The notes beneath the pieces were generated by a model, which had not been told where the DNA came from, did no database searches, and saw only the letters and a program-made list of their open reading frames with translations. Positions 1 to 64,000 of a DNA stretch of 64,000 bases are shown one piece after another (the first letter of the stretch is position 1; each line of letters starts with the position of its first letter). The DNA is taken from NCBI RefSeq assembly GCF_013201825.1, contig NZ_CP053836.1, positions 434,001-498,000 on the forward strand. Reading direction: 5' to 3'. The position numbers and the translations under genes were made by a program. The DNA comes from Halarcobacter ebronensis. GTDB taxonomy: Bacteria; Campylobacterota; Campylobacteria; Campylobacterales; Arcobacteraceae.

Positions 1-167
1 TCAAAATCTTTAACTTCAGCTGCAATTTGAACAGGATAGTCACTTGCATCAAAAAGTGAAATGGTGTCAATACCACATTCCCCCGCAACGACTGCTTTAA
101 ACGAATCTTCTACACAGTGTCCTATAGAATTAATAGTACCTAAACCAGTTATTACAACTCTTTTCAT
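1..167 (-). CDS. fabF: 3-oxoacyl-ACP synthase II (KAS II), N-terminal 55 residues, cut by the window start
   Basis: This is the first 55 codons of a beta-ketoacyl-ACP synthase II, the condensing enzyme that elongates acyl-ACP with malonyl-ACP in type II fatty acid synthesis. The start is ATG at 165-167, preceded by a GGAG ribosome binding site. The protein opens with MKRVVITGLGTINSIG, the typical KAS II N-terminus, followed by the FDASDYP segment common in FabF. The catalytic Cys-His-His residues lie outside the window. It follows fabG and acpP on the same strand, in the usual fabG-acpP-fabF order, but a hairpin terminator separates it from acpP. It is therefore probably transcribed partly from its own promoter at about 168-242. 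Confidence 0.93.
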   Translation of the reverse strand, partial: MKRVVITGLGTINSIGHCVEDSFKAVVAGECGIDTISLFDASDYPVQIAAEVKDF

Positions 168-242
168 TAAATAAGCTCCAATTAAAATATTTATATAATT
201 CAATCTTTAAAAAAAACTCAACAATATAAATAATTTTTAGAT

Positions 243-272
243 AGAAAAAAAGCCAGTAAGAAGTACTGGCTT
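243..272 (-). terminator. Rho-independent terminator after acpP
   Basis: A perfect 9-bp stem (AAGCCAGTA 250-258 and TACTGGCTT 264-272) with a 5-nt loop. Read on the minus strand it is followed by a run of seven T. It lies between acpP and fabF and should end or attenuate transcription of the abundant acpP message before fabF. Confidence 0.88.
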
Positions 273-296
273 AAACGTATTTATAAAGCGTTTAAA

Positions 297-527
297 TTAC
301 GCGTTATCTTCGATGTATTTAATAGCATCAGCTACAGTTAAAATCTTTTCTGCATCTTCATCAGGGATTTCGATATCGAATTTTTCTTCTAACGCCATAA
401 CTAATTCAACAACGTCTAAAGAGTCAGCACCTAAGTCCTCGATGAATTTAGATTCTTCTTTAACTTCAGCCGGATCACAATCAAGTTGCTCAACTACTAC
501 TTCTTTCACATCATCTAATAATGCCAT
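297..527 (-). CDS. acpP: Acyl carrier protein
   Basis: A 76-residue acidic acyl carrier protein that carries growing acyl chains as thioesters on a 4'-phosphopantetheine arm. The attachment site is Ser36 in the conserved GADSLD motif. Length, acidity and the four-helix pattern fit AcpP closely. The gene sits 61 bp downstream of fabG and upstream of fabF on the same strand, the standard fatty-acid cluster. A strong terminator follows directly. Its codon use is clean and the start follows a good AAAGGAAAAA ribosome binding site, as expected for a highly expressed protein. Confidence 0.97.
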
Positions 528-588
528 ATTTTTTTCCTTTTATAAAATTATCGCCAAATTATACCACAAAAAAATTTAATAAATCTTT

Positions 589-1332
589 TTATACGTATAA
601 TCCACCATTTACTTTCAAAATTTCACCTGTAATATATGAAGAGTGATCACTTAAAAGAAACGCCACAGCTTCGGCAATCTCTTTTGGTTGACCAAATCTA
701 CTTAGAGGAATATTTTTTTCATATTCTGCTTTAACTTCATCTTTTAACTCATTTGTCATATCTGTTTGAATAAACCCTGGAGTTACTGCGTTGTATCTAA
801 GATTTCTTGCAGCTGCCTCTTTTGCAAATGATTTTGTCATTGCATTTAAACCACCTTTAGAAGCTGAATAGTTAGTTTGTCCTGGATTTCCCATCTCTCC
901 AACAATTGAAGAGATATTAACAATAGAACCAAATCTTTTTTTACCCATAACTTTTAAAGCAGCTTTACATCCAATAAACGCAGAAGTTAAGTTTGCATTA
1001 ATTACATCTGTGAAATCTTCAACTGACATTCTTAGAGCTAATTTATCCCTTGTAATACCTGCATTGTTTACAAGATATGATAGCTCTCCATCTGCATCTA
1101 CAATTGTTTTAATTGCATCATTGAACTCATCTTCATTTGTAACATCAGCTTTTATAATTGCAGCTTTTCCGCCATTTGATTCAATCTCTTCTTTAATTGC
1201 CTCAGCAGCCTCTGCTCCACTTCTGTAGTTAATCCATACTTTTAGACCAAAACCACCTAAAGTTTTTGCAATCTCAGCTCCAATTCCTCTGCTTGCACCT
1301 GTTACTAATACATTTGTTCCACTAAATTTCAT
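589..1332 (-). CDS. fabG: 3-oxoacyl-ACP reductase
   Basis: A 247-residue short-chain dehydrogenase that reduces 3-oxoacyl-ACP to 3-hydroxyacyl-ACP with NADPH. The Rossmann motif TGASRGIG is at residues 11-18, NNAG at 89-92, and the catalytic Ser-Tyr-Lys set at about S142, Y155 and K159 (YSASK). Length and the C-terminal GEILKVNGGLYV match FabG. It is the first gene of fabG-acpP-fabF and has its own promoter with a TATAAT box about 37 bp upstream. The acpP/fabF context makes FabG far more likely than another SDR. Confidence 0.95.
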   Translation of the reverse strand: MKFSGTNVLVTGASRGIGAEIAKTLGGFGLKVWINYRSGAEAAEAIKEEIESNGGKAAIIKADVTNEDEFNDAIKTIVDADGELSYLVNNAGITRDKLALRMSVEDFTDVINANLTSAFIGCKAALKVMGKKRFGSIVNISSIVGEMGNPGQTNYSASKGGLNAMTKSFAKEAAARNLRYNAVTPGFIQTDMTNELKDEVKAEYEKNIPLSRFGQPKEIAEAVAFLLSDHSSYITGEILKVNGGLYV

Positions 1333-1369
1333 TTAAATCCTTTTGTAAATTGTACAAATTAAAGGCTAC

Positions 1370-1375
1370 ATTATA
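1370..1375 (-). promoter_or_regulatory. Probable -10 element of the fabG promoter
   Basis: A TATAAT on the minus strand, 37 bp upstream of the fabG start, inside a small GGCTA...TAGCC inverted repeat (1364-1378). No clear -35 is visible, which is normal for sigma-70 promoters in Campylobacterota. It lies just after the end of queE, so fabG need not depend on the moeA-que operon. Confidence 0.55.
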
Positions 1376-1386
1376 GCCACAATTAG

Positions 1387-2136
1387 CTAAACACCTCTTT
1401 TATTGTCCCAAACCCTTATATGAAGGCGGTCACAATATTTAAAACCTTTTTTAATTGCCATATTAATTACAGCCTCACTATTTTGATTTATCTCTTCTGC
1501 TGTATCACCCATTGGCATTAAATAGACTTCAACTTCTGGAATCTCTTTTAAGATCTCTTCTATCTCTTTTGCTGCTTGTGCAATAAATTTTTTATCAACA
1601 ACAAACTTAAGATAAGACTCTTTTGTACCATTTATAATTGTTGTTAAAGTGGCAATATTAACTCTTTTTTTAAGAGGTTCCAAAGAGTTTGAGAGTTTTA
1701 CACTCATAGAGAATAGAATCTTCTTTTGATACTCTTGTTGTAAATCTATATTTAAAGAGGCATTTGTCTCAATGGTAACTTTATAAGCATTTGTTACATA
1801 ATATTTTAAAAGTTCTTGAAACTCTTCATTAAACCAATATAAAAGAGGTTCTCCTCCAGTAATTACAATATCCACATTATAATCTGGTTTTAGTTCATTG
1901 ACTTTTTCTATAATCTCTTTTGAACTTAATTGTTGCCATTGATCTTTGAAAGCTGGGTCAACGGCGTAATAAGTATCACAAGAACACTTTTTAACTCCAC
2001 TTGGGGTTTCGTATTCAACATTAAACCCTTCGCATTTCATATTACATTTTCCAACTCTAATAAAGATAGAAGGAGTTCCTATTAGTTTTCCCTCTCCTTG
2101 TATTGTTGGTCCAAAAATCTCATTTATTTCAAGCAT
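1387..2136 (-). CDS. queE: 7-carboxy-7-deazaguanine synthase (QueE), radical SAM
   Basis: A radical SAM enzyme that converts 6-carboxytetrahydropterin to 7-carboxy-7-deazaguanine, the third step toward preQ0 and queuosine. I place the start at ATG 2134-2136 (249 aa) because the conserved N-terminus MLEINEIFGPTIQGEG begins there. A TTG at 2169 would only add residues overlapping queD. The cluster cysteines are spread as C31-x3-C35-x15-C51-x-C53, not the classic CxxxCxxC. QueE proteins are known to carry insertions in this loop, so the exact ligand set is uncertain. The GGEPLL motif for SAM binding is present. It overlaps the end of queD by 8 bp in the moeA-queC-queD-queE operon. Confidence 0.9.
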   Translation of the reverse strand: MLEINEIFGPTIQGEGKLIGTPSIFIRVGKCNMKCEGFNVEYETPSGVKKCSCDTYYAVDPAFKDQWQQLSSKEIIEKVNELKPDYNVDIVITGGEPLLYWFNEEFQELLKYYVTNAYKVTIETNASLNIDLQQEYQKKILFSMSVKLSNSLEPLKKRVNIATLTTIINGTKESYLKFVVDKKFIAQAAKEIEEILKEIPEVEVYLMPMGDTAEEINQNSEAVINMAIKKGFKYCDRLHIRVWDNKRGV

Positions 2137-2662
2137 AAACGTGGCTTTTGCTTTTTGGTGTCTCTTCAAACTCTACACTAGAAACTTTTATTCCTAACTT
2201 ACTCATTTTCTCTGCGGCAATTTTTAAAAACCAAGCTGAAAGATTTTCGCTTGTTGGAACAAAATCAACTAATACATAACCCTCATACATCTCTTTTATA
2301 TGTTGTGGTTCATCTTTGATTTTAGTTAGATCTACTAACATATATCCTTGTGGAAACTTGAGCAACTCTTCTTTATTGTAGTGAGGTAATAGGGTTTGAA
2401 ATAGTGGATCATTTATATCAATAATAAATTTATGATCTAAAACATCATCTAAAAAGTGTTTAAACCAATTTAAGTGTTTAAAATCTGTAACCATGCCATT
2501 GTTTAGTTTGTTTGACTCTAAATATATTATAACTTTACCTTGATGTCCATGAAGGTGTCTACACTTTAAGCATGAATCCATAGAAAATTCAGCATTAAGT
2601 TCCTGCGACCAAACTCTATGACCATAACAAAAATCAAAAGATTTAGATATTTTCCACGTCAA
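2129..2662 (-). CDS. queD: 6-carboxytetrahydropterin synthase (QueD)
   Basis: A 177-residue member of the 6-pyruvoyl-tetrahydropterin synthase/QueD family, which makes 6-carboxytetrahydropterin from dihydroneopterin triphosphate. The predicted zinc ligands are H15 (CYGHR) and H38 and H40 (RHLHGHQ), with cysteines C31 and C34 at the position of the catalytic cysteine. MVTDFKHL is the usual substrate-fold motif. It is longer than the E. coli enzyme because of an insertion in the middle third. It lies 2 bp after queC and overlaps queE, which argues for the deazapurine pathway over tetrahydrobiopterin synthesis. Confidence 0.93.
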   Translation of the reverse strand: MTWKISKSFDFCYGHRVWSQELNAEFSMDSCLKCRHLHGHQGKVIIYLESNKLNNGMVTDFKHLNWFKHFLDDVLDHKFIIDINDPLFQTLLPHYNKEELLKFPQGYMLVDLTKIKDEPQHIKEMYEGYVLVDFVPTSENLSAWFLKIAAEKMSKLGIKVSSVEFEETPKSKSHVYA

Positions 2663-2664
2663 AA

Positions 2665-3339
2665 CTAATCCTTATATGGAATTGGATCTATTGCATTTGC
2701 CTCTTTAAACCCATTTAATCTTAATCTACAAGAGTCACAAACTCCACAAGCTTCCTCCTCCTCTTTATAACAAGACCAAGTGTGTTCTAATGGTACATTT
2801 AACTCTAAAGCTCTTTTTACAATATCTCTTTTCATAAGTTTTACTAAAGGGGTTTCTATTTTTATTTTTGTTGACTCTTTTGTTCCTTGGTTAATTGCAG
2901 AGGTCATTTTTTCTATAAATGAATCAGTACAGTCTGGGTATCCAGAACTATCCTCTTCCACAACTCCAATAAAAATAGCTTCTGCCTCTTCTTTTTCTGC
3001 AATAGCTGTTGCAATAGATAGAAAAATTCCATTTCTAAATGGAACATAAGTAATTGGAACACCAGGTTTTACACCTTGTGTTGGAACTTCAATTGTTTTA
3101 TCTGTAAGAGCACTTGCGCCTATTTGGGTAAAAAAAGGTATATCTATCTCATACTTCTCTTTTATATCTAAATCTTCACATATGTTTCTAAAAGCTTTTA
3201 GCTCTCTTTTTTCTGTTCTTTGTCCATAATTAAAGTGAACAGCAATAATGTCATAACCATCCTCTTTTTTTGCAATATAAGAAGATAGGCTTGAATCCAT
3301 TCCTCCACTTAAAATACATACTGCTTTTTTTCTACTCAT
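2665..3339 (-). CDS. queC: 7-cyano-7-deazaguanine synthase (QueC)
   Basis: A 224-residue ATP-dependent enzyme of the adenine nucleotide alpha hydrolase family that turns 7-carboxy-7-deazaguanine into preQ0 in two ammonia/ATP-dependent steps. The pyrophosphate-binding loop LSGGMDSS is at about residues 10-17. A zinc site of four cysteines, C190, C198, C201 and C204, sits near the C-terminus as in other QueC proteins. The start overlaps the end of moeA by 8 bp and the stop is 2 bp from queD, so the genes are translationally coupled. No folE or queF is in the window. Confidence 0.96.
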   Translation of the reverse strand: MSRKKAVCILSGGMDSSLSSYIAKKEDGYDIIAVHFNYGQRTEKRELKAFRNICEDLDIKEKYEIDIPFFTQIGASALTDKTIEVPTQGVKPGVPITYVPFRNGIFLSIATAIAEKEEAEAIFIGVVEEDSSGYPDCTDSFIEKMTSAINQGTKESTKIKIETPLVKLMKRDIVKRALELNVPLEHTWSCYKEEEEACGVCDSCRLRLNGFKEANAIDPIPYKD

Positions 3340-4555
3340 TTGTTAAAAAATCCTTATACTCTTTTTCGAAAAACTTCCATGAAATAGGAAGCACTTTTAC
3401 TTCTGAATCTTTTTTTAGTAAAGATACGTTCTCATCTAAAACTATTAATGAATTACATTTAGAGAGAGTTGAAACCATGCCAGGATTACTTTTTTTCTCA
3501 CAATAAAAGTATCTTCCATCAAAATTTCCTGGAATTATAGTGATTCTTCCCTTTTTATTTTTTAAATCTTCACCAAGTTTAGAAAAAATAAAGTTGTGAT
3601 AAGTTAGATTTGAACCTAAAAGTTTTTGAATTATTAATTTTCCAAATAGTTCAAAAATAAGTGCACTTGCAAGAGGATTTCCTGGAAGATTTAAAATATA
3701 AGTATCTTTGATTTTCCCAAAAACTGTAGGTTTTCCAGGTTTGATTTTTATACCTTCAAAAATATTAATACAATCTACCTCTTTAAAAGCATCACGGGTA
3801 AAATCAGCATCTCCAACTGATACTCCTCCTGAAGTGATAATTAAATCTGCACCAAGTGAGTTTAAAATTAGCTCTTTAATTGCTTCAATAGAGTCTTTTG
3901 CTTGACCTATAAAATCAACATCACATCCTAACTCTTGACATCTACTAATAAAAGTTGGAGTATTTGAGTTATAAATTTGATAATCTTCTGCTTTTTCATA
4001 ATGAAGTTTTAACTCTTCGCCACTTGCAAAAACAACTATTTTTGGTTTTTTATAAACCTTTATATGAGATAAACCTTGGCTTGAAAGTAGGGTAATCTTT
4101 GAAAAATTAATCTCCTCTTTCTCTTTTATTAATAGGTCATTACAATCTATATCTTCACCAATAAATCTAATATGTTGATTCATTTTTATGTTTTCTGGAA
4201 CTTTTATTTTTCCATTTTCTAATTCAGTACAATCCTCTTTAGGGATTATTACATTACAGTTATCTGGAATCCTTGCTCCAGTCATAATCTTTATGCAGGT
4301 ATTAGGTTTTAATAATTTATTATTGTTATCTCCTGCAAATATTGTATCAATTAGTTCCAACTCTTTATTTGCATCTTCAAAAAGTATTGCATATCCATCC
4401 ATTGCAGAGTTATTAAATCTAGGTAAACAAATTTTTGCAAAAATATTTTCAGCACAGATTCTATTAATACAATCTTCTATAGGAATAATCTCATATTTTA
4501 AATTAGTAGTTAGATTTGAAATAGTATCTAAGGCCTCTTTGACAGTTACAGCCAT
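3332..4555 (-). CDS. moeA: Molybdopterin molybdenumtransferase (MoeA)
   Basis: MoeA inserts molybdate into adenylated molybdopterin to form the molybdenum cofactor. I place the start at ATG 4553-4555, giving 407 residues and the N-terminus MAVTVKEALD, just after AAAGGATTAAAT. The reading frame stays open upstream to 4648 but that stretch crosses the promoter. Family motifs are FNNSAMDGYA near residue 60, MTGARIPD near 105 and SGGVSVGDAD near 240. The C-terminal domain with a short basic segment is present. It leads the operon with queC, queD and queE, although molybdopterin and preQ0 synthesis share only GTP as starting material. Confidence 0.94.
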   Translation of the reverse strand: MAVTVKEALDTISNLTTNLKYEIIPIEDCINRICAENIFAKICLPRFNNSAMDGYAILFEDANKELELIDTIFAGDNNNKLLKPNTCIKIMTGARIPDNCNVIIPKEDCTELENGKIKVPENIKMNQHIRFIGEDIDCNDLLIKEKEEINFSKITLLSSQGLSHIKVYKKPKIVVFASGEELKLHYEKAEDYQIYNSNTPTFISRCQELGCDVDFIGQAKDSIEAIKELILNSLGADLIITSGGVSVGDADFTRDAFKEVDCINIFEGIKIKPGKPTVFGKIKDTYILNLPGNPLASALIFELFGKLIIQKLLGSNLTYHNFIFSKLGEDLKNKKGRITIIPGNFDGRYFYCEKKSNPGMVSTLSKCNSLIVLDENVSLLKKDSEVKVLPISWKFFEKEYKDFLTNE

Positions 4556-4579
4556 ATTTAATCCTTTTATGACAATTGA

Positions 4580-4590
4580 GGTATAATACC
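4580..4590. promoter_or_regulatory. Symmetrical -10 region serving moeA (-) and the 4616 gene (+)
   Basis: The 11-bp sequence GGTATAATACC is palindromic around its central base, so it presents TATAAT on the plus strand and TATTAT on the minus strand. It lies about 28 bp from both divergent start codons (4555 and 4616). A shared bidirectional -10 is the simplest reading, and the only good one in the 60-bp intergenic space. Confidence 0.6.
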
Positions 4591-4615
4591 AAAATTTTTT
4601 AAAAGTGAGATTAAC

Positions 4616-5020
4616 ATGGAAATAATGGGCGATGCTGTAATAACACATGTATATACAATTTATCTATTTTTTGCAATTATACTTTTTAATCTTTTCTCTG
4701 TAACAACTATAGATAGTCATATTAAACTAGCAAAAAGATTGAAATTTATGACGCCAATTTATCATTTATGTAATGCCGTTGTTATCTATACAGGAGCAAT
4801 TGTTGCAGCTTATTCAACTACTCTTTCAATTAAAGTAGCATTAATGATACCAACATCAATTTTTTTAATGGTTTTAGAGATTAAAAGATATAAAAAAATG
4901 CGTGTAATTAAATCTAATGAAGTGAACTTGCAACTTGAATTTAGAGAGTTTGCAAAAAAAATATACATAATAGAAATTTTTACACTTATTATAGTTTTTG
5001 CAATCAGTAAAGTATTCTAA
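4616..5020 (+). CDS. Conserved-looking small integral membrane protein, function unknown
   Basis: A 134-residue protein with four predicted hydrophobic segments, at about residues 12-32, 48-68, 74-92 and 112-132. A basic cytoplasmic-looking loop (EIKRYKKMRVIKSNE) lies between segments 3 and 4. I do not recognise the family. The stop overlaps the rsmE start by one base (TAATG), so the two genes are co-transcribed and coupled. The start follows a weak GTGAG sequence. Genes in this position upstream of rsmE encode uncharacterised membrane proteins in related bacteria as far as I recall, but no function can be assigned from sequence. Confidence 0.8.
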   Translation: MEIMGDAVITHVYTIYLFFAIILFNLFSVTTIDSHIKLAKRLKFMTPIYHLCNAVVIYTGAIVAAYSTTLSIKVALMIPTSIFLMVLEIKRYKKMRVIKSNEVNLQLEFREFAKKIYIIEIFTLIIVFAISKVF

Positions 5021-5691
5021 TGCAGTTTACGTTTCATTCTAATGCATCATCATCAAATTTAGAAATTGATGGAGATTTATATAAATATCTAATAAAAGCA
5101 AGAAGACATAAAGTTGGAGATATTATCCCTTTTAGAAACTTAAATGATAACTTTATATACTATTATGAACTAAGTTTTATAGATAGAAAAAAAGCAGATT
5201 TTAAACTAAAATCAAATGAAGAGAAAGTAGTTGAAAATAGTAAAAAACTTCATCTTGGTTGGTGTATGGTTGATCCAAAAACTGTAGAAAAAGTAATAGC
5301 ATCTTTAAATGAGTTAGGTGTAGATAAAATCACATTCATCTATTGTGAATATTCGCAAAAGAATTTTAAAATCAATATAGAAAAACTAGAAAAAATTCTT
5401 ATAAATTCATCATCTCAATGTGGAAGAAGTTCAATTATAAAATTAGAGATTTGCAATAGTTTAAAAGAGTTCCTAAAACAAAACCCAGACTCTTTTATGT
5501 TAGATTTCTCTTTAAATCATATAGACACAAAAATTGATGAGGTTAAAACTTTAGTAATTGGTTGTGAAGGCGGTTTCTCAAAAAATGAGAGAAAAGGTTT
5601 CTTAGATGAAAAAGTTGTTGGATTTAATTCAAATTTGATTTTAAGAAGTGAGACGGCTGTAGTCTCTGTTAGTTCAAAAATATTAGTTTAA
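5020..5691 (+). CDS. rsmE: 16S rRNA (uracil1498-N3)-methyltransferase RsmE
   Basis: A 223-residue SPOUT-class methyltransferase that methylates N3 of U1498 in 16S rRNA. The N-terminal part is a PUA-like RNA-binding domain (RRHKVGD motif near residue 30). The C-terminal trefoil-knot carries the SAM-binding GCEGGFSKNE near residue 185 and the final LRSETAVVS motif. Length is close to the usual 230-245. It is coupled to the upstream membrane protein gene and ends at a bidirectional terminator facing the cytochrome gene. Confidence 0.93.
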   Translation: MQFTFHSNASSSNLEIDGDLYKYLIKARRHKVGDIIPFRNLNDNFIYYYELSFIDRKKADFKLKSNEEKVVENSKKLHLGWCMVDPKTVEKVIASLNELGVDKITFIYCEYSQKNFKINIEKLEKILINSSSQCGRSSIIKLEICNSLKEFLKQNPDSFMLDFSLNHIDTKIDEVKTLVIGCEGGFSKNERKGFLDEKVVGFNSNLILRSETAVVSVSSKILV

Positions 5692-5715
5692 AAGTAGAGA
5701 AAATTCTCTACTTTT
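5690..5715. terminator. Bidirectional terminator between rsmE and the cytochrome c gene
   Basis: A perfect 12-bp inverted repeat (AAAAGTAGAGAA 5690-5701 and TTCTCTACTTTT 5704-5715) flanked by A and T runs, sitting exactly between two convergent genes. It should work in both directions. Confidence 0.88.
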
Positions 5716-5720
5716 ATTCC

Positions 5721-6116
5721 CTACCAGCTTCTAACAATAGAGTGGCATCTTGCACATGCATTTAACATATCAGAATATGCATTTGCAGCATTAATATAAG
5801 CTTTTTCTTCAAGATTTAATTCTAAAACATTTACATCTAATTCAATTCTTTTTGCAGCATTTTCAGCAACATTTACCATATGTTTTTTATTCTCTGGTAA
5901 ATATTGAGAAATTACTTTTACATCAGAGAATAGTTTATTCCCATCGTGAACTAGTTTTGCACCACTTGTAATTAAATCGATATTGTTATTCAAAAAACCT
6001 TTTTGAATCTGAGTCATACCTTCCTCCATTATAGCCATAGATTTTTGCATAACATCTTGTGCAGAAGCAACAGAAACAGTTAATACTGCAGCAGTTAGAA
6101 CATTTATAAATTTCAT
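5721..6116 (-). CDS. Periplasmic c-type cytochrome with C-terminal haem site (cytochrome c'/c-556-like)
   Basis: A 131-residue exported protein. Residues 1-19 form a signal peptide ending in ASA. The body is predicted to be almost all helix, and the only haem motif is C121-A-R-C124-H125 at the extreme C-terminus. A helical bundle with a C-terminal CxxCH is the layout of class II cytochromes c (c' and c-556 types). It follows petC by 38 bp on the same strand, so it may be a fourth gene of the bc1 operon and an electron acceptor or accessory of the complex. That link is inferred from position only. Confidence 0.82.
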   Translation of the reverse strand: MKFINVLTAAVLTVSVASAQDVMQKSMAIMEEGMTQIQKGFLNNNIDLITSGAKLVHDGNKLFSDVKVISQYLPENKKHMVNVAENAAKRIELDVNVLELNLEEKAYINAANAYSDMLNACARCHSIVRSW

Positions 6117-6144
6117 ATTTTTACCCCTAGATAGTCATTCTATT

Positions 6145-6169
6145 AGAGAAGTTCTTAATGAACTTCTCT
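6145..6169 (-). other. Intercistronic stem-loop at the end of petC
   Basis: A perfect 10-bp stem (AGAGAAGTTC 6145-6154 and GAACTTCTCT 6160-6169) with a TTAAT loop that contains the petC stop codon. There is no T run after it on the minus strand, so it looks more like an mRNA stability or partial attenuation element between petC and the cytochrome gene than a full terminator. Confidence 0.6.
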
Positions 6170-7039
6170 CCATTTGCTTGCTTTCCATAACCACGCAAAA
6201 ATTGCAAAGATTACTAAGTAGATTAGGAATTTTGGCCCTAATGCTTCTCTCTCAGCTTTCTTAGAATCACCAACCTCTTCCATATAAGCTACAACTTGTT
6301 TTTCTGCTTCATGAGTTAATCCAACTCTAGGCATTGCTGTACCTTCTAAGTGTTTTTGAGGGTCATTAACAAATTCATGTAAATATTCAGCACCTCTAGA
6401 TCTAATATATTGAGATAAATCTGGTGGGATTTTACCCATATATGCTTTGATATTTTCAACTGGACTTTTTGCAGCCATAGTTCCATTCATCATATCTCCA
6501 TATTTGATACCATGACATCTTTGACAAGCATTTTGGAATACTTCTTTGTTTGTCATCTCTTTTGGAGCAATAGATACTAAATATGCAACAATATCAGCAA
6601 TCTCTTGAGGTTGCATCCATGAATAACCTGGCATTGGGTGAACTTTTCCATCCACAAATTTATGAGCAGTTTTAGATGCTTTTGCAGGATCTTTAACAAA
6701 AGCAGCTAAATAATCAGCATTATAAAGTTTTCCAGCAGTACTTAAATCTGGTGGAACAACTCCATATGCTGCTGCAGCGCTAGCATCATCCATAATTGGA
6801 GGAAAACCTTGTGACTCAATTGAGTGACAAGCAGTACAATTTGATTGTACTAATACTGCACCATTTTCTGCATTTCCTGTTAAAGCTTTAACATCTGCAA
6901 CATCCCCTTGAACATCTGCAAATGAGTAATCAGGTGCTTCAACATGTGGATGCATTTGATGATGAGCAAAAGGTTCAACTCCCCAGTAAGTAACAAGTGT
7001 TAACACTACTACTACAGCTAATACTTTTAATTCTCTCAT
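6155..7039 (-). CDS. petC: Ubiquinol/menaquinol-cytochrome c reductase, di-haem cytochrome c subunit
   Basis: A 294-residue membrane-anchored di-haem cytochrome c that takes the place of cytochrome c1 in the Campylobacterota bc1 complex. Residues 5-22 form an N-terminal membrane segment. Haem motifs are C68-T-A-C-H72 and C172-Q-R-C-H176, in two cytochrome c-like domains. A second membrane helix lies near the C-terminus (about 270-288) followed by a basic tail. Two haems instead of one, and a fold unlike mitochondrial c1, are typical of this phylum. The start overlaps the petB stop, giving petA-petB-petC. Confidence 0.94.
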   Translation of the reverse strand: MRELKVLAVVVVLTLVTYWGVEPFAHHQMHPHVEAPDYSFADVQGDVADVKALTGNAENGAVLVQSNCTACHSIESQGFPPIMDDASAAAAYGVVPPDLSTAGKLYNADYLAAFVKDPAKASKTAHKFVDGKVHPMPGYSWMQPQEIADIVAYLVSIAPKEMTNKEVFQNACQRCHGIKYGDMMNGTMAAKSPVENIKAYMGKIPPDLSQYIRSRGAEYLHEFVNDPQKHLEGTAMPRVGLTHEAEKQVVAYMEEVGDSKKAEREALGPKFLIYLVIFAIFAWLWKASKWREVH

Positions 7040-8286
7040 TACTCACCTCTCTTTTTAGCATCAATTTTAGTAACAATTGGAAGTAATACAAATAGAAGGA
7101 TAAATGCAGTTGCTGCAAAGAAACCTACCCATGCATTATTACCTGTAGGAGGTAGTTTCCCCCAAATTGTTAATATAATTAAGTCAACCATTAAAATCCA
7201 GAACCAAATAAAGAAAGCTGGTCTTTTGTGTGCTGGTAAAATTTTTGTATCTCTGTCTAACCATGGTAATATTACAAAAATAATATTTGCAAATCCAAAT
7301 GCTGCAAGACCAATATCAAATGCTTTTACTCCAGCAATATCGAAGAAGAAACCTCTTAATACTTCGTATGACCATAGGAAATACCATTCAGGATAGATGT
7401 GAGCTGGTGTAACCATGTTGTCTGCTGGATCAAAGTTAACTGGGTCCATTGCAAAGTTATAGTGGAAGAATACCAAATAGAAATAGAAAATTAAGAAGAT
7501 ACCTAAAACAGCTAAATCTTTTGAGATAAAAATAGGCCAGAAAGGAATTACTTTTGACTCTTTTTTATTTCCACTTAGATATTTTTCAGCTTCAGCATCA
7601 AAATCAAACTCTTCAGAAGTTTGGTTATTAACGTGTGGAATTCTTAATGTATAGAAGTGGAATGCAATTAAAGCCATAATTACAAGTGGTAATAAGAACA
7701 CGTGTAACATGAAAAATCTTGTTAATGTAGCATCAGCAACGTTAAAGTCACCTCTAATCCATACAACAAGTGCATCTCCAATAACTGGAACACCACCAAA
7801 TAGGTTTGTAATAACCATTGCAGCCCAGTATGACATTTGTCCCCAAGGTAACATATATCCTGAGAAACCTTCTGCTGAGAAAGTAACAAATAATAACATA
7901 CCTGAAATCCAAATCATCTCTCTTCCTTGTTTATAAGAACCATAATAGATACCTGTAAACATGTGAATATAGATAATTAAGAAAACAACAGATGCTGCAA
8001 CCCCGTGCATATGTCTAAATAACCAACCATAAGCAACCTCTTGCATAATTGTATAGTTAACAGAGTCAAATGCTAAGTTTACATCTGGTTTGTAGTACAT
8101 AAGTAAGAAAATACCAGAAATAAGTAGAATACCAAAAGTTGTTGCTAAAAGAACACCCATTGCCCATAAGAAGTTAATATCTTTTGGAATCCAGTATTCA
8201 GTCATCATCACTTTGTTAAAAGTAGTTGTGTTTAATCTTTGATCTAACCACTCACCAACTGAGTTAGCTTTTGTAATTTTTGCCAT
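7039..8286 (-). CDS. petB: Cytochrome b subunit of the bc1 complex
   Basis: A 415-residue cytochrome b with about eight to nine membrane helices. The haem-ligating histidine pairs are in helix B (FRHMHG with a later IYIHMF) and helix D (MLHVF with a later AFHFY). The quinol-oxidation motif PEWY is present at about residue 300. I prefer ATG 8284-8286, which lies 8 nt after AGGAG, over a TTG one codon upstream. The gene sits 10 bp after petA and overlaps petC. It carries quinol oxidation and cross-membrane electron transfer in the respiratory chain. Confidence 0.96.
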   Translation of the reverse strand: MAKITKANSVGEWLDQRLNTTTFNKVMMTEYWIPKDINFLWAMGVLLATTFGILLISGIFLLMYYKPDVNLAFDSVNYTIMQEVAYGWLFRHMHGVAASVVFLIIYIHMFTGIYYGSYKQGREMIWISGMLLFVTFSAEGFSGYMLPWGQMSYWAAMVITNLFGGVPVIGDALVVWIRGDFNVADATLTRFFMLHVFLLPLVIMALIAFHFYTLRIPHVNNQTSEEFDFDAEAEKYLSGNKKESKVIPFWPIFISKDLAVLGIFLIFYFYLVFFHYNFAMDPVNFDPADNMVTPAHIYPEWYFLWSYEVLRGFFFDIAGVKAFDIGLAAFGFANIIFVILPWLDRDTKILPAHKRPAFFIWFWILMVDLIILTIWGKLPPTGNNAWVGFFAATAFILLFVLLPIVTKIDAKKRGE

Positions 8287-8296
8287 CAACTACTCC

Positions 8297-8800
8297 TTAC
8301 GCATTTTTCATCGCAGCAGCGATTTTTTTGTATTCAGGACCCTCTTCACCAAGTACGATTTGTGTCCCTTTTACACTGAATGGAGGTAAATCAAGTGGTC
8401 TTGGAGGAGGTCCAAAAACTTGCTCCGCACTAGGGTTAAATTCCCCACCGTGACATGCACATTTCCACTTTGTTTTTTTCCATGCAGGAATACAACCTAA
8501 GTGTGTACAAAGTCCAATAGCAACAGTGAATCTGTCTTCACCAATTACTAAATCTCTTTTGTTGTTTTCCATTTCGGCAGTTTTCTTAAGAACAAAAATT
8601 GGTTTACCTCTCCACGTAAAAGTTTCTGGTTCCCCCGCTTTTATTCCACTAAGCTCTATAGTTGTAAATCCACCAGCTAATACACTTGGCAGTGGATCCC
8701 ATGCTTGCTTCATCCCCACAAGCGAAGCTGCACCACCGACAGCCGCCACAGCTGCAAATGTATAACCTAGAAAATCTCGTCTATTTGTTTCGTTAGACAT
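8297..8800 (-). CDS. petA: Rieske iron-sulfur protein of the bc1 complex
   Basis: A 167-residue Rieske protein. A twin-arginine motif (NRRDFLGY, residues 6-13) is followed by one hydrophobic segment, so it is probably exported by Tat and kept as a membrane anchor. The [2Fe-2S] ligands are C98 and H100 (CTHLGC) and C114 and H117 (CACHGG), with C103 and C116 placed for the usual disulfide. A GPPPRPLDLPPF proline loop follows. It is the first gene of petABC, and its promoter region carries an FNR-like palindrome. Confidence 0.96.
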   Translation of the reverse strand: MSNETNRRDFLGYTFAAVAAVGGAASLVGMKQAWDPLPSVLAGGFTTIELSGIKAGEPETFTWRGKPIFVLKKTAEMENNKRDLVIGEDRFTVAIGLCTHLGCIPAWKKTKWKCACHGGEFNPSAEQVFGPPPRPLDLPPFSVKGTQIVLGEEGPEYKKIAAAMKNA

Positions 8801-8832
8801 TTAGCTTCCTTATTTTAAATTTAAATCTGTCT

Positions 8833-8838
8833 ATTATA
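8833..8838 (-). promoter_or_regulatory. Probable -10 element of the petABC promoter
   Basis: TATAAT on the minus strand, 33 bp upstream of the petA start. A second TATAAT at 8921-8926 lies 120 bp upstream and is a less likely alternative. Confidence 0.55.
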
Positions 8839-8861
8839 TTAATAATTTTCTTAAAAAGTTA

Positions 8862-8873
8862 TGACATATGTCA
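8862..8873 (-). promoter_or_regulatory. FNR/CRP-family-like operator upstream of petA
   Basis: TGACATATGTCA is a perfect 12-bp palindrome. Read on the minus strand in context it is TTGAC-N4-GTCAT, close to the FNR/DNR-type pattern TTGAy-N4-rTCAA. Its centre is about 41 bp upstream of the start point expected from the -10 at 8833-8838, the classic position for activation overlapping the -35 region. The identity of the regulator is inference. Confidence 0.5.
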
Positions 8874-8948
8874 AAAAGTGCGCTTTTATGAGCAAATATG
8901 TGGATAATCTACACAGTAGAATTATAAGCTAGGCTTATCAAAGAGTGA

Positions 8949-10427
8949 TTACTCTCTGATAAATCTTACTATCTCTTCTTCAATTTTCTCTTTTTCTATT
9001 ACTGATTTATGTTTAATTTCAGAAGAAAATAGCTCTTTTATTGAACTAGGAAGTTTAGTATTGTACTCTTTTGATATGGTTTCAAGAGCCTCTTTGTCTG
9101 GGAATGGTGTAGAATTTTCATGTAGTGCTTGAAGAACAGTTGGTGAAAATTTTGTCCACTCAGCTGTAGAATAAATAACCACTTTTAGATCTTTTTCTTT
9201 TAATTCCTGATAAGCTTTTATACAAGTTGCTGTATGTGGATCCATCAAATAGTTTGAATTTAAAAATTCTTTTATGATTTTTGCTCCAAATTTATCATCA
9301 GAATTTATTGCAGAAAAATATTTTTGAAGCTCTTTTGTCTCTTTTTCATTCATTTTAAATATCTTATCTCTATTTAAATCTTCCATTAATTCTTTTGTTC
9401 TTTCTGCTTTACATATAGAGTATATTACTCTTTCTATATTAGAAGATTTTAAAATATCCATTGCAGGTGATTTTGTAAGAATAAGTTTTTTATCTCTTAT
9501 ATCATAGATACCTGTGTTAATCCATTCAGTTAATATTTTATTCTCATTTGAAGCAACAAGTAGTTTTTCAACTGGTACTCCCATTTGAAGAGCATAGAAT
9601 CCTCCAAGAACATTTCCAAAGTTTCCACTAGGAACTACTAAATATATTTTTTCACCATATTTAATCTCTTCTTGTTTAAGAAGTTGGATATATGACCAAA
9701 AGTGGTAAATGATTTGGAAAATAATTCTTCCAAAGTTAACAGAGTTTGCAGCACTAAGTTTAATATTATCTTTTTCTAACTCTTTTTTAAAAGAGTCAGA
9801 TGCAAGAAGATTTTTCAATGCAGTTTGTGCATCATCAAAATTCCCTTTTATCCCTATTACTTTTAGATTTTTTCCATCTTCACAAACCATTTGAAGTCTT
9901 TGAACATCTGAAGTTCCCCCATCTGGATAGAGACAAGCTACTTGGATATTCTCTTTATTTTTAAAAGTATTAAGCGCAGCTGGTCCTGTATCTCCTGATG
10001 TTGCAGCAAGAATTAGATATTTCTCTTCTCTTTTTTTTGCAATTGAGCTTAAAATAGAACCAAATGGTTGTAAAGCCATATCTTTAAAAGCCCTTGTAGG
10101 ACCATGGTACTGTTCATGTACAAAAAGATCATCTTTAACTTTTACAACTGGACATGGATTATTTGGGTTGTCAAATTTATCATAAAGATCAAGAGCTTTT
10201 CTTATCTCTTCTTCTTCAATATCAATCTCAAAAGCTTTTAAAATATCATATGCAAGTTCTTTGTAACTTGAATTAATATGATTTAAAATAAAATTCTTTT
10301 CTAGTTTTGGTAACTCTTTTGGCACATATAATCCACCAAAAGATGCACTTGGACTTAAGATAGCTTCACTAAAGGTAACTTCTTTAGATTTTACTCCGTC
10401 ATTTCCTCTTGTTTCAATAAAGTTCAT
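8949..10427 (-). CDS. thrC: Threonine synthase
   Basis: A 492-residue PLP enzyme that converts O-phosphohomoserine to threonine. The PLP lysine is in HGPTRAFKDMALQ near residue 113, and the glycine/serine-rich phosphate loop SGDTGPAA follows near residue 145. The length matches the longer bacterial/fungal type (about 480-510 residues) and not the 350-residue type. It lies 87 bp downstream of argB on the same strand, separated by a hairpin, so it is probably an independent unit. A short hairpin (AGAGT-N4-ACTCT, 8942-8955) spans its stop codon. Confidence 0.95.
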   Translation of the reverse strand: MNFIETRGNDGVKSKEVTFSEAILSPSASFGGLYVPKELPKLEKNFILNHINSSYKELAYDILKAFEIDIEEEEIRKALDLYDKFDNPNNPCPVVKVKDDLFVHEQYHGPTRAFKDMALQPFGSILSSIAKKREEKYLILAATSGDTGPAALNTFKNKENIQVACLYPDGGTSDVQRLQMVCEDGKNLKVIGIKGNFDDAQTALKNLLASDSFKKELEKDNIKLSAANSVNFGRIIFQIIYHFWSYIQLLKQEEIKYGEKIYLVVPSGNFGNVLGGFYALQMGVPVEKLLVASNENKILTEWINTGIYDIRDKKLILTKSPAMDILKSSNIERVIYSICKAERTKELMEDLNRDKIFKMNEKETKELQKYFSAINSDDKFGAKIIKEFLNSNYLMDPHTATCIKAYQELKEKDLKVVIYSTAEWTKFSPTVLQALHENSTPFPDKEALETISKEYNTKLPSSIKELFSSEIKHKSVIEKEKIEEEIVRFIRE

Positions 10428-10498
10428 TATTTTCCTTATTCTTATTTTAATTTCTTTTAACGCTAAAATAAATTTAGCTAAAGAAACAAACTCTAAAG

Positions 10499-10516
10499 AG
10501 AGTAACGAGTTACTCT
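10499..10516 (-). terminator. Hairpin at the argB stop codon, possible terminator
   Basis: AGAGTAA (10499-10505) and TTACTCT (10510-10516) pair perfectly around a 4-nt loop at the end of argB. The T content after it on the minus strand is modest, so termination may be partial. Confidence 0.5.
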
Positions 10517-11414
10517 ACTCACTTAATAGTTTTTCCATATCTATTCCATTGTTTGGATTGTCTTTCCTAAGAAATTGTGTTCCAACACCATCACTTGTAA
10601 ATAGCTCTAATAAAATTGAGTGTTCAACTCTTCCATCAATAATATGGGCTTTATTTACTCCATTGTAAATCGCATCAATGCATGAATCAACTTTTGGGAT
10701 CATACCTCCTGCAATAGTTCCATCATCTTTATATCTTTGTACATCATCTTTATCTAATGAATTTAGAAGTTTCCCCTCTTTATCCAATACTCCAACGGTA
10801 TCTGTTAAAAAAAGCACTTTTTGAGCATTTATTGCTTGAGCTATTTTTGATGCAGCAACATCAGCGTTAATGTTATATCCAGGATGATTTGGTGATGCAC
10901 TATCTGCAATTGGAGCTATTACAGGGATAAATCCCTCTTTAATTAGATTATTAATCATATTTCCATTTACTTCTGTTATAACTCCAGTGTAACCAAATTT
11001 ACCATTATCTTTTGGTTGAGCTTTTATAATAGCTGAGTCTTTCCCTGAAATACCGATAGCTTTTGCTCCATGGAAATTTAAAAGAGAAGTTATATTTTTA
11101 TTGATTTCACCTGATAATACCATCTCAACTACTCTCATAGTATCTTCAGAGGTAACCCTATGTCCATCAATAAATTCAGAGTGGATTTCAAGTTTATTTA
11201 ATAATTCAGAGATTCTTGCTCCTCCCCCATGAACAATAACTGGTTTAATACCAACTAATGAGAGAAGGACAATATCTTCAGCAAATTTATCTTTTAGTTC
11301 TGGGCTTGTTTGTGCTGAGCCACCATATTTAATAACAATAGTTTTCCCATAAAATTTTTTGATATGAGGAATAGCATCTAATAGCGTTTGTACTTTGTGT
11401 TGTTTTTTCTCCAT
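10515..11414 (-). CDS. argB: Acetylglutamate kinase
   Basis: A 299-residue amino acid kinase that phosphorylates N-acetylglutamate, the second step of arginine synthesis. Motifs include VIKYGGSAQ near residue 30, the substrate-binding VHGGGARI near 63 and the nucleotide-binding TDTVGVLD and GGMIPKVDSC regions in the C-terminal half. The longer N-terminal extension (about 20 residues ahead of the first strand) resembles arginine-inhibited ArgB proteins, so feedback control is likely but not proven. A TATAAT lies 33 bp upstream. No other arg gene is nearby. Confidence 0.96.
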   Translation of the reverse strand: MEKKQHKVQTLLDAIPHIKKFYGKTIVIKYGGSAQTSPELKDKFAEDIVLLSLVGIKPVIVHGGGARISELLNKLEIHSEFIDGHRVTSEDTMRVVEMVLSGEINKNITSLLNFHGAKAIGISGKDSAIIKAQPKDNGKFGYTGVITEVNGNMINNLIKEGFIPVIAPIADSASPNHPGYNINADVAASKIAQAINAQKVLFLTDTVGVLDKEGKLLNSLDKDDVQRYKDDGTIAGGMIPKVDSCIDAIYNGVNKAHIIDGRVEHSILLELFTSDGVGTQFLRKDNPNNGIDMEKLLSE

Positions 11415-11446
11415 AGTAAATCCTACTACTATATTTTAAGATGGCG

Positions 11447-11452
11447 ATTATA
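11447..11452 (-). promoter_or_regulatory. Probable -10 element of the argB promoter
   Basis: A minus-strand TATAAT in the sequence GGCTATAATCGCC, 33 bp upstream of the argB start and just past the end of the diguanylate cyclase gene. It is very like the fabG -10 region (GGCTATAATGTAGCC). Confidence 0.55.
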
Positions 11453-11460
11453 GCCAATTT

Positions 11461-13305
11461 TTACTTAGATTTGTGTTGTAGGTTTTTTAACTCTGGTACA
11501 AATTTAACTACACAATTTCTTCCACTATTTTTTGCTTTATAGAGGGCTAAGTCAGCATATTTAATTGCTTCTTTTAAATCTTTACTATCATTTGGATAGA
11601 TAGATGTTCCAATACTTAGAGTTTTTCTAATTGTAGTTGTTCCACCTGTTTGAATATCTCTTCTTGAAAATGCAAGTTTGATTTTTTCAGCCACACTAAG
11701 TACAAATTTGTCATCACAATTATATAAAAGGATTAAAAACTCTTCTCCCCCATATCTAATTGCTACATCAGATTTTCTAGTATTTTCAGTTAATATTTCT
11801 GTTACAACTTTAATAGCGTTATCCCCAATATCATGTCCATAGGTATCATTTATAATTTTAAAGAAATCAATATCAATCATTAAAATACCATAAGTAATAC
11901 CAGATCTATTCACTTGAGCAGAGATTTTTTTGATATTATCTTCTAAAAATTTTCTATTATAAAGATTAGTTAGAACATCAGTTTGGGCGTTCTTTTCTAA
12001 AATCTTCATTAGCTTTTTACTGATAATTACAGTTTTAGCAACATCTACATAATCTTTTATATAGTCATACTCTTTTTGAAATCTCTCTACTTCTATCTCA
12101 TCTTTTGCATAAATAGAGATTATTAAGTCAAACTCATTTGAGATAGAGTAAGGAATACAAAAATAGTTTTTACCCTCATGTGCTCCGCAAGATGGGCAAA
12201 CATTTTTAAATTGAGTAGAGTCAATCATTGAATTTGTTCTATCTGCCCTACATCCATCTTTGAAAATATTACAAAAAATCTCTTTCTCTTTATAAACAAG
12301 TGCTATTTCACCATTTTGGGTATTTGCCTCAAAAAAGTTGAAGTTTTCTACTCCAATTTTCTCTTTTATTACCTGAGCTAGTCTTGAATAAACCTCTTCT
12401 AATGTTTCATCATATTCAATTGTTTTTCTAAATTTATATACATCAGATAGTCTTTCAACTGTATTTTTTACATTTATTAGGTGATCTTTTTCTTTATTTT
12501 TCTGATTTGCAGATAAGAAAATAGAGATTTTTGAATCTATTGAATCAAGTGTGCTCTCTAGTTTTTCAAGTAAACCATTTATCCATAATGATACATCTTC
12601 AGCCTCTTTATTATTTATACCAACAATTCGATAAGAGTAATCTCCTTTTTGAGCTTTATTCATAACTTTTTTAATTGAATCAAAAAGACTTAAAAAAGGT
12701 GAGATAATAAAGTTTAGGATAAATATAATTGCTATTGTTAAAATTAGAGCAATCACAATAGTATTTGTAATTGTTTTAATACCAATCTCTTTTGAACCAT
12801 CAATAGACATTTGAATAGTAATAGCTCCCAATGTATCCCCTTCGGAAGCATTTGTATGGCAGTTAATACAGTTGATTTTCCCTTTTGATGTAGCTTTATA
12901 TGGAATTGTAATTCTATAAAAACTTTGTGAAAAAATATTTTCATCTATAACTTTTTTGATCTCTCCTGTTTTTAATACCTCTTCATCAACATTATCTTTT
13001 ATAACTTCAGTACTTAAACCTTTACCATATAGTTCAACAACTTTTTGACTTCTGCTTAGCCAAATATTATCAATATTTGGAATATTTTTTAGTTGACTTA
13101 AAAAGAGTTCTCTCTCTTGTATAACTCCTGTAACCATTTGAGAGGTTAATGAGTGTTCAACTGTTTTAGCAATAGCATGAGCTTTGTCATCAATTGATTT
13201 TATACCATATTCTCTAAAGTTATAGATCATATCAGCAGTTATCAATAGGAACATAAAGACAATAATAGAGATTACTAATAAAATTATTTTATTTTTGGTT
13301 TTCAT
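11461..13305 (-). CDS. Membrane diguanylate cyclase with a periplasmic CxxCH haem-c-type sensor
   Basis: A 614-residue sensor. A first membrane helix (about 7-24) leads to a periplasmic domain of about 150 residues with one haem-c attachment motif, C146-I-N-C-H150. A second helix (about 176-202) is followed by a HAMP-like linker, a cytoplasmic GAF-like region with six cysteines (including CPSCG) and a GGDEF domain. The active loop is GGEEF near residue 520, with an inhibitory RxxD site (RKSD) just before it, so it should be active and product-inhibited. Periplasmic haem-c sensor domains linked to signalling outputs are known. The natural signal (redox state, NO, CO or oxygen) is unknown here. 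Confidence 0.85.
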   Translation of the reverse strand: MKTKNKIILLVISIIVFMFLLITADMIYNFREYGIKSIDDKAHAIAKTVEHSLTSQMVTGVIQERELFLSQLKNIPNIDNIWLSRSQKVVELYGKGLSTEVIKDNVDEEVLKTGEIKKVIDENIFSQSFYRITIPYKATSKGKINCINCHTNASEGDTLGAITIQMSIDGSKEIGIKTITNTIVIALILTIAIIFILNFIISPFLSLFDSIKKVMNKAQKGDYSYRIVGINNKEAEDVSLWINGLLEKLESTLDSIDSKISIFLSANQKNKEKDHLINVKNTVERLSDVYKFRKTIEYDETLEEVYSRLAQVIKEKIGVENFNFFEANTQNGEIALVYKEKEIFCNIFKDGCRADRTNSMIDSTQFKNVCPSCGAHEGKNYFCIPYSISNEFDLIISIYAKDEIEVERFQKEYDYIKDYVDVAKTVIISKKLMKILEKNAQTDVLTNLYNRKFLEDNIKKISAQVNRSGITYGILMIDIDFFKIINDTYGHDIGDNAIKVVTEILTENTRKSDVAIRYGGEEFLILLYNCDDKFVLSVAEKIKLAFSRRDIQTGGTTTIRKTLSIGTSIYPNDSKDLKEAIKYADLALYKAKNSGRNCVVKFVPELKNLQHKSK

Positions 13306-13416
13306 ATAGTTCCGTTTATTATAATAGGATTTATTATAACAACAAATTATTAAATTAAAGTTTTTATTAAGTTTTTTAATAGCAGATAATTAATAAATAT
13401 TGAGTATTATTTCAAT

Positions 13417-16152
13417 ATGAAACAATTTTTAGCATTGAAAGCAAGTGCAGGGAGTGGAAAGACTTTTGCACTTACTGTAAGATACATAACTCTGTTACTT
13501 TTAAGAGCCAAACCAAAAGAGATATTAACTCTTACTTTTACCAATAAAGCTGCAAATGAGATGAGTGAGAGGATATATCATACTCTTTTGCATTTAGGTG
13601 AAGATGAAGCATATCTAAATGAGATTGCAAAAGAATCTGGAATCTCAATTGAGACAATTCTTTTAAAAAAAGATGCTCTTATAAAAGATTATACAAATGC
13701 AACTCTATCAATTTTTACTATTGATAAATTTGTTAATATGATATTAAGAGAGTTTTGTGGATATGCTGGAGTTAGTGATGACTTTGAAATAAAAGAGGAT
13801 GATATAGAGTCTTTAAGTGCAAAATTTTTAGAGTCACTAGACCTACAGAGTTTTGATAAACTTATTGATTTCCAAATTTATGAGAAGAAAAAGTATAGCT
13901 CTTTATTTGATATTTTCCAAAACTTGATAGAAAAAAATGAAGATATAGAGACTGTAGATGTTGATGCAACTTTAATTACTCTTCAAAAAAAAGCTGTATT
14001 AGATAAAGCCTATAAGATAAAAGAGTTTATATTAAACTCTCCTGTTGCTTCAAATAGTGCAAAAAATGCAGTTGATTTTGACTCCTTTGAAAACCTATTA
14101 AAAAGAGGAAATACTTGGCTTGGCAAAGAGTTTGCAAGTGAATTTTCATACTTTAAAAAGTGTAGCAATGAGTTACTAGAAGAGTTTTTTCAAGAGACAA
14201 AAAAAGAGCTTGCAATATATTATAAAATAAGAGCTGCTTATAGTTTAGGAAAATTATTTGAACTCTATAGACTTTTCAAAGAGTATAAAAAGAGTTTTAA
14301 TATCTCAAAAAACTATCTGCATTTTAGTGATATCTCAAATCTTGTTTACGAACTACTTTCTAAAAAGATTGATAAAGAGTTTTTATATTTTAGATTGGAT
14401 TCAAAATTTTCTCATATTTTAATAGATGAGTTCCAAGATACCTCTTTGCTACAATATAGAATTTTACAACCTTTGATAGAAGAGCTACTCTCTTCAAATG
14501 AGTTTAATAGTTTTTTTTATGTTGGAGATACAAAACAATCAATCTATAGATTTAGAGGTGGGAAGAGGGAGCTTTTTGATTATGTTTCTAAAACAAATCC
14601 TCAAATTGAAGTTGAAGTTTTAAATACAAACTATAGATCATCTAAAAATATTGTTGAGTTTGTAAATAACTCTTTTATAAATTTACCTTCATATGAATAT
14701 TATGAGCAACACTCAATTCATCAAGATGGGTATGTTGAGGTTTTAGAAGATAATGCACTTTTAGAAGAGGAAAAGTATGTAAATATTGCAAAAAAGATTT
14801 CACAACTAATGCAAAGTGGAGTTAACAGTAATGATATTGCAATTTTAACCTATACAAATGATGATGTTTTAAATATTTATTCGTACCTAAAAAAGATGTT
14901 CCCAACACTAAAAATATCAACAGAGATGACTTCAAGATTAGTAAATCAAGAGAATATAAAAGCTTTGATAAATATGGTTAAATATCTCTACTTTAAAGAG
15001 GAAATATATAAAGAGAATGTAAATGCAATTTTGGGAAAAGAGCCTGGAAGTGAACTAAAAATTGATGTTGATATTAAACAAAAAAGTGTTCAAGAGACCC
15101 TTTACAATATTGCAAAAGTTCTTGATATTGTAGACGAAAATATAATAAGAGTTATAGAGCTTGCCTCTTCATATAAAAATATTGTTGATTTTGTATATGA
15201 AATCGATAAGTTAGAGACGCCAATAGAAAACCAAGAACAATATGGTTTACAGATATTAACCATATTTAAATCAAAAGGTTTAGAGTTTCATACTGTTTTA
15301 TTAGTTGATAGAATAAAACAGAAAAATAGTGATAAAAGTTCGCTTCTATTTGAGTATGAAGGTGTTGAACTAAAAAATATCTATTATAAAATCTCTTCTT
15401 TGGAAAACTATAATGAAGAGTATAAAAAAGCTTTGGAAAAAGAGAAAAGTTTAAATTATGAAGATGAACTAAATATTCTTTATGTTGCTTTAACAAGAGC
15501 CAAAAAGAATATGGTTGTTTTCAAAAAAACAAAGAGTTCTGTTTTTGATTTATTGGATTTAAAAGTTCAAACTTTAGGAGAAATTGTAAAAAGTAGTAAT
15601 CTTACAATAAACCATGAGAAGAGTGAGAAGGTTATTTATAAACCTTTAAACCTCGGTTTACAAGATAAACCAATGCAAATTGAAGATGATGAAAAAGAGT
15701 ACTCTTTGTACTCTAGATATTTTGGAATAGCAACTCACTATTGTTTGGAAATGATGAATGAGTTTAATGAAGACTCTTTAAATAAAGCACTTAATTTAAC
15801 AAAGAGTAGATTCTCTTCATATTTAGGAGATAGTGATTTTTTAAATATTAGAAATCGCGTTTTAGCGCTTTTAGAAAATGAAAAATTTTTATCTCTTGTT
15901 AGTGATGGTGAATATGACAAAGAACAAGCTCTAATATATAAGGGTGAACTAAAAATTATAGATCTTTTAGTAAAAAAAGATGAGAGATATTATATCTTTG
16001 ACTATAAAACTACAAAAGAGGAGTCGAAAGAGCATGAAATACAAGTAAGTCATTATAAAAATGCTCTAAAAGATATAATAAATAGTTCTAATATCTCTAC
16101 ATATATAATATATTTAAAAGAGAAAGAGAGCTTTTTAAAAGAGGTTAATTAA
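13417..16152 (+). CDS. addA: AddA/RecB-like helicase-nuclease
   Basis: A 911-residue UvrD/Rep superfamily 1 helicase with a C-terminal nuclease. Walker A is ASAGSGKT at residues 9-16, the Walker B/DEAD-like motif is ILIDEFQDTS near 340, followed by GDTKQSIYRFRGG. The C-terminal PD-(D/E)xK nuclease reads IIDLLVKKDERYYIFDYKTTK near 850-870. This is the layout of AddA, which with AddB processes double-strand breaks for RecA. AddB is not adjacent, and in Helicobacter addA and addB are also at separate loci. The gene is convergent with the ThiE-like gene and overlaps its end by 8 bp. Confidence 0.88.
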   Translation: MKQFLALKASAGSGKTFALTVRYITLLLLRAKPKEILTLTFTNKAANEMSERIYHTLLHLGEDEAYLNEIAKESGISIETILLKKDALIKDYTNATLSIFTIDKFVNMILREFCGYAGVSDDFEIKEDDIESLSAKFLESLDLQSFDKLIDFQIYEKKKYSSLFDIFQNLIEKNEDIETVDVDATLITLQKKAVLDKAYKIKEFILNSPVASNSAKNAVDFDSFENLLKRGNTWLGKEFASEFSYFKKCSNELLEEFFQETKKELAIYYKIRAAYSLGKLFELYRLFKEYKKSFNISKNYLHFSDISNLVYELLSKKIDKEFLYFRLDSKFSHILIDEFQDTSLLQYRILQPLIEELLSSNEFNSFFYVGDTKQSIYRFRGGKRELFDYVSKTNPQIEVEVLNTNYRSSKNIVEFVNNSFINLPSYEYYEQHSIHQDGYVEVLEDNALLEEEKYVNIAKKISQLMQSGVNSNDIAILTYTNDDVLNIYSYLKKMFPTLKISTEMTSRLVNQENIKALINMVKYLYFKEEIYKENVNAILGKEPGSELKIDVDIKQKSVQETLYNIAKVLDIVDENIIRVIELASSYKNIVDFVYEIDKLETPIENQEQYGLQILTIFKSKGLEFHTVLLVDRIKQKNSDKSSLLFEYEGVELKNIYYKISSLENYNEEYKKALEKEKSLNYEDELNILYVALTRAKKNMVVFKKTKSSVFDLLDLKVQTLGEIVKSSNLTINHEKSEKVIYKPLNLGLQDKPMQIEDDEKEYSLYSRYFGIATHYCLEMMNEFNEDSLNKALNLTKSRFSSYLGDSDFLNIRNRVLALLENEKFLSLVSDGEYDKEQALIYKGELKIIDLLVKKDERYYIFDYKTTKEESKEHEIQVSHYKNALKDIINSSNISTYIIYLKEKESFLKEVN

Positions 16153-16714
16153 CAAAATATCTAATAGAGGCAAAACCATAAGCACCACTTTTTGATATCT
16201 CTTTTATTTGAGCTTCACTTACAACTCCGCCAAGGGCAATAATGTCTAAATCTTCATAGAGTCGAACTACCTCTTTTAATCTACTAACACCTTTTGGTTC
16301 ACCCTTGTTTGGTGTAATAAAAATTGGAGAGTAGGTTACAGCATTTACATGAAGTTTTTGTGCATTATCAAGCTCTTTATAATCGTGACAAGAGATTATT
16401 GTATACAAATCTAAGTTTTTTGCCTCTTTTATTTTATCAAATTGATTTGAAGTTAAATGTACACCATCTGCTTCTAATTTAGAGGCTAAAACAATATTTT
16501 CATTTAATAAAATTTTATCTACATTGAAATCTTTACAAGTTTCAACAAAAATTTTTGCTAGTTCATTGCAGTTTGCAGATTCTTTATCTCTAAAGCAAGC
16601 CATGTCGACTCTTTTATTTGTAAGAACTTCTTGAAGATTTTTTTTAAAAAGCTCTTCATTGCTTGTGTAGTATGTGGGATCAGTTATTAAATAACTAATC
16701 AGGTTATCGTCCAT
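16145..16714 (-). CDS. ThiE/TenI-family protein, probable thiamine phosphate synthase-like
   Basis: A 189-residue TIM-barrel protein of the thiamine phosphate synthase/TenI family. Recognisable pieces are LITDP at the N-terminus, ADGVHLTSNQ near 100, YSPIFITPNKGEPKG near 138 and IIALGGV near 167. It is shorter than typical ThiE (about 210) and lacks the usual GPxFPTxTK loop in exact form, so it may be a TenI-like thiazole aromatase or a diverged ThiE. No thiamine gene is next to it. It has its own promoter region upstream and overlaps the 3' end of addA. Confidence 0.72.
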   Translation of the reverse strand: MDDNLISYLITDPTYYTSNEELFKKNLQEVLTNKRVDMACFRDKESANCNELAKIFVETCKDFNVDKILLNENIVLASKLEADGVHLTSNQFDKIKEAKNLDLYTIISCHDYKELDNAQKLHVNAVTYSPIFITPNKGEPKGVSRLKEVVRLYEDLDIIALGGVVSEAQIKEISKSGAYGFASIRYFVN

Positions 16715-16774
16715 TTTTATAAAATCCTTATATTTTTTAAGATTTTATAATATGTTTTATTAAAAATAGGGCAT

Positions 16775-16810
16775 AAAAAAAGGGAAAAGGTTATTACCTC
16801 TTCCCTTTTT
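16775..16810. terminator. Terminator downstream of atpB
   Basis: A long hairpin, AAAAAGGGAA...AGGT pairing with ACCT...TTCCCTTTTT with one internal mismatch and a short loop. A runs on one side and T runs on the other make it a likely bidirectional terminator. It follows atpB on the minus strand and sits in the upstream region of the ThiE-like gene. Confidence 0.82.
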
Positions 16811-16826
16811 GTAACCAAAGTCAATT

Positions 16827-17513
16827 TTAGTGATGTTCTTCTTCCATCATGATTGATCCTGCAATATATACATATGTAAGGATACTAAAAATAAATGCTT
16901 GAAGTACACCAAATGCTGTTAACATAAAGAAACCAGCCATTGGTAACAACCAAGGTACTAACATTAAAAGTACCAAAGTAAACATATCATCCCCTTTGAT
17001 TGAACCAAAAAGTCTGAATGATAATGAAATAATTCTTGATAAATGAGAGATTATTTCAATAGGAAACATTAATGGAGCAAGCACTGGCATAGGTCCCATA
17101 AAGTGTTTAAAGTAGTTTACAAAACCATTTTTCTTAATACCAAGATAGTTGTAGTAAACAAATACAATTAAAGCTAAACTTAGAGTAAAGTTAATATTAG
17201 CAGTTGGTGATTCAAAACCTGGAATAATACCTAACATATTACTAAAGAAAATAACTAATGCTAAAGAACCAATAAGTGGTAAATATCTTCTTGCATTCTC
17301 TTCTCCCATTGTATCAGCACCCATACTGATAACTCCACCAATAAACGCCTCTAAAAAGTTTTGCGAACCAGTTGGAACCAGTTGCATTTTTCTTGTTGCA
17401 GCTCTAGCTAATAATAAAACAGCTACAACTACTATAGCAAAGTGCGATAAGATAAGCCATTCTTGACCATGCCCACCAATAGCACCTAAGAATGTAAACA
17501 CTCTTCCTTCCAT
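16827..17513 (-). CDS. atpB: ATP synthase F0 subunit a
   Basis: A 228-residue membrane subunit that forms the proton half-channels next to the c-ring. It has about five to six hydrophobic helices. The essential arginine is in SLSFRLFGSIKGD near residue 155, and the C-terminal helix shows the usual QAFIFSILTYVYI. As in other Campylobacterota, atpB stands alone, away from the remaining F0F1 genes. A TATAAT lies 44 bp upstream and a strong terminator follows, so it is a single-gene unit. Confidence 0.96.
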   Translation of the reverse strand: MEGRVFTFLGAIGGHGQEWLILSHFAIVVVAVLLLARAATRKMQLVPTGSQNFLEAFIGGVISMGADTMGEENARRYLPLIGSLALVIFFSNMLGIIPGFESPTANINFTLSLALIVFVYYNYLGIKKNGFVNYFKHFMGPMPVLAPLMFPIEIISHLSRIISLSFRLFGSIKGDDMFTLVLLMLVPWLLPMAGFFMLTAFGVLQAFIFSILTYVYIAGSIMMEEEHH

Positions 17514-17556
17514 TTTCTTCCTTTTATGATTTCTTTTTTTGACTAAAATATCAGAT

Positions 17557-17562
17557 ATTATA
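17557..17562 (-). promoter_or_regulatory. Probable -10 element of the atpB promoter
   Basis: A minus-strand TATAAT in a very AT-rich 90-bp gap between ilvA and atpB, 44 bp upstream of the atpB start. Confidence 0.45.
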
Positions 17563-17604
17563 TATTTTATTTTCTAAAATTTTTATAAATGTCACTTATA
17601 AAAT

Positions 17605-18825
17605 TTATATTTGTTTATATCTGTAACCATTTTGTTTCAATTTTTCTCTTATATCTTTTTGGTGTTCTTCACCTTTTGTTTCAAGTGCAATAGTAACGTG
17701 AGCTTCGCCAAATTCGAGCTTTACTGAATCTCTATCATAATCTATTTGCACAATATTTGCTGAACACTCTTTAAATATTTCAGTTAAATGCATAAGTGCT
17801 CCTGGTTTATCCATAAGTGTAACAATTAGGTTCATTTTTCTATATGATTTAACTAAGCCTTTCTCAATAATTTGTGAAAGCATAGTAACATCGATATTTC
17901 CTCCACTAATTATTGCACAAATTTTTGAGTCTTCAATCTCTATTTTTTCATGCATAATTGCAGCGGTTGCAGCAGCTCCTGCTCCTTCAACCACAAGTTT
18001 ATGTTTTTCTAATAAAAAAAGAATTGCATTTGCAATTTCATTGTCAGATACTTCAACAATATGGTCAACATAATCTAAAATAATGTCTAAAAGTTTGGGA
18101 TTTACATCTCTTACAGCTATCCCATCTGCAATAGTTCTAACTGCTTTTGAATCAATAGGCATTTGTGCTTTATATGACTCTTTCATTCCTCTTGCACCAC
18201 TTGCAACAACTCCAATAACTTTAATATCAGGGTTTATAGCTTTTGCTGCAATTGCAATACCAGAGATTAATCCTCCCCCACCAATTGGTACTATAAGTTG
18301 TTTTAAATCAGGAATTTTTTCCAAAATCTCAACGGCAATTGTTCCTTGTCCTGCTATCACTTCATCATCTGCAAAAGGGTGAATAAACTCTTTATTGTGT
18401 TCTTCACAAAATTTTAATGAAGCCTCATAGGCTTCATCAAAATTTTCCCCTGTTAAAACAACATTAGCACCATATGATTTTACACCACTTACTTTTGTTA
18501 AAGGAGTTGCTTCAGGCATAAAAATAGTTGCTTCACAGTTAAAATATTGGGCACTAAAAGCAACACCTTGGGCATGATTTCCTGCACTTGCAGCAACTAC
18601 ACCATTATCTCTTCTTCTTTTGTCAAGTTTGGCAATTCTATTAAAAGCACCTCTTAATTTAAAGCTTCCTGTTAGTTGTAAATTCTCTTTTTTTAAGTAG
18701 ATTTCACTATTAAAAGTTTTGCTTAAAAATGGAGCTTTAGTAAGTGGAGTTTTTTGAACCACATTTTCTAAATTTCTTTTTGCTTCTTCTATATCACTAA
18801 ATGTAATCATTTTTTTACTTTTCAT
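17605..18825 (-). CDS. ilvA: Threonine ammonia-lyase (threonine dehydratase) with ACT domain
   Basis: A 406-residue PLP enzyme that deaminates threonine to 2-oxobutanoate, the entry to isoleucine synthesis. The PLP lysine is in GSFKLRGAFNR near residue 57, and the phosphate-binding tetraglycine is in PIGGGGLISG near 183. The C-terminal 75 residues form a single ACT-like domain (MNLIVTLMDKPGALMHL), giving the 400-residue type and not the 500-residue E. coli IlvA. AGGAAATAAATATG supports the start. It is followed by its own promoter-free gap to atpB and preceded by a very strong terminator after metE. Confidence 0.92.
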   Translation of the reverse strand: MKSKKMITFSDIEEAKRNLENVVQKTPLTKAPFLSKTFNSEIYLKKENLQLTGSFKLRGAFNRIAKLDKRRRDNGVVAASAGNHAQGVAFSAQYFNCEATIFMPEATPLTKVSGVKSYGANVVLTGENFDEAYEASLKFCEEHNKEFIHPFADDEVIAGQGTIAVEILEKIPDLKQLIVPIGGGGLISGIAIAAKAINPDIKVIGVVASGARGMKESYKAQMPIDSKAVRTIADGIAVRDVNPKLLDIILDYVDHIVEVSDNEIANAILFLLEKHKLVVEGAGAAATAAIMHEKIEIEDSKICAIISGGNIDVTMLSQIIEKGLVKSYRKMNLIVTLMDKPGALMHLTEIFKECSANIVQIDYDRDSVKLEFGEAHVTIALETKGEEHQKDIREKLKQNGYRYKQI

Positions 18826-18842
18826 ATTTATTTCCTGAAATG

Positions 18843-18892
18843 TTATCTAAAAAGAGTTTTTACTTTTATAAATAAAAACTCTTTTTAGATAA
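18843..18892. terminator. Very strong terminator between metE and ilvA
   Basis: A perfect 20-bp inverted repeat with a 10-nt loop, at 18843-18862 and 18873-18892. A second small GC hairpin (GGGGCATTGCCCC, 18893-18905) sits between it and the metE stop codon. The T runs lie inside the stem, so the structure may act by stem length more than by a classical T tail. Confidence 0.8.
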
Positions 18893-18905
18893 GGGGCATT
18901 GCCCC

Positions 18906-21185
18906 TTACTCTCTTTCCTCTCTTATTTGTTTTACTGCTTTTACCATATTAATCAAACTTGGTTTTACCTCTTCGTATTTTCTTGTTTTAAGTCCACAAT
19001 CTGGATTAATCCATAGTTGTTCTTTTGGTAATACTTCTAAAAGAAGATTTATTTGTTTAACAATCTCTTCTACACTTGGAACTCTTGGACTATGAATATC
19101 ATAAACACCAGGTCCAACTTCTTGTTTATATCCAACCTCTTTAAATATTTTAAGAAGCTCATTTCCACTTCTTGCTGTTTCTATTGAGATAACATCTGCA
19201 TCCATTGCTTCAATTGTTTTAATAATATCATTAAATTCGCTGTAGCACATGTGAGTATGGATTTGAGTCTCTTGTTTTGCAGAACTAACAGAGATTTTGA
19301 AATCTCTAACTGCCCAATCTTCATACTCTTTGATTTTGTTTGTTCTTAGAGGATAACCCTCTTTAAACGCTGCTTCATCCACTTGAATGATTTTTATACC
19401 CGCTTTTTGTAGGTCGTCAATCTCATCACTAAGTGCAACGGCGATTTGTTTAGATACTTCACTTCTTGGAAGATCATCTCTTACAAAAGACCAATTAAGA
19501 ATAGTAACAGGTCCTGTTAACATACCTTTCATAATTTTTGAAGTTTTACTTTGTGCATATGTAATCCAATCAACAGTCATTGGTTTTGGTCTACTAATAT
19601 CTCCAAATATAAAAGGGGGTTTTACACATCTGCTTCCATACGATTGAACCCAACCATTTTGAGAAAATCCATAACCTTTTAGTTGCTCTCCAAAGTATTC
19701 AACCATATCATTTCTTTCCGGCTCTCCATGAACTAAAACTTCAAGACCACACTCTTCTTGAAATGCGATGCAATCATCAATATAATCTTTCATAGCTTTT
19801 TCATAAAGTTCTTGTGAAATTTCACCTTTTTTGAAATCTCTTCTTGATTTTCTAACTTCTGGTGTTTGAGGAAAAGAACCAATTGTGGTTGTAGCTAAAT
19901 CTTTATAAGCTAAAATCTCTCTTTGAAGTTTTATTCTCTCTTCATATTTACCATTTCTTGAAAACTTATCAAAGCTATTTACTCTCTTTTGAACATCTTT
20001 GTCGTGAATAACTGTAGAATTTTTTCTATTATGGTTTGCATTTATGTTTTCTTCATAAATTTTTATCTCATTTGAATCTAAAGATTCTAAGCCTGAGAAG
20101 AATATCTTTGAAATAATAGTTATCTCTTGAAGTTTTTCATAGGCAAAACTCAACCACTCTTTTATAGATGAATCTAATTTTTGTTCATATTTTAGTGTTA
20201 AAGGTGAATGAAGAAGTGAACAAGATGAAGAGATAAGTAGATTATCTTTTTTTATATGTTTTGTTATATTTGCCAAAATCTCTAAAGTATTTTGAATATT
20301 GTTTTTCCAAATATTTCTTCCATCAACAACACCTGCTATAAGTTTTTTACCACTGTTTGCAATCTCTTCTAAAGCTTGTGTATTCTCTTCTCCATATAAA
20401 AAATCAAGTCCTATTCCCCAAATAGGAGTTTTTGTTAAAACTTTTGTAGCTTCATTTGAGTGCTCAAAATATGTTGTAACAATAATTTTTAAATTGTCAC
20501 TTATAGTTCCTAATCTATCATATACAGGTTTTATTAGACTTAATACTTTTGGTTCATTGTCTTTTACAAAGATTGGTTCATCAATTTGAACTATTACACT
20601 ATCATCTAAAGTTGAAAGCTCATTTAAGAGTTTTTCATATATAGGAAGAACTTTACTTAGAAGTTCAAAAGTGTCACCTCTGTCAACTCTTTTTGAAAGA
20701 CCTAAGAATGTTATTGGTCCAATTAGGTTTATTTTTGTTTTTATTCCTAACTCTTTTGCTTCTTTATACTCTTCTAATATTTTAGAAGAATTTAGCGAGT
20801 ATTTATCATCAAGTGAAAGTTCAGGAACTATATAATGGTAGTTTGTATTAAACCATTTTGTCATCTCCATTGCTACAGAGTTTTGATTTCCTCTAGCCAT
20901 TGCAAAATACAGCTCTTCATCTTTTAGATGTTTAAATCTTTTAGGAATAGCATTTAACATAAATGCGGTATCTAACATATTGTCATAAAGTGAAAAATCA
21001 TTTGAACTGATATATGTTATACCTGCATCTTTTTGATAATTCCAGTGTCTTTTTTTTAGTTCACTTGCAACTTTTTTTACTTCATCGAATGAGCAATCTT
21101 TTGCCCAAAAACTCTCTAATACTTTTTTTAACTCTCTTTTCTCTCCAATTCTTGGAAATCCTATTACATAACTATTTTTTGACAT
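18906..21185 (-). CDS. metE: Cobalamin-independent methionine synthase
   Basis: A 759-residue MetE that transfers a methyl group from methyltetrahydrofolate triglutamate to homocysteine, using zinc. Two similar barrels are present. The zinc ligands in the C-terminal barrel are in QIHTHMCYSEF (His and Cys near residues 640-642) and NPDCGLKTRKYEE (Cys near 727). TTTIGSFPQT near 437 marks the start of the catalytic half. Length is standard. It is preceded by about 480 bp with only a doubtful ORF, and no MetR-type regulator is visible nearby. Confidence 0.96.
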   Translation of the reverse strand: MSKNSYVIGFPRIGEKRELKKVLESFWAKDCSFDEVKKVASELKKRHWNYQKDAGITYISSNDFSLYDNMLDTAFMLNAIPKRFKHLKDEELYFAMARGNQNSVAMEMTKWFNTNYHYIVPELSLDDKYSLNSSKILEEYKEAKELGIKTKINLIGPITFLGLSKRVDRGDTFELLSKVLPIYEKLLNELSTLDDSVIVQIDEPIFVKDNEPKVLSLIKPVYDRLGTISDNLKIIVTTYFEHSNEATKVLTKTPIWGIGLDFLYGEENTQALEEIANSGKKLIAGVVDGRNIWKNNIQNTLEILANITKHIKKDNLLISSSCSLLHSPLTLKYEQKLDSSIKEWLSFAYEKLQEITIISKIFFSGLESLDSNEIKIYEENINANHNRKNSTVIHDKDVQKRVNSFDKFSRNGKYEERIKLQREILAYKDLATTTIGSFPQTPEVRKSRRDFKKGEISQELYEKAMKDYIDDCIAFQEECGLEVLVHGEPERNDMVEYFGEQLKGYGFSQNGWVQSYGSRCVKPPFIFGDISRPKPMTVDWITYAQSKTSKIMKGMLTGPVTILNWSFVRDDLPRSEVSKQIAVALSDEIDDLQKAGIKIIQVDEAAFKEGYPLRTNKIKEYEDWAVRDFKISVSSAKQETQIHTHMCYSEFNDIIKTIEAMDADVISIETARSGNELLKIFKEVGYKQEVGPGVYDIHSPRVPSVEEIVKQINLLLEVLPKEQLWINPDCGLKTRKYEEVKPSLINMVKAVKQIREERE

Positions 21186-21220
21186 TAATATATCCTTTGA
21201 ATTTTTTCTTTTTTGTATGA

Positions 21221-21586
21221 TTAAATATTTGATATATTAAGTGGTGGATGTACTCCTGTTCGTCTAAATGCGAAATAGGTAGTATAATATGGACATCTAG
21301 GAATAAACTTAAATAAAGAGACAGCTAGTTTAGTTTTTTTTCTAAAAGCACAGTCACAGTGATAAGGTTTATTAAGCTTTGTTAAAACAGATATAGAGTT
21401 TAGTAATTTGGGGGGATCATCCTCCTTCAATTCATCTATATCTTTAGATGTGCTATATCGTAAAGTCTTTTTCGCAATAGTAATTTGGTTTTCAATTTTT
21501 ATTTGTACACTATGGGCTAATATACTTGCAAATGAAAAATATTTTTTTCCAAAACCTTTTGGTGACTTCACAGCTTTTCCTTTCAT
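21221..21586 (-). CDS. Uncertain 121-residue ORF in the metE upstream region
   Basis: I do not recognise this sequence. The ORF encodes a basic protein with a lysine-rich start, a central DIDELKEDDPPK acidic stretch and cysteines in CDCAFRKK and RCPYY near the end. It lies 35 bp upstream of metE on the same strand. No ribosome binding site precedes the ATG, although AAAGGA stands 6 nt before a GTG five codons in. A TATAAT at 21603-21608 is only 17 bp upstream of the ATG, so the transcript could instead be a long metE leader. Composition is a little less AT-rich than its neighbours. Confidence 0.35.
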   Translation of the reverse strand: MKGKAVKSPKGFGKKYFSFASILAHSVQIKIENQITIAKKTLRYSTSKDIDELKEDDPPKLLNSISVLTKLNKPYHCDCAFRKKTKLAVSLFKFIPRCPYYTTYFAFRRTGVHPPLNISNI

Positions 21587-21670
21587 AAAATTTAAGTCTG
21601 CAATTATATCATGGAAAACTAAACTTAATTTAAATTTAGATAATATTCAAAAAAATAAATAAGGTTTATT

Positions 21671-22360
21671 TTGAAATTTACATTTGTATCTCTATTCCCA
21701 AATTTAATTGAACCTTACTTTTATGATTCAATATTAAAAAGAGCTATAGAGGCAGGATTTTTAACTTATGAATTTTATAACCCAAGGGATTATACAAAGA
21801 ATAAACATTTAAAAGTTGATTCTCCTATGATAGGAGGAGGTGCGGGGATGCTTATGAATTGTCAACCCCTTTTTGATTGTTTAGATGAGATAAAAAAGAA
21901 AAATCCTGAAGCTTATATCATATTTCCATTAGCAGCAGCAAAACCTTTTAGGCAAAATGATGCAAAAAGATTGGCAAAAAAAGAAAATCTTGTTTTTGTT
22001 AGTGGAAGATATGAGGGAATTGATGAGAGAGTAATAGAAAAATATGCAAATGAAATCTTTTCTATAGGAGAATTTATCCTAACAGGAGGAGAATTACCCT
22101 CTTTGGTTATGGCAGATGCAATTTCTAGAAATGTAGAAGGTGTGCTTGGTAATGTAGATTCTTTGACTATGGAGAGTTATGAAAACAATCTTTTAGAGGC
22201 ACCATCTTTTTCAAAACCTGAAAATTTTGAAAATTTAAGTGTAATTAAAGAATTCTTAAAGGGAAATCATAGTAAAATTGCCGACCTAAAAAACAATCTG
22301 GCTATTTGCAAAACAAAATATTTTAGACCGGGATTGATTACAAGAAAAAAAACAAAATAA
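21671..22360 (+). CDS. trmD: tRNA (guanine37-N1)-methyltransferase TrmD
   Basis: A 229-residue SPOUT methyltransferase that makes m1G37 in tRNAs and so prevents frameshifting. It starts at TTG 21671. Motifs are [15 protein letters not shown] at the N-terminus, GGGAGML near 57, the knot sequence [11 protein letters not shown] near 112 and [14 protein letters not shown] near 133. Length is at the short end of the family (230-250). It is followed by rplS, the common trmD-rplS pairing, and the rplS leader hairpin begins just after its stop. Confidence 0.95.
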
Positions 22361-22364
22361 AAGC

Positions 22365-22401
22365 GTGATACCCCGCAACTTGCAAATGCGGGCACTTTCA
22401 C
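22365..22401 (+). ncRNA. Candidate structured leader upstream of rplS
   Basis: Between trmD and rplS, CCCGCA (22372-22377) pairs with TGCGGG (22387-22392) around a 9-nt loop. An outer GTGA (22365-22368) can pair with TCAC (22398-22401). This is one of the few GC-rich patches in the AT-rich area and sits right before the AAAGGG ribosome binding site of rplS. There is no T run, so it is not a terminator. It could be an L19-binding autoregulatory leader, which is inference. Confidence 0.5.
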
Positions 22402-22415
22402 TAAAGGGAAATACA

Positions 22416-22772
22416 ATGAAAAATAGATATATTGCGAGCTTTGAAGCAGCGCAACTTGCAGAAAAAGAGATTCCACAGTTTAGAGCTGGTGATACAGTAA
22501 GACTTGGTGTTGAAATTAAAGAGGGTGAAAAAAAGAGAGTTCAGTCTTACGAAGGTATCGTTATTGCTAGAGGTGGTAACGGAGTAGATGCTACATTTAC
22601 AGTAAGAAAAATTGGAGCTAACTCTGTTGGTGTTGAGAGAATCTTCCCACTATACTCAGAATCAATTAAAACTTTTGAAGTTGTAAGAAGAGGAAAAGTA
22701 AGAAGAGCTAAACTTCACTACCTAAGAGGTCTTACAGGAAAAGCTGCTAGAATTAAAGAGCTTAAAAAGTAA
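22416..22772 (+). CDS. rplS: 50S ribosomal protein L19
   Basis: A 118-residue ribosomal protein L19. I use ATG 22416-22418 because the N-terminus [14 protein letters not shown] matches L19 and AAAGGGAAA lies just upstream. The frame is open to 22365 but that part covers the leader hairpin. Family features are [22 protein letters not shown] and the basic end [19 protein letters not shown]. It follows trmD with 55 bp between. Confidence 0.97.
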
Positions 22773-22805
22773 TCTAACTAAGGCCTTAGCCTTAGTTTTA
22801 CTTTC

Positions 22806-23342
22806 ATGTCAAAAACTTTAATTTATACTGCATTACTTCCAGAAGCACAACCACTTATCAACTTTTTAAAACTAAAAGAGGACAACTCTGTTCGAAATCT
22901 ATCATTAAATTTCAAACTTTTTAAAGATGAAGATGAAAAATATCTATTAATAGTATCTGGTATTGGTAGAGATAATTGTTTTAAATCTTTAGATTTTGTT
23001 TACAATAACTATGAGATAAAAAAAGCTATAAATATAGGAATTGCTGGTTGTTGTGATTCTTCAATTAAGATTGGAACACTATTTTGTACAAATAAACTGC
23101 TTCCAAATATAAACTTTGCTTCAATTACTACTGTTGATGAACCTTTACAAAGTGATGAAAATTTAGAAACACTTTTGGTTGATATGGAAGCAAAATATTT
23201 TTTAGAGATTTCAAAAAAATATTGTAAAAATATCTATTGTTTTAAAGTTGTATCAGATTATTTAGATATACAAATTCCTAAAAAATCTTTTGTAATTGAA
23301 CTTATAGAAAAATGCAAAAAGCAGTGGAAAGACTACCTATGA
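22806..23342 (+). CDS. Short nucleoside phosphorylase/nucleosidase-like protein
   Basis: A 178-residue protein with the fold signatures of the purine nucleoside phosphorylase/MTA-SAH nucleosidase superfamily. YTALLPEAQPLINFL at the N-terminus, INIGIAGCCDSS near 78, LVDMEAKYF near 122 (equivalent of the substrate-binding Met-Glu) and a conserved late VSDYLD (equivalent of the catalytic Asp region) are visible. It is shorter than MTAN or futalosine hydrolase (220-250 residues). Its substrate is unknown. The stop overlaps the start of the radical SAM gene (ATGA), so the two are coupled. Confidence 0.75.
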   Translation: MSKTLIYTALLPEAQPLINFLKLKEDNSVRNLSLNFKLFKDEDEKYLLIVSGIGRDNCFKSLDFVYNNYEIKKAINIGIAGCCDSSIKIGTLFCTNKLLPNINFASITTVDEPLQSDENLETLLVDMEAKYFLEISKKYCKNIYCFKVVSDYLDIQIPKKSFVIELIEKCKKQWKDYL

Positions 23343-24586
23343 GTTATGAAAAGAAGTTTGAAGAGTCTGTAGATAAAACAAACTTTCAAAAACTCTCTTT
23401 AGAAAATCAAGAGTTTATAAAAAAGCAAGCTTTTTTTTATGAGTTCTCTTTTCAAGAGCTAAAACAACTAATAGATTTTGCCATAGATTTTAAGATGTGG
23501 CATGAGGGTGATATAAGCTCTTTTTTCAAAAATGAATATTCAAATAGAAAAAATGCTTTCAATGATATTAGAAAAAAATGGGAAGAGTTAAAACAAAAAC
23601 CAAACTCATATAAAAATTTTACAAAAGATTTATACAAAGATGATATTAGAAAGTTTTCATTCACTAAATTTGAAGGAGAAAAAACAGCTCTTGGTTCTTG
23701 CCCTGTTGCAAGTGCTAATACAAGATGTTGTAATTTATTAACTTTGGATGCAGTTCAATCTTGTGGTTTTGATTGCTCTTATTGTTCTATACAGAGTTTT
23801 TACAATCAAGACAAAATTGGTTTTGATATTAATTTTAAAAAAAATTTGGAAAATCTAAAACTTGATCCCAATGAGATCTATCATATAGGAACAGGACAAA
23901 GTTCAGATTCACTTATGTGGGGGAACAAAGAGGGGATACTTGATGCTCTTTTTGCTTTTGCAAAAAATAATCCAAATGTTATTTTGGAGTTTAAAACCAA
24001 ATCAAACAATATAAAATATTTTTTAGAAAATGAAGTTCCTAAAAATATAATTTGTACTTGGTCTTTAAATACTCCAACTATAATTGAAAATGAAGAGCAT
24101 TTAGCTGCCTCTCTAACTCAGAGAATAGAATCTGCAAAAAAAGTTAGTGAAAAGGGTGTTTTAGTTGGGTTTCATTTTCATCCTATTGTTCACTATGAAA
24201 ACTATTTAAATGAGTATGAAGAGGTTTATAAAACTCTTATAAACACCTTTGATTCTAAAAAAGTAGCATTAGTTTCATTTGGAACATTAACTTTTATAAA
24301 ACCAGTTATAAATAAAATTAGAAGTAGAAATTTTAAATCAAAGATTTTACAAATGCCTTTTTCTGATGCAAATGGTAAACAATCATATCCTTTAGAGATA
24401 AAAAGAGAGATGTTTAGACATGCTTATGAGAGCTTTAAGCCTTGGCACAAAGATGTATATTTTTATCTTTGTATGGAAGATGAATCTTTATGGAAAGATG
24501 TTTTTGGTTATGAATATATCTCAAACAATCAAATGGAAGAGTTTATGAAGATGGCATACTTGAATAAGATAAAGCAAAACTCTTAA
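23339..24586 (+). CDS. Radical SAM protein of the spore photoproduct lyase-like family
   Basis: A 415-residue radical SAM enzyme resembling SplB. I place the start at ATG 23339, which overlaps the previous stop as ATGA; an upstream ATG at 23312 lies inside the previous gene. The [4Fe-4S] motif is C-GFD-C-SY-C near residue 141, and TGQSSDSL and EFKTKSNNI follow as in the SPL family. A cysteine-rich stretch (SCPVASANTRCCN) just before it is characteristic of this branch. These bacteria do not form spores, so the substrate is probably something other than the spore thymine dimer. Confidence 0.78.
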   Translation: MSYEKKFEESVDKTNFQKLSLENQEFIKKQAFFYEFSFQELKQLIDFAIDFKMWHEGDISSFFKNEYSNRKNAFNDIRKKWEELKQKPNSYKNFTKDLYKDDIRKFSFTKFEGEKTALGSCPVASANTRCCNLLTLDAVQSCGFDCSYCSIQSFYNQDKIGFDINFKKNLENLKLDPNEIYHIGTGQSSDSLMWGNKEGILDALFAFAKNNPNVILEFKTKSNNIKYFLENEVPKNIICTWSLNTPTIIENEEHLAASLTQRIESAKKVSEKGVLVGFHFHPIVHYENYLNEYEEVYKTLINTFDSKKVALVSFGTLTFIKPVINKIRSRNFKSKILQMPFSDANGKQSYPLEIKREMFRHAYESFKPWHKDVYFYLCMEDESLWKDVFGYEYISNNQMEEFMKMAYLNKIKQNS

Positions 24587-24618
24587 GAAAGAGTTTATAT
24601 GAAAATTTTTAAGAAATG

Positions 24619-24639
24619 TGGTTTTGTTTTATAAAACCA
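24619..24639. terminator. Possible terminator between convergent genes
   Basis: TGGTTTT (24619-24625) and AAAACCA (24633-24639) form a 7-bp stem after the radical SAM gene. It overlaps the last codons of the small minus-strand ORF at 24629. Confidence 0.5.
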
Positions 24640-24766
24640 TATTTATTAAAGTGGACGCTTCTTTAATAGTTAATCCAGCTTTTGAACAAGCATCTTCCAA
24701 TTTTTCATTTTTTTTTAGTAGTTTTAAAAAAACTATATATTTATATTCCATTGTTAAAATGTGCAT
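24629..24766 (-). CDS. Small 45-residue ORF with a helix-turn-helix-like end
   Basis: ATG 24764-24766 follows AAAAGGATAAAA, a good ribosome binding site, and opens a 45-residue frame. The second half (NEKLEDACSKAGLTIKEASTLINMVL) looks like a helix-turn-helix of the kind seen in small DNA-binding proteins. The frame also runs on from the decayed methyltransferase upstream, so it could be a fragment of a readthrough tail. The ribosome binding site argues for a separate small gene. Family not recognised. Confidence 0.45.
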   Translation of the reverse strand: MHILTMEYKYIVFLKLLKKNEKLEDACSKAGLTIKEASTLINMVL

Positions 24767-25365
24767 TTTTATCCTTTTATTATATTTATAAATAGAACCT
24801 TTGAATACTGAATTAGAGTATTTTAAGGTAGCTATCTTTTCATATTTAAACCCAAAGTTCATCATCTCTTTTTTAAATTTTGAAGGATTACCTTTTTTTG
24901 GGTCAACAATTATTACTTCATATTTATTATTTGCAGATTGACTAATAAAATGAGAAAGTAATTTTTCATGATTTTGCTAGTAAAGTAAATGAGTTCCACT
25001 TATTAAATCAAACTTACAAGTTTCTTCAAAATTGAGTTATTTAAAAGAAAAGATTCTACTTCAGAGTGATAATCAGTTGCTGAAATATTTTGTTGTAAAT
25101 GATTTAAAAGTAAACTACTTAGACTGATACTACAACCAACTTCAAGAATTCTTCTTGAGGTTGTGTCAGATTAATAAATAAAGTTTGCTAAAATGTGATT
25201 TGAAGGACACAAGACTCCAAACAGAGCCCAAGATGCAGAATTTATTCCTAATTCTTGAGCTTCACTATTTTTATTATAAAATTGTTGGGTCTTTAAGTGT
25301 TTTTAAATGTATATCTACATTATCAAATACTATTGTTTGATATTTATATCTTATTTTGGACAAAC
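24767..25365 (-). pseudogene. Decayed class I SAM-dependent methyltransferase
   Basis: Translating the minus strand in several frames gives a chain of methyltransferase pieces in the right order. The pieces are YQTIVFDNVDIHLKTLKDP, then QFYNKNSEAQELGINSASW with ALFGVLCPS, then RRILEVGCSISLSSLLLNHL (the SAM-binding motif I, normally EVGCGIGLSS), then YEVIIVDPKKGN and MNFGFKYEKIA. They are separated by at least three stop codons or frameshifts and a missing stretch around 25000. The reading frame is beyond repair by one sequencing error. The functional ancestor was probably a protein or small-molecule methyltransferase; the 5' end is lost toward the cold-shock gene. Confidence 0.8.
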
Positions 25366-25369
25366 AAAC

Positions 25370-25588
25370 TTATAGAGCTTCTACACTTGTTGCTTGTTCA
25401 CCTTTTTGGTTTACACCAATGTTAAAAGTTACTTTTTGACCATCAGTTAATGAAGATTTTCCATAACCTTTGTTATTAATTTCAGTATAGTGTACGAATA
25501 TATCTTTGCTATTATCTTCTAATTGGATAAATCCAAAACCTTTATCATTATTGAACCATTTTACAGTTCCATTGTATCTATTTGACAT
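25370..25588 (-). CDS. Cold-shock domain protein
   Basis: A 72-residue CspA-type OB-fold RNA/DNA-binding protein. I use ATG 25586-25588 because it follows AAAAGGATTTCT and gives the standard N-terminus ahead of GTVKWFN. RNP1 is KGFGFI and RNP2 is DIFVHY. An acidic NSKD loop precedes RNP2. Such proteins act as RNA chaperones, in the cold or in general growth. It is divergent from the TPR-methyltransferase gene with 330 bp between them, leaving room for a long 5' untranslated region. Confidence 0.93.
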
Positions 25589-25890
25589 AGAAATCCTTTT
25601 TATGTATTTCTTCATTTAAGAAGTTTTAGTAAAGTTAAATCAGGGTTTTAAATTTTCGAGAGACAGATGTTGAGTGTGAATCAATAAAAAGCAAACAATA
25701 AATAAGTACTAATTTTTTCTTTAAGTGCGAAACTATATCTGAAAAAAATAAAAATAGCAAGTTTTTTTTACTGAAATATGAAATTTAATAAATTTTATAC
25801 AGTTTTATTTATTAGATTGATATTAAAAAGATACACTTTAATAGAGCCTATTTTAATCTTTTTTGATTTAACACTTAATTAACATTTTCT
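25589..25890. other. Non-coding gap between the cold-shock gene and the TPR-methyltransferase gene
   Basis: About 300 bp of very AT-rich sequence with no credible ORF. TTGATA (about 25817) followed by TTTAAT suggests a plus-strand promoter near 25815-25850. The part next to the cold-shock gene could be a long 5' leader of the kind that controls cspA genes, but I see no clear cold-box. Nothing else is identifiable. Confidence 0.4.
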
Positions 25891-25913
25891 GCAGCTCAAT
25901 CCTTAGGAGCTGC
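25891..25913 (+). promoter_or_regulatory. Hairpin that covers part of the ribosome binding site of the 25919 gene
   Basis: GCAGCTC (25891-25897) pairs perfectly with GAGCTGC (25907-25913) around a 9-nt loop. The Shine-Dalgarno AGGAG (25905-25909) straddles the loop and the 3' arm, and the ATG is 9 nt further on. Translation should therefore depend on opening this 7-bp, GC-richer stem. Confidence 0.6.
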
Positions 25914-25918
25914 ATATT

Positions 25919-27043
25919 ATGAATACAAAACTTACAATTGAACAATCTTTAGAAAAAGCTATTTTGTTTCAAAAATCTGGAATGATAAATAAAGCGAAAG
26001 TGATTTATGAAGATATATTAAATGAAAATGAAACTAATTTCAAAGCTTGCTTTGAGTTGGGAAACTGTTATGAAAAGATTAAAGATTATAATAAGGCACT
26101 TTTTTATTTTAAAAAAGCTTCAAAAGTAAATAGTAAATGTTATGTTTGTCACCTTAATATGTCGAAAATTTATGAGAAACTTAGTAAATTTGAATTTTCA
26201 CTTTTTCATTTAGATAGAGTAGTTATTATTTGTCCAGATTTTTATGATGTACTTTTTTTAATTGCACAGTGTTATAGAAAAATGAAAAATGAAAGTAAAA
26301 TGATTGAGTATTTGAATAAAACATTATCAAAGTTGCCAAAACACCCTGGTGCTAATCATTTGTTAGCATCAATAAATAAAGAGATAATAAGTGAATTTTC
26401 TTCAGAATATGCTGAAGATTTATTTGATAGATATGCAGGACATTTTGAAGAGCATTTAGTTTCATCATTAAAATACCAAGTGCCATTTATTATAAAAGAA
26501 AAATTAAAACTTTTAAATCTTTCAAATGAGTCAAAAGTTTTAGATTTAGGATGTGGTACTGGGTTATTAGGAAAAACTATTATTAAACAATTTTCAAATA
26601 TAGTAGGTGTTGATATATCCACTAACATGATTGAAGAAACAAGAAAAAAAGATATCTATTCAAAACTTTATATCAAGGATATAAGTGACTTTCTTTCCCA
26701 AAATACTGAAAAATTTGATTTAATTATTGCTGCAGATGTTTTTATATATATAGGTAATATTGAAACTATTTTTAATTATGTAGAAAAATGTATAAGTTCT
26801 GACGGTTATTTTATATTTACTGTTGAATTATCATTAGAGACTAATATCAAAGATTTTCAACTAGCAAAAAGTGGTAGGTTTTCGCATGATATTAGCTACA
26901 TAGTAGCTTTATGCAAAAATATTGGTTTTGAGATAGTAGAGAAAGAAGAAATTATTTTAAGAGAAGAAAATAAAATTGGTCAAAAAGGCGTTATTTTTAT
27001 ATTAAAAAAACTAGTTAAATTTGATACAAATTATGATACATAA
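25919..27043 (+). CDS. TPR-repeat protein fused to a SAM-dependent methyltransferase
   Basis: A 374-residue protein. Residues about 5-145 form three to four tetratricopeptide repeats (AKVIYEDILNENETNFKACFELGNC and similar). A linker with YAEDLFDRYAGHFEEHL, typical of TPR-methyltransferase fusions, leads to a class I methyltransferase with motif I VLDLGCGTGLLG near 208. VDISTNMI and IIAADVFIYIG follow. TPRs usually bind a partner, so the target is probably a protein, but it cannot be named. Its translation appears to be gated by a hairpin on the ribosome binding site. Confidence 0.82.
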   Translation: MNTKLTIEQSLEKAILFQKSGMINKAKVIYEDILNENETNFKACFELGNCYEKIKDYNKALFYFKKASKVNSKCYVCHLNMSKIYEKLSKFEFSLFHLDRVVIICPDFYDVLFLIAQCYRKMKNESKMIEYLNKTLSKLPKHPGANHLLASINKEIISEFSSEYAEDLFDRYAGHFEEHLVSSLKYQVPFIIKEKLKLLNLSNESKVLDLGCGTGLLGKTIIKQFSNIVGVDISTNMIEETRKKDIYSKLYIKDISDFLSQNTEKFDLIIAADVFIYIGNIETIFNYVEKCISSDGYFIFTVELSLETNIKDFQLAKSGRFSHDISYIVALCKNIGFEIVEKEEIILREENKIGQKGVIFILKKLVKFDTNYDT

Positions 27044-27162
27044 GTTGTTGAGATATTAAATAACAAAAAATAATTCTCTTTAAGTTACACTGTTGTCGAA
27101 TCTCTAACAACTCCCATAATTAAGCAAATTATGAAGATAATATTAAATCTGGAAACTTATGG

Positions 27163-27168
27163 TATAAT
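27163..27168 (+). promoter_or_regulatory. Probable -10 element for the five-PAS kinase
   Basis: TATAAT 34 bp upstream of the ATG at 27202, within GGTATAATTAAAG. The preceding 100 bp hold an imperfect inverted repeat (AGTTGTTGAGAT near 27043 and ATCTCTAACAACT near 27100), which could be the end of the upstream transcript or an operator. Confidence 0.55.
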
Positions 27169-27201
27169 TAAAGATTTCATATAAATAAGACGAGAGATGC
27201 T

Positions 27202-29955
27202 ATGCAGATATCAGAAACACACTATTTAAAAGAAGAATTAGACAAATTAATAAAATCTGATATATTTATTTTTGAATTTATAGAGTCTAGCTCATTGGAT
27301 GGAATTTGGTATTGGGATTTAGAAAATCCTGAAAACCAATGGATGAGTGAAAGATTCTGGAAAATATTGGGCTTTGATCCAAAAGATAAAGAACATAAAT
27401 CTATTGAGTGGCAAAAACTAGTCCATGAAGAAGATCTAAAATTAGCTCTTGACAACTTTCATAAACACTTAGAAGATTCCTCTTATCCCTATGATCAAAT
27501 ATTAAGATATAAACATGCAAATGGTTCAGTAGTTTGGATTAGATGTAGAGGTTTGGCTATTAGAGATGAAAATGGTAAACCAATTAGAATGATTGGTGCT
27601 CACAATGATATGACTATGGTTATGGATAGTCTGAAAAAATTAGAGAGTTATAACGGCTTAGATAAATTAAATCAAGATTTAACCAAAAAATATAAACAAG
27701 AACAGACTCAAAGAATAGAAGTACAAAAAATAAATAGGACTATTGAGAGACATATAAATTTGATTGATAAATTTATTATTAGTGCAACTTTAGATTTAGA
27801 TGGAGTAATTGCTAGTGTGTCAAATGCTTTTTGCAAAGTATCAGGATATACTAAAGAAGAGCTTTTGGGCAAATCATATTCAAAATTTTTGTATCCAGAT
27901 ATACAAGATGAATTTATAAAAAAAATAAAAAATTTAGAAGATAATGAAATCTTAGAGGAGGAGTGCAAAAGTCTAAAAAAAGATGGAACTACATATTGGA
28001 TTTTTAGCACTATCTCAGCTCTTAAAAATGATGATAATGAGAGAGTTGGATATTCTATTTTTAGTATTGATATAACTGACAAAAATATAATCAAACAAAA
28101 CAACTTGGAGCTTAAAACAGTAAAAGAGACTCTAGATAACGCTGCAAAAATTGCAAAACTTGGTACTTGGGAATGGGATATAAAAAAAGACATAATTAAG
28201 TTTTCAAAAATTGCAAATGATATTTTTGGAATTCAAACAGGTCAATTTGTAGATTTTGAGACACTTAAAAAGTTAGTTGTAAAAGATGATAAAAGACGAT
28301 ATAGAAGAATTTTTAACAGAGCTGTAAAAAAGAAACTCTCTTTTAACTTTGAGTATAGAATCTATAAAAGTGATGAGATTAGAAAAATATGGGTTATTGG
28401 AAATCCAATAGTAGAAAATAATCAAGTTGTTAGAATAACTGGGATTGTGCAAGATGTAACTGAACTAAAACAAGTTGAAGAGGAGCTAGAAGAGGCTCAA
28501 AAGATTGCAAGGGTAGGGCACTATAATTATAATGCAAATAAAGATATCTTTACAAATTCATATATTATTGATGAAATTTTTGGTTTTGATAACAACAAAG
28601 AGAAGAGCTTAAGAGTTTGGCAACTTCTTATTCATCAAGAGGATAGAAAAAGAGTTACAAAATATTTTAAAGATGTAGTTGCTTTAAAAGATAAGTTTGA
28701 TATTGAATATCGAGTAGTAAACAGAAAAACACAAGCAATAAAATGGGTTCATATGTTAGGTGAACTCTCTTTTGATAGAAATGGGAAAATCTCAAGTTAT
28801 TTTGGAACAATTCAAGATATTACAAAAAGAAAAGAGTTGGAGAGTGACTTGCAACAAGCTCACAATGTATTTGAACATACCCATGATGGAATTTTAGTAA
28901 CCGATGAAGATGGAAATATCTTAAATGTAAACAAATCCTATGAGAAGATTACAGGTTATAAACTAGAAGAGGTAATTGGATTAAATCCTTCTATTTTAAA
29001 ATCTGGTGTTCATGATGATGAGTTTTACAAAGAGCTTTGGGAAGAGGTTAAAACAAATGGTTATTGGAGTGGAGAGATTCACAACAAAAGAAAAGATGGG
29101 AAAATCTACCAAGAGTTGTTAACAATAAATGCAATATATAATGAAAATGGGCATATCTGCAACTATATAGGACTTTTTAGTGATATTACAAAACAGAGAA
29201 AACAAGATAAGCTAATTCTTCAACAATCAAGAACAGCAGCAATTGGAGAGATGTTAGAGAATATTGCCCACCAATGGAGACAACCTTTATCAATAATCTC
29301 AACTTCATCAAGTGGTTTAAAATTACTTTTAGAGATGGATGTTAACAATGAGATACCAAAAGAGAAAGTTTTAAATGTTTTAGATGATATTAATAAATAT
29401 ACACAATATCTCTCTGATACAATAGAGGATTTTAGAAGTTTCTTTAAAGGGGATATGACACAAATAAAAGTATTTAATGTAAGAGATACTTTAGAAAAAC
29501 TTTTAAATCTAACAAAAGACTCTTTTTCTCATAGTTTTATTACCTTTATACAAGATAGTAATAAAGAGGATTTATTTGTAGAAAACAATGAAAATATATT
29601 AACCCAGGCCTTGATTAATATCTATAATAACGCCAAAGATGCTTTAGTAGAGAATGTTGATGAAAATAGAAAAAGACTCTTTTTCCTTTCAAGTCATAGA
29701 AGGGGAGATCTCCTTCATTTGCATTTTAGAGATAATGCAGGGGGGATAAAAAGGGAAGTATTAAATCAAATTTTTGACCCATATTTTACAACTAAACATG
29801 AATCAATAGGAACAGGATTAGGACTTTATATGACCTATCAAATTATTACTAAACAGTTAAAAGGTAGTATTGAAGTTCATAATGTAACTTATGAGTATAA
29901 AGGGGAGATACACAAAGGGGCAGAGTTTACTATAAAATTGCCCCTTAGTAAATAA
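27202..29955 (+). CDS. Cytoplasmic sensor histidine kinase with five PAS domains
   Basis: A 917-residue kinase with no membrane segment. PAS-like domains lie at about 38-137, 190-290, 310-420, 430-545 and 550-670, each ending in a typical D(I/V)T segment. The first has the WYWD start of the PAS_3 type. The dimerisation/phosphotransfer helix has GEMLENIAHQWRQPLS near 690, and the ATPase domain shows N-box NIYNNAKDAL, DNAGGI and GTGLGLYM. The phosphorylated residue is predicted to be the His of NIAHQW. There is no response regulator beside it, so its partner is elsewhere. The string of PAS domains suggests sensing of redox or small molecules in the cytoplasm. Confidence 0.88.
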   Translation: MQISETHYLKEELDKLIKSDIFIFEFIESSSLDGIWYWDLENPENQWMSERFWKILGFDPKDKEHKSIEWQKLVHEEDLKLALDNFHKHLEDSSYPYDQILRYKHANGSVVWIRCRGLAIRDENGKPIRMIGAHNDMTMVMDSLKKLESYNGLDKLNQDLTKKYKQEQTQRIEVQKINRTIERHINLIDKFIISATLDLDGVIASVSNAFCKVSGYTKEELLGKSYSKFLYPDIQDEFIKKIKNLEDNEILEEECKSLKKDGTTYWIFSTISALKNDDNERVGYSIFSIDITDKNIIKQNNLELKTVKETLDNAAKIAKLGTWEWDIKKDIIKFSKIANDIFGIQTGQFVDFETLKKLVVKDDKRRYRRIFNRAVKKKLSFNFEYRIYKSDEIRKIWVIGNPIVENNQVVRITGIVQDVTELKQVEEELEEAQKIARVGHYNYNANKDIFTNSYIIDEIFGFDNNKEKSLRVWQLLIHQEDRKRVTKYFKDVVALKDKFDIEYRVVNRKTQAIKWVHMLGELSFDRNGKISSYFGTIQDITKRKELESDLQQAHNVFEHTHDGILVTDEDGNILNVNKSYEKITGYKLEEVIGLNPSILKSGVHDDEFYKELWEEVKTNGYWSGEIHNKRKDGKIYQELLTINAIYNENGHICNYIGLFSDITKQRKQDKLILQQSRTAAIGEMLENIAHQWRQPLSIISTSSSGLKLLLEMDVNNEIPKEKVLNVLDDINKYTQYLSDTIEDFRSFFKGDMTQIKVFNVRDTLEKLLNLTKDSFSHSFITFIQDSNKEDLFVENNENILTQALINIYNNAKDALVENVDENRKRLFFLSSHRRGDLLHLHFRDNAGGIKREVLNQIFDPYFTTKHESIGTGLGLYMTYQIITKQLKGSIEVHNVTYEYKGEIHKGAEFTIKLPLSK

Positions 29956-29956
29956 T

Positions 29957-30520
29957 TTAGCTATTTAAATATTTTGATAAAGAGGAACTCCAATCTTCAT
30001 TAAGAAGAGTTTGTTTATATTCAAAAGCTTTTTGTTCTAACTCTTCATCACTTATTTTTAAAGCTTTATATACATAAAAGGGCATAGTATAACTCATCCT
30101 TGTAAATTTAGCCATTGTCTCAAAAGGTTTTAATAACTCGTTCATACTTACTTGAATATATGCACCTGCTTGATATGCAAATTCAGGTGATCCCATTGTT
30201 GTTACAATTTTAAATTCTTTTGTTTTGAGTTTTCCCCCTTCACTCCCATACGCAAAACCATACTCTAAAACTTTGTCTTGCCACTCTTTTAAAAGACTTG
30301 GTGAACTAAACCAATAAAATGGGAATTGGAATACTATTCTATCGTGTTCTAAAAGTAGTGTTTGTTCCCTTTTTATATCAATTTTGTCAAATGATTTATA
30401 TTCCGAATATAGATTATTTATAGTTATATTTTTTTCATTTTTTATTGTATTAATAAGGGTTTTATTTAGTCTAGATTCTTCAAAATTTGGGTGTGCTAAA
30501 ATTATTAGTGTTTTTTTCAT
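29957..30520 (-). CDS. Flavodoxin-fold NAD(P)H oxidoreductase (NQO1/KefF-like)
   Basis: A 187-residue flavoprotein of the NAD(P)H:quinone oxidoreductase/KefF family. I use ATG 30518-30520 (MKKTLIILAHPN) instead of a TTG seven codons upstream. ILAHPNFEESRLN is the FMN phosphate-binding start. FQFPFYWFSSPSLLKEWQDKV near 92-112 is the strongly conserved family motif, and TTMGSPEFAY follows near 136. It probably reduces quinones or electrophiles with FMN. Upstream lies a striking repeat operator, so it is likely inducible. It ends two bases from the stop of the plus-strand kinase. Confidence 0.88.
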   Translation of the reverse strand: MKKTLIILAHPNFEESRLNKTLINTIKNEKNITINNLYSEYKSFDKIDIKREQTLLLEHDRIVFQFPFYWFSSPSLLKEWQDKVLEYGFAYGSEGGKLKTKEFKIVTTMGSPEFAYQAGAYIQVSMNELLKPFETMAKFTRMSYTMPFYVYKALKISDEELEQKAFEYKQTLLNEDWSSSLSKYLNS

Positions 30521-30546
30521 ATTGTAATATCCTTTTTTCAAATACT

Positions 30547-30597
30547 ATTCAATACTTACTTAAAATATCTTTACAATACTTTAGGTAAGTATTGAAT
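30547..30597. promoter_or_regulatory. Operator-like array: three copies of CAATACTT in direct and inverted orientation
   Basis: CAATACTT occurs at 30550-30557 and 30574-30581 and its inverse AAGTATTG at 30587-30594. The outer pair extends to a perfect 13-bp inverted repeat (ATTCAATACTTAC and GTAAGTATTGAAT), and the inner pair to 8-5-8. It lies between the oxidoreductase (-) and dedA (+). Inverted repeats of this kind are typical binding sites of MarR- or HxlR-type repressors that control quinone oxidoreductases; no such regulator gene is in the window. Confidence 0.65.
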
Positions 30598-30660
30598 TTA
30601 TTCAAGATACAATTAATTCAATTTTGGTAGAATCAGGAATTAGAAAAATAAAGGATAATA

Positions 30661-31284
30661 TTGTTAACTAATATTGTAGATCTTATTGTTCATACTGTTG
30701 GAAGTTTAGGATATTTAGGAATCTTTATAATGATGTTTTTAGAGAGTTCTTTTTTCCCTTTTCCTTCTGAAATTGTTATGATTCCAGCTGGATACTTAGC
30801 CTATAAAGGTGAGATGAATTTAGTTTTTGCAATTCTTTCTGGAATAGCTGGAAGTCTCTGCGGAGCAATTTTTAACTACTATTTGGCAATGAAATTTGGA
30901 AGAAAGTTTTTAAGTAGATATGGGAAATATGTTTTAATAAAAGAGCAAACTTTAGAAAAAATGGAAGATTTTTTTGCAAAACATGGGCATATTTCAACTT
31001 TCAGTGGAAGATTAATCCCTGCTGTTAGACAATATATTTCACTTCCTGCTGGACTTGCAAAGATGAATTTGTGGAAATTTTCACTTTATACAAGTTTGGG
31101 TGCTGGAATTTGGGTACTAATTTTGGCTCTTTTAGGCTACTTTATTGGTTCAAATAAAGAGCTAATTGATGAGTATTTAAAAGTAATTATAGTTACAGTT
31201 TTAATTTTATTAGCCATTATGATTCTTTTTTATATTAGAATAAAAATGAAAAAAGGGCTTATTAAAAAGTGGAGAAAAAGTTGA
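30661..31284 (+). CDS. DedA-family membrane protein
   Basis: A 207-residue DedA/SNARE-associated (VTT domain) protein. It starts at TTG 30661 after AAAGGATAATA. Conserved residues are in [22 protein letters not shown] near 27-48 and in [20 protein letters not shown] near 117-136. There are about four to five hydrophobic segments. DedA proteins are lipid scramblases or are linked to envelope homeostasis and proton motive force; undecaprenyl phosphate or phospholipid recycling is the best-supported role in the family. The 3' end overlaps the start of the SDR gene. Confidence 0.9.
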
Positions 31285-31919
31285 AAAAAAGAGCAATTGT
31301 CACTGGCTACTCTTCAGGAATAGGAAAAGCTATTTGTGAAAGTTTAGAAAAAAGTGATTTTGAAATCATTAGATTAAAAAGTAGACTTGAAGATATAAAA
31401 GCTTTAGAAGCAGAGCTAAAAGAGATATTAAAAGATAAAGATATCTCTGTTTTAATAAACTGTGCTGGAGTTGGAGTTTTTAAACCCCATGAAGAGATCT
31501 CTTTATCAAAAATAAAAGAGTTAATTGATGTTAATTTAACTGCACCAATTATTCTTGCAAATTTATGCCTTAGAAGCCTTAAAAAAACAAAAGGGCATAT
31601 AATAAATATTGCTTCAATAGAGGCAACAAGACACTCTAAATTTTCAGCACTATATACTGCTACAAAGAGTGGACTTAGAGATTTCTCTTTGGCACTATTT
31701 GAAGAGTTAAGAAGAAGTGATGTAAAGGTTACAAATATAAATCCAGATTTGACAAAAACAAACTTCTTTGATACTCTAAATTTTCAACCAAGTGAAAACA
31801 AAGAGGCTCATATCTTACCTGAAGATATAGCAAAAACAGTTTTAGATATTTTGGCTTTTGATGGTGTTATTACTGATATTACCATTCGTCCTCAAAGATT
31901 AGAGATTTTAAAGAAATAG
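31281..31919 (+). CDS. Short-chain dehydrogenase/reductase
   Basis: A 212-residue SDR. I prefer TTG 31281, which overlaps the dedA stop and lies 8 nt after GGAG; a GTG at 31269 would add four residues. The cofactor motif is TGYSSGIG near residues 7-14, NCAGVG near 65 and the catalytic YTATK near 133. The Arg-Leu-Lys after the second strand fits NADP. The substrate is unknown. It sits in a row of dedA, SDR and a membrane protein that look like one transcription unit. Confidence 0.85.
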
Positions 31920-31921
31920 TT

Positions 31922-32752
31922 ATGAAACAATTTATTTTAAATAACTGGAATAGGGTATTACTTTCTATTTTTACAGTTTTAGCCTTAGCTTTGGCTCTTT
32001 GCTTTACTATTGATGATGATGCAAAAAAGTTAGTTGATAACTCTTTTAAACAAGCTGTTATTGTATTTGGAAGTGCAAAGGCTTTAAATGGAGTAATCTC
32101 ACTTGCTCAAGGAACTGAGCTTGATTTGCCTTTTGTAGTTGTTGCAATAGGGCAAGTTTTAGATCCTATAAATGATTTAGTTGAACAATTTTCTTTGGTA
32201 ATGCTTGCAAGTATGATATCTCTTGGTATCCAAAAGATTTTATTGGGTTTTGTAACAAATGATATTTATAATATAACTCTTTTAGTTTTTATTGTAACTT
32301 TTAATATATGGCTTTTTAAACGTTTTAAAAAAGATGAAAAAATAAGAGAGATATTTTTCAAAGCAACTTTTGTTTTACTCTTTTTAAGATTTGCAATACC
32401 CATGATAAGTTATGTAAATGATATCTCTTACAACTACTTTGTAAAACCACAATACAATATAGAAAAGTTAAATGAGAATATTATTCAAGTAAAAGATAGT
32501 GTAAGTAGCGTAACCCAAGAAACAATTAAACAGAAAGAACAAAGTTCTTTTATAAATAAAGTTATGGAAAAATTTGATAGCTCCTATTATGAAAAAAAGA
32601 TAGAAGAGTATACAGATGCAGCTAATAATTCAAGTGAGTATATTGTTGATTTGATTATTGTTTTTGTATTTCAAACTATACTTCTACCTATTGTTTTCCT
32701 TTTTGTTTTATATTTTTTTATAAAAGCACTTTTTAATATAAGAAAGTCCTAA
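31922..32752 (+). CDS. Membrane protein of unknown function with a coiled-coil loop
   Basis: A 276-residue protein that I cannot assign to a family. Hydrophobic segments lie at about 12-28, 90-112, 120-133, 147-165 and 240-270. Between the last two there is a long, probably helical hydrophilic stretch (about 185-235) with ENIIQVKDSVSSV and EKKIEEYTDAANN. It starts 3 bp after the SDR gene, so it is likely co-transcribed, and its stop overlaps the convergent exporter gene by 4 bp. Confidence 0.75.
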   Translation: MKQFILNNWNRVLLSIFTVLALALALCFTIDDDAKKLVDNSFKQAVIVFGSAKALNGVISLAQGTELDLPFVVVAIGQVLDPINDLVEQFSLVMLASMISLGIQKILLGFVTNDIYNITLLVFIVTFNIWLFKRFKKDEKIREIFFKATFVLLFLRFAIPMISYVNDISYNYFVKPQYNIEKLNENIIQVKDSVSSVTQETIKQKEQSSFINKVMEKFDSSYYEKKIEEYTDAANNSSEYIVDLIIVFVFQTILLPIVFLFVLYFFIKALFNIRKS

Positions 32753-33219
32753 ATAATAGGACGATTATATCTTATATAATAAAGTGATGGTAGTGCAAGT
32801 CCAAAACCAATTCCACCTAAAACTATAATTGTTCTTAGTGAGTTATCAACAAAAGTTGTAATAAGTTCAGGTGTTACTCCGTGGGCATTCATTGTTATTA
32901 AATTTATAATTGCAGAAAAGGCATAAGTTCCAGGAAGCATAGGAATTATTGATGCAATAGTATAAACAGGTCTTGGAACAATATATTTTCTTGACCAATA
33001 TAGAGCAACTATACCAACAATAGTTGAAGCTAAAAAGGTTGAAAGCTCCAAAGATAGGTTAAGATCCATTAAAAACTTTCTAGAACAGTAAGCAATAGCT
33101 CCACCATAAGCACATTTCAAAAGAGTCTCTTTTGGAACATTAAATACCATTCCAAAACCAACAGCAGGAATACCTGAAAAGATAGCCGCTAATAGATAAT
33201 CAATAATTATTGCACTCAT
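32749..33219 (-). CDS. Small subunit of a split ThrE-type threonine/serine exporter (YjjB-like)
   Basis: A 156-residue membrane protein with about four to five helices, matching the YjjB half of the bacterial ThrE transporter family (DUF3815). PVYTIASIIPMLPGTYAFSAI near 85-105 is the family hallmark. It is next to the YjjP-like gene on the same strand with 1 bp between, and YjjP plus YjjB together correspond to one full-length ThrE. The two-gene arrangement supports export of a small carboxylic or amino acid across the inner membrane, and succinate has also been reported as a substrate for the E. coli pair. Confidence 0.85.
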   Translation of the reverse strand: MSAIIIDYLLAAIFSGIPAVGFGMVFNVPKETLLKCAYGGAIAYCSRKFLMDLNLSLELSTFLASTIVGIVALYWSRKYIVPRPVYTIASIIPMLPGTYAFSAIINLITMNAHGVTPELITTFVDNSLRTIIVLGGIGFGLALPSLYYIRYNRPII

Positions 33220-33220
33220 C

Positions 33221-33991
33221 TTACCAACCTTCCATATTTAATAGAGTAAAAGCTAAAACTATTCCAACAGCAGTTGCAGAAGTAAGAAGTACAGCTTGCA
33301 TCCAACGTCCCCAACCCATTGCTAAGTAACCTTTTACTGCATCTAAAACAGAGTTTACAAAAGGAAAACCAGGGGCTAGAAGAAGAACACTTGAAGAAAG
33401 CGCTATATCAGGAGTTGAACTTAGATGAAAAATTTGTGACATTGCGGCAAAAAAAGTTGCCACAAAAGCAGTAACTCCAAAAGTGATTATTAAAACAAAT
33501 TTTTTTCTTGCTAAAACTTGTCTTGTAAACATAGCAGCAGAAGAAGCAACAAAAGTAATAAGTATACCCATTAAATCAGAACCATGAAGATATGCAAATG
33601 AAGCACAAGAGACACCAACCATAAAAACTATCAACCAACTGTTATAGTAGTTTGGTTCAATCTCTTTCATAGTTTTAATCATAAAATCAATATCAAGATT
33701 CTCTTTTTCTGCTTTATAACACATCTTCTGTACATCACAAACTATAGACATATTTATTGGTTTATGATGAGCTCTTCTTGTTGTTGTTGAAGATTGTGTT
33801 TTTTTATTGCTAAGTGTTGTTAGTACAATTGCAGAAGGAATTAATGAAACTTCAACTGAATCAACGCCTAATACGTGCCCTAATCTTTGGGCAACAGTCT
33901 CTATTAGTCTACTTTCAGCTCCATACTCAAGCATTAGTACGGCGGCTTTTATTACAGTTTTTGTAATTTTTGTTTGTTCTTCGTATGTCAA
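33221..33991 (-). CDS. Large subunit of a split ThrE-type exporter (YjjP-like)
   Basis: A 256-residue protein of the YjjP/DUF1212 family. The N-terminal hydrophilic domain has the family sequence MLEYGAESRLIETVAQRLG and SAIVLTT; five hydrophobic segments follow from about residue 115, ending with a final helix near 230-252. The start is TTG 33989-33991 after GAGAAGAA. It is followed directly by the YjjB-like subunit. The pair probably forms a threonine/serine-type exporter. Confidence 0.87.
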   Translation of the reverse strand: MTYEEQTKITKTVIKAAVLMLEYGAESRLIETVAQRLGHVLGVDSVEVSLIPSAIVLTTLSNKKTQSSTTTRRAHHKPINMSIVCDVQKMCYKAEKENLDIDFMIKTMKEIEPNYYNSWLIVFMVGVSCASFAYLHGSDLMGILITFVASSAAMFTRQVLARKKFVLIITFGVTAFVATFFAAMSQIFHLSSTPDIALSSSVLLLAPGFPFVNSVLDAVKGYLAMGWGRWMQAVLLTSATAVGIVLAFTLLNMEGW

Positions 33992-34056
33992 ATTCTTCTC
34001 AACTTTAATGGGGATTTTTTAAAATTCTATTATATTCTTAATAACTGTATGATTAA

Positions 34057-36825
34057 TTATTCACTAATTGGTATTGAGATGGCAAACAATGCCCCTGTAT
34101 AATCCTTCTCTTCATGTTCAAATTTATTGTTTGAAACTTTAATTATTCCATTTAGATGTTTTGTAATAATCTCATTTGACATATAAAGTCCAATACCTGT
34201 ACCTTGATATTTATGTTTAGTTGTAAAATATGGTTCAAAAACTCTGTTTATGATTTTTTTAGGGATACCTCCAGCATTATCTTTTATTTTAATGTGTAGA
34301 TAATCATTTTTTCTAAAAACGGTCACAAAAATATATTTATCTTCTATGTTATTTTGTGTAAGAGCATCAATGGCATTATTGAAGATATTTAGTAAAATTT
34401 GAATAAGTTCACTCTCTATAGTTTTAATCTCAACCTTTTCAACTTCTTGGATTATACAGATGCTCTCTTTTTTGATCCTTGAACTTACCAAAGAGAGTGC
34501 TTTTTCAATTGTTGAAGAGATATTAAAGAAGGTTTTTTCTTTTTTAGGATTAAAAAAGTTTCTAAAATCATCTATAGTTCTAGAGAGATATTGAGTATGT
34601 TCATTTATTGATTTTACACTTTGATAAAGAGTTTCTCTAGGGATTTCGTCATTTAGTTCTATTTGTAACTGTAATCCTGTTGATGCTGTTGAAATAACTG
34701 AAAGAGGTTGTCTCCATTGATGGGCAATATTTTCAAGCATTTCACCTAATGCTGCCATTTTTGATTGTTGAGCTAGCATTGAGTCTTTTTCTCTTTTTTG
34801 AAGTTCCAGCTCTTTTACTTTTGTTAAATCTATTATTGTTCCTAAGATTATTTGTGCTTTACCGTTGGAGTCATATTTTGAAACTTTTGTACTAAGTTGT
34901 AGATATTTTTTTGTATTGTCCCTTAGAATAATTTTAAATTCAATAACTTTTCTTTTGTCATTGTGCATAATTTTAAAGAGATGTTTTTTAACTTTTTGTT
35001 TATCATCATCGTGAATAAAAGAGATAAATTTTGTAATAGAGGGTCTTATCTCATTTGGATAGAAACCAAAAATTTTAAAGTGTTCATCACTCCAAATTAG
35101 CTCTTTTTTCTTAAAGTTATAACTAAAGCTTCCAAGCCTTGCTATTTTTTGAGCTTCATCAAGTAAATAGTTAGTTTTTATTAACTCTTTTGTCTTCTCT
35201 TGAACTCTTTTTTCCAATTCTTGATTTAAGAGTTTTAACTCTTTGGTTCTCTCATCAACCAAATCTTTAAGTATTTTATTTCTTTTTATATTAGCTTGAT
35301 TTATATAGATTAATACAATAAAAATCACAAATACAATAATCAGTATAATAATTAATGTTTTATAATTAAACTTCTCTTTAAACTGAATATTGGTCCATTC
35401 CCCAACAATATCTGAAATACTCTCTTTGTCTATTGAATCTATTGTTTTTTCTAAAGCAGATTTTAAAAGGGGATAATCTTTTCTAACCATTATTGAGATT
35501 TTATATGTCAGACCAGTGTTACCACTTATTTTCAATTCATTTAGACCAAGATTATTTATATTGTATAGAAGATTGGGTTTAATTCCAATATAGGCATATG
35601 CTTCTTTATGAATAACTTTTTGTAAACCATCTTTAGTATTTTTAACCAAAATTAGATTTTTATCAACATCAGGGTATTTCTCTTTTAAAAGTTTATGGGC
35701 AGTTGAGTTTTCTAATAGGCAAATTTTTTTATTTAAAATTGTCTCAATATTTTCTATAAAGTTCTCATCTTTTAACGTTACTATAGAGATAGGAAACTCA
35801 ATATATGGTTTTGTAAATAGGGCATACTCTTTTCTATCTTCAGTTTCACCAGCACTAAAAATAATATCATTTTTTTTTGTTTTTATAGAATTTAATTGTT
35901 TTGTAAAAGTGTTATCAACATGATAAGTACAATCTAAAGATAGTTTTTTAACAAAAATATTCCAGATTTCATAAGAGATTCCTGTTGGTTTATTATATTT
36001 AGAAATAAAAGTAAAAGGTTCCCAAGCTTTTGATATTGAGACATTAAACTTATGATTTTTTAGAAACTCTTTCTCTTCCTTTGTTAATTCAAAACTTTTT
36101 TTATATATTTGAAATTCATTATTTATAATCCATTTATTTTCAATATCATAAAGTTCCTCTTGAGTTATTTTTTCAAAACCTTTATTAAATACTTCAATAA
36201 GATTTTCCTCTTTTGATATTGCATAAATAGGAGTTGGAATTTGCAATAGATCTAAAGATTTTATTTTGTGAAAAAAACCATTTCGTAAAGAATAAAACTC
36301 AATTGCAGTTTTGTCATCAAAAATCAAATCCAATTTTTTTGCCAAAAAATCTTTAAATAGAGTTGTATAGTTTTTATATACCAAAATTTCAGAATTTGGG
36401 AAGTTCTTTTTTGTAGTTTCTTCTAAACCTTTACCTATAATACCAATTAAATAGGGTGCATTTAGATTAAAATCTTTACTGAAATCTTTATTGATAAAAA
36501 GTGAAATAGTGGTTTTGTAAATACTTTTTGAGGCTTTCATCCAAGGTTTATAAGGATTTGTTCCTAAAAAAAAATCAACTTTACCTTCATTTACTAACTC
36601 AATAGCATCTCCCCAATATTTTCCATTTATAAATTCAAGTGAATAATTATTTTTTTCTGCCCAAAGTTTCCAATAGTCTACTAACAAACCTTCTGGTTTG
36701 CCATTTTCCAAATATGAAAAGGGAGCATAATCAGGGGCATAAGATACTTTAAATGATGTTTGTGCAGAATATAAAAAGCTAGTTAGCAAAAGCAAAATTG
36801 AAAGAAACCTAAATACTCGGTTCAT
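34057..36825 (-). CDS. BvgS/EvgS-like sensor kinase with two periplasmic solute-binding domains
   Basis: A 922-residue membrane kinase. A signal peptide (1-21) leads to two tandem family-3 solute-binding domains at about 25-240 and 250-480. A single membrane helix (about 497-517), a coiled coil (525-560), a PAS domain (about 565-680), then GEMLENIAHQWRQPLSVIS near 695 and an ATPase domain with DNAGGI and GTGIGLYM follow. No receiver or Hpt domain is attached, unlike BvgS. No regulator gene is nearby. The periplasmic pair probably binds an amino-acid-like ligand. Confidence 0.88.
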   Translation of the reverse strand: MNRVFRFLSILLLLTSFLYSAQTSFKVSYAPDYAPFSYLENGKPEGLLVDYWKLWAEKNNYSLEFINGKYWGDAIELVNEGKVDFFLGTNPYKPWMKASKSIYKTTISLFINKDFSKDFNLNAPYLIGIIGKGLEETTKKNFPNSEILVYKNYTTLFKDFLAKKLDLIFDDKTAIEFYSLRNGFFHKIKSLDLLQIPTPIYAISKEENLIEVFNKGFEKITQEELYDIENKWIINNEFQIYKKSFELTKEEKEFLKNHKFNVSISKAWEPFTFISKYNKPTGISYEIWNIFVKKLSLDCTYHVDNTFTKQLNSIKTKKNDIIFSAGETEDRKEYALFTKPYIEFPISIVTLKDENFIENIETILNKKICLLENSTAHKLLKEKYPDVDKNLILVKNTKDGLQKVIHKEAYAYIGIKPNLLYNINNLGLNELKISGNTGLTYKISIMVRKDYPLLKSALEKTIDSIDKESISDIVGEWTNIQFKEKFNYKTLIIILIIVFVIFIVLIYINQANIKRNKILKDLVDERTKELKLLNQELEKRVQEKTKELIKTNYLLDEAQKIARLGSFSYNFKKKELIWSDEHFKIFGFYPNEIRPSITKFISFIHDDDKQKVKKHLFKIMHNDKRKVIEFKIILRDNTKKYLQLSTKVSKYDSNGKAQIILGTIIDLTKVKELELQKREKDSMLAQQSKMAALGEMLENIAHQWRQPLSVISTASTGLQLQIELNDEIPRETLYQSVKSINEHTQYLSRTIDDFRNFFNPKKEKTFFNISSTIEKALSLVSSRIKKESICIIQEVEKVEIKTIESELIQILLNIFNNAIDALTQNNIEDKYIFVTVFRKNDYLHIKIKDNAGGIPKKIINRVFEPYFTTKHKYQGTGIGLYMSNEIITKHLNGIIKVSNNKFEHEEKDYTGALFAISIPISE

Positions 36826-36971
36826 TTTAATCCTAATTATGTATTAAGGGGTTATTATAACAAAGATAAGTTACAAAAATGTAAAACAAAGTATAAAAAA
36901 TAACATATTGATAAAATTATTTTTGTATATTTGACAAATTTTATTTGGAAAGGAGTATATAAAATTATCTC

Positions 36972-36977
36972 TATAAT
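36972..36977 (+). promoter_or_regulatory. Probable -10 element for the coaX-hisG operon
   Basis: TATAAT 45 bp upstream of the first gene (37023), in a T-rich setting typical of these promoters. It is the best -10 in the 197-bp gap between the BvgS-like kinase and this operon. Confidence 0.5.
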
Positions 36978-37022
36978 CTTTTTTTTAATATAATTAGAAC
37001 CATAAAAGAAAAAAGGTAAATA

Positions 37023-37355
37023 TTGAAAGAGTTAACTCAATATTATAATAAAAATGGAGTTCTATTTAAAGCTTTTAAAGAGGTTTCTCCAAAAGAATTA
37101 AATTCAAGAAAAAAAATAAAAATTTTTGTTGCAACATCAATAAAAGGGGAATATTATGCCCTTTTTGTATATGATTCAAAGAGTAGATTTATTAGAAAAA
37201 ATGCAGAAGAGCTATTTATATTAGAAGAAAAGTTATCAAGTTATATGCAACATAATTTTAAGAAAAAAGAGTTATTAATTCAAACTGCTTTATGTTCAAA
37301 AGCAAAAAAATTTTTAGAAGACAATAAATGGAGAGTAAGAGTTGATTTTATGTGA
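37023..37355 (+). CDS. Conserved-looking hypothetical protein, first gene of the coaX-hisG operon
   Basis: A 110-residue soluble, basic protein. It starts at TTG 37023 after AAAAAGGTAAATA. I do not recognise it. The middle shows alternating strands (IKIFVATSIKGEYYALFVYDSKSRF) and the second half a helix with basic patches, which could fit a small nucleotide- or RNA-binding fold, but that is a guess. The stop overlaps coaX by 14 bp, so it is translationally coupled to it. Confidence 0.78.
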   Translation: MKELTQYYNKNGVLFKAFKEVSPKELNSRKKIKIFVATSIKGEYYALFVYDSKSRFIRKNAEELFILEEKLSSYMQHNFKKKELLIQTALCSKAKKFLEDNKWRVRVDFM

Positions 37356-37968
37356 TATTGGAAATACCAATTTTCATTTTTTTATAGATGACAAAGAGCA
37401 AATGTATAGTTTAGATTCCACTCTTCCAAGTTTAGATGGGAAAGTTTACTATATCTCTGTAAATGAAAAAGCAACTACAAAGTTAAAACTCTTTTATAAA
37501 GAAACTATTGATTTAGAGCCTTATATAAACTTTGACACCTCTTATTCTGGAATGGGACTTGATAGAAAAATGGCCTGTTTAGGAGTAGAAAATGCCATTA
37601 TTGTAGATGCAGGAAGTGCAATTACTGTTGACATTATAAAAAAAGGAAAACACAAAGGGGGATTTATACTTCCAGGATTAAGTTCTCTTAAAAAAGTCTA
37701 TCCCCAAATATCTCAGAAATTGTCCTTTGCTTTTAATACAAAGGTAAATTTAGATAAAATCCCACTTTGTACACAAGATGCTATATCTTATGGAATAATC
37801 CAATCAATAATTGAACCTATAAAAAAAATAAGTAAAAAACAAGAAGTTATTTTCACAGGTGGTGATGGAGAGTTTTTAAGTACGTTTATAAAAAACAGTA
37901 ACTATAAAAGAGATTTGATTTTTAATAATATGAGAGGGATAATTGATGCTAACAATTGCATTACCTAA
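37342..37968 (+). CDS. coaX: Type III pantothenate kinase
   Basis: A 208-residue kinase that phosphorylates pantothenate, the first step of coenzyme A synthesis. ILCDIGNTNFHF at residues 2-13 is the phosphate-1 motif, with GMGLDRKMACLG near 73 and IVDAGSAITVDII near 90-102 completing the ASKHA-type site. It is shorter than most CoaX (about 250), with a reduced C-terminal end. It starts at TTG 37342. It overlaps both neighbours, so it is within one operon with hisG and a methyltransferase. Confidence 0.9.
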   Translation: MILCDIGNTNFHFFIDDKEQMYSLDSTLPSLDGKVYYISVNEKATTKLKLFYKETIDLEPYINFDTSYSGMGLDRKMACLGVENAIIVDAGSAITVDIIKKGKHKGGFILPGLSSLKKVYPQISQKLSFAFNTKVNLDKIPLCTQDAISYGIIQSIIEPIKKISKKQEVIFTGGDGEFLSTFIKNSNYKRDLIFNNMRGIIDANNCIT

Positions 37969-38554
37969 AGGTAGAATTGCAGAAGAGACACTTGATAAGT
38001 TTGAAAAAGCTTTTGGTGAAAAATTTATTTTTGAAGATAGAAAGCTTATTTTAGAGAAAGCTGGATTTAAATTTTTGAATGTAAGAAACCAAGATGTACC
38101 AACTTATGTAATGCATGGAGCAGCAGATTTAGGTGTTGTTGGACTTGACGTACTTGAAGAGAAAGAGTATGACTTAATAAAACTTCTTGATTTAAAACTT
38201 GGACGTTGTAAAGTTGCTTTTGGCTTACTAAAAGGTCAAGAGTTAGATTTTACAAAGAGTCAAATAACAGTTGCAACAAAACATGAAAAAATTGCAAAAA
38301 GATATTTTGAAAACAAAGCAATGGCAGTTAAAATCATAAAACTTTATGGTTCAATTGAGTTAGCACCTTTAGTTAATTTAGCTGATTGTATAGTTGATAT
38401 TGTTGAAACTGGAACAACTATGAAACAAAATGGTTTAGAAGTGGGACCAACTATTATGGAAAGTTCAGCTCATTTAATAGTAAATAAAAACTCATATTAC
38501 GCAAAAAAAGATTTAATATTTAATCTAAAAGATAGAATAGAAGCGGTACTTTAA
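37946..38554 (+). CDS. hisG: ATP phosphoribosyltransferase, short form
   Basis: A 202-residue short-form HisG that joins ATP and PRPP in the first step of histidine synthesis. The ATG at 37946 is preferred over a TTG just upstream. TIALPKGRI at the start, GAADLGVVGLDVL near 55 and the PRPP motif IVDIVETGTTMKQNGL near 152 are present. The short form lacks the C-terminal regulatory domain and normally needs HisZ, which is not next to it here. It overlaps coaX by 23 bp. Confidence 0.94.
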   Translation: MLTIALPKGRIAEETLDKFEKAFGEKFIFEDRKLILEKAGFKFLNVRNQDVPTYVMHGAADLGVVGLDVLEEKEYDLIKLLDLKLGRCKVAFGLLKGQELDFTKSQITVATKHEKIAKRYFENKAMAVKIIKLYGSIELAPLVNLADCIVDIVETGTTMKQNGLEVGPTIMESSAHLIVNKNSYYAKKDLIFNLKDRIEAVL

Positions 38555-39252
38555 TGGGATTAAATCTTTATTCAAAAATTGAGCCATATTTAGATTTCCA
38601 AGAAGAAGTTTATGCTCTTCATCGCGAATTTATGGCTTTGGTTATGACTAAAGAGCTTAATAATATTTTAGATATTGGTTGTGGTCAGGGCTATTTTTTA
38701 GAGAATCTAACTCTAAATGGTATAAACTCTTTTGGGATCGATTTAAGTAAAGATCAAATTGAAGCTTGCAAAAAAAGAGGGATTGAAAATGTTCAATCTA
38801 TTGCTTTAGAGGATCTATCTGAAAAGTTTGATTGTGCCACAGCAATTTTTGATGTAATAAACTATATTCCAAAACAACAGTTAGAGAAATTTTTTAAAGA
38901 TACATATAAAGTTTTAAATGACAATGGATATTTTATCTTTGATGTAAACTCACTATTTGGTTTTGATGAGGTTGCCCAAGGGTGCATAACAATAGATTTA
39001 GAAGATAAATTCATAGCACTTGATGCAATTTTTGAAGATGATAAACTTATTACTAATATTACTCTGTTTTCCCAATCAAAAGATGACTTATATAAAAAAG
39101 AGTCTGATTTTATTACTCAATATTATCACTCAAAAGAGGCATTAAAAAAACTACTTAAAAGAGCGAACTTTTCTATTGAAGAGGTAAGAGAGTTCAATCT
39201 TCATGGGTTTGAACAAACTGATAAACTTATTTTTATTTGTAAAAAAAACTAA
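38554..39252 (+). CDS. Class I SAM-dependent methyltransferase
   Basis: A 232-residue methyltransferase. Motif I is ILDIGCGQGYFLENL near residues 39-53, with IDLSKDQIEACKKRG as the acidic second-strand motif and FDVINYIPKQQL as the post-IV region. The class is clear but the substrate is not. The start overlaps the hisG stop by one base (TAATG), so it is the last member of the hypothetical-coaX-hisG operon. It is unlike the TPR-methyltransferase elsewhere in the window. Confidence 0.85.
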   Translation: MGLNLYSKIEPYLDFQEEVYALHREFMALVMTKELNNILDIGCGQGYFLENLTLNGINSFGIDLSKDQIEACKKRGIENVQSIALEDLSEKFDCATAIFDVINYIPKQQLEKFFKDTYKVLNDNGYFIFDVNSLFGFDEVAQGCITIDLEDKFIALDAIFEDDKLITNITLFSQSKDDLYKKESDFITQYYHSKEALKKLLKRANFSIEEVREFNLHGFEQTDKLIFICKKN

Positions 39253-39261
39253 AGATAATAA

Positions 39262-40602
39262 TTATAGTTGTTCCACTTCAACCCTGTTTTTTCCCGATTT
39301 TTTAGCTTTATAAAGTGCTTCATCAGCTCTTCTAAATAGTTCAGTTTTATTATCAGTCTTATTAAAATGGGCAACTCCAAAAGAACAAGTTATTTTATGT
39401 TCATTTTCAAATTGGTGTTTTTCAATTTTTGTTTTTAGTTTTTCTGCCACAGCTACTGCTTGTTTTAGCGTTGTGTTAGGTAAAATAATTACAAATTCTT
39501 CCCCACCCCATCTTGCAACAACATCACTGTTTCTAGAGCTAGAAGTCAAAATTTTTGACATCTCTTTTAAAATATTATCTCCAAAAAGATGCCCAAAGGT
39601 ATCATTTAGAAGTTTAAAATTATCAATATCTATCATAAGTAAAGAAAAAGATATTTTTTGATCTTTTTTATAGTTGCTAATATAAAGGTCAAGGAGCTCC
39701 TCAAATTTATTTCGATTATATATTTTTGTTAAATAATCTAAAGAAACTTTCTCTTTTAGTTCATTTGTTGCTTTTAAAAGTTGCTCATTTGTTTTTGAGA
39801 TTTTTGCACCCTCTTCTTTTATTATCTCAACCCATTTACTATATACAACCCTTAATAACTCTTTTTGGGTAATGATCCCCATCACTTGGTTTTTTTTATT
39901 TACAACAACAACCCTTTTATAATGTTTCATTTTTATAAAATTGATTGCCTCAGCGATTGTTGTATCATCACTTAAGGTTTCAACAGGGGAGTTCATATAG
40001 TTGCTAACAGGTTTTTCTAAATCATAATCATTATGAATAATATGTATAAAGTCTTTAGTTGTAAAGATTCCAATAGGATTTTGTTTCTCATCAACAATTA
40101 CAACAGAGTCACTATTATAATCTTTCATTAGATTAATCACTTTAAAAGTGCTATTCTCTTTTTTGGTTGTTACTGCTTTATATTGGTGAATCAATGAAAA
40201 AATCGTTTGTTTTTCCATTAAAAATTGTGGGTCGATATTATTTACAATATCTGTATATGATACAATTCCAACAAGTTTATTTTTATCTGTAATTACCATA
40301 TATTCATCACTGAAATCTATATAGTTTAATACTGTAAGTAGATTTAGATTTTTGTCTAACTCTTTTGCTTGAGGTATTGATAAATCTTTTAAAGGGGTAC
40401 TTTTATCAATATTAAAAATCTTAAAATTTAATAACATAACTGTAGTTAAAATATGAAAGGTATTCTCTTCTTGATTTATAATTACAATTGTTCTAAGATT
40501 TGATAAAGCCATTCTTTCAATAGCTTCATTAAGGGTTTTATCCATATCTACAGTTATTACATCTGTTACAGCAATTTCATAAACTGATGGTATTGTTTTC
40601 AT
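39262..40602 (-). CDS. Diguanylate cyclase with CBS domains
   Basis: A 446-residue cytoplasmic protein with two CBS-domain pairs at about 5-130 and 135-255 followed by a GGDEF domain from about 275. The active loop is RWGGEEF near 372, with an RxxD inhibitory site (RNSD) just before it. CBS pairs bind adenosine nucleotides, so c-di-GMP production may answer to energy state or SAM. That is inference. It lies directly downstream of trpS; the ATG overlaps the trpS stop (TAATG). Confidence 0.87.
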   Translation of the reverse strand: MKTIPSVYEIAVTDVITVDMDKTLNEAIERMALSNLRTIVIINQEENTFHILTTVMLLNFKIFNIDKSTPLKDLSIPQAKELDKNLNLLTVLNYIDFSDEYMVITDKNKLVGIVSYTDIVNNIDPQFLMEKQTIFSLIHQYKAVTTKKENSTFKVINLMKDYNSDSVVIVDEKQNPIGIFTTKDFIHIIHNDYDLEKPVSNYMNSPVETLSDDTTIAEAINFIKMKHYKRVVVVNKKNQVMGIITQKELLRVVYSKWVEIIKEEGAKISKTNEQLLKATNELKEKVSLDYLTKIYNRNKFEELLDLYISNYKKDQKISFSLLMIDIDNFKLLNDTFGHLFGDNILKEMSKILTSSSRNSDVVARWGGEEFVIILPNTTLKQAVAVAEKLKTKIEKHQFENEHKITCSFGVAHFNKTDNKTELFRRADEALYKAKKSGKNRVEVEQL

Positions 40603-41561
40603 TATAATCCTACAAGGTCTCTTATAATTTCCATTTTTGCACTTGCAATTTTTCTAGCTTTACTTGCTCCAAAAGCCAAAATCTCTTTTACCTCTTTAGG
40701 ATTATTTAAAAGCTTTTCTCTTTTTATTGCATATGGTTCAAAATGTTCGTTTATTTTATCTAAAAGGGTTAGTTTAAAGTGTCCATAACCTTCTCCAGGA
40801 GTTGCATATCTTTGTTGTAACTCTTTTAGCTCATCTTCACTCATAAATAGTTCACAAAGTTTATATATATTACAAGTTGTATAATCTTTTGCTTCATTTA
40901 AATCTTTTGAATCAGTTACAATTGACATTACTTGTTTCTTAATTGTTTTTTTAGGTCCAAACATATCAATTGTATTTCCATAAGATTTTGACATTTTAGC
41001 GCCATCTGTTCCTGGAACTGTTGCAACAATTTCATCTACTTTTGCAGTTGGAAGTACTAAAACATCACCATATACATTGTTAAAACTTGTTGCAATATCT
41101 CTTGTCATCTCCACATGTTGGATTTGATCTTTTCCAACAGGAACAACATTTGAGTCATAAAGTAAAATATCTGCTGCCATAAGTACAGGGTAAGAGAACA
41201 GACCATGATTTGCCTGAATCCCTTTTGCAGTTTTATCTTTATAAGAGTGAGCTCTTTCAAGTAGCCCCATTGAAGTATGATTTGATAAGAGCCAATATAA
41301 TTCAAGAACCTCTTTGACATCACTTTGAACCCAAAAAGTAGATTTCTCTGGATCCATACCAAGAGCCAAAAAGTTTACTGCTGCTTCAAAGATATTTCTT
41401 TCTAAAAACTCTTTATCTTTTACAGAAGTTAAGGCATGGTATGATGCAATAAAAGCAAAAAGCTCACCATCATCTTGTGATTCAACCATTTTTTTAATCA
41501 TTCCAAAATAGTTACCAATGTGAATTATACCACTTGGTTGAATTCCTGATAATATTCTCAA
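40602..41561 (-). CDS. trpS: Tryptophanyl-tRNA synthetase
   Basis: A 319-residue class I synthetase that charges tRNA-Trp. The HIGH-like motif is HIGNYFG at residues 16-22 and KMSKS is near 194. The first strand RILSGIQPSG is typical. Length (about 320-340) is standard for the bacterial enzyme. It is followed without a gap by the CBS-GGDEF gene, an unusual partner that is probably fortuitous. A short AT-rich gap of 56 bp separates it from the TAXI-type gene. Confidence 0.96.
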   Translation of the reverse strand: MRILSGIQPSGIIHIGNYFGMIKKMVESQDDGELFAFIASYHALTSVKDKEFLERNIFEAAVNFLALGMDPEKSTFWVQSDVKEVLELYWLLSNHTSMGLLERAHSYKDKTAKGIQANHGLFSYPVLMAADILLYDSNVVPVGKDQIQHVEMTRDIATSFNNVYGDVLVLPTAKVDEIVATVPGTDGAKMSKSYGNTIDMFGPKKTIKKQVMSIVTDSKDLNEAKDYTTCNIYKLCELFMSEDELKELQQRYATPGEGYGHFKLTLLDKINEHFEPYAIKREKLLNNPKEVKEILAFGASKARKIASAKMEIIRDLVGL

Positions 41562-41617
41562 AATATGTCCCTTAATTAATTTTTGGGAATTATATCAAAA
41601 ATAATAATAAGAGCTTG

Positions 41618-42901
41618 TTAAACAGCCTCTTGGCATAATTTGATAATTTTAGTATTTATATGGTCTAAATGAAGCTGCAAGTTATAGTATTCCCCCATAA
41701 ATGAAAGTGGAACTTTAGTCTCTTTGCTTATCTCTTCTCTTAGTTTTTCAAGTCTTTGTAGATAATTTTGTAGTTCATCTTTTTTTAGTTTGTCAACTTC
41801 ATTGTCTATCTCTCTAATCTCTTCATACCATCTATATATTTTTGAACGCATAGTCCAATTATATAGAGGAAAAACTCCTTTAAAAAGAGGAAATAGCAGA
41901 GTCAGAAGAGGAATAATCAAAAGTTTTAATCTATCAATATTTGAAGCAATCCAATAGGGAAATATTTTCTCAAGCCAAGTATCTCCATACTCAAAATATC
42001 TTTGTGCCTCTTCATCCAAATCAATTTTCATATTGTATGAATTTGGAAATTGCATTGCCTTTGCAAAAAGGCTTTTTTTACTATGAATTTGCATTGCTTT
42101 TTTTAAAAAGAGTCTTTTTAACTCATCAGAAAACTCGGCTCTTGTTACTAAATTTGCAGTTGTTGAAAGAAGGCTTATATCTTCATCTGGAAGATTTTTA
42201 TATAAATCAAGAGTCCCTTCATATAAAGGTAAAGCCTCTAAAAAAGTATATTTCCTACTATATGCTTTTGCTCTTTTAAAACTAAATAGGTTTATTTTAG
42301 GATCTGCTAATAGCTCTTTTATAAGTTCTGATTCGTGTGATGAGACAATAAAAAGTACATCAATTTTTCCATCATGTAAAGCGTTTTTTGCATCTTTATT
42401 ATCTATATCAACTATTGTAGAATTTTTTTCATCTATACTATTGTCAGCTAATATTTTACTTGCTAAATCCCTTGTTCCACTGCCAATATTTCCAATTGAA
42501 ATTTTTTTTGAAATAAACTGAATAATATAATCAACTTGATACCCTTCATTTCTATAAAAGACCCAAAGGGGTTCATAATATATTGAAGCTAAAGATTTTA
42601 TATCTTTATTCTCTTCATTGATTGTTGTACCATTTTGAATAAAAGCAATATCAGCTTTTTTCTCTTCTAGAAGTTTGATATTTTCAATTGAACCAGCAGT
42701 TGTTAAGATATTTACTTTTACATTCTCTTTTTCAAGGAGTTTTTTATACTCTAGTGCAGTTTTATAATATGTGCCATTTTTTGAGCCTGTGGCAATTGTA
42801 ATCTCTTTTTTTGGACTTGGTTGAATAAATTGTGAAGTAATATAAAATAGTATAAATACAGTAAGAACTATTGGAAAACTAATTGCAAAAAATCTTTTCA
42901 T
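41618..42901 (-). CDS. TAXI-family solute-binding protein with C-terminal membrane anchor
   Basis: A 427-residue protein. An N-terminal membrane segment (about 5-24) precedes a TAXI-type (TRAP-transporter associated immunogenic protein) binding domain with TIATGSKNGTYYKTA near 35-50, DIAFIQNGT near 85 and IGSGTRDLASKIL near 142. After about residue 320 comes a second hydrophobic segment and a coiled-coil tail that should be cytoplasmic. No TRAP permease gene is in the window. A membrane-tethered binding protein with a cytoplasmic coiled coil could signal or partner another transporter. Confidence 0.78.
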   Translation of the reverse strand: MKRFFAISFPIVLTVFILFYITSQFIQPSPKKEITIATGSKNGTYYKTALEYKKLLEKENVKVNILTTAGSIENIKLLEEKKADIAFIQNGTTINEENKDIKSLASIYYEPLWVFYRNEGYQVDYIIQFISKKISIGNIGSGTRDLASKILADNSIDEKNSTIVDIDNKDAKNALHDGKIDVLFIVSSHESELIKELLADPKINLFSFKRAKAYSRKYTFLEALPLYEGTLDLYKNLPDEDISLLSTTANLVTRAEFSDELKRLFLKKAMQIHSKKSLFAKAMQFPNSYNMKIDLDEEAQRYFEYGDTWLEKIFPYWIASNIDRLKLLIIPLLTLLFPLFKGVFPLYNWTMRSKIYRWYEEIREIDNEVDKLKKDELQNYLQRLEKLREEISKETKVPLSFMGEYYNLQLHLDHINTKIIKLCQEAV

Positions 42902-42978
42902 TTAAATCTCTCAAACTTAAGATATAAAAATTATATCAAATAGTCATAAAAGAGAGATTTAATGAATAATAAAAAATA

Positions 42979-43770
42979 CTATTTCATATCTTTTGCTTGA
43001 ACCCAGATAACACTATCTTGAGTTAACTTTTTACCTTTGTACTCTTTTTTAGCACCAACTTCTTTGGCACAAAATCCCCACCAACCAGCTTTTGGTATAG
43101 AGAAAGTAAATTCACCATCTTTATTTGCTTTTATCTCAAGTGAAAGAAAACTTCCTTGTGGCGCTTCAATTCTTGATGGGCCCATTTTATTGTTTTTTGT
43201 ATCAACATCTCTATTTAGGTACTCAACATAAATTTTTGCATAAGGTACTGGTTTCCCTTTTTGTTTTACTATCCCTGTAAAATTACTATTTGTCCAAATA
43301 GCATAGGGTTTTGTTAAAGGAACTATCTCTGCATCTAACTTAAGTTCTGTATCCCAATCACTTGGTGGTCCAGCTACATTTAGCACCATTTTTGTATATT
43401 GTTGAATATACTCATCTGAAATTTTGTCATAATATGGTTTTGGAACTAAAACAAAAAGATGATCACCCATTCTAGAAGCTTTATACTTTGAACTATAAGC
43501 TTTTCCTTTGTCATTATTCCCTTGAAAAGTTATAGGTTCAAGAGTTTTAATTAAATCTGTTTTTTTACCCTTATTTACAACATAAAACTCTTCAACACCT
43601 TCCATATCCATAGTATATTCATCTGTAAAAGGGTGAGTAAATACCTCTTTTAACTCAATTTTTTTACCATTTTTTAGTGCACTCTCTTGGGTATAGATTA
43701 GTTGAAAATGTGCAAATAAATAGCTATTGAAAAAATAAAAAAATAAAAAAAATAGAATTCCTTTTTTCAT
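42979..43770 (-). CDS. Periplasmic DUF4198 protein (nickel/cobalt-uptake-associated family)
   Basis: A 263-residue exported protein of the DUF4198 family, members of which accompany nickel and cobalt transporters. A signal peptide (about 1-20, ending LFA) would leave a mature protein starting with HFQL. A domain with beta strands spans the rest, including an immunoglobulin-like part with GKPVPYAKIYVEYL near 178. GWWGFCAKE near 238 is typical. It is the last gene of the TonB motor operon, 14 bp after the TPR gene. An N-terminal His would be a natural metal ligand. Confidence 0.78.
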   Translation of the reverse strand: MKKGILFFLFFYFFNSYLFAHFQLIYTQESALKNGKKIELKEVFTHPFTDEYTMDMEGVEEFYVVNKGKKTDLIKTLEPITFQGNNDKGKAYSSKYKASRMGDHLFVLVPKPYYDKISDEYIQQYTKMVLNVAGPPSDWDTELKLDAEIVPLTKPYAIWTNSNFTGIVKQKGKPVPYAKIYVEYLNRDVDTKNNKMGPSRIEAPQGSFLSLEIKANKDGEFTFSIPKAGWWGFCAKEVGAKKEYKGKKLTQDSVIWVQAKDMK

Positions 43771-43784
43771 TTGTCTCCTTTGTA

Positions 43785-44957
43785 TTAGATTTGTAAGCTT
43801 TTTTTGATATTTAAAGCTCTTGTTTTTTCATGGGGATTATTTATAGCTTTTTGTAAATATTTTACAGTTTCATTTTTCTCATTTAACTCATAATAACTAA
43901 GAGCTAAAAGAGTATTTCTTTGCCCATCCTCTTTTGTTCCTTGTTTTATAGAGACTTTTTCCAAAGTCTCAATGGTTTTTTTATAGTTTTGTTCATTAAA
44001 GTGAATATTTGCCAATAGAAGTTGATATTTGCTATTTCTTGCATAATCTGATTTTGCTAAAATCTCTTTAACTTTATCTTTCTGTTTTGCATAATCATAA
44101 CAAGAGATAAGCAGATCAAAATTCTTTTTACTATTTTCAACATAACCTTTATTCATAGCCTCTTCTAAAGTCTGTGCAGCTTTAAAATAGAGCTCATTTT
44201 GAATTAAAATATTTACAAAATATAGGGTGTTTTTATTAGGAGCAACACCACCTTTTTTATATGCTAATTCAAAAGTTGACAGAGCTTTTTTTAGCTCATT
44301 TGTTTCTTGGTATAAAGCAATTAGTTGAAGCCAATAGGTCTCATTTTTATGCCAATTATTTACCATAAACTTAAGAGTATTAATTGCATTTTTATACTCT
44401 TTTAACTCAACATAAGATGAATAAAGAATCTGATAAGAGCTCTCTTTAGGCTCTTTATTACTTGAAATTGCACTGTTTATATATAGAATACTTTTTTTAA
44501 AATCTTTATCGTAGTAAGTTGCATAAGCAAGATTTTCATATACATCAGTTTTATTGATAAATTCACTTTCAAGCAGTGAAGTTAAAATCTTTATAGAGGT
44601 TTTATAGTTGTTTTCACTTAGATAAATTTTTGCCAATGAAAGCTTCATATTATCTATACTTTTTGGCTCTAAAACATCTAATTCAATAATTGTCTTATAA
44701 TATTTTATAGCCCCTTTATAGTTATTGGCATTTATCTCAATATTTGCCAAAGTTTGAAAAACAAAAGATTTTTCATAACCATTTAATTCTGTTTTTAAAA
44801 GTTCAAGAAGATTTTTTTTTGCCTCTTTATCTTTGCCTGTTTCCATAAGTTTTTGAGACTCTATTAGCGTTTCGTAACTTTTTTTAGACATACTATTTGA
44901 GCTTTTTGCCAACACTAAACTAAAACAAAGTAGTAAAAGAATTCCTATTTTTTTCAT
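43785..44957 (-). CDS. Exported TPR protein of the TonB operon
   Basis: A 390-residue protein with a signal peptide (about 1-17) and TPR-like helical repeats almost throughout, from about residue 30 on (KSYETLIESQKLMETGKDKEAKKNLLELLKTELNG and similar). It overlaps the TonB stop by 4 bp (ATGA), so it is coupled to it. In the Vibrio TonB2-type clusters a TPR protein occupies the same place, where it is needed for or tied to energy transduction. The sequence itself shows no enzymatic motif. Confidence 0.82.
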   Translation of the reverse strand: MKKIGILLLLCFSLVLAKSSNSMSKKSYETLIESQKLMETGKDKEAKKNLLELLKTELNGYEKSFVFQTLANIEINANNYKGAIKYYKTIIELDVLEPKSIDNMKLSLAKIYLSENNYKTSIKILTSLLESEFINKTDVYENLAYATYYDKDFKKSILYINSAISSNKEPKESSYQILYSSYVELKEYKNAINTLKFMVNNWHKNETYWLQLIALYQETNELKKALSTFELAYKKGGVAPNKNTLYFVNILIQNELYFKAAQTLEEAMNKGYVENSKKNFDLLISCYDYAKQKDKVKEILAKSDYARNSKYQLLLANIHFNEQNYKKTIETLEKVSIKQGTKEDGQRNTLLALSYYELNEKNETVKYLQKAINNPHEKTRALNIKKSLQI

Positions 44958-45565
44958 TTTGCCAACCTAAAATTGAATGTAATTGTTGCATCTTTTGCAC
45001 TGTCACTTGGTTTGAATCGCCATTTTTTAATGGCATTTATAGAAGAGTCTTCAAAAAAACCTTCCGGTTCAGATTTTAAAACTACAACCTCTGAAACTTG
45101 TCCCTCTTTAGAAATATGAAATTGAAGTTGAACAAATCCCTCTTTTTGTCTAATTTTTGCTTTTCTTGGATAAACAGGGTTTATTCTGCTTAGAGTTTGA
45201 AGTGAATTTGCATCAAAAAGCCCACTATTTACTGCAATTTGTGCCCCATTTAGTGAAGAGATTGCTGAAAGATCAATATTTCTTGCAAGAGTTAAAGGTT
45301 TGATTTTTACATCTTTATTGATTTTTTCCATATCAGTTTTAACTATATCAAGTTTTTTAGGCTCAATTTTTTTTACAGGCTCTTTTGGTTTAACTCTTTT
45401 CTCTTTTTCAACATTGATATCTTTTTGTTCTCTTAAATAGTTTAGAACTATTGGCTTTTCATTTTTTGTTTGTAAATTGTTGTTTGCACTAATCATCTGC
45501 TGCATTCCAAAAAAGATAGATACACTAATAAAAATTGCTAATATAAAAGAGTAAAAAAGACGCAT
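44954..45565 (-). CDS. tonB: Energy transducer TonB
   Basis: A 203-residue TonB. One N-terminal membrane helix (about 6-23), a lysine/proline-rich periplasmic spacer (EKRVKPKEPVKKIEPKK) and a C-terminal TonB domain (about 120-203) with INPVYPRKAKIRQKEGFVQLQF and the late WRFKPS. It passes proton-motive force from ExbB/ExbD to outer membrane receptors. It is encoded between exbD and the TPR gene. Confidence 0.92.
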   Translation of the reverse strand: MRLFYSFILAIFISVSIFFGMQQMISANNNLQTKNEKPIVLNYLREQKDINVEKEKRVKPKEPVKKIEPKKLDIVKTDMEKINKDVKIKPLTLARNIDLSAISSLNGAQIAVNSGLFDANSLQTLSRINPVYPRKAKIRQKEGFVQLQFHISKEGQVSEVVVLKSEPEGFFEDSSINAIKKWRFKPSDSAKDATITFNFRLAK

Positions 45566-45566
45566 T

Positions 45567-45971
45567 TTAATTCTTTAGAGTTGATACAGAAATATTTGTA
45601 ATCCCTGCAAGTCTAATTTGATCCATAACTTTTACAAGAAGACCTGTTTTTGCCTCTTTATCTGCTTGTATTACAATACTATTTTGAGTATTTGTTGCTT
45701 TTAGTCTCTCAATATTTGCCCTAACAGCTCTTAAATCAACTACCCTTTTATCAATCCATATTTCATTGCTGTTTTTTATTGCAATTAGAATATTTGCTTC
45801 TGTTTTTTGTTCTGTTGTAGATGCACTTGGTCTATTTACATCTATTCCAGCCTCTTTAACAAAAGATGTTGTTACAATAAAAAAGATAAGCATAATAAAA
45901 ACAACATCCAACATTGGAGTTAGGTTTATCTCTGTCTCTTCTTTATTTATTTTTTGTGAAAACTTTCTCAT
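45567..45971 (-). CDS. exbD: TonB-system ExbD/TolR protein
   Basis: A 134-residue ExbD/TolR-family protein. One membrane helix near residues 18-38 contains the essential aspartate in LTPMLDVVFIMLIFFIVTT. A periplasmic C-terminal domain follows. It lies 1 bp before tonB and overlaps exbB. It probably acts with the ExbB and TtpC-like proteins to energise TonB. Confidence 0.93.
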   Translation of the reverse strand: MRKFSQKINKEETEINLTPMLDVVFIMLIFFIVTTSFVKEAGIDVNRPSASTTEQKTEANILIAIKNSNEIWIDKRVVDLRAVRANIERLKATNTQNSIVIQADKEAKTGLLVKVMDQIRLAGITNISVSTLKN

Positions 45972-46489
45972 TACATAACCTTTGAAATATCAATATGTAG
46001 TTTTTCTATTTGGTATTTAATTGCAAGTTCAAGTCTTTTTTCAAACAAAATTCCACTTAAAGCTATTACCATCCCAGCCATTGTAGGAATAGTTGCCATT
46101 GAGACTCCATTTGCCATAGATTTAACATCACTTGTACCTTGTACAGCCATTACATCAAATACCTCAATCATCCCTGTAACTGTTCCTAATAGTCCAATTA
46201 AAGGGCAAACTATAATAAGAGTTTTTATAAAACTCAAACCATAGTTTAGTTTTTGTTTAGACTCTTCAACCAAATACTCTTTTATTGGATCTTTGAATCT
46301 ACTCTCAAAATTTTCAATTTTTATATTTGCTAAAAGAGTATCTTTATATTTTTTGTATCCATGATATAAATAAATATATCTATCAAGAAGCAAAGTCCAA
46401 AGAAATATTGCAACTATAAATACCACATAAAGTACAACTCCCCCTTTATCAAAGAAAGAGCTAAAATCATCAAATATAAGCCCTAACAT
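45971..46489 (-). CDS. exbB: ExbB/TolQ/MotA-family proton channel, short form
   Basis: A 172-residue ExbB-like protein with three membrane helices, at about 15-35, 80-105 and 125-150. The second and third helices carry GLLGTVTGMIEVFDVMA and the MATIPTMAGMVIALSGI motif. It is the smaller of two MotA/TolQ/ExbB proteins in the operon, so the two have different roles. The stop overlaps the exbD start as TAATG. Confidence 0.92.
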   Translation of the reverse strand: MLGLIFDDFSSFFDKGGVVLYVVFIVAIFLWTLLLDRYIYLYHGYKKYKDTLLANIKIENFESRFKDPIKEYLVEESKQKLNYGLSFIKTLIIVCPLIGLLGTVTGMIEVFDVMAVQGTSDVKSMANGVSMATIPTMAGMVIALSGILFEKRLELAIKYQIEKLHIDISKVM

Positions 46490-47785
46490 CTACTTTATAC
46501 TCTTTGCTAACATTCCCATACTTTGTTCTTCTAATATAGAAACAATTGCTTCAGATTTTGAAGAGATATATGTATATGTAAATAATAAAGGAATTGCAGC
46601 AACAAGTCCTAAAACTGTTGTAATAAGTGCAGTTGAGATTCCTCCAGCCATTAGTTTTGGATCACCTGTACCAAATAATGTGATTGCTTGAAATGTAGCA
46701 ATCATCCCTGTTACAGTTCCCAAAAGTCCTAAAAGAGGAGTTACAGCAGATAAAAGTTTTACAAAACTTTGTCCTTTTTGTACTTTTGTTGTTTCTTGTA
46801 GAATTGACTCAGCTAATTTAAGTTCTAAATCACTTATTTCATAATCTTTGTATTTTTTAAATACAGAGATAACTTTACCTAAAGGGTTGTTCTCTTTTGG
46901 ATTTGCCAAATCTTTCATTTGAGCTTTGATTTTTGTTAGATAAAGATTTAAAACAACACTTTTATAGATTGCAAAAACAAGTCCTATAAGTCCAAGAGCA
47001 ATGATTATATAACCTACAACTCCACCTTGATTTACCCTTTGCATTAAAGTTGGTTGATTATTTAAAAGTTCAAATAGAGTTCCTCTTGTTGGATCTATTA
47101 CAAAAAGATTTTCATCACTTCCAAATAAAGAACCACTCTCTTCTGGTTGTGTTGCAAGTTCAACTAAAGCTTTCATATCATTTGAATAGTTGAAATATTT
47201 TCCATCAGATTTTGCTGCAAAAAGACCAACTCTTGTAACCTCTTGAATAACTCTTTCTCCATCATTTAAAATAACATTTGCGCTATATTTTTCAACATTT
47301 CCACTTTTAATAATCTCATCAAGCATCCCGTGCCATAAACTTTTAAGCTCTTCTATATTTGGTAGTCTTTTTGAGTTTGAAAACTTTTCAAAAAGGGCTT
47401 CTTTGCTTTCCCCTTGTGAAGCAGTTAGAGAGTGTTGATAGTTTGTTAAAAAATCTGCAGAAGTTTGTCTTACACTTCCAAACATTTCACCTAAGTCTCC
47501 AGTCTTTTCTAACAAAATAGCCTCTTGTGAAGCTAAAAGTTCTTCATTTTTGTCTAATGTTTTTTTTAGTTCAATGCTTCTTTTATTTTCATTTGCTAAA
47601 ACAGTTTTAGCCTCATTTAGAAGTTTTTGTTGCTCTTTTTCATTTTGAATAAACTCTTGAAGTCTTTGTTTCTCTTGTTGTAGTTCAACTGACGCATCAT
47701 TTTTAATATCATTTAGTAGGTTATTTAACTGTAAAGCAAAAATTGAGCCAGTAAATAGGGTAAATAGTATAAATGTTCTTAACAT
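46490..47785 (-). CDS. TtpC-like protein: MotA/TolQ/ExbB channel with a periplasmic coiled-coil domain
   Basis: A 431-residue protein. A signal peptide and a long coiled-coil region (about 25-115) come first. A periplasmic domain follows to about 240, with YSNDMKALVELATQPEE. Three membrane helices then carry GLLGTVTGMIATFQAI and the STALITTVLGLVAAIPLL motif. In Vibrio TonB2 systems this protein, TtpC, is an extra ExbB-like component required for TonB function. It ends one base from exbB. Confidence 0.88.
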   Translation of the reverse strand: MLRTFILFTLFTGSIFALQLNNLLNDIKNDASVELQQEKQRLQEFIQNEKEQQKLLNEAKTVLANENKRSIELKKTLDKNEELLASQEAILLEKTGDLGEMFGSVRQTSADFLTNYQHSLTASQGESKEALFEKFSNSKRLPNIEELKSLWHGMLDEIIKSGNVEKYSANVILNDGERVIQEVTRVGLFAAKSDGKYFNYSNDMKALVELATQPEESGSLFGSDENLFVIDPTRGTLFELLNNQPTLMQRVNQGGVVGYIIIALGLIGLVFAIYKSVVLNLYLTKIKAQMKDLANPKENNPLGKVISVFKKYKDYEISDLELKLAESILQETTKVQKGQSFVKLLSAVTPLLGLLGTVTGMIATFQAITLFGTGDPKLMAGGISTALITTVLGLVAAIPLLFTYTYISSKSEAIVSILEEQSMGMLAKSIK

Positions 47786-48528
47786 TAGAACTCCTCTTTT
47801 TTATTAAATGGAAGTTGTAAAAAGGCAACATTTTCATGTTTTTTTGCAATTTTTATACCTTTTCTAATATTTGTTTGTACATTTGAATCATTGATCTCAT
47901 CCCATTTTTTAGACTCATTATCCCATGCAAAATAGTCTTTTGAATCCAATGATTGTTTATATAAAGCAACTCTACCTATTCTTAAGTAGTTAAAAGTTTT
48001 ACCATCTGAAATCTCTTGATAGGCTTCTATATTTTTTGCATAGTCATACTCTATTTTAAAAGCTTCTAGGATTATTCTGAATTTTTCAGCTGTTTTGATA
48101 TCAGCTCTATCTAAAGTCTCTTCAAGAGTTTTTATTCTTTCCTCTCTCTCTTGCATTAAAAAAGGGATATCCAATTCAACAAGTTTTTTAAGACTTTTTA
48201 TCATATCACTCATCAAAGGGTAAATATTTTTTTGAGTTTGCTCAATATCTTTTATTTGTTGAGCAATATCTGCTAATTCCTCTTTTTGAGAACTTATTAT
48301 ATTTGAGAGTTGGGTATTGTATTTTTTTGTACTTTTGAGTTGTTCGTTAACATAACGATATTCACCAACTAACTGTGTGTGTTTTTCATCATGAACATCA
48401 ATCTGTTTTTGATAATCAACCAATTTATTATTCGTATTTTCAATTACTTCCATAGATTTTTCAATTTGATTTGAAAAAACTAAACTATTTACAAAAAGTA
48501 AAAGAAGAGTTATTTTAACTAACTGCAT
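47785..48528 (-). CDS. Periplasmic DUF3450 coiled-coil protein
   Basis: A 247-residue exported protein of the DUF3450 family. I use ATG 48526-48528, 8 nt after AAGGA; an ATG three codons upstream overlaps the ribosome binding site. After a signal peptide (about 1-19) nearly all the N-terminal half is a coiled coil (EKSMEVIENTNNKLVDYQKQ onward). It is the first gene of the TonB operon, the same partner as in other TtpC-type clusters. It may hold TtpC in the periplasm. A Fur-type box is just upstream. Confidence 0.87.
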   Translation of the reverse strand: MQLVKITLLLLFVNSLVFSNQIEKSMEVIENTNNKLVDYQKQIDVHDEKHTQLVGEYRYVNEQLKSTKKYNTQLSNIISSQKEELADIAQQIKDIEQTQKNIYPLMSDMIKSLKKLVELDIPFLMQEREERIKTLEETLDRADIKTAEKFRIILEAFKIEYDYAKNIEAYQEISDGKTFNYLRIGRVALYKQSLDSKDYFAWDNESKKWDEINDSNVQTNIRKGIKIAKKHENVAFLQLPFNKKEEF

Positions 48529-48554
48529 ATAAAACATCCTTCAAGTTTATATTT

Positions 48555-48569
48555 TGAGAATTATAATCA
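48555..48569 (-). promoter_or_regulatory. Fur-box-like operator of the TonB motor operon
   Basis: TGAGAATTATAATCA matches the Fur 7-1-7 pattern (TGATAATNATTATCA) at 12 of 14 defined positions. It overlaps a minus-strand TATAAT and lies 27 bp upstream of the DUF3450 start codon, so a bound Fur protein would block the promoter. Confidence 0.65.
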
Positions 48570-48604
48570 ATATTATGTAAAACTAAACTTATTTTTATTT
48601 AAAA

Positions 48605-48661
48605 CATGACAAGAATCACAAAATAGCTATATATTTTGTATACATTTAAACTCTTGTCATG
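48605..48661 (-). terminator. Possible terminator after the receptor/PepSY operon
   Basis: CATGACAAGA (48605-48614) is the reverse complement of TCTTGTCATG (48652-48661). The loop is long (37 nt) and the T run is modest, so termination is plausible but not certain. It separates the receptor operon from the TonB motor operon. Confidence 0.45.
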
Positions 48662-48674
48662 CTCTTTTTTATAA

Positions 48675-49172
48675 CTATTTTTTTAGCTCTTGTAGCAACT
48701 TATTTGTGTTTTTTATACTTATAAATATTGTTGCAAAAAGTAAAAGAAAAGCAACTATAATAGAGTATGTCACTGCATTGCTAGATGAGATTTGCATATT
48801 AGTTCTACTAGGTTGCTCTTTTTTGTTTTTCCCCTCTTTTGGCATCTCTTCTTTTACAAAACCGCCTTGGGGTTCAATACCTGGTTTACTTACCGCATGC
48901 CCTGGTCCACCATCTAAGAGAACTGTATATGCAATATTTGGAATTGGAATTGTCAATTCTGAACTTTCAGGAAGCCTTTTTTCATACAGAATCTCTTGTG
49001 ACTCAATGGCAAGAATTCTAACCATTGCCCCAGCAGCACTCTCTCCTGTGTTAAACATACCTGATGCTGTAATTGTTCCATCTTCATTGTCCATTAAATT
49101 TAAAACTAAAGAGTGAGAATACAGATAAATTGGAAAGAGGGCAACTATTGCCACTTTTATTAGTCTATTCAT
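48675..49172 (-). CDS. Periplasmic-domain protein with one C-terminal membrane helix, metal-linked by context
   Basis: A 165-residue protein with a signal peptide (about 1-19) followed by a small beta-rich domain (LVLNLMDNEDGTITASGMFNTGE), a lysine-rich linker and a C-terminal helix (about 135-155). Predicted cleavage after LYS leaves a mature protein that begins with HSLV, with His exposed at the N-terminus. I do not recognise a named family. It is the last gene of the TonB receptor operon, overlapping the PepSY gene by 4 bp, so a role in metal handling or in the reductase is inferred. Confidence 0.7.
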   Translation of the reverse strand: MNRLIKVAIVALFPIYLYSHSLVLNLMDNEDGTITASGMFNTGESAAGAMVRILAIESQEILYEKRLPESSELTIPIPNIAYTVLLDGGPGHAVSKPGIEPQGGFVKEEMPKEGKNKKEQPSRTNMQISSSNAVTYSIIVAFLLLFATIFISIKNTNKLLQELKK

Positions 49173-50746
49173 TTTATAACCTTTTTTTCTTTTTTAGGCC
49201 AAAATATTTTGGCATTTTCTCTGTTTTTTGGTAATACTTTTGCCACATAAATAAGTATTAATCCAAAAATTACAAGTGTAAAATCAACCCCAAATATATT
49301 TGTCATACTATTTTCTACTAAAGCAATAGGAGTTGTTTTTAAATATATATAGTGAAATAGTGATGACAATATAAAAAAAACACCACTTATAAAAAGAAAC
49401 TCTTTTGCTGCTTTATATGAATTTATTCGGTAAAAAGACCAAAATAGTGTAAATAACCATACATTATAAAAGATCCCTTTTTGCCATAAAACTCTATCTT
49501 CTAAATCAAAAGGCAAACTCCATTGAAGGAGGAAAAGTGTTGCAGTTGCAGGAATAACTCCAATCATACAAGCCAGTGAGAGTTTTCCCATCCAGTGATA
49601 AAAAGGGATTTTTGAGTCAAATTTTTTTGCTTTTTTTTCAAGCCAAAGCATAACTCCAAAACCTATTGCAATGCAACATAGAACCATCATTAAAGCAACT
49701 ATTACTCTTGAAAAAATATCAATTCCAAAGAGAAAGTGTAAGAAAAATATAGTTTCTGCAACAAAAACAGGCCAACTATTATCTAAAACTTTTTTGTTCT
49801 CAATTAGCTCTTCATTAACTGCACTTAGAGTAACAGATGGTAGATTGAAAACACCTCCATTTAAAAATGGTTTATAGGGGTTATAACCTATTATTTCAAC
49901 TCTAGCTGTTTTATCATTCCAATTTATAAGTTTAACTTGCTTAAATGTTAAATTTGGATTTATCTTTTGAGCTTTTGTTATAAGTTGAGATAGTGGTAAC
50001 ATCTTTGTTTTTTCATTCTCTTTTTTTATTGGTGCTTTTTGAGAAAAAAGAACTTTGCCTACAACGCCATCAATGGCATTAGCTTCCCCTTTGGTTAATA
50101 TTTTTGACATCACAGAAGAGCTTACTAATCCCACATTCATAACTGCTCCACTAAGAACTATTAGAAAAAAAGGAACAAAGAGCCAAGTAAAAACTTTTAC
50201 ATGTATTTTTGAAAAAATAGCTTGTTGATTTTTCCCTTGATTGTTGAAATTAAATAGATAAATTAGAACTAAACCTGTTATTATAAGAACCATTGTTCCA
50301 ACAGCAACAAAACCAAAAGAGAGTCTTCCAATAAAATTAAGTGGAGCTCCATAATGCAACTCATTTAAAAAATTTGCTAAATCTGATGTTTTTTTACTCT
50401 CATCTTCTACTTTTTCTCCAGTAAGTGGATTAAAAGCAATTGGTTGAACAAATCTATGTGAAATTGTTACCATTGGGTCATTCATTCTACCAGGTAGATT
50501 TACTAAAGCATTGTCTTGTGGAAAGTTTGGATCTTTGAAAACTTCATCAATCATAGAGTTGTAATCTACAGTTGTGATATTTACTGTTTGTAAATGTCTA
50601 GAGGGTTTTTCCCAATTTTTTATATAAGGAAGCATTATTGCAAATACTCCAAAAAAGAGTGAAAGATACATTATCAAAGAAAAGGTTACGCCTGCTGCTA
50701 TATGGACTCTAAATAGTCTTTGTTTAAATAGTTGAGATTTTTTCAT
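49169..50746 (-). CDS. PepSY-associated transmembrane protein, possible ferric-siderophore reductase
   Basis: A 525-residue membrane protein of the PepSY_TM/PiuB family. I use ATG 50744-50746 (MKKSQLFKQRLFRVHIAAG). It has four or more hydrophobic segments, including a first at about 19-42, with PepSY-like extracytoplasmic parts between. Histidines placed in and near the helices (for example HIAAG near the start and FLHFLFG later) could bind haem. Relatives such as FpvG reduce ferric-siderophores at the inner membrane. It is encoded between the DUF3649-like gene and a small periplasmic protein in a receptor operon. Confidence 0.82.
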   Translation of the reverse strand: MKKSQLFKQRLFRVHIAAGVTFSLIMYLSLFFGVFAIMLPYIKNWEKPSRHLQTVNITTVDYNSMIDEVFKDPNFPQDNALVNLPGRMNDPMVTISHRFVQPIAFNPLTGEKVEDESKKTSDLANFLNELHYGAPLNFIGRLSFGFVAVGTMVLIITGLVLIYLFNFNNQGKNQQAIFSKIHVKVFTWLFVPFFLIVLSGAVMNVGLVSSSVMSKILTKGEANAIDGVVGKVLFSQKAPIKKENEKTKMLPLSQLITKAQKINPNLTFKQVKLINWNDKTARVEIIGYNPYKPFLNGGVFNLPSVTLSAVNEELIENKKVLDNSWPVFVAETIFFLHFLFGIDIFSRVIVALMMVLCCIAIGFGVMLWLEKKAKKFDSKIPFYHWMGKLSLACMIGVIPATATLFLLQWSLPFDLEDRVLWQKGIFYNVWLFTLFWSFYRINSYKAAKEFLFISGVFFILSSLFHYIYLKTTPIALVENSMTNIFGVDFTLVIFGLILIYVAKVLPKNRENAKIFWPKKEKKVIK

Positions 50747-50756
50747 CTGTTCTGCC

Positions 50757-51056
50757 CTAATATAAAATATAGAGCAAAATTGCAAAGATGAAAGAGGGAA
50801 CTAAAAATCTTAACAAAGCTTCAAGTTTTGTAAAAGACAAACTTATCCAAGTAGCAGCTATTGCCCAAGCAAAAGTGTTAAACATAATTGAGATTATTGC
50901 ACTCTTTGCAATCTCTACGGGGATTATAAATGCCAATAGTGTCATACCTAAATATGACACTATTAATCCTCCAAAAATTGCGCTAAGAATTCTAAACAAT
51001 CCAATCTTTCTACCATTTTTTTCAGGTGTGCAGAGATATTTGTAAAGGGTACTCAT
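50757..51056 (-). CDS. Small membrane protein, DUF3649-like
   Basis: A 99-residue protein with three hydrophobic segments (about 23-45, 49-68 and 75-95). I take ATG 51054-51056 as start. An ATG at 51071 overlaps the receptor stop as TAATG and would add five residues. DUF3649-type proteins of about 100 residues are commonly found beside TonB receptors and PepSY proteins. Here it sits between the two. Its function is unknown; a supporting role for the reductase or uptake is likely. Confidence 0.7.
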   Translation of the reverse strand: MSTLYKYLCTPEKNGRKIGLFRILSAIFGGLIVSYLGMTLLAFIIPVEIAKSAIISIMFNTFAWAIAATWISLSFTKLEALLRFLVPSFIFAILLYILY

Positions 51057-51070
51057 TTTAAAAAAATCCA

Positions 51071-53164
51071 TTAGAATGAGTAACTAACTGTTAACATTGC
51101 ACTTCTTGGCTCACCAATTTGAACTCTACTTGTAGAAGCTGTTTCTGCATACAATTCATCTGTTATATTTTTAAGGCTTAGATTAACTTTCCAATTGTCT
51201 TTTTTGTATCCAAGCATTGCATTATAAATAATTGTAGAGTCTAATTTTATAGTGTTACTTGTATTTGCATATCTAGTTCCTAAAAATCTTGCTCCTGCTC
51301 CCACATACATATTTTTTAATCCAATTTGTCCTAAATCATATGTAGTAAAAAAGTTTGCACTATGTTTTGGCACACCAGTTAGTTCATTGTTTGAATTATC
51401 TACATCTTTTGTTTTTGTATATCCATAAGATCCAATCAAAGACCATCCAGGTAAAATTTCACCAGCTAAATCAACTTCAAATCCTTCACTTTTTTGTTTA
51501 CCACTTGCAACATAATATAAAGCATTGGCTGGATCAGTTTGAGCAACATTCTCTTTTTCAATTTTGAATAGTGCTGATGTAAGAGTAAAATTGTCATTGA
51601 AAAGTTTTTGTTTTAACCCAACTTCAAACCCCTTTCCCTCTTCTGGATCCAAAAGTTCACCATCACTACTTATATAAGTAGAAGATTGAGGATTAAATGA
51701 TTTTGAAAAATTAGCATAAATAGAAGTTTGTGATGTAATCTTGTATACTAAGCCAAATTGAGGAGTATAAGCAGAACTATTATACTCTTGGAAAGTAGCT
51801 CTAACTCTATTTAGGTTTTCAGATTTTACTTTGTCATATCTAATACCTGCACTAAAGATTAAATCATCTGTAATATTCAAATGATCTTGAATAAAACCAC
51901 CAAAAGATTTTGTAATAGTATTTGTATTTACATATTCAAAAGCAGCAGGATGGTCTGAAAGTGAAGTAAGTGGTATATATACAGGATTACTTGCATTTAG
52001 ATAGTATGGAATTGAAGTATCAAAATAACCATTTGTCTCAGTGTCAGATCTTTTTGCATCTACTCCTAAACTAATTCTATTTCTCATATTAGCAATTTTA
52101 AACTCTTTATTGATTGTAAACTGCGCTGCATGTTCATCAGAATCAAAGTGTTGTGTTGCAAAATATCTTAAAATTTGATTTGTAGTCTCGTTATAGCTAC
52201 TTACATTATAAATAGAGTCATTATCCCTTGATAAGTCAATATATCTATATCTAAAATTTGAATCCCAAGTATCAAAAGTACTAGTTATATCAAACCCAAT
52301 AATTTGTTGAGTTTTGTCAAATTCGGCATCTGGACTTGAGGTAACTAAATTTTTATCTCCAACAATTTTCCCTTTACTATTTACAAAAGTACCGTAATCA
52401 GCAGGAGTAGTTTCATCTAAATACTCCGTCATAAATGTCACAGTGTGATGGTCATTTATATCATAAGCAACAGAAGGTGCAATAAAGACTCTTTTTGTAT
52501 CTGTATTAAAATCTTTTGTATCCTCTTCATAAAGATATGATGATACTAATCTATATCTTAATGAGCCATCACTATTTATTGCTCCACCAACGTCAATTTT
52601 TGGGCTAAATGATGGGTTTGATTTTACTTCAAGTTGTATCTCTCCATGATTCTCTTTTTGAGGTTTTTTCTTTACTAAATTTATTAATCCCCCAGGATTA
52701 GCTTCCCCATATTGTAAAGAATCAGGTCCTTTTAGAACTTCAACTCTTTCGAAATTGAAAATCTCTGTATTTGTAATTGCATTATTTAAGTTAAATCCAT
52801 CTCTTAAAACAGGAACTCCAGAAAAACCTCTTATAATATAGACATTGTTTCTTCCATTGTTATCTCCACTAAAAGATGTATTTGATGACATTGTTACAAT
52901 GTCTGTTAAAGTTTGAGGTTGATAATCAAATAAGAAATCTTCATTAAATACTTGAATTGATTTTGCACTATCTTCTAAACCAATATTTGTTCTGTTTATT
53001 TCAACTTTGCCTACAGGTTTATAATCACTTGTTGTTTTTTCAACAATTGTGACATCATTTAGTTTTTCAGTCTCTTTGCTTTTTACTTCATCAGCTAAAA
53101 GTGAAGTTGTAAGCAATGCAGAAAGTGTAATAGATATACTACTTTTGAAATTACTAACTTTCAT
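51071..53164 (-). CDS. TonB-dependent siderophore receptor (receptor 1)
   Basis: A 697-residue outer membrane receptor. A signal peptide (about 1-24) is followed by a plug domain with RGFSGVPVLRDGFNL near 110 and the RVEVLKGPDSLQYGEANPGGLINLVKKKPQ region of siderophore receptors. The 22-strand barrel fills the rest and ends with the terminal aromatic YSF. No STN domain is present, so it should only transport. It leads an operon with DUF3649-like and PepSY genes. An AraC gene lies upstream on the same strand and a Fur-type box sits in the promoter. Confidence 0.93.
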   Translation of the reverse strand: MKVSNFKSSISITLSALLTTSLLADEVKSKETEKLNDVTIVEKTTSDYKPVGKVEINRTNIGLEDSAKSIQVFNEDFLFDYQPQTLTDIVTMSSNTSFSGDNNGRNNVYIIRGFSGVPVLRDGFNLNNAITNTEIFNFERVEVLKGPDSLQYGEANPGGLINLVKKKPQKENHGEIQLEVKSNPSFSPKIDVGGAINSDGSLRYRLVSSYLYEEDTKDFNTDTKRVFIAPSVAYDINDHHTVTFMTEYLDETTPADYGTFVNSKGKIVGDKNLVTSSPDAEFDKTQQIIGFDITSTFDTWDSNFRYRYIDLSRDNDSIYNVSSYNETTNQILRYFATQHFDSDEHAAQFTINKEFKIANMRNRISLGVDAKRSDTETNGYFDTSIPYYLNASNPVYIPLTSLSDHPAAFEYVNTNTITKSFGGFIQDHLNITDDLIFSAGIRYDKVKSENLNRVRATFQEYNSSAYTPQFGLVYKITSQTSIYANFSKSFNPQSSTYISSDGELLDPEEGKGFEVGLKQKLFNDNFTLTSALFKIEKENVAQTDPANALYYVASGKQKSEGFEVDLAGEILPGWSLIGSYGYTKTKDVDNSNNELTGVPKHSANFFTTYDLGQIGLKNMYVGAGARFLGTRYANTSNTIKLDSTIIYNAMLGYKKDNWKVNLSLKNITDELYAETASTSRVQIGEPRSAMLTVSYSF

Positions 53165-53210
53165 AAATTTTTGCTCCTATGTGAATAATTGGAGCGAATA
53201 TTATCATATA

Positions 53211-53227
53211 TTGATACTTATTATCAA
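53211..53227 (-). promoter_or_regulatory. Fur-box-like operator of receptor 1
   Basis: TTGATACTTATTATCAA is a TTGATA-N5-TATCAA inverted repeat. Its inner 15 bases match the Fur 7-1-7 pattern at 13 of 14 defined positions. A further TGATAAT half-site lies nearby in the minus-strand direction. It stands 47-63 bp upstream of the receptor start, in the 111-bp gap after the AraC gene. Confidence 0.72.
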
Positions 53228-53275
53228 TATTGTAATATCAAAATAGGGAAATTTTTATCTAAAATAGGGAAAAAT

Positions 53276-54250
53276 TTAGTTTTCTAACTCTTTTTTATAG
53301 TTACTTGGAGTTGTATTAAAATATGAAGTGAAAAGTTTACTAAAGTTACCAATATGTTTATAACCCACTTTTAAAGCTGTCTCTTTAACGCTATAGTTCT
53401 CTTTTAAAAATTTTTTTGCCATCTCCATTCTATGTTTTTGAAGCATTTCATAGATTGTCATTCCATAATAGCTTTTAAAATCTTTTTTTAAATAGCACTC
53501 ATTTATTGCAGATTTATATGCAATCTCTTTTATAGATAAAGAACTGTTATATTCTGTTAATATAATCTGTTTTGCTCTCTCTAAAGAGTCAATTTTTCTA
53601 GTATCTAATATTGAACTTGTATTGATAATCTTTTGTAGTTTATTTATTGTATAGTGTATTAAATTTGTTGTTTTTGATTCAAAGTAGAGTTTGTTTAGTA
53701 AATTTTCATCTACTATTTTTTCTTTAAAACTACTTAACATCTCCAATTGGTCAGGATCAATTTCACTTCCATCTAAAATAGAGTAGTTTTTCTCTTTTGC
53801 CTCTTCCATCTTCTCTTTTAGAATTTCAAAATTATTTGTAAGTCTTAAAAAAAGTTCCTCTTTTATTCCTATAGTTAAAGTATTGTAATTAAAATCTTTT
53901 TTTAGTAACATTTGAACTATAAATTCATCAGAAGAGAAACCAACAAAGAATCTATTTTTCTTTAATTCGTACTTTTTGCCATCTTTAAATCTATAGATAA
54001 TATCTTCTCCCAAATTAAAAATAATTACTGCACCAGGAACATCTGATTCTAAAGATATTATGTAGTTTTTGTTAAGAGTATAGTTGTTTGCAGAAGTAGC
54101 AATACCATTACCAAGATTGTGCCAAATCAAAAAGCCTTTTCCATATTCACTTTTAATTTGTTCTGTTATAGTCTCCCTTGAAAAAGGGTTTATTACTTTT
54201 TCTACTAAATTAATTAATTTGTAGTATGGGATATTTAGTTCTTCATTCAT
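53276..54250 (-). CDS. AraC-family transcriptional regulator (PchR-like by context)
   Basis: A 324-residue regulator. The C-terminal 100 residues contain the two helix-turn-helix motifs (SLSIKEIAYKSAINECYLKKDF and YSVKETALKVGYKHIGNFSKLF), the signature AraC layout. The N-terminal 200 residues have no recognised domain name but the length fits siderophore-sensing AraC proteins such as PchR. It is immediately upstream of the siderophore receptor operon on the same strand. It probably activates that receptor in response to its ligand. An inverted repeat (TGATT-N4-AATCA) covers its translation start region, and I see no Shine-Dalgarno sequence. Confidence 0.88.
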   Translation of the reverse strand: MNEELNIPYYKLINLVEKVINPFSRETITEQIKSEYGKGFLIWHNLGNGIATSANNYTLNKNYIISLESDVPGAVIIFNLGEDIIYRFKDGKKYELKKNRFFVGFSSDEFIVQMLLKKDFNYNTLTIGIKEELFLRLTNNFEILKEKMEEAKEKNYSILDGSEIDPDQLEMLSSFKEKIVDENLLNKLYFESKTTNLIHYTINKLQKIINTSSILDTRKIDSLERAKQIILTEYNSSLSIKEIAYKSAINECYLKKDFKSYYGMTIYEMLQKHRMEMAKKFLKENYSVKETALKVGYKHIGNFSKLFTSYFNTTPSNYKKELEN

Positions 54251-54297
54251 GGAGTGATTTTACAATCATTAATATAAAAATACAAAAAATGGTGAAA

Positions 54298-54915
54298 TTA
54301 GTATTTAATATTTAAAAAGTCTAGCAGCTGTTTTTTTAATGAAGAGTTGGTATTGTTGTATCTTATAAAAGATTCTGAAATATGCACAACATAGTTCTCT
54401 TTGTTTATTCCTCTAAATTTTTTTAGTCGATTGGTTATAAAGTTATCTACATCATGGGAAGATTTTAAAAAACCTGATACATAATACTCTTTAGTGTTTG
54501 TATTATAAAGAACTCTTGCACAGTTTGCTCTTTTATGTTTAAGTAAAGAATCTTTAAGAGAACTATTTATAAAAATATCAAGTTTATTAGTATTTTCATT
54601 ACTTAAAAAGTAAGTATTGTCATTGTCTTGCACATAAAAAATCACATTGCTATTATAAATAAAGTATTTAATAGTAAGAGTACTTTTATTTGAAATAGTA
54701 GATAAAAATATATTATCTAACATCTTTTGTTGATCAATAAGATAAGTTCTTAATATTTTGTAGTAACTATTTATTGTTTGTCTACTTATATTGATTTTTT
54801 TTGCAGTTTGACTTGCTGTAAAATCTTCCACAAAGCAGCTGCAAATCATCTCTAATTTATCTTTTTCAAGTTTTGCATTTCTAATGGGACTGTTTATAAA
54901 TTCTAATTTTGACAT
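54298..54915 (-). CDS. Helix-turn-helix protein resembling IS1595-type transposase N-termini
   Basis: A 205-residue protein. I choose ATG 54913-54915; another ATG at 54972 gives a less typical start and neither has a clear Shine-Dalgarno. Residues 31-58 (FTASQTAKKINISRQTINSYYKIL) are a helix-turn-helix of the kind at the start of ISXO2/IS1595 transposases. The rest has no DDE-type motif that I can see and no flanking inverted repeats. It could be a transposase-derived regulator. It lies between the AraC gene and a divergent TonB receptor. Confidence 0.65.
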   Translation of the reverse strand: MSKLEFINSPIRNAKLEKDKLEMICSCFVEDFTASQTAKKINISRQTINSYYKILRTYLIDQQKMLDNIFLSTISNKSTLTIKYFIYNSNVIFYVQDNDNTYFLSNENTNKLDIFINSSLKDSLLKHKRANCARVLYNTNTKEYYVSGFLKSSHDVDNFITNRLKKFRGINKENYVVHISESFIRYNNTNSSLKKQLLDFLNIKY

Positions 54916-55053
54916 TTTATATTTTAATTGAAAAAGATGTGAAAAAGATGTGTAGACTACAAAAATTTTCATTTTATTTTTTAGTTGTCATGATTGTGTA
55001 AAAGCTAAAGATGATATAAGAAAAATTCAGAAATAATTCCATAATTATAGATT

Positions 55054-55070
55054 TTGATAATTGGTATCAA
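55054..55070 (+). promoter_or_regulatory. Fur-box-like operator of receptor 2
   Basis: TTGATAATTGGTATCAA has the same TTGATA-N5-TATCAA structure as the box of receptor 1. It matches the 7-1-7 pattern at 12 of 14 positions. It lies just before the AAGGAG ribosome binding site and overlaps a GATAAT that may be the -10. Confidence 0.68.
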
Positions 55071-55084
55071 TAAAAAGGAGACTT

Positions 55085-57202
55085 ATGAAATTTAAAAATA
55101 AAAAGATATTCGCACTATCTGTTTTTACTGCTTTGGCATTACAGTCAGGATTGTATGCACAAAGTGAAAATGAGAGCACAGAAAAAAAATCATTGGGGAA
55201 TGTTGAGGTTTTAGCAACAGATTCACAAGAGGAGTCATATACAGTTAATTCAATGAGCACGGCAACAAAATTGGATTTGTCATTAAGAAATACGCCCCAA
55301 TCTGTAAGTGTATTAACAGCACAAAAACTTGAGGATATGGGAGTTACTTCATATCAGCAAATGCTAAGATATGTGACAGGAGTTACAATTGATCAGTGGG
55401 ATGAAAGAATGCATTCAACTGCAAGAGGTTTTACAATTGATTACTACAAAATTGATGGTATGCCAACTTATAGTGAATATAATGAACGAGACATTGATTT
55501 AGCAATTTTCGAAAGAGTTGAAATAGTTAGAGGAGCAAATGGGCTAACAACTGGTTCAGGAAACCCTTCAATGAGTATTAATTTAGTTAGAAAAAGAGCA
55601 AATAGTAAAGAGTTTACAGGGGATGTTTCTTTAAGTGCTGGTTCTTGGAACTCTTATGGTTTAACTGCAGACATTGGCTCAAAATTAAATGAGAGCGGAA
55701 GTGTAAGAGGAAGATTGGTTGTAAAACATGAAAGTAGTGATTCTTACATGGATAAATATGAAAAAGAGAACAATGTTATATATGGTGTAATTGATGCAGA
55801 TTTAACAGATACAACATACTTATCAATTGGAGGTTCATATCAAAAGTTAGATAGAAGTGGAATTAGATGGGGAGGTTTACCAGCTTTTTATTCTGATGGA
55901 ACTAGAACAGATTTTGATAGATCACAAACAGTATCAGAAGATTGGACATATTGGAATAGTGAAATTAAATCTGTTTTTGCAGATTTAAAACAAAACTTAT
56001 ATAAAGATATAACTTTTAATGCTTCTTATTCTCACGATATTATTGGTAGTGATACAGCACTTTTATATTTTAATGGAGCAATTAATAAAGCTGATGGCAG
56101 TGGTATACAATATATGGATTGGCTCGCTGAAACTGAAAATGTACAAGACAACTATGATGTAAATATAGATGTTCCTTTTGAACTAGGTGGATTAACTCAA
56201 CAATTGATTTTAGGTGCTTCATATAATCTAAACAAAACTACTCAGTATGATGGAATTTATCCAGATGGATATTATACAGCTTTAACAAATTATTTTAACT
56301 ATAATATTGCTTATCCTACTTCGACTGCATCTGATATTCTTTATATTACGGCCCCTGAACAAATAGAACAAAAAGGGGTCTATTTAGCAGGAAAATTCTC
56401 TTTGACAAATGATTTAAAATTGATTGCTGGAGCAAGATTATCATCGTGGGAATATACAAGTTCAAATCCCTCTACAGAGAGTAGAAAATTTGACAATGAA
56501 GTAACTCCTTATGTGGGATTAGTATATGAATTAGATGATAATCATTCAGTATATGCAAGTTATACAAGTATTTTTCAACCTCAAAGTTCAAAAGATAGTA
56601 GTGGAAATTACTTAAATCCAATTGAAGGAAAATCTTATGAAACAGGGATTAAAGGTGAATATTTTGATGGAAAATTAAATACTTCATTATCAATATTTAG
56701 AATAGAACAAGATAAAGTAGCAAAAGATAATCCAAGTGGAGTTTTTGTTCCAGGGACTACAACAATTGCAAGTATTGAAGCTGATGGAGTAACAAGTAAA
56801 GGTTTTGAATTTGATGTTTCAGGAAAAGTAACTGATAATTTTACTTTAGATTTTGGAATTGCAAATTTTGAAGCAAAAGAAGCAGATGGAACAAAATATA
56901 ATACAAAAGCTTCAAGAACAACTGCAAACTTATTTGGAAAATATACCTTTAACAAATTTGCAATTGGAGCAGGAGTTAATTATAAAAGTAAATACTATAC
57001 TGATACTACATTAGGACGAATTACACAAGATGCATTTGCTTTAGTTAATGCAATGGCTTCATATAAAATTGATAAAAGTACATCTTTACAACTAAATGTT
57101 GATAATCTTTTTGATAAAAAATATTATGATGGAATTGGAGCTAATGGTATGGTATATGGTACACCAAGAAGTGCTATGCTAACACTTAAATATACTTTCT
57201 AA
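55085..57202 (+). CDS. TonB-dependent siderophore receptor (receptor 2)
   Basis: A 705-residue outer membrane receptor. I use ATG 55085, 5 nt after AAGGAG; the frame is open 24 bp further but that part covers the Fur-like box. A signal peptide (about 1-25) leads to a plug with TPQSVSVLTAQKLEDMG and VEIVRGANGLTTGSGNPS, typical of FpvA/FoxA-type receptors. The barrel ends in LTLKYTF. No STN domain is present. A hairpin terminator follows, then the response regulator and kinase genes on the same strand, whose function may be to control this receptor. Confidence 0.93.
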   Translation: MKFKNKKIFALSVFTALALQSGLYAQSENESTEKKSLGNVEVLATDSQEESYTVNSMSTATKLDLSLRNTPQSVSVLTAQKLEDMGVTSYQQMLRYVTGVTIDQWDERMHSTARGFTIDYYKIDGMPTYSEYNERDIDLAIFERVEIVRGANGLTTGSGNPSMSINLVRKRANSKEFTGDVSLSAGSWNSYGLTADIGSKLNESGSVRGRLVVKHESSDSYMDKYEKENNVIYGVIDADLTDTTYLSIGGSYQKLDRSGIRWGGLPAFYSDGTRTDFDRSQTVSEDWTYWNSEIKSVFADLKQNLYKDITFNASYSHDIIGSDTALLYFNGAINKADGSGIQYMDWLAETENVQDNYDVNIDVPFELGGLTQQLILGASYNLNKTTQYDGIYPDGYYTALTNYFNYNIAYPTSTASDILYITAPEQIEQKGVYLAGKFSLTNDLKLIAGARLSSWEYTSSNPSTESRKFDNEVTPYVGLVYELDDNHSVYASYTSIFQPQSSKDSSGNYLNPIEGKSYETGIKGEYFDGKLNTSLSIFRIEQDKVAKDNPSGVFVPGTTTIASIEADGVTSKGFEFDVSGKVTDNFTLDFGIANFEAKEADGTKYNTKASRTTANLFGKYTFNKFAIGAGVNYKSKYYTDTTLGRITQDAFALVNAMASYKIDKSTSLQLNVDNLFDKKYYDGIGANGMVYGTPRSAMLTLKYTF

Positions 57203-57237
57203 AATAAACAGACAGGGATTTTCTCTGTCTGTTTATT
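57203..57237 (+). terminator. Terminator after receptor 2
   Basis: A perfect 13-bp stem (AATAAACAGACAG 57203-57215 and CTGTCTGTTTATT 57225-57237) with a 9-nt loop directly after the stop codon. Confidence 0.88.
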
Positions 57238-57243
57238 CACTAA

Positions 57244-57258
57244 TGATAATCACTATTA
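57244..57258 (+). promoter_or_regulatory. Fur-box-like operator upstream of the response regulator gene
   Basis: TGATAATCACTATTA matches the Fur 7-1-7 pattern at 12 of 14 positions. It sits about 28 bp upstream of the -10 at 57279-57284, where the -35 region would be, so binding would block the promoter. This ties the two-component system to iron status. Confidence 0.6.
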
Positions 57259-57278
57259 AAATTAAAGAATTTTTTATG

Positions 57279-57284
57279 TATAAT
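57279..57284 (+). promoter_or_regulatory. -10 element placed for a leaderless transcript
   Basis: TATAAT ends 5 bp before the ATG at 57290. Start sites lie 6-8 nt after the -10, so transcription should begin at or within the start codon. No Shine-Dalgarno sequence is present. Confidence 0.55.
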
Positions 57285-57289
57285 TCCTT

Positions 57290-57967
57290 ATGTCAAAAAA
57301 TGAGTATAAAAATTTAAAAATATTATATGTTGAAGATGAAGAGTTAATTAGAAAAAATGCAGTCTCTTATTTAAATCGTTTATTCAATACTGTATTAGAG
57401 GCAAGTAATGCAATTGAGGCAATGCAGATAATAAATAAAGAGAGACCTCATGTTGTAATTACTGATATTAAAATGCCTAAATTAAATGGCTTGGATATGG
57501 TAAGAAAAATAAGACAGAGCGATAAAAATACGCAGTTTATTGTTCTTTCAGCTTTTACAGATACAAAATATCTTCTTGATGCTATTGATTTAGGACTTGT
57601 AAAATACCTTCCTAAACCTATACGCCATGAGGTAATTTATCCCCTATTAATGAGTTGTGCAAAGTTGGTTTTTGATAATAAGGATAATAAAAAATATTTT
57701 AATGAAAAGTGCTATTTTGATATGGCATCGGAGTTATTAATAGATAATGAAAAATGCATAAAACTAGCAAAAAATGAACAAGCTTTTTTAAGATTGCTTT
57801 GTAAAAAATCACCGCGAGCTGTTAGTTATGAGGAGTTACAAAATTTTGTATGGGGTGAAGAGTATATGAGTGAAAATGCAATAAGATTATTAGTTAGAGA
57901 CTTAAGAAAAAAACTTCCAGAAGATACTATTAAAAATATTTCTAAGATAGGGTATAAAATAGATTAA
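57290..57967 (+). CDS. OmpR/PhoB-type response regulator
   Basis: A 225-residue response regulator. The receiver domain shows ILYVEDEE near 10 (acidic pair), VVITDIKMPKLNGLD with the phospho-acceptor Asp near 57, LSAF near 84 and the KP motif (LPKPI near 108). The second half is a winged helix with SENAIRLLVRDLRKKLPE and KNISKIGYKID, a standard OmpR-type DNA-binding domain. It is 4 bp ahead of a sensor kinase gene. It probably controls the neighbouring TonB receptor or other iron genes. Confidence 0.92.
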   Translation: MSKNEYKNLKILYVEDEELIRKNAVSYLNRLFNTVLEASNAIEAMQIINKERPHVVITDIKMPKLNGLDMVRKIRQSDKNTQFIVLSAFTDTKYLLDAIDLGLVKYLPKPIRHEVIYPLLMSCAKLVFDNKDNKKYFNEKCYFDMASELLIDNEKCIKLAKNEQAFLRLLCKKSPRAVSYEELQNFVWGEEYMSENAIRLLVRDLRKKLPEDTIKNISKIGYKID

Positions 57968-57971
57968 CTTT

Positions 57972-59690
57972 ATGAAAGCACTCTTTTTTGTCCTTTTTTT
58001 TATCTCTAGTTTATACTCATCAAATCTTTATAAAAAACTTGTTAGTGCTTTATATATTTCAGAAGATTTTAAAACTTATAAATTGTTAACAAAGTATAAC
58101 TATAAAGAGTATGATAATGTTAAATTAAAAGAGTTCTCTATAAAAATGGTGCTAAAAAAAGATGAGCTAAAAAATGAAACGTATTATATGAGCATTATCT
58201 CTGATTTTGATTCTCTAATTTATACAAATGTTGAGTATAAAAGAGTAAATAATATTGCGATAATAAAACTTGATAAGAATACACCAAATACAATTTTTTT
58301 TAATTACAACTATGAAAAACCAAAAAGAGGTGAGTTTAGATTTACACCATTAAATCAGTTTGAATATAGATATCTTCTCCCTTATGAAGGGATATTATAT
58401 GGCGTAGCGTATGGAATAATCTTTTGTGCTTTTCTTTATTATCTTGTAATCTTTTTTTCAACAAAAAGAAAATGTTTTTTATATTACTCTTTAATGCAGT
58501 TTTGTGTTCTTTGTTCTTTGATAGGTTTTACATATTTAAGCTTTAGACCTTATGTAACAAATACTGAACAAGCAGTGATAGATCTTTTTGAAACATCTGC
58601 TTTTCTATTAACACTACTTTTTGCAAAAGAGGTTTTAGAGACAAAAAAGTTAATGCCCAAAATGGACAAGTTGCTAAACTTTTTTATATATCTAAATGTT
58701 GTTGATCTTTTTGCTATAACAATATTTAAATATTCAATCTTATATGAATATATGTCATTTTCAGTTGGTTTTATTATTCCAAGTATTGCAGGAGTAATTG
58801 CAGTATACAAAGGGAATAAACAAGCTATTTTTTACACCTTTGGTTGGCTTATTATGTCATTTTTCCTTTTTATATTACAAAATTATATGTTCCCTTTTAG
58901 TAGTATATATGGTATCCATATTGCTACGCCTTTAGAGTCTTTGATTTTTAGTTTTGCCCTTGGTCTTATGTTAAGAGATTTAGTAGATGAACAAAATGAA
59001 AAAGAGAAACTTCTTATTCATAAAAGTAAATTAATCTCAATGGGTGAAATGATAAATAATATAGCCCATCAATGGAGACAACCACTAACACATCTTGGCT
59101 ATATAAATATGAATTTACAACTGGCTTTAGAAGATGAAAAAATAGATAGAAAGTTTGTAAAAGATAAAATTTGTGAGTCTAATGAACAAATTGATTTTAT
59201 GTCTAATACAATTAATAGTTTTAGAGATTTTTATAAACCTGAAAAAGAGAAAGAGCTTTTTTATATCTCTCAAGCTGTACAAAACTCAATTGATATTATG
59301 AAACCACTTTTAGATATTTATGATATAAAACTAGAATTTATAGTTATTAAAGATAAAAAAGTAAGGTCGTATAAAAATGAGTATTCACAAGTAATTTTGA
59401 ATTTAATTACTAATGCAAAAGATGAACTAATATTAAAATCAATTACAAATCCAAAAATTGTAATTAGAGTTGATCTTGTAGAGAATAAAAGTATAACTAC
59501 AGTTTGTGATAATGCCGGAGGGATTAATAGCAAAATAATAGATAAAATATTTGAACCATATTTTTCTACAAAAGATGCAGGAAGTGGAATAGGGCTTTAT
59601 ATGTCAAGAACAATCATAAGTTCTCATTTCAAGGGAGAACTTACGGTTGAGAATAAAAAATTGGGTGCTTGTTTTAGTGTAAAAATCTAA
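57972..59690 (+). CDS. 7TMR-DISM-type sensor histidine kinase
   Basis: A 572-residue membrane kinase. A signal peptide (about 1-17), an extracytoplasmic domain to about 130, and seven predicted membrane helices from about 140 to 340 (7TMR-DISM layout) precede the kinase core. The core has GEMINNIAHQWRQPLTHLG near 358, NLITNAKDEL, DNAGGI and SGIGLYM. It pairs with the response regulator just upstream (4-bp gap). The kinase resembles the two orphan ones in the window in its HQWRQPL motif, so all share one kinase family. Confidence 0.9.
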   Translation: MKALFFVLFFISSLYSSNLYKKLVSALYISEDFKTYKLLTKYNYKEYDNVKLKEFSIKMVLKKDELKNETYYMSIISDFDSLIYTNVEYKRVNNIAIIKLDKNTPNTIFFNYNYEKPKRGEFRFTPLNQFEYRYLLPYEGILYGVAYGIIFCAFLYYLVIFFSTKRKCFLYYSLMQFCVLCSLIGFTYLSFRPYVTNTEQAVIDLFETSAFLLTLLFAKEVLETKKLMPKMDKLLNFFIYLNVVDLFAITIFKYSILYEYMSFSVGFIIPSIAGVIAVYKGNKQAIFYTFGWLIMSFFLFILQNYMFPFSSIYGIHIATPLESLIFSFALGLMLRDLVDEQNEKEKLLIHKSKLISMGEMINNIAHQWRQPLTHLGYINMNLQLALEDEKIDRKFVKDKICESNEQIDFMSNTINSFRDFYKPEKEKELFYISQAVQNSIDIMKPLLDIYDIKLEFIVIKDKKVRSYKNEYSQVILNLITNAKDELILKSITNPKIVIRVDLVENKSITTVCDNAGGINSKIIDKIFEPYFSTKDAGSGIGLYMSRTIISSHFKGELTVENKKLGACFSVKI

Positions 59691-59702
59691 TCAATATAGT
59701 AA

Positions 59703-60122
59703 TTAGTTTTTGTCAACACTATATTTACCTGCTCCAATAAACATAAGAACAACAGCACCAAGTAGAAATAAAAGAGGAGTTTCAACAACTACTCCACCTG
59801 TTTTTGAATTTAGTTCAAATATAGATGAACTATGAGCTAAATAGATTGCAAAAAACATTGTAATAGCATAAATAAAACTACTTATTCTTGTGTAAAGACC
59901 TAAAATAAGTAATATCGGTACAATAATTTCTCCCACATATACTCCATAAGCAACAAATTCAGGGAAACCTGAGTTAGCTACTAATCTTCTTATCCCCTCT
60001 ATACCATTTTGAAATTTGAATAAACCATGAAATAACATTAAAAAGCCTAACATAAATCTAAGTAGTAACTTTCCAATATCTTCACTTAAAAAACTGGCCA
60101 AAAATTTCTCTATTGCTTTCAT
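59703..60122 (-). CDS. DoxX-family membrane protein
   Basis: A 139-residue protein with four hydrophobic segments and the DoxX signature GKLLLRFMLGFLMLFHGLFKF near 17-37 and VGEIIVPILLILGLYTRISSF. DoxX proteins are small quinone- or oxidoreductase-linked membrane proteins of unclear function, often redox related. AAGGAGTATTA precedes the ATG. It stands alone between the kinase (+) and the third receptor (-). Confidence 0.88.
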   Translation of the reverse strand: MKAIEKFLASFLSEDIGKLLLRFMLGFLMLFHGLFKFQNGIEGIRRLVANSGFPEFVAYGVYVGEIIVPILLILGLYTRISSFIYAITMFFAIYLAHSSSIFELNSKTGGVVVETPLLFLLGAVVLMFIGAGKYSVDKN

Positions 60123-60241
60123 TAATACTCCTTCATAAATGGAGATTTTACAATAGTAAAGGTTAAAACAATTTTTATATGTTTATTTTATATTCAGCTT
60201 TTCATAATATTTATATTAGTTAAGGTTTAGTCTCTTTATAG

Positions 60242-62566
60242 TTAGAACTCCATTTTCATTAAAAAGGCTATATTTAATGGTTCACCAAAAGATGTTGAAC
60301 TTCTCCAATACTCTTTATTGGTTAGATTTGTAACATTAACAATATAAGTTGTTGGATATTTATCCAATTTAGTTTTATATCTTAATCCTCCATCATAAAC
60401 TGTATAAGATGGAATAACATCTGTATTTGCTCCATCTCTATATGATTTTCCTGTCCAATAAGCTCCACCAGTTATTGTTAACCCTTGAATAAATGGAATA
60501 TTATATTCTGCATATAGTTTTGCCATTTTAGAAGCTGTATCTGTTGGCTTTTTACCTTCGTTTGCATTGGCTTTATCTATTTCTAAATCCATAATTGTTC
60601 CACCAGCAACAACTGTTAAATTTTCTGTTACTTTTCCAGTTAAAGTTAATTCTAATCCTTGATGAATTACTAAACCATCTTGTGTTAATTTTAATCCTGT
60701 TCCCTCTGATTCTTCATAAGAGTTTGCTTTTTCTATTCTAAAGAGTGCTGAACTTAAAAGTAAATTTTCTGAAAGAGAATATTTTGCTCCAACTTCATAT
60801 TGTTTACTTACATAAGGATTAAATATCTCTCCAGCATTTGAATATAAATCTCCAACAATTGTACCACTTTCTAAAGATTCCATATAAGTTGCATAAGTTG
60901 TTAGATCTTCAAATGGTTTATAGATTAAAGATATACTGGGAGTAATATCATCTGCATCATATCCACCTGTTTTTTCACCATCAATATTGTAATTCTTTTC
61001 TTCCACTTTTGCATAATTAAAACCAACTAATGCACTCCAATTTTCATTAAATCTTATATCATCACCTATCATAATATTTGTTTTTTCATTGCGACTTGAT
61101 AGATAAGTTTTATTATTTTCATTTCCTACATAAGTTGGTCTTGAAATATTGTTTAATTGCTCTAATGTATAATTTCCTAAATTAACCCATTCCCAAGCAC
61201 CATCAATGCTATTACTTTTAGTTTTATTACCTGAAACTCCCATAGTTAAAGTATGCTCAACTTTTAATGTATTAAAATCAATATCTGCATAAACATAAGC
61301 ACCTTGAGTTGTTGATGTTTGTGGCCAAGCTCTATAATAATTGAAGCTATATGTTCCATCAGAATTATCATAAACATAAGGCATAGACATATCATTTTCA
61401 TGGTCAAGATGAATATATGCAGTTCTAAGTTTTATATTGTCATTGATTTGCCATAATGATTTAAATCCCAATCTATCTTGTGAACTATCAGAAAAAGTCC
61501 AATCTGGTGCATAACCTTGTTTAGGATTTAAAATAGTTGCAGATTGACTACTTACAAAATAGCTAGTTAATTTATCTGTATTATTTTTTTTATGAGATGC
61601 ATCAAATGTAAAAATTAAATCATCAGTAATTCTCCAATCCAATGCACCAGCTACTAATTCTCTATCTATTTTTTGATTTTCAATTGATGTTTCACCATTT
61701 TGTTTTAAAGCATTTAATCTGTAAGAAAATTTTCCTTTTTCATCAATTTTTCCACCTAAATCAGCATGTATATAAGCTGCTTCATTTCCAGTAGTTCCAA
61801 TAGTAAGATTTGTATGTCGCTCTAAAGTTGGTTTTTTTGTTACATAATTTACTGCTCCTCCAACATAACCCACACCATATAAAAACCCTGTTAAACCATT
61901 TAATACTTCTAATCTTTCAAGTTCTTCAGTTGTAACACCCTCTACCCAAGAAAAAGGAATACCATCTAATATATGATTTCCTGATACATCAAATCCTCTT
62001 ATATTCATATTTGGAGTATTCCAACTATGTGAAGAAGTAGAAGTTGTTTTTACTTGAACAACAGGATTCATTTTAAAAACTTGGTCAATACCACTTGCAG
62101 TGTTTTCTATCATATCTTGTGAAACAACACTCATTTGATAAGGGGTGTCTTGTAAACTTCTATTTCCCCATAGACCTATACCTGAAATATCTTTTGATAG
62201 ATATCCGTCTTCAGCTAAACCATCAGCACTCGCTAGAACATTTATTTCACCTAAAGAATTTGTATTTTCAGATTTTTTCTCTTTGATAATAATAGTGTCA
62301 TTTTTTATTTCTGCTTCAAGTCCACACTCTTTTAAGATAATTGAAAGTGCATTTTTAGAACCTTTTATATTTTCCATTTTTTGTATTTTTTTATCTTTTA
62401 GTAGATTACTATCTACAATATATGGTAATCCAATATCTTCACTTATTCTTTCTATTGCCTCTTTAAGAGGCATAGATTCTAGATTGTAAATCTTTTCAGC
62501 ATATACATTTGAGTATAAAAGCAGTGTTAAAGCTGGCACAATTAAAGATTTTTTCAAAAGATTCAT
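60242..62566 (-). CDS. TonB-dependent receptor with N-terminal STN signalling domain (FecA-type, receptor 3)
   Basis: A 774-residue outer membrane receptor. A signal peptide (about 1-23) is followed by an STN (secretin and TonB N-terminus) domain at about 28-100 (MPLKEAIERISEDIGLPYIV). A plug domain follows, with YQMSVVSQDMIENTASG and the LERLEVLNGLTGFLYGVGYVGGAVNYVTKKP region. A barrel ending in FLMKMEF completes it. The STN domain contacts the FecR anti-sigma factor, so this receptor should both import and signal. FecR and FecI are encoded directly upstream. A Fur-type palindrome is in its promoter. Confidence 0.94.
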   Translation of the reverse strand: MNLLKKSLIVPALTLLLYSNVYAEKIYNLESMPLKEAIERISEDIGLPYIVDSNLLKDKKIQKMENIKGSKNALSIILKECGLEAEIKNDTIIIKEKKSENTNSLGEINVLASADGLAEDGYLSKDISGIGLWGNRSLQDTPYQMSVVSQDMIENTASGIDQVFKMNPVVQVKTTSTSSHSWNTPNMNIRGFDVSGNHILDGIPFSWVEGVTTEELERLEVLNGLTGFLYGVGYVGGAVNYVTKKPTLERHTNLTIGTTGNEAAYIHADLGGKIDEKGKFSYRLNALKQNGETSIENQKIDRELVAGALDWRITDDLIFTFDASHKKNNTDKLTSYFVSSQSATILNPKQGYAPDWTFSDSSQDRLGFKSLWQINDNIKLRTAYIHLDHENDMSMPYVYDNSDGTYSFNYYRAWPQTSTTQGAYVYADIDFNTLKVEHTLTMGVSGNKTKSNSIDGAWEWVNLGNYTLEQLNNISRPTYVGNENNKTYLSSRNEKTNIMIGDDIRFNENWSALVGFNYAKVEEKNYNIDGEKTGGYDADDITPSISLIYKPFEDLTTYATYMESLESGTIVGDLYSNAGEIFNPYVSKQYEVGAKYSLSENLLLSSALFRIEKANSYEESEGTGLKLTQDGLVIHQGLELTLTGKVTENLTVVAGGTIMDLEIDKANANEGKKPTDTASKMAKLYAEYNIPFIQGLTITGGAYWTGKSYRDGANTDVIPSYTVYDGGLRYKTKLDKYPTTYIVNVTNLTNKEYWRSSTSFGEPLNIAFLMKMEF

Positions 62567-62598
62567 TTTTCTTTCCTTATTTTTTTAACTAATGATTT

Positions 62599-62613
62599 TG
62601 AGAATTATTCTCT
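62599..62613 (-). promoter_or_regulatory. Fur-box-like operator of receptor 3
   Basis: TGAGAATTATTCTCT contains a perfect 13-bp palindrome (GAGAATTATTCTC, 62600-62612). It matches the Fur 7-1-7 pattern at 11 of 14 positions with full internal symmetry. It lies 33-47 bp upstream of the start codon, in the FecR-receptor gap. Confidence 0.62.
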
Positions 62614-62679
62614 ATAATGTAAGACGGAGATATTTAAAAAAGAGGACATCAAAAATATATAAATTTTAAAATTTTATAG

Positions 62680-63651
62680 TTATTGTTTTTTATTGATACT
62701 AATAGTGTTTTCTTTTTTTTCAATGGCAATTGGATAAAGAGTTGTTAAAGAATCAAAGAATTTTTCTATTTGTGAATTTTTAAACTGTCCTGTAATTAGT
62801 TGTTTTTCTTGGAATTCATAATTAATCTTGATTTTGTCATTTGTATATCTTGAGAATATTTTTATTGCATCTTTAACTAAAGTATTATCAAATATGAGAT
62901 AGTTACTTTTCCAAGTGGCAATATCTTCAATTGGTATTGTTGACAAATTTAGAATTTTGCCATATTCATCAAGAATAATTTTTTCTCCTTTACTAAGTAG
63001 TGCAAGAGTTTGGAGTGTGTCATTCTCCATAATTTTAGAAATTTTTACAACTCCTTCTTTTACACTTATTGTTGTAATTTTATCAAGATTCTTAACTTCA
63101 AATGCAGTTCCTACTACCCTTATATTTGTCTTTTCTGATATTATATTAAAAGGTCTTGATTTATCTTTAGCAACATCAAACATCACTTGACCATAATAAA
63201 GTTTGACTACTCTTTGTTTATTATAGAGTTTTACATCTAGTTTAGTTTTAGCATCAATTTCTAATTTTGTTCCATCTAAAAGAGTTATTTGGTTTGTTAA
63301 AATATTTGTTTTAAGATTACTCTCATATATTGGAGAATAGTAGTTTACTCCTTGAAATATAGAAAAGAATATTAGAACAAGTAACGTTGCAGCAAAAGAG
63401 TATTTTTTTGTATATTCAAAAAATTTTGTTTTTTTTGCTCCTTTTTGAGCTTCATCTATTAGATTATCTAAATATTTTTCATCTAAAGAGTTACAAAGGG
63501 ATTCGATTTTTATTAAATAATTGTAAGCTTGTTTATGAGTATTATCCTCATCTAGCCATTTTCTAAATTTTTGTTTTTCTTCTAAAGTGATATTTTCTTT
63601 ATTACAGGCAAACCAATATGAAGCTTGTTCTTCCACTATTTTATTATTCAT
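62680..63651 (-). CDS. FecR-type anti-sigma factor/signal transducer
   Basis: A 323-residue protein. The N-terminal cytoplasmic part with EEQASYWFACNKENITLEEKQKFRKWL (DUF4880-type) binds the sigma factor, a single membrane helix spans about 86-103, and the periplasmic FecR domain follows with TLLDGTKLEIDAKTKLDV and GTAFEVKN. The C-terminal segment (about 255-323) contains a small STN-like domain. It overlaps the sigma factor gene by 8 bp and lies upstream of the STN-type receptor, the standard FecI-FecR-FecA order. Confidence 0.93.
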   Translation of the reverse strand: MNNKIVEEQASYWFACNKENITLEEKQKFRKWLDEDNTHKQAYNYLIKIESLCNSLDEKYLDNLIDEAQKGAKKTKFFEYTKKYSFAATLLVLIFFSIFQGVNYYSPIYESNLKTNILTNQITLLDGTKLEIDAKTKLDVKLYNKQRVVKLYYGQVMFDVAKDKSRPFNIISEKTNIRVVGTAFEVKNLDKITTISVKEGVVKISKIMENDTLQTLALLSKGEKIILDEYGKILNLSTIPIEDIATWKSNYLIFDNTLVKDAIKIFSRYTNDKIKINYEFQEKQLITGQFKNSQIEKFFDSLTTLYPIAIEKKENTISINKKQ

Positions 63652-64000
63652 TTAAATCCCAACCTTGGAAAGTGATATATTCTTTTATTTTTAGTGTTGC
63701 ACGGCTTATATGTTTTTGTGTTGCATTTACACTTATTCCCATACTTTTAGAGATTTGTTGTGTATCTAATCCTTTTACAAAATGCAAAACAAAGGCTTGC
63801 TTACTTCTTGAAGGAAGAGTTTCTATAGCTTCTTTTATCATATTTTGTTTAACAAGTTCAAGAATTTGCTCTTCAGGAAATTCTTCATTTGGAGTTACAT
63901 ACTTTTCTTCTTCAAAAACAATTTTTTTAATATTTTTTTCTTTTCTTGCTGTATCTATAACTAAGTTTTTTGCAATTTTATACAAAAAAGCTCTTTTATT
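63644..64000 (-). CDS. ECF sigma factor (FecI-type), 5' end outside the window
   Basis: A sigma-70 family ECF factor, truncated by the window end, with 118 codons visible. The frame is open to base 64000 and begins NKRAFLYKIAKNLVIDTARKEKN, which is the end of region 2. Region 4 follows with LPSRSKQAFVLHFVKGLDTQQISKSMGISVNATQKHISRA, its helix-turn-helix. The sigma factor should transcribe the receptor 3 gene and be held by FecR until a ligand binds the receptor. Confidence 0.9.
   Translation of the reverse strand, partial: NKRAFLYKIAKNLVIDTARKEKNIKKIVFEEEKYVTPNEEFPEEQILELVKQNMIKEAIETLPSRSKQAFVLHFVKGLDTQQISKSMGISVNATQKHISRATLKIKEYITFQGWDLNE

Follow-up and report, generated by a model that had tools for sequence, protein, structure and literature searches.

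Why should a compact nucleosidase be encoded in overlap with an SPL-like radical SAM enzyme? The window, the whole 64,000-nucleotide stretch of DNA that was analysed, contains a gene for a nucleosidase of 178 residues (22806..23342, +) followed by a gene for an SPL-like radical SAM enzyme of 415 residues (23339..24586, +). The ATGA start/stop overlap (23339..23342, +) that a sequence-only reading of this DNA had described is borne out, with the nucleosidase stop codon TGA at 23340-23342 and the SPL-like ATG at 23339-23341. This ATG is in frame with a 424-residue ORF, for which the ORF finder gave a start at 23312. Genes that resemble trmD and rplS by eye lie upstream of the pair. Both proteins were identified by Pfam, AlphaFold (AF2) models and VIA structure alignments, and the nucleosidase also by its conservation in and beyond the phylum. 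The pair belongs to a three-enzyme set, completed by a short-chain dehydrogenase (SDR), that is co-inherited across several bacterial phyla.

The nucleosidase is a member of the MTAN/PNP superfamily, as had been claimed from the sequence, given its Pfam PNP_UDP_1 match (27.1 bits; cut-off 25.1) and its MTAN fold. The AF2 model (pLDDT 96) aligns with CT263, the compact form of Chlamydia, at a VIA-align Z score of 20.6 and with full MTANs at 18-20, a tie. A profile of 85 relatives (A7) aligns end to end with the MTAN of S. aureus (E 6e-14) and places VDMEA opposite VEMEA and VVSD opposite VSD. Glu12, Glu174 and Asp197 of the MTAN catalytic triad are matched by Glu13 (codon 22842..22844, +; Glu in 85/85 relatives), Glu128 in VDMEA (23187..23189, +; Glu in 85/85) and Asp151 in VVSD (23256..23258, +; Asp in 83/85). 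The nucleosidase thus shares the fold, the Glu-Glu-Asp triad and a full-length alignment with MTAN and CT263, but it scores far below the MTAN cut-offs (26.6 bits versus 169 for the curated NCBIfam model NF004079), coexists with a full MTAN and is tied to one radical SAM partner. The sequence-only reading called the protein truncated-looking. It is indeed shorter than full MTANs by approximately 50 residues, which are missing between the β-barrel core and the VDME motif, but truncation is the wrong word for a complete compact MTAN fold whose length of 165-190 residues is kept throughout its branch. Judged by sequence and model, the enzyme is compact rather than broken, with both the fold and the catalytic residues of MTAN preserved. 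The nucleoside-cleaving residues whose lack would have spoken against the earlier interpretation are in place, with the triad in the sequence and a confidently modelled fold. An intact active site with a triad of the adenine-nucleosidase type predicts cleavage of an adenine nucleoside.

The second protein is an SPL-like radical SAM enzyme, as the same reading proposed, by its Pfam SPL match (52.7 bits; cut-off 27), its SPL fold and its CX3CX2C motif. The motif, CGFDCSYC (Cys142, Cys146 and Cys149; 23762..23785, +), is invariant in 80 aligned relatives. Residues 104-379 of the AF2 model (pLDDT 93) align with SPL structure 4fhf over 268 residues at a VIA-align Z score of 26.7, and the next folds are MqnE (Z 15.5) and lipoyl synthase (Z 14.8), separated from each other by less than 1. 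The N-terminal helical domain of approximately 100 residues lies outside the structure matches. Sequence and model show an intact radical SAM site and a preserved SPL fold. The enzyme resembles SplB (PF20903, TIGR04070) in the radical SAM fold, in a CX3CX2C motif with a Tyr between the second and third Cys and in the motifs around Lys221 and Arg262, which are common to both. Unlike SplB, it falls below the curated equivalog cut-off of TIGR04070 (64.7 bits versus 400; a clostridial module copy reaches 98 bits), carries the extra N-terminal domain and is linked to a nucleosidase and an SDR.

The module enzyme further differs from SplB at two positions, given here in Bacillus numbering. At the Cys141 position, the branch of the window has Gln (33/33) and the distant branch has Tyr (44/47) or Phe (3/47). 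At the Tyr99 position, which belongs to the SAM-regeneration relay, Ser (29/33) or Ala (4/33) is found in the window branch and Tyr (38) or Phe (9) in the distant branch. In the SPL of B. subtilis, C141A and Y99F abolish SAM regeneration, so that each turnover costs one SAM (PMC3742179). We withdrew the argument that the absence of Cys141 disproves photoproduct repair, because accepted clostridial SPLs also lack this residue, with Ala or Ser in its place, and carry an upstream Cys instead, such as Cys74 of the C. acetobutylicum SPL at the -14 position relative to the cluster (PMC5368176). The window branch likewise has invariant Cys residues (Cys121, Cys130 and Cys131) upstream of the cluster motif. 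A Cys is found at -17 in 42 of the 47 distant copies and at -14 in the accepted clostridial SPLs, and only Cys121 aligns.

As a separate observation, the N-terminal helical domain (window positions 23339-23640, SPL residues 1-100) may correspond to the C-terminal extension of clostridial nucleosidases, transferred over the boundary between the two genes. In hhalign, the two regions score 23.3 with a probability of 22.6%; the highest score among 60 column shuffles is 18.0, and the reversed sequence gives 11.2. This comparison is only suggestive of homology.

The module does not end with the pair. The sequence-only reading missed a third enzyme, an SDR (31281..31919, +; Pfam adh_short, 117 bits) that lies 6.7 kb downstream of the pair in the window. 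In many relatives its orthologue adjoins the pair or the nucleosidase: often it is the neighbour of the SPL-like gene, and elsewhere it immediately follows the nucleosidase gene (L058, L059). The cofactor motif TGxxxGIG and the Tyr-x3-Lys motif are present, and Gly13, Gly17, Ile18, Gly19, Tyr129 and Lys133 are invariant (alignment A3). The SDR gene, for which the ORF finder gave a GTG start at 31269, is coupled through a TTGA overlap to the preceding ORF (30661..31284, +), which by eye encodes a DedA-family-like membrane protein. DedA-like homologues adjoin the SPL, nucleosidase or SDR gene at L070, L071, L100 and L101 and, by eye, at L111 and L112. Outside the window's own family, the DedA-like gene was not seen with the module, and its membership is doubtful.

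How firmly are these genes linked? Among 298 genomes of the phylum, the SPL-like gene, counted for either branch, is present in 61 genomes from 28 of 58 genera, and the nucleosidase is encoded in every one of them (61/61). This association is far beyond chance; Fisher p-values ignore phylogeny, and the genus count (28/58) is the safer statement. It is not merely a consequence of gene order, given that the genes are often far apart: in 58 genomes compared, the nucleosidase and SPL-like genes share a contig at a distance above 10 kb in at least 13 and lie on different contigs in 14. In genome G039, the distance is approximately 4.5 kb. An SDR orthologue accompanies the pair in 49 of these 61 genomes, and the SDR step may be replaceable or absent in the other 12. 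A nucleosidase without an SPL was found only as a contig-end fragment (G210) and as an intact ORF in G291 (L070:5225-5743) that has lost the catalytic Glu, with VDKQ in place of VDME; no SPL or SDR was found in the G291 genome, and the VDKQ sequence probably reflects decay after partner loss. A single weak, partial nucleosidase match in G239 (38.7 bits) was left aside. All 61 module genomes also encode a full canonical MTAN.

The linkage extends beyond the phylum. When species genomes were scanned for the distant branch, at least 227 proved to encode it, and the counts given here are for the best 80 loci. These best 80 are mostly from Clostridia (Lachnospiraceae, Caloramator, Thermobrachium and Clostridium ragsdalei) and include Fusobacteriaceae, a member of the Leptospiraceae and a Thermodesulfobacteriaceae MAG. 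The nucleosidase gene is beside the SPL gene at 75 and the SDR gene at 61 of them; Clostridia, Fusobacteriaceae and Thermodesulfobacteriaceae share the gene order nucleosidase-SPL-SDR. The question of whether the two genes travel together, which the sequence-only reading had left to a survey, is thus answered by 61/61 genomes within the phylum and 75 of the best 80 loci outside it. Moreover, the nucleosidase and the SPL form one ORF at six loci: L114 (Fusobacterium vincentii), L127, L143, L157, L163 and L173. As a control, 7 of 15 module-bearing clostridial genomes also hold a separate SPL above the curated cut-off. Neither a nucleosidase nor an SDR lies alongside these separate SPLs or two intermediate copies, whereas the module copies have them. 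The module SPLs form one clade (support 0.997) apart from the separate clostridial SPLs, with the Campylobacterota as a monophyletic long branch inside it. A fourth module gene was rejected, since no flanking family recurs in more than nine cross-phylum loci and the DedA-like link is confined to the window's own family.

A member of this set has been noticed before. In the genome paper of Nautilia profundicola, the SPL homologue GAmH_0507 is interpreted as a DNA-repair photolyase that only Epsilonproteobacteria from vents possess, and a short-chain dehydrogenase (GAmH_0506) is drawn as its neighbour (PMC2628731). In the present survey, the SPL-like gene is not limited to vent species. Our literature search found no paper on the three-gene set. 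Such proteins carry the labels DNA-repair photolyase or SPL, MTA/SAH nucleosidase and generic oxidoreductase, and the module is thereby overlooked; under these generic labels, a conserved system stays invisible in environmental Campylobacterota, in gut and environmental Clostridia and in Fusobacteria. The perfect co-inheritance and the fusion link the functions of the enzymes with unusual firmness and offer a ready assay.

What could the three enzymes do together? In the menaquinone route, the radical SAM step of MqnE is followed by MTAN, a nucleosidase that removes adenine. HpnH and HpnG, which act on the hopanoid side chain, provide a precedent of adenosylation and depurination, in which the subsequent reductase is still unidentified (PMC12583986). 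By analogy, we propose a relay in which the SPL-like enzyme would cleave SAM and use the 5'-deoxyadenosyl radical on, or transfer it to, an unsaturated or C-H substrate to yield an adenosyl-containing intermediate. The partner nucleosidase would then take adenine off this intermediate, and the SDR would reduce or oxidise the resulting sugar or carbonyl as the third step. We infer that this sequence of radical adenosylation, depurination and SDR finish is the preferred mechanism, at a probability of about 0.42. The wider claim, of a new pathway in several phyla in which an SPL-derived enzyme adenosylates, a dedicated and sometimes fused nucleosidase depurinates and an SDR completes the product, is tentative. 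The module differs from HpnH-HpnG and MqnE-MTAN in that its radical enzyme is of the SPL type, an SDR is included and fusions exist; a radical SAM step followed by adenine removal would be the shared feature. The three-gene DrdK-DrdI-DrdA system for 5-deoxyribose salvage also deals with the fate of the 5'-deoxyadenosyl moiety, but it consists of a kinase, an isomerase and an aldolase, none of which recurs beside the module.

Several observations bear on the relay from both sides. The window branch has Ser or Ala at the Tyr99 position, and loss of this Tyr in the B. subtilis SPL turns SAM into a consumed co-substrate (PMC3742179), which speaks for the relay. The distant branch, in contrast, keeps Tyr or Phe there, and some clostridial module copies carry degenerate nucleosidases, with that of L115 degenerate and those of L141 and L160 devoid of Asp151; both points count against the relay, as does the lack of an SDR in 12 of the 61 genomes. 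The adenosylation step itself is drawn by analogy with HpnH and MqnE, whereas SPLs, the nearest relatives of the enzyme, abstract hydrogen. If the relay is true, the module would be a third case of SAM as a ribosyl-carbon donor, besides menaquinone and hopanoids, and would represent a new reaction for the SPL family, whose enzymes would gain a second chemistry.

The strongest alternative is that the nucleosidase hydrolyses 5'-deoxyadenosine at its source while SAM is consumed in a repair or modification reaction and the SDR reduces 5-deoxyribose or the product of the radical enzyme. Radical SAM enzymes are inhibited by 5'-deoxyadenosine, which nucleosidases can cleave (PMC6079011), and the adenine-nucleosidase type of the triad and the fusion, which would put the remover at the source, agree with this explanation; local clean-up might be useful despite a general MTAN. 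However, the canonical MTAN of all 61 module genomes would do the same job, so that an enzyme serving only to remove 5'-deoxyadenosine would be superfluous, and the compact nucleosidase is expected to have a separate role. It would also be unusual for a single radical enzyme to have two enzymes devoted to its by-product, and the co-inheritance stays perfect even where the genes are unlinked. Furthermore, the nucleosidase is never lost unless the partner is lost, a pattern that suggests a dedicated substrate. A specific step on an intermediate of the pathway therefore fits better than mere 5'-deoxyadenosine removal, which we regard as unlikely. The earlier suggestion of a by-product remover survives in part: action on the adenosyl product of the partner is still the leading type of explanation, and plain 5'-deoxyadenosine removal has become less likely because of the full MTAN in 61/61 genomes.

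The radical enzyme could instead act as a dehydratase or epimerase that generates a ketone on a sugar or nucleoside for reduction by the SDR, with the nucleosidase freeing the modified sugar or base. AprD4 and AprD3 serve as the model for such a pair. The direct adjacency of the SDR and radical SAM genes in many loci and the SDR's Tyr-x3-Lys motif, with invariant Tyr129 and Lys133, are consistent with this scheme; yet we found no sequence relation to AprD4-type enzymes, and the scheme gives the nucleosidase no obligatory role, which makes it distinctly unlikely.

Repair of DNA or RNA damage, in which the SPL-like enzyme would reverse a thymine photoproduct or a related lesion with the nucleosidase and SDR as accessories, is the least probable of the developed alternatives. 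The SPL fold (Z 26.7), the conserved Cys upstream of the cluster motif, with Cys121 aligned to the clostridial SPL Cys at -14, and the photolyase name of the Nautilia copy (PMC2628731) all speak for it. Against it stand the score of 64.7 bits versus the TIGR04070 cut-off of 400, the separate above-threshold SPLs of 7/15 module-bearing clostridial genomes, which lack a nucleosidase or SDR beside them, and the distinct clade of the module SPLs. In addition, many hosts inhabit guts or vents, out of reach of sunlight. The module is most likely a biosynthetic or repair pathway and not a spore DNA repair system. A QueL-like queuine lyase, another candidate, found no support.

The surroundings of the module were searched for mobile, defence and RNA features. 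PADLOC, which covers described anti-phage systems, has no family for the nucleosidase, the SPL-like enzyme or the SDR, and the lack of a match argues against a described defence system only. A mobile-element origin was likewise rejected: IMG/VR yielded no relative in a search with profile A2, the only plasmid match, a distant one, is a 2.1-Mb Fusobacterium replicon, and of two distant matches among human faecal 'phage' scaffolds, the one that was read (L115) has bacterial-looking flanks. This scaffold (MT835514.1), filed as 'Bacteriophage sp.', holds an SDR gene, a degenerate nucleosidase gene and an SPL-like gene and is probably a mislabelled bacterial contig. The 2.1-Mb replicon (L114, NZ_CP084075.1), whose record calls it a plasmid of Fusobacterium vincentii, probably represents a chromosome. 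No RNA element was found in window positions 21000-33000.

Some further observations concern individual loci. In some f7 genomes (L064, L065 and L066), the module is located beside genes that by eye resemble flagellar cap genes (FliD, FliS), and L064 and L065 also have PseB/PseC-like sugar-nucleotide genes, again by eye; neither kind was seen beside the module elsewhere. Genome G163 has an orphan SDR (L108:4866-5561) beside FliD- and FliS-like genes, and its relative G116 (L064) has all three module genes. The genome of the window encodes a second compact PNP_UDP_1 protein of 178 residues outside the module (L102:6728-7264; G000:C1, approximately 166.7 kb), with a weak futalosine-hydrolase match over its C-terminal half. 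At L102:7302-7769, a reverse-strand ORF encodes successive copies of the peptide MDAFAYPFRFIKTLRCFSSF, which reflects a tandem repeat in the DNA.
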